Shown here: piece by piece, positions 1-5,476 of the stretch | Layout: each line of letters begins with the position of its first letter | Numbering within the stretch: position 1 is the stretch's first letter | Assembly (NCBI GenBank): GCA_009779205.1 | Contig: WRER01000078.1 | Coordinates: forward strand, 1 to 5,476 | Source: Methanobacteriota archaeon | GTDB lineage: Archaea; Halobacteriota; Methanomicrobia; Methanomicrobiales; Methanospirillaceae | DNA length: 5,476 nt | Reading direction: 5' to 3' | The notes under the pieces: model-generated | What the model was told of the DNA's origin: nothing | Database searches by the model: none | The model's input: only the letters and a program-made list of their open reading frames with translations | Program-made: the position numbers and the translations under genes

Positions 1-1
1 C

Positions 2-1768
2 AGGTACATCATTGTCTCATTGTGCAGATTCTGTCTGATGGACGATGTTCTAACATGGATTACCGATGAAAATCGGGTAAAAATCGGAGACATGGAAGAA
101 ATTTGTCTGTCTTGTGCAGAAAAAGAGCTCCGCCGGGAAGTATCACACATGGGACGTGTCGGGCGCTCGGCTCTTCGTCATCTTGATGAGCTGCTGCTGC
201 GGTACAGAGATGTAGATCGAGTACTTGCCATGATCGAGCCTGATGCATGGAGTATGGAGAAAACACTCTATGATCGCCTTGAAGCTCATCCTGTGCTGCA
301 TACAATGCATATTGACGAACTCCCGCTTCCACGTCCATTTGTTGAAGCATCACAAGTTACGTCACTCATGCCGGTTCAACAACTTGCAGTAGAAGCAGGG
401 CTGCTATATGGGAAGGATCTGCTGATTGTCTCTGCAACAGCAAGCGGTAAGACGTTTATCGGTGAGCTTGCAGGTCTGAAAAATATACTTGAGAAAAGGG
501 GCCGCCTGATTTTTTTAGTCTCACTGGTAGCACTGGCATTCCAGAAATATGAAAGATTTTTAGCGAAATATGGAGATATCGCATCAGTATCGATTATTAC
601 AGGCCGCAGTAGAATCCATGTAAAAGAAAATAACCGCAATACAAATCGAGACAAAAATGCAGACATTATTATTGCGACATATGAAGGAATCGACACCATC
701 CTGAGGCGCGGTGATATGCTTTCCAATATCGGAACGGTTGTTATCGATGAGGTGCAGATGCTTGAAGATTCAGAACGAGGTCATCGGCTCGATGGTCTTA
801 TCGCACGTCTGAAATATTCTTCACCAAAAGCCCAGTTTTTATATCTGAGTGCAACAATTGGACTTCCAAACCACCTTGCGAAGAAACTCACGGCAAAACT
901 CGTGAGATATGATGAGAGACCTGTCTCACTTGATCGCTATCTGGTGTTCATAGAACGAAAAGAAAAGATCCCAACCGAGAAGCAATTGATTGATAAGGAG
1001 TATAAAACAATCTCATCGAAGGGATTTCGTGGACAGACTATTGTATTTACGAACGCACGGATTCGATGTCATCAGATTGCTGAGAAGGTAGGGGGTGGAG
1101 TTGCACCATATCATGCCGGACTTTCACAGGAAGAACGAAGAACTGTCGAGAGTCAGTTTGAAAAAGGAGAGTTAAAAGCGGTTATTACAACCGCCGCACT
1201 CGCTGCAGGTGTTGACTTTCCAGCATCTCAGGTTATTTTTGATTCTCTTGCAATGGGTATCTCATGGCTTTCGGTGCAGGAGTTTTATCAGATGTCTGGG
1301 CGTGCAGGTCGTCCGGATTATCATGACCTCGGAAAAGTTGTGATTCTGGCAGAAGTTGGAGGTTCATATGATAGAAGCTCCCGCCTGACCGAAGAAGAGG
1401 TTGCAATGCTTCTTTTGAAGGGTGAAATGGAGGAAGTTGCACCGATTTACTCGATTGAACAGAGCTCTGAAGTTTATTCTGCAAATGCAGTTGTTGCGAG
1501 AGGTGATCGCAGAGTCATACACAAGATAGAAGAATCGGTGGTAGGGAAGGTACAATCAGTCGAAGATTTATTGATTCGGGAAGGATTCCTGCGCATCAGT
1601 AATGATAGAGTGGAGTTATCTGATATGGGCAGGGTGATGGCAGAACACTTCATTGGCGTTGAACGATTGCTTGAGATCATGCGTCTTGTAAAAGAAAAAG
1701 ATGATGCACTAGATATCGTTGCAGAATTGGAGTGCACAATGGATGAAAAAGAGAAAAAACAGAGATGA
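2..1768 (+). CDS. Archaeal superfamily II DEAD/DEAH-type helicase with N-terminal zinc module (5' end outside window)
   Basis: This is a predicted ATP-dependent nucleic acid helicase. The frame is open to the window edge: Arg-Tyr-Ile-Ile-Val-Ser precedes a TTG at 20, so the true start probably lies upstream. Counting residues from that TTG, Cys2/Cys5 and Cys29/Cys32 form a likely four-cysteine zinc site. A helical linker follows, then a Q-motif-like PVQQLAVEAG (118-127), Walker A ATASGKT (139-145), motif II DEVQ (243-246), SAT (277-279), IVFTNAR (341-347), motif V TTAALAAGVDFPA (390-402) and motif VI QMSGRAGRP (424-432). A winged-helix-like stretch (about 508-545, with LSDMGRVMAEHF) leads to the C-terminus. 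There is no room for the ratchet domain of Hel308. The order and the cysteine module match, from memory, the archaea-specific COG1202 helicases with a DUF5814-like N-terminus. Motif II is DEVQ rather than DExH. The cellular substrate is not evident from the sequence. The gene ends 228 bases before mtd, on the same strand. Confidence 0.9.
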   Translation, partial: RYIIVSLCRFCLMDDVLTWITDENRVKIGDMEEICLSCAEKELRREVSHMGRVGRSALRHLDELLLRYRDVDRVLAMIEPDAWSMEKTLYDRLEAHPVLHTMHIDELPLPRPFVEASQVTSLMPVQQLAVEAGLLYGKDLLIVSATASGKTFIGELAGLKNILEKRGRLIFLVSLVALAFQKYERFLAKYGDIASVSIITGRSRIHVKENNRNTNRDKNADIIIATYEGIDTILRRGDMLSNIGTVVIDEVQMLEDSERGHRLDGLIARLKYSSPKAQFLYLSATIGLPNHLAKKLTAKLVRYDERPVSLDRYLVFIERKEKIPTEKQLIDKEYKTISSKGFRGQTIVFTNARIRCHQIAEKVGGGVAPYHAGLSQEERRTVESQFEKGELKAVITTAALAAGVDFPASQVIFDSLAMGISWLSVQEFYQMSGRAGRPDYHDLGKVVILAEVGGSYDRSSRLTEEEVAMLLLKGEMEEVAPIYSIEQSSEVYSANAVVARGDRRVIHKIEESVVGKVQSVEDLLIREGFLRISNDRVELSDMGRVMAEHFIGVERLLEIMRLVKEKDDALDIVAELECTMDEKEKKQR

Positions 1769-1851
1769 TTCTGTGCGAAGCTCGAAACTATTGCAAGCCG
1801 CGTACTTGTAAGCAGATAATGGCTGCATCTGTGTGCAAATTTATAATATAA
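1765..1851 (+). CDS. Possible tiny cysteine-rich ORF overlapping the helicase stop
   Basis: This is a 28-codon frame whose ATG overlaps the helicase stop as ATGA, a layout typical of translational coupling. The product would have four cysteines, at residues 4, 10, 15 and 24 (C-x5-C-x4-C-x8-C), with a Tyr-Cys-Lys-Pro-Arg-Thr-Cys core and two internal lysines, which could suit a metal site. It lies in the -1 frame relative to the helicase and follows an A6 run, so it could also be a former or frameshifted C-terminal extension. Against it are its size, the lack of a clear Shine-Dalgarno sequence beyond an AGAG, and overlap of its end with the predicted mtd TATA box. I do not recognise it, and it may be chance. 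Confidence 0.15.
   Translation: MILCEARNYCKPRTCKQIMAASVCKFII
1835..1848 (+). promoter_or_regulatory. Candidate mtd promoter (BRE plus TATA box)
   Basis: GCAAAT (1835-1840) fits the archaeal BRE pattern RNWAAW and is directly followed by TTATAATA (1841-1848). Transcription would start near 1866-1872 and give mtd a leader of roughly 125-130 bases. A weaker TATA-like TTTGTATA near 1908-1915 would give a leader of about 60 bases. The assignment is by pattern only. Confidence 0.5.
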
Positions 1852-1920
1852 TTAGTTAATTATGAGTTTCTGAAAGGGCTCTATTTTTGGTTGAAGATTG
1901 TTTCATGATTTGTATAGCGA

Positions 1921-1935
1921 ATGTTTTGAAAACAT
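1921..1935. repeat. 15-base palindrome in the mtd upstream region
   Basis: ATGTTTT-G-AAAACAT is a perfect inverted repeat with 7-base arms around a single base, ending 61 bases before the mtd ATG. As DNA it resembles a dimeric regulator operator. As RNA it could only form a 6-pair AU-rich stem with a TGA loop. It lies in the leader if the TATA box at 1841 is used, or between TATA box and start site if the weaker TATA near 1908 is used. No regulator can be named. Confidence 0.45.
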
Positions 1936-1955
1936 CATTCCACAACGTTAATCCC

Positions 1956-2003
1956 ATGAAAGATCAAAATAAAAGTACACGTAAAGTAGGTGTAAAATGG
2001 TAG
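1956..2003 (+). CDS. Possible 15-codon leader ORF overlapping the mtd start
   Basis: An ATG at 1956 opens a 15-residue frame ([15 protein letters not shown]), rich in basic residues, whose TAG falls at 2001-2003, inside codons 2 and 3 of mtd and in another frame. Ribosomes translating it would cover the mtd Shine-Dalgarno sequence and start codon, so it could influence mtd initiation. It has no clear Shine-Dalgarno sequence of its own and may be chance. Confidence 0.15.
1988..1992 (+). promoter_or_regulatory. Ribosome binding site of mtd
   Basis: AGGTG lies 4 bases before the ATG at 1997 and complements the anti-Shine-Dalgarno end of 16S rRNA. It supports that ATG as the start, in agreement with the usual Mtd N-terminus (Val-Lys-Val-Gly-Ile-Ala-Lys-Leu-Gly). 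Confidence 0.7.
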
Positions 2004-2839
2004 TTAAAGTAGGAATAGCAAAACTCGGAAATATTGCAAGTGGCGTAATGGCAGAACTTCTCCTCGATGAGCGTGCAGACCGTGAAGACATGATAACCTT
2101 CATGGCAACCAGCGGTACCAAGCTCCAGCCAGAGGACATCGACCGTGTTGTTGACAATATGAAAGCATGGAAACCAGACTTCTGTGTTGTCGTCTCACCA
2201 AATGGTGTTCTTCCAGGACCAAAGGGAGCACGTGAAGCACTTGGAGCAGCAGGTATCCCATGTGTTGTCATCACTGATGACATTACTACCAAGAAAGAAG
2301 AATTTGAAGCACTTAAGGCAAGTGACTTCGGATATATCATCATGAAGGGTGACGCAATGATCGGTGCACGCCGTGAATTCCTTGACCCCGTCGAGATGGC
2401 AGACTACAACGGAAACCTTGTAAAGGTACTTTCCCTGACTGGCGCCTTCAGAAAACTCCAGCTCGCACTTGACGCAGTTGTTGACCAGGTAAAGGCAGGC
2501 AAGAGCGGCAAGGACTTAGCTCTTCCAAAGATCGTCATGACCTCTGACAAGGCTGTTGAGAATGAGTTTACAAATGCCTATGCACATGCAAAAGCACGTG
2601 CAGCATATGAGATGGCACAATCTGTTGCAGGTATTAATGTAAAGGGTTGTTTCATGACAAAGGGACATGAGAACTACACACCAATCGTTGCATCTGCACA
2701 CGAAGTCATGCGCCAGGCAATGCTTCTCTGTGAAGAGGCACGTGAGATCGAGAAAGCAGCTGATGGCGTCATCAGAAGGCCACACAAGGCAGACGGAACT
2801 ATTGTCGAGAAGACTGCGCTCATCTCAAAACCCTGGTAA
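1997..2839 (+). CDS. mtd: F420-dependent methylenetetrahydromethanopterin dehydrogenase
   Basis: This cytoplasmic enzyme of the CO2-reducing methanogenesis pathway reversibly reduces methenyl-H4MPT to methylene-H4MPT with reduced coenzyme F420. The 280-residue product has the full family length and runs from the typical start [15 protein letters not shown] (residues 3-17) to a Lys-Pro-Trp end. Recognisable family stretches are [14 protein letters not shown] (67-80), [14 protein letters not shown] (118-131) and the helix [16 protein letters not shown] (193-208). The family is homo-oligomeric and has no metal or flavin of its own; F420 is the hydride carrier. No truncation or unusual residue was noticed. 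The codon choice is regular (frequent GCA, AAG, CTC, CTT), as expected for a highly expressed gene. It appears to be a single-gene unit, with its own promoter upstream, a T-tract 14 bases after the stop, and leftward genes beyond. The long leader with a palindrome hints at regulation. Identification is from sequence recognition and is firm. Confidence 0.98.
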
Positions 2840-2852
2840 GACTAGATCAACA

Positions 2853-2862
2853 TTTTCTTTTT
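2853..2862 (+). terminator. T-tract terminator of mtd
   Basis: TTTTCTTTTT begins 14 bases after the mtd stop. Archaeal RNA polymerase typically terminates at such T-rich tracts without needing a hairpin, and none is evident here. Confidence 0.55.
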
Positions 2863-2888
2863 GTAACTACTCCCCCCTAAATTCTTTA

Positions 2889-3089
2889 TCAAATTGGCTG
2901 AGCTGTGGCTAATGATTTTAACACCTCAAAGCTGAGTCTTCGTGCTTCCCCATTGTCGAAATATATTCTCTTATTCTCCCAAGTTCTGTTGCTCCCTCTC
3001 TGGTTCTGAAAGTCCCTGACATCTTCTGCTGAACTCTCATCCCACTTTCCGCACCTACACAAATCAAGTTCTAGTTTCGACAAAAACAA
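2889..3089 (-). other. Purine-rich open frame of unknown nature (possible gene remnant)
   Basis: The minus strand is open for 66 codons from a TTG, and for 9 more codons upstream to a stop near 3117. There is no ATG and no convincing ribosome binding site. The translation is hydrophilic, with a Cys-Arg-Cys-Gly-Lys-Trp-Asp segment near the N-terminus and FDNGEARRLSFEVLKSL near the end. The strand is purine-rich, as coding strands usually are, and its composition contrasts with the AT-rich flank at 3090-3273. It could be the tail of a decayed mobile-element or other gene, part of a dispersed repeat, or a noncoding transcript. I do not recognise the product. Confidence 0.2.
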
Positions 3090-3111
3090 TAATATTACAT
3101 GAAATTTCCAT

Positions 3112-3136
3112 ACCGTTTATAATTTTTTCAAACGGT
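3112..3136. repeat. Inverted repeat with T6 in the loop
   Basis: ACCGTTT (3112-3118) and AAACGGT (3130-3136) are perfect 7-base arms around an 11-base spacer containing T6. It lies between the two convergent genes and could serve as an RNA hairpin near a transcript end, but no function is shown. Confidence 0.4.
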
Positions 3137-3153
3137 TTCTAATTATTTTCATA

Positions 3154-3170
3154 CTCTTATCACATAAGAG
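3154..3170. repeat. Tight hairpin-forming inverted repeat
   Basis: CTCTTAT (3154-3160) and ATAAGAG (3164-3170) form perfect 7-base arms around a CAC loop. On the minus strand it lies about 100 bases after the aIF1A stop and just beyond a T6 run, so it could mark or protect the 3' end of that transcript. Confidence 0.4.
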
Positions 3171-3178
3171 CATTTACC

Positions 3179-3184
3179 AAAAAA
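3179..3184 (-). terminator. Possible T-tract terminator of the leftward aIF1A transcript
   Basis: On the minus strand, TTTTTT (3184 to 3179) lies 90 bases after the aIF1A stop and is followed directly by the tight inverted repeat at 3170-3154. It is the strongest T run in the first 100 bases behind the gene. Support is weak. Confidence 0.3.
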
Positions 3185-3273
3185 TGAGTAATATTTTCAG
3201 ATGTGAATTAGTTAATCAAAATAGATACAATCATCTATGAAAATAAATTAATGCAAAAGTGTGAAGATAAGAT

Positions 3274-3591
3274 TTACAGATATCCATTCTTTTGGAGCCA
3301 CTCAACCTGAGGTCGTGTGTACCGATATATGATATCTGCCTTTTCATCCTGGAAGCTCCAGGGAACGACAATAAGGATGTCACCCTCACGAATCCAGACT
3401 TTTTTCTTTATTTTGCCTTTGATTCGTCCCATTCGGGTTACACCATCAACGCACTTCACTCTGATATGATTTGCTCCCATCATGAGATCTGCAAAGCCAA
3501 AAATCTCACCTTCACGAGTATTTGGTAATTTTACCCGGATAATCTCTTCTCCTGCGTTAGAAGATCCGGAATTAAATGAATTATATGCCAG
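3274..3591 (-). CDS. Translation initiation factor aIF1A (eIF-1A), apparent CTG start
   Basis: aIF1A binds the small ribosomal subunit near the A site and, with aIF1, aids mRNA/tRNA recruitment and start-site choice. The product is 105 residues from the CTG, the family's usual length. It has a flexible Asn/Ser/Gly-rich N-tail (2-14), then the OB fold beginning EEIIRVKLPN (15-24), continuing through MMGANHIRVKCVDGVTRMGRI (37-57) and KKVWIREGDILIVVPW (63-78), and the C-terminal helix signature FQDEKADIIYRYTRPQVEWL (80-99). The first in-frame ATG (3483) would delete the first OB strand. No in-frame ATG, GTG or TTG exists between it and the stop at 3609-3607. The CTG at 3591-3589 sits 8 bases after AGGAG and gives (M)AYNSFNSSG, so I chose it. 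Alternatives are another non-standard start or a base error at this spot. The gene follows the DUF5654 gene by 131 bases and has its own TATA candidate. Confidence 0.93.
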   Translation of the reverse strand: MAYNSFNSGSSNAGEEIIRVKLPNTREGEIFGFADLMMGANHIRVKCVDGVTRMGRIKGKIKKKVWIREGDILIVVPWSFQDEKADIIYRYTRPQVEWLQKNGYL

Positions 3592-3599
3592 TACATCAA

Positions 3600-3604
3600 C
3601 TCCT
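3600..3604 (-). promoter_or_regulatory. Ribosome binding site deciding the aIF1A start
   Basis: On the minus strand, AGGAG (3604 to 3600, within GCAGGAG) is 8 bases before the CTG at 3591 and only 3 bases before an out-of-frame ATG at 3596. The spacing favours initiation at the CTG. The site is embedded in a five-codon mini-ORF (3613-3596, M-I-S-R-S) whose TGA overlaps the out-of-frame ATG as TGATG. Confidence 0.6.
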
Positions 3605-3640
3605 GCTTATCATGCAAGTTGCTATTATTTTTAACCCTCC

Positions 3641-3660
3641 ATGTATATATGTTTATACAT
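3641..3660 (-). promoter_or_regulatory. Candidate aIF1A promoter with overlapping inverted repeat
   Basis: The minus strand reads TATAAACATATATA across 3657-3644, giving overlapping TATA-like boxes. Transcription would start near 3622-3630, leaving a leader of about 30-40 bases. The same bases carry perfect 7-base arms ATGTATA (3641-3647) and TATACAT (3654-3660) with a 6-base spacer. A protein bound to this repeat would occlude the TATA box. Confidence 0.4.
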
Positions 3661-3722
3661 TTCACAGAACTGACATCTAATCCAATCTTATGAACAGAGT
3701 TCTCTAATTCTACGAATTACTC

Positions 3723-3959
3723 TTATTCAGAGCCTGTTTTGGCTCGTTTTGCAATGCGTCCAATCCAGATGGTACATGCTACCGCGATGATGGTAACAGT
3801 TACGGCATATCCAAGCATCGCAGGAATACCGCTTCCCTCTCCAAAGATTTCTGCAAAAATTGCTTGAATTGCAGTGTTCCATGCAAGGGCGGCTACAAGT
3901 GCGAATGCTGCCGTGATTAAATCACTTAGTTTATCGATAACTTCAGCAGAAAATGACAT
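3723..3959 (-). CDS. Small two-helix membrane protein, DUF5654 type
   Basis: This 78-residue protein of unknown function has two predicted membrane helices: about residues 15-37 (with the segment FALVAALAWNTAIQAIF) and about 48-68 (LGYAVTVTIIAVACTIWIG). A short amphipathic N-terminus (SAEVIDKLSDL) precedes them, and a basic tail (RIAKRAK) follows and probably faces the cytoplasm. The ALAWN-x-AIQ-x-IF pattern in helix 1 is what I recall for the DUF5654 family, which is found in archaea and some bacteria. There is no signal peptide and no cysteine motif. The ATG at 3959 has no Shine-Dalgarno sequence but lies about 24 bases after a TATA box, which suggests a leaderless mRNA. It follows the deaminase gene by 42 bases and precedes aIF1A by 131 bases; co-transcription with either is possible but not needed. 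No function should be assigned. Confidence 0.85.
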   Translation of the reverse strand: MSFSAEVIDKLSDLITAAFALVAALAWNTAIQAIFAEIFGEGSGIPAMLGYAVTVTIIAVACTIWIGRIAKRAKTGSE

Positions 3960-3978
3960 ACATTATATTCAAAAAGGA

Positions 3979-3988
3979 TATTTAAATA
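3979..3988 (-). promoter_or_regulatory. TATA box for the DUF5654 gene, leaderless layout
   Basis: The minus strand reads TATTTAAATA across 3988-3979, a near-consensus archaeal TATA box. Its centre is about 24-25 bases before the A of the ATG at 3959, the normal distance to a transcription start, so the mRNA would begin at or within a few bases of the start codon. It lies in the 42-base gap behind the deaminase gene. Confidence 0.6.
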
Positions 3989-4001
3989 GTAATGCTCCGT
4001 T

Positions 4002-5300
4002 TCAGTTTCTACGAGAGATCAGATCCAAGGCTGTTGTTCTTGCCTTCTCCAAAATGTCTGCCTCGCCGGGAATGATACGCTCATGCATCAACAATGCCCC
4101 ATCACAGAGCACTGTTTCAACCATCCCACCATTTGCTGCATACACAATATTTGACACATCATTATACAGTGGCACCATTGAAGGATGCAATAAGCCAATG
4201 AGTACAATATCTGCCGGTGCATGTGGTGCGAGAACACCACTTGGGATCCTCATTGCTTTTGCTCCGGACTCAGTTGCCATTCTGAGAACTTCGTGGGCTG
4301 GAAGAGTCGTATCTTTGCCCCAAAACGCTTTTTGATAGAGAGAAGCGAACTTCATCTCTTCAAACATATCGAGATTATTATTTGATGAGCATCCATCTGT
4401 CGAAAGTCCAACAGTGGCTCCGACCCCTTCCAGCTCATCATATGGAAGAGCACGCCCTGTTGCAAGCTTCATATTGCTGCATGGGCTATATGCGACAGAT
4501 GCACTGCGCTTTGCAATGAGCGCACATTCATCAGAGTCAAGCCAACACCCATGAGCAAGCACAGTTCTCTCAGTCAAGCACCCACACTCATCAAGTAAAA
4601 GTGCAGGTTTTTTTCCGTACATTTCAAGCACAGAGTCAACTTCTGATTTTGTCTCACTCACATGAATATGCAGGCCAATATCTTCTTCTGCGCTGAATTC
4701 CGCACACCATCTCATATGATCAGGTGGAACTGTGTATGGGGCATGAGGAGCAACAGCTGCAGTAATACGTGAATTATTCATCTGCTTTACACATGCAACC
4801 AGATCCTTTGTAGCTTTTTGTTCAGCTGCAAACTTCTTTGGATCTCCAAAGGTAATCATTCCATGAGAGAGCTGGGCGCGAATACCGGCCTCATCAACTG
4901 CCTGTGCAGCACGATCCATAAAAAAATACATGTCATTAAAAGCAGTCGTACCTGATCTGATCATCTCAAGACAGGCTAGTTTTGTCCCGATATACACATC
5001 ATCTCCGGTCAGATGTGCTTCAAGGGGCCAGATCTTCTCAGACAGCCACTCCTGCAGATGCATATCATCTGCATATCCTCGAAGCAGCGACATTGCAGCG
5101 TGGGTATGAGTATTGATAAGTCCGGGAAGAGCTAGTGTTTTTGTTCCATCAATAATCAACTCTGCATCATTTGTATTTTGATTCGGCGCAATTGAGATGA
5201 TTTTTCCAGCGTCAATGAGGATATCCTGCGTTTTTTGATTGACATGTGTACCTTTAATTAATATTGACAGTTTTTGATTGAACACAGGATCTGAGATCAT
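4002..5300 (-). CDS. dadD: Amidohydrolase-family 5'-deoxyadenosine / S-adenosylhomocysteine / methylthioadenosine deaminase
   Basis: This is a cytoplasmic metal-dependent deaminase of the TrzA/MtaD branch. In methanogens the characterised DadD enzyme converts 5'-deoxyadenosine, S-adenosylhomocysteine and methylthioadenosine to their inosine forms, recycling radical-SAM and methyltransferase by-products. The 432-residue length is normal. Visible residues, with roles by analogy to MTA/SAH deaminases, are metal ligands His65 and His67 (LINTHTHAAM), His213 and Asp302 (GLSTDGCSSNN); catalytic or substrate residues are Glu216 (HVSET), His250 (LAHGCW) and His186 (APHAPYT). The small beta domain is split between the termini, and the late GVLAPHAPADIVLI segment (355-368) is typical. 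The ATG at 5300 has no Shine-Dalgarno sequence. A GTG at 5285 (five codons later) lies about 26 bases after a TATA-like box and may be the true, leaderless start. Exact substrate preference cannot be read from sequence; mtaD is the other name commonly used. Confidence 0.9.
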   Translation of the reverse strand: MISDPVFNQKLSILIKGTHVNQKTQDILIDAGKIISIAPNQNTNDAELIIDGTKTLALPGLINTHTHAAMSLLRGYADDMHLQEWLSEKIWPLEAHLTGDDVYIGTKLACLEMIRSGTTAFNDMYFFMDRAAQAVDEAGIRAQLSHGMITFGDPKKFAAEQKATKDLVACVKQMNNSRITAAVAPHAPYTVPPDHMRWCAEFSAEEDIGLHIHVSETKSEVDSVLEMYGKKPALLLDECGCLTERTVLAHGCWLDSDECALIAKRSASVAYSPCSNMKLATGRALPYDELEGVGATVGLSTDGCSSNNNLDMFEEMKFASLYQKAFWGKDTTLPAHEVLRMATESGAKAMRIPSGVLAPHAPADIVLIGLLHPSMVPLYNDVSNIVYAANGGMVETVLCDGALLMHERIIPGEADILEKARTTALDLISRRN

Positions 5301-5306
5301 GGGAAG

Positions 5307-5315
5307 TATATTTGT
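5307..5315 (-). promoter_or_regulatory. Candidate promoter of the deaminase gene
   Basis: The minus strand reads ACAAATATA across 5315-5307. It is too close to the ATG at 5300 (about 11 bases) to serve it, but is about 26 bases from the in-frame GTG at 5285, which fits a leaderless start there. The box is a moderate match only, and nothing else promoter-like stands out in 5316-5476. Confidence 0.35.
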
Positions 5316-5476
5316 ATCACTATGTAATGGGTGTATGGATCATGGGCATTGAAAGGGTAAAAAAGAGTGGAACGTCAGTTTGTGACAGTATTTAGAAAGA
5401 TGAATGATGATCTGTATCGCACATCGCCTATCTATAATTCAAACAATATCTACTGTACCGTGTATGTCTTTTAATC

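Follow-up and report, generated by a model that had tools for sequence, protein, structure and literature searches.

A near-cognate start codon on the archaeal aIF1A gene, its conservation in Methanomicrobia and its possible link to start-codon stringency

The aIF1A locus and its start region

The window, that is, the whole stretch of 5,476 nucleotides analyzed here, is one contig of a 252-contig assembly that is 62% complete. Its relatives place it in the order Methanomicrobiales. It encodes a helicase-like protein at 2-1768 (DEAD and Helicase_C in Pfam), Mtd, an enzyme of methanogenesis (1997-2839; NF002162), aIF1A, and an amidohydrolase (5300-4002) whose best match, PRK06038, lies below its cut-off. 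Upstream of aIF1A, and like it on the minus strand, is a DUF5654 protein of 78 residues (3959-3723; Pfam).

The aIF1A frame extends from 3609 to 3274 on the minus strand. It is bounded upstream by an in-frame TAA (3607-3609, minus strand), ends with the stop codon at 3276-3274 on the same strand, and its translation over 3274-3609 (minus strand), directly after the stop (*), begins with AGVDVLAYNSFNSGSSNAGEEIIRVKLPN. In-frame codon reading bears out the claim of the initial annotation that the frame is free of ATG, GTG and TTG as far as the ATG at 3483 (3481-3483, minus strand), which is its first in-frame ATG. The coding sequence is predicted to begin at the CTG at 3589-3591 (minus strand), where relatives have a near-cognate codon in the same register, and to occupy 3274-3591 on that strand, with 105 codons and a stop; this start was derived from conservation in relatives. 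The product scores 137 bits with TIGR00523 (cut-off 102.9) and 73.3 bits with PF01176 (cut-off 30.2), and is thus a member of the aIF1A family by both models. Because the match exceeds the family cut-off, the protein body can be regarded as intact.

The signals preceding the CTG were also read from the sequence. The Shine-Dalgarno (SD) sequence GGAGTTGAT occupies 3595-3603 (minus strand), and its GGAG (3603-3600, minus strand) is followed by eight bases and then by the CTG at 3591-3589, which is the spacing that had been noted earlier. The SD consensus over 146 Methanomicrobia aIF1A loci is ..A.GGAGTTGATT.A. Between the SD sequence and the CTG lies an ATG (3594-3596, minus strand) that is out of frame, as had likewise been claimed; it opens a frame of 21 codons and is not kept in relatives reading GGAGTTGATTAACTG. 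On inspection, the TATA-like stretch CATATATACA (3642-3651, minus strand) is a possible archaeal promoter element. A scan limited to bacterial-type promoters and terminators returned nothing above chance. In a search for an mRNA hairpin at the aIF1A start, the 66-base region folded no better than shuffled sequences (z 0.73).

Start codons of aIF1A and of control genes in relatives

The loci used for comparison are the best-scoring hits together with chosen places rather than a random draw, and include 147 distinct aIF1A loci in the class Methanomicrobia. The set was extended to second and third copies and to loci of the phylum at large, which were read as well. Starts were located with a 16-base motif that was seeded with the SD consensus and trained on upstream bases only, and is blind to codon and frame. 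The search took in all frames and each position out to 108 bases ahead of strand 1. Two simpler SD scores were dropped in favor of the trained motif, as they placed many starts off by at least one codon because the coding sequence is purine-rich; as an example, random codons took the place of 111/247 picks of the CTG-to-ATC type in some groups.

In Methanomicrobia, the motif search used 146 loci, one having been dropped for too little upstream sequence. The motif falls in the reading phase of aIF1A in 126 of the 137 confident loci, where one third is expected by chance, and all 126 in-phase motifs are open to strand 1. The codon at the motif end is CTG in 87 of these loci, ATT in 22, ATA in 7, ATC in 5, ATG in 4 and ACT in 1, so that CTG, ATT, ATA or ATC is found in 121/126. 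In the 11 out-of-phase loci the same GGAG recurs, and its distance to an in-frame CTG or ATT is longer by one or two bases. When one or two bases of slack in the spacing are allowed, the 147 loci yield CTG 93, ATT 30, ATA 7, ATC 5 and ATG 4; of the rest, one is misplaced (L003, ACT, with a CTG downstream) and seven remain without a call. The non-standard aIF1A start proposed in the initial annotation is upheld well beyond the window: 135 of the 140 called Methanomicrobia loci (147 examined) have a predicted start codon outside ATG, GTG and TTG.

The same start anatomy recurs among Methanomicrobiales relatives as GGAGTTGATnnnCTG in many loci, as GGAGTTGTCTGA-ATT in Methanoregula records, and as GGAGTTGATCGA-ATA and GGAGTTGTTGGC-ATC in other aIF1A loci of the order. 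Isolates that share it include Methanogenium cariaci, Methanogenium marinum, Methanoculleus sediminis, and Methanocalculus species. An in-frame stop directly precedes the start in 39 near-cognate loci. Among the 135 near-cognate Methanomicrobia loci, the open frame is free of ATG, GTG and TTG all the way to strand 1 in 70, and in 120 none of the three follows the near-cognate codon. The other 65 copies contain some such codon in the open frame, mostly upstream, and an SD core precedes only 7 of the 117 upstream standard codons in these frames. At least one aIF1A copy with a near-cognate start is present in each of the 25 listed multi-copy Methanomicrobia genomes (25/25). A search of the 62% complete assembly to which the window belongs returned no second aIF1A.

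Among the other non-haloarchaeal loci of the phylum, 76 were used and 64 were confident, with the motif in phase in 62/64. The codon at the end of these 62 motifs is CTG in 49, TTG in 10 and ATG in 3; with spacing slack, the 76 loci give CTG 50, TTG 14, ATG 4, one misplaced (L221) and seven without a call. Two of the loci without a motif call, L251 and L268, have probable ATG starts as judged by eye. Sequence comparison strongly supports near-cognate starts behind a strong SD sequence as the rule for aIF1A in Methanomicrobia, and equally supports their being common in most of the other phylum branches sampled. Haloarchaeal aIF1A belongs to the same family, and most of the haloarchaeal genomes searched have two copies of it, but its starts are ATG or GTG and lack a conserved SD sequence. 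In each of the 24 haloarchaeal loci (24/24), an ATG or GTG lies no more than 25 codons ahead of strand 1; in most haloarchaea one copy type has ATG and the other GTG (L252-L279).

The codon appears to be conserved as a start and not as a residue. Among 157 Leu-type starts, 143 are CTG and 14 are TTG, and none is CTC, CTT, CTA or TTA, the four codons that make up 60% of the 1238 Leu codons within the bodies of these genes; a conserved leucine at this position is ruled out by their absence. Each of the seven start codons seen is either AUG itself or a single base away from it. A quick tree gives at least 16 codon changes, two of them between AUG and non-AUG, counts that carry no probability, as the sequences are related and not independent. 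The initiator tRNA presumably reads the near-cognate aIF1A codons as Met.

A strong SD core (GGAG, GGGG or GAGG) precedes 135/136 of the non-ATG Methanomicrobia copies versus 0/4 of the ATG copies. This pattern, which rests on four related extra copies, suggests a trade between SD strength and codon strength. ATG starts were seen in these four Methanomicrobia extra copies and in four loci of one genus elsewhere (L154, L155, L163, and L164), and the latter, unlike the former, retain a strong SD sequence. In the extra copies L186, L190, L197, and L204, the GGAG is replaced by GCAG, GTAG, GTAG, and AAAG, respectively.

Control genes were read in the same class. The start of aIF1 is ATG in 30/30 Methanomicrobia loci read (61 genomes searched), and that of aIF2-beta is ATG, at the expected place, in 30/30. 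Mtd starts with ATG in 21/30 loci and with GTG in 9/30. For aIF2-alpha, the motif gave ATG at 26 of 30 loci and the remaining 4 have Met at the expected place. For aIF6, the motif gave ATG at 17 loci; of the remaining 13, 12 have Met there and one start was not seen (29/29 read). No CTG, ATT, ATA or ATC start occurs among the aIF1, Mtd, aIF2-alpha, aIF2-beta, and aIF6 control loci read. A second outlier is aIF2-gamma, likewise a start-selection factor, whose starts, read by eye, are TTG in 23, GTG in 6 and ATG in 1 of 30 class loci (L340-L369). A conserved AAGGAGG precedes the aIF2-gamma start in Methanomicrobia, and across 30 phylum genomes (L460-L489) its starts are mixed and often TTG.

Start-codon stringency as a possible regulator of aIF1A

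Several known systems offer a basis for comparison. Autoregulation of bacterial IF3 is described as acting through an ATT start in E. coli and an ATC start in Streptomyces (PMC5472188). The IF3 gene, infC, resembles aIF1A in being the gene of a start-selection factor with a non-canonical start, and ATT, ATA and ATC also occur on aIF1A. Participation in start selection follows for aIF1A from its family and from the reported role of e/aIF1A, which occupies the A site and contributes to this process (PMC6412873), and a conserved start outside ATG, GTG and TTG is present in 135/140 called Methanomicrobia loci. However, aIF1A is a member of the IF1/eIF1A family and uses mostly CTG; its NCBIfam and Pfam matches are to eIF-1A/IF-1 only, and none is to the IF3 family. 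Moreover, feedback is shown for IF3, while for aIF1A it is proposed. Eukaryotic eIF1, a factor of start selection under negative feedback, is likewise reported to be held back by a weak start site (PMC6237735), but it keeps an AUG in poor context, whereas the archaeal weak start sits on the partner aIF1A. The weak codon was not found on the archaeal SUI1 gene itself, as aIF1 has ATG in 30/30 loci, a comparison that concerns the codon only. In Streptomyces, the GTC start of sigR is described as repressed by IF3 and as sensing initiation stringency (PMC5472188), although sigR is no initiation factor.

Translation of aIF1A probably starts at the CTG at 3591-3589, a near-cognate start that is kept across the class and would likely lower output at high stringency. 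By analogy with the AUU of bacterial IF3, the conserved near-cognate start most likely ties aIF1A synthesis to start-codon stringency. In such a mechanism, the combination of a strong SD sequence and a weak codon would make codon recognition the limiting step for the aIF1A mRNA. Because this is the step at which aIF1A would act, its synthesis should report stringency. With enough aIF1A present, together with aIF1 and aIF2, the gene's own start would be rejected, while a shortage would allow this start to be accepted more readily. The outcome would be a homeostatic loop resembling that of bacterial IF3.

The sign of the feedback requires some care. In PMC6237735, direct evidence of discrimination against non-AUG starts by an archaeal factor is given for aIF1, aIF1 and aIF1A together make the initiation complex more dynamic, and aIF1A alone moderately steadies the initiator tRNA. 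Since aIF1A alone steadied the initiator tRNA and dynamics rose with aIF1, the feedback could have the opposite sign or depend on aIF1. It also speaks against self-feedback that the factor shown there to discriminate against non-AUG starts is aIF1, whose gene starts with ATG. Negative feedback appears to be the likeliest form, with constant low output and sensing of aIF1 as live rivals.

A weak start generally reduces output. The near-cognate codon may thus merely hold aIF1A low at all times, without feedback, and the weaker starts of aIF2-gamma in the same class (TTG 23, GTG 6, ATG 1 of 30) fit such a role. This reading is considered rather unlikely: a weak SD sequence would be the simpler way to reduce output, yet a strong one stands beside the weak codon in 135/136 non-ATG copies, and codons outside ATG, GTG and TTG are rare, with none in the control genes read. 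About equally improbable is the reading in which the weak start senses aIF1 or aIF2 instead of aIF1A, which would then be a downstream target following overall stringency. It draws on the ATG start of aIF1 in 30/30 loci and on the reported destabilization by aIF1 of complexes on non-AUG mRNA (PMC6237735), but the strong link between the weak codon and aIF1A fits self-control at least as well.

Explanations that deny the near-cognate start altogether carry much less weight. The out-of-frame ATG at 3596, or the TTG within GGAGTTG that is common in the class, could serve as a start near the SD sequence in combination with a frameshift, or initiation at the internal ATG at 3483 could yield a shorter protein. 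This is very improbable: neither out-of-frame codon is shared with lineages reading GGTGATnnnCTG or GGTGTTnnnCTG, whereas the in-frame near-cognate codon is, and initiation at 3483 would remove the conserved first OB-fold strand (EEIIRVKLPN). An out-of-frame start with a frameshift was rejected, as no such start is common to different lineages. The initial annotation had also allowed for a base error, or for loss of the start in one of several paralogues. An error, frameshift or decay in a metagenome-assembled genome whose true start is ATG would be conceivable for an assembly of 252 contigs that is 62% complete, but is hardly credible when the feature is present in complete genomes and in named isolates across the class (among them Methanogenium cariaci, Methanogenium marinum, and Methanoculleus sediminis) and the protein has an intact body that scores over the family cut-off. 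Decay of this copy is likewise rejected by comparison with relatives, and the case in which all relatives start with ATG was not found on comparing their loci. As a general account, base error is already refuted by the relatives.

Beyond the feedback on aIF1A, a broader and more tentative proposal can be made. Most non-haloarchaeal Halobacteriota might possess a start-codon thermostat that operates via near-cognate starts on aIF1A (CUG, AUU, AUA, AUC, or UUG), with UUG or GUG on aIF2-gamma as a second, milder output, and that keeps the stringency of initiation constant. It might represent a third independent invention, after bacterial IF3 and eukaryotic eIF1, and one based on a different factor.

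Significance and database annotation of the aIF1A N-terminus

If this picture is true, all three domains set start accuracy via a poor start on a start-selection factor, each with a different factor, and AUU, AUA, AUC, and CUG are conserved start codons in archaea. The reviews consulted name AUG, GUG, and UUG (PMC7531240), and no published report of a non-AUG aIF1A start was found in the open-licence literature searched. A prediction would also follow for the genetically tractable Methanosarcina, in which one codon change should lead to loss of control.

There are practical consequences for annotation as well. Gene callers limited to ATG, GTG, and TTG lengthen or shorten aIF1A. Several NCBI protein records begin at the CTG without comment, including P0051 and P0053, which match L040 and L022 by sequence. 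The placing of the aIF1A N-terminus varies between databases, from the CTG in some NCBI records to an upstream Met, Val or Leu codon in other sources. Among 120 listed homologues (P0001-P0120), the predicted N-termini differ by tens of residues, and the first residue is M in 95, L in 13 and V in 12.
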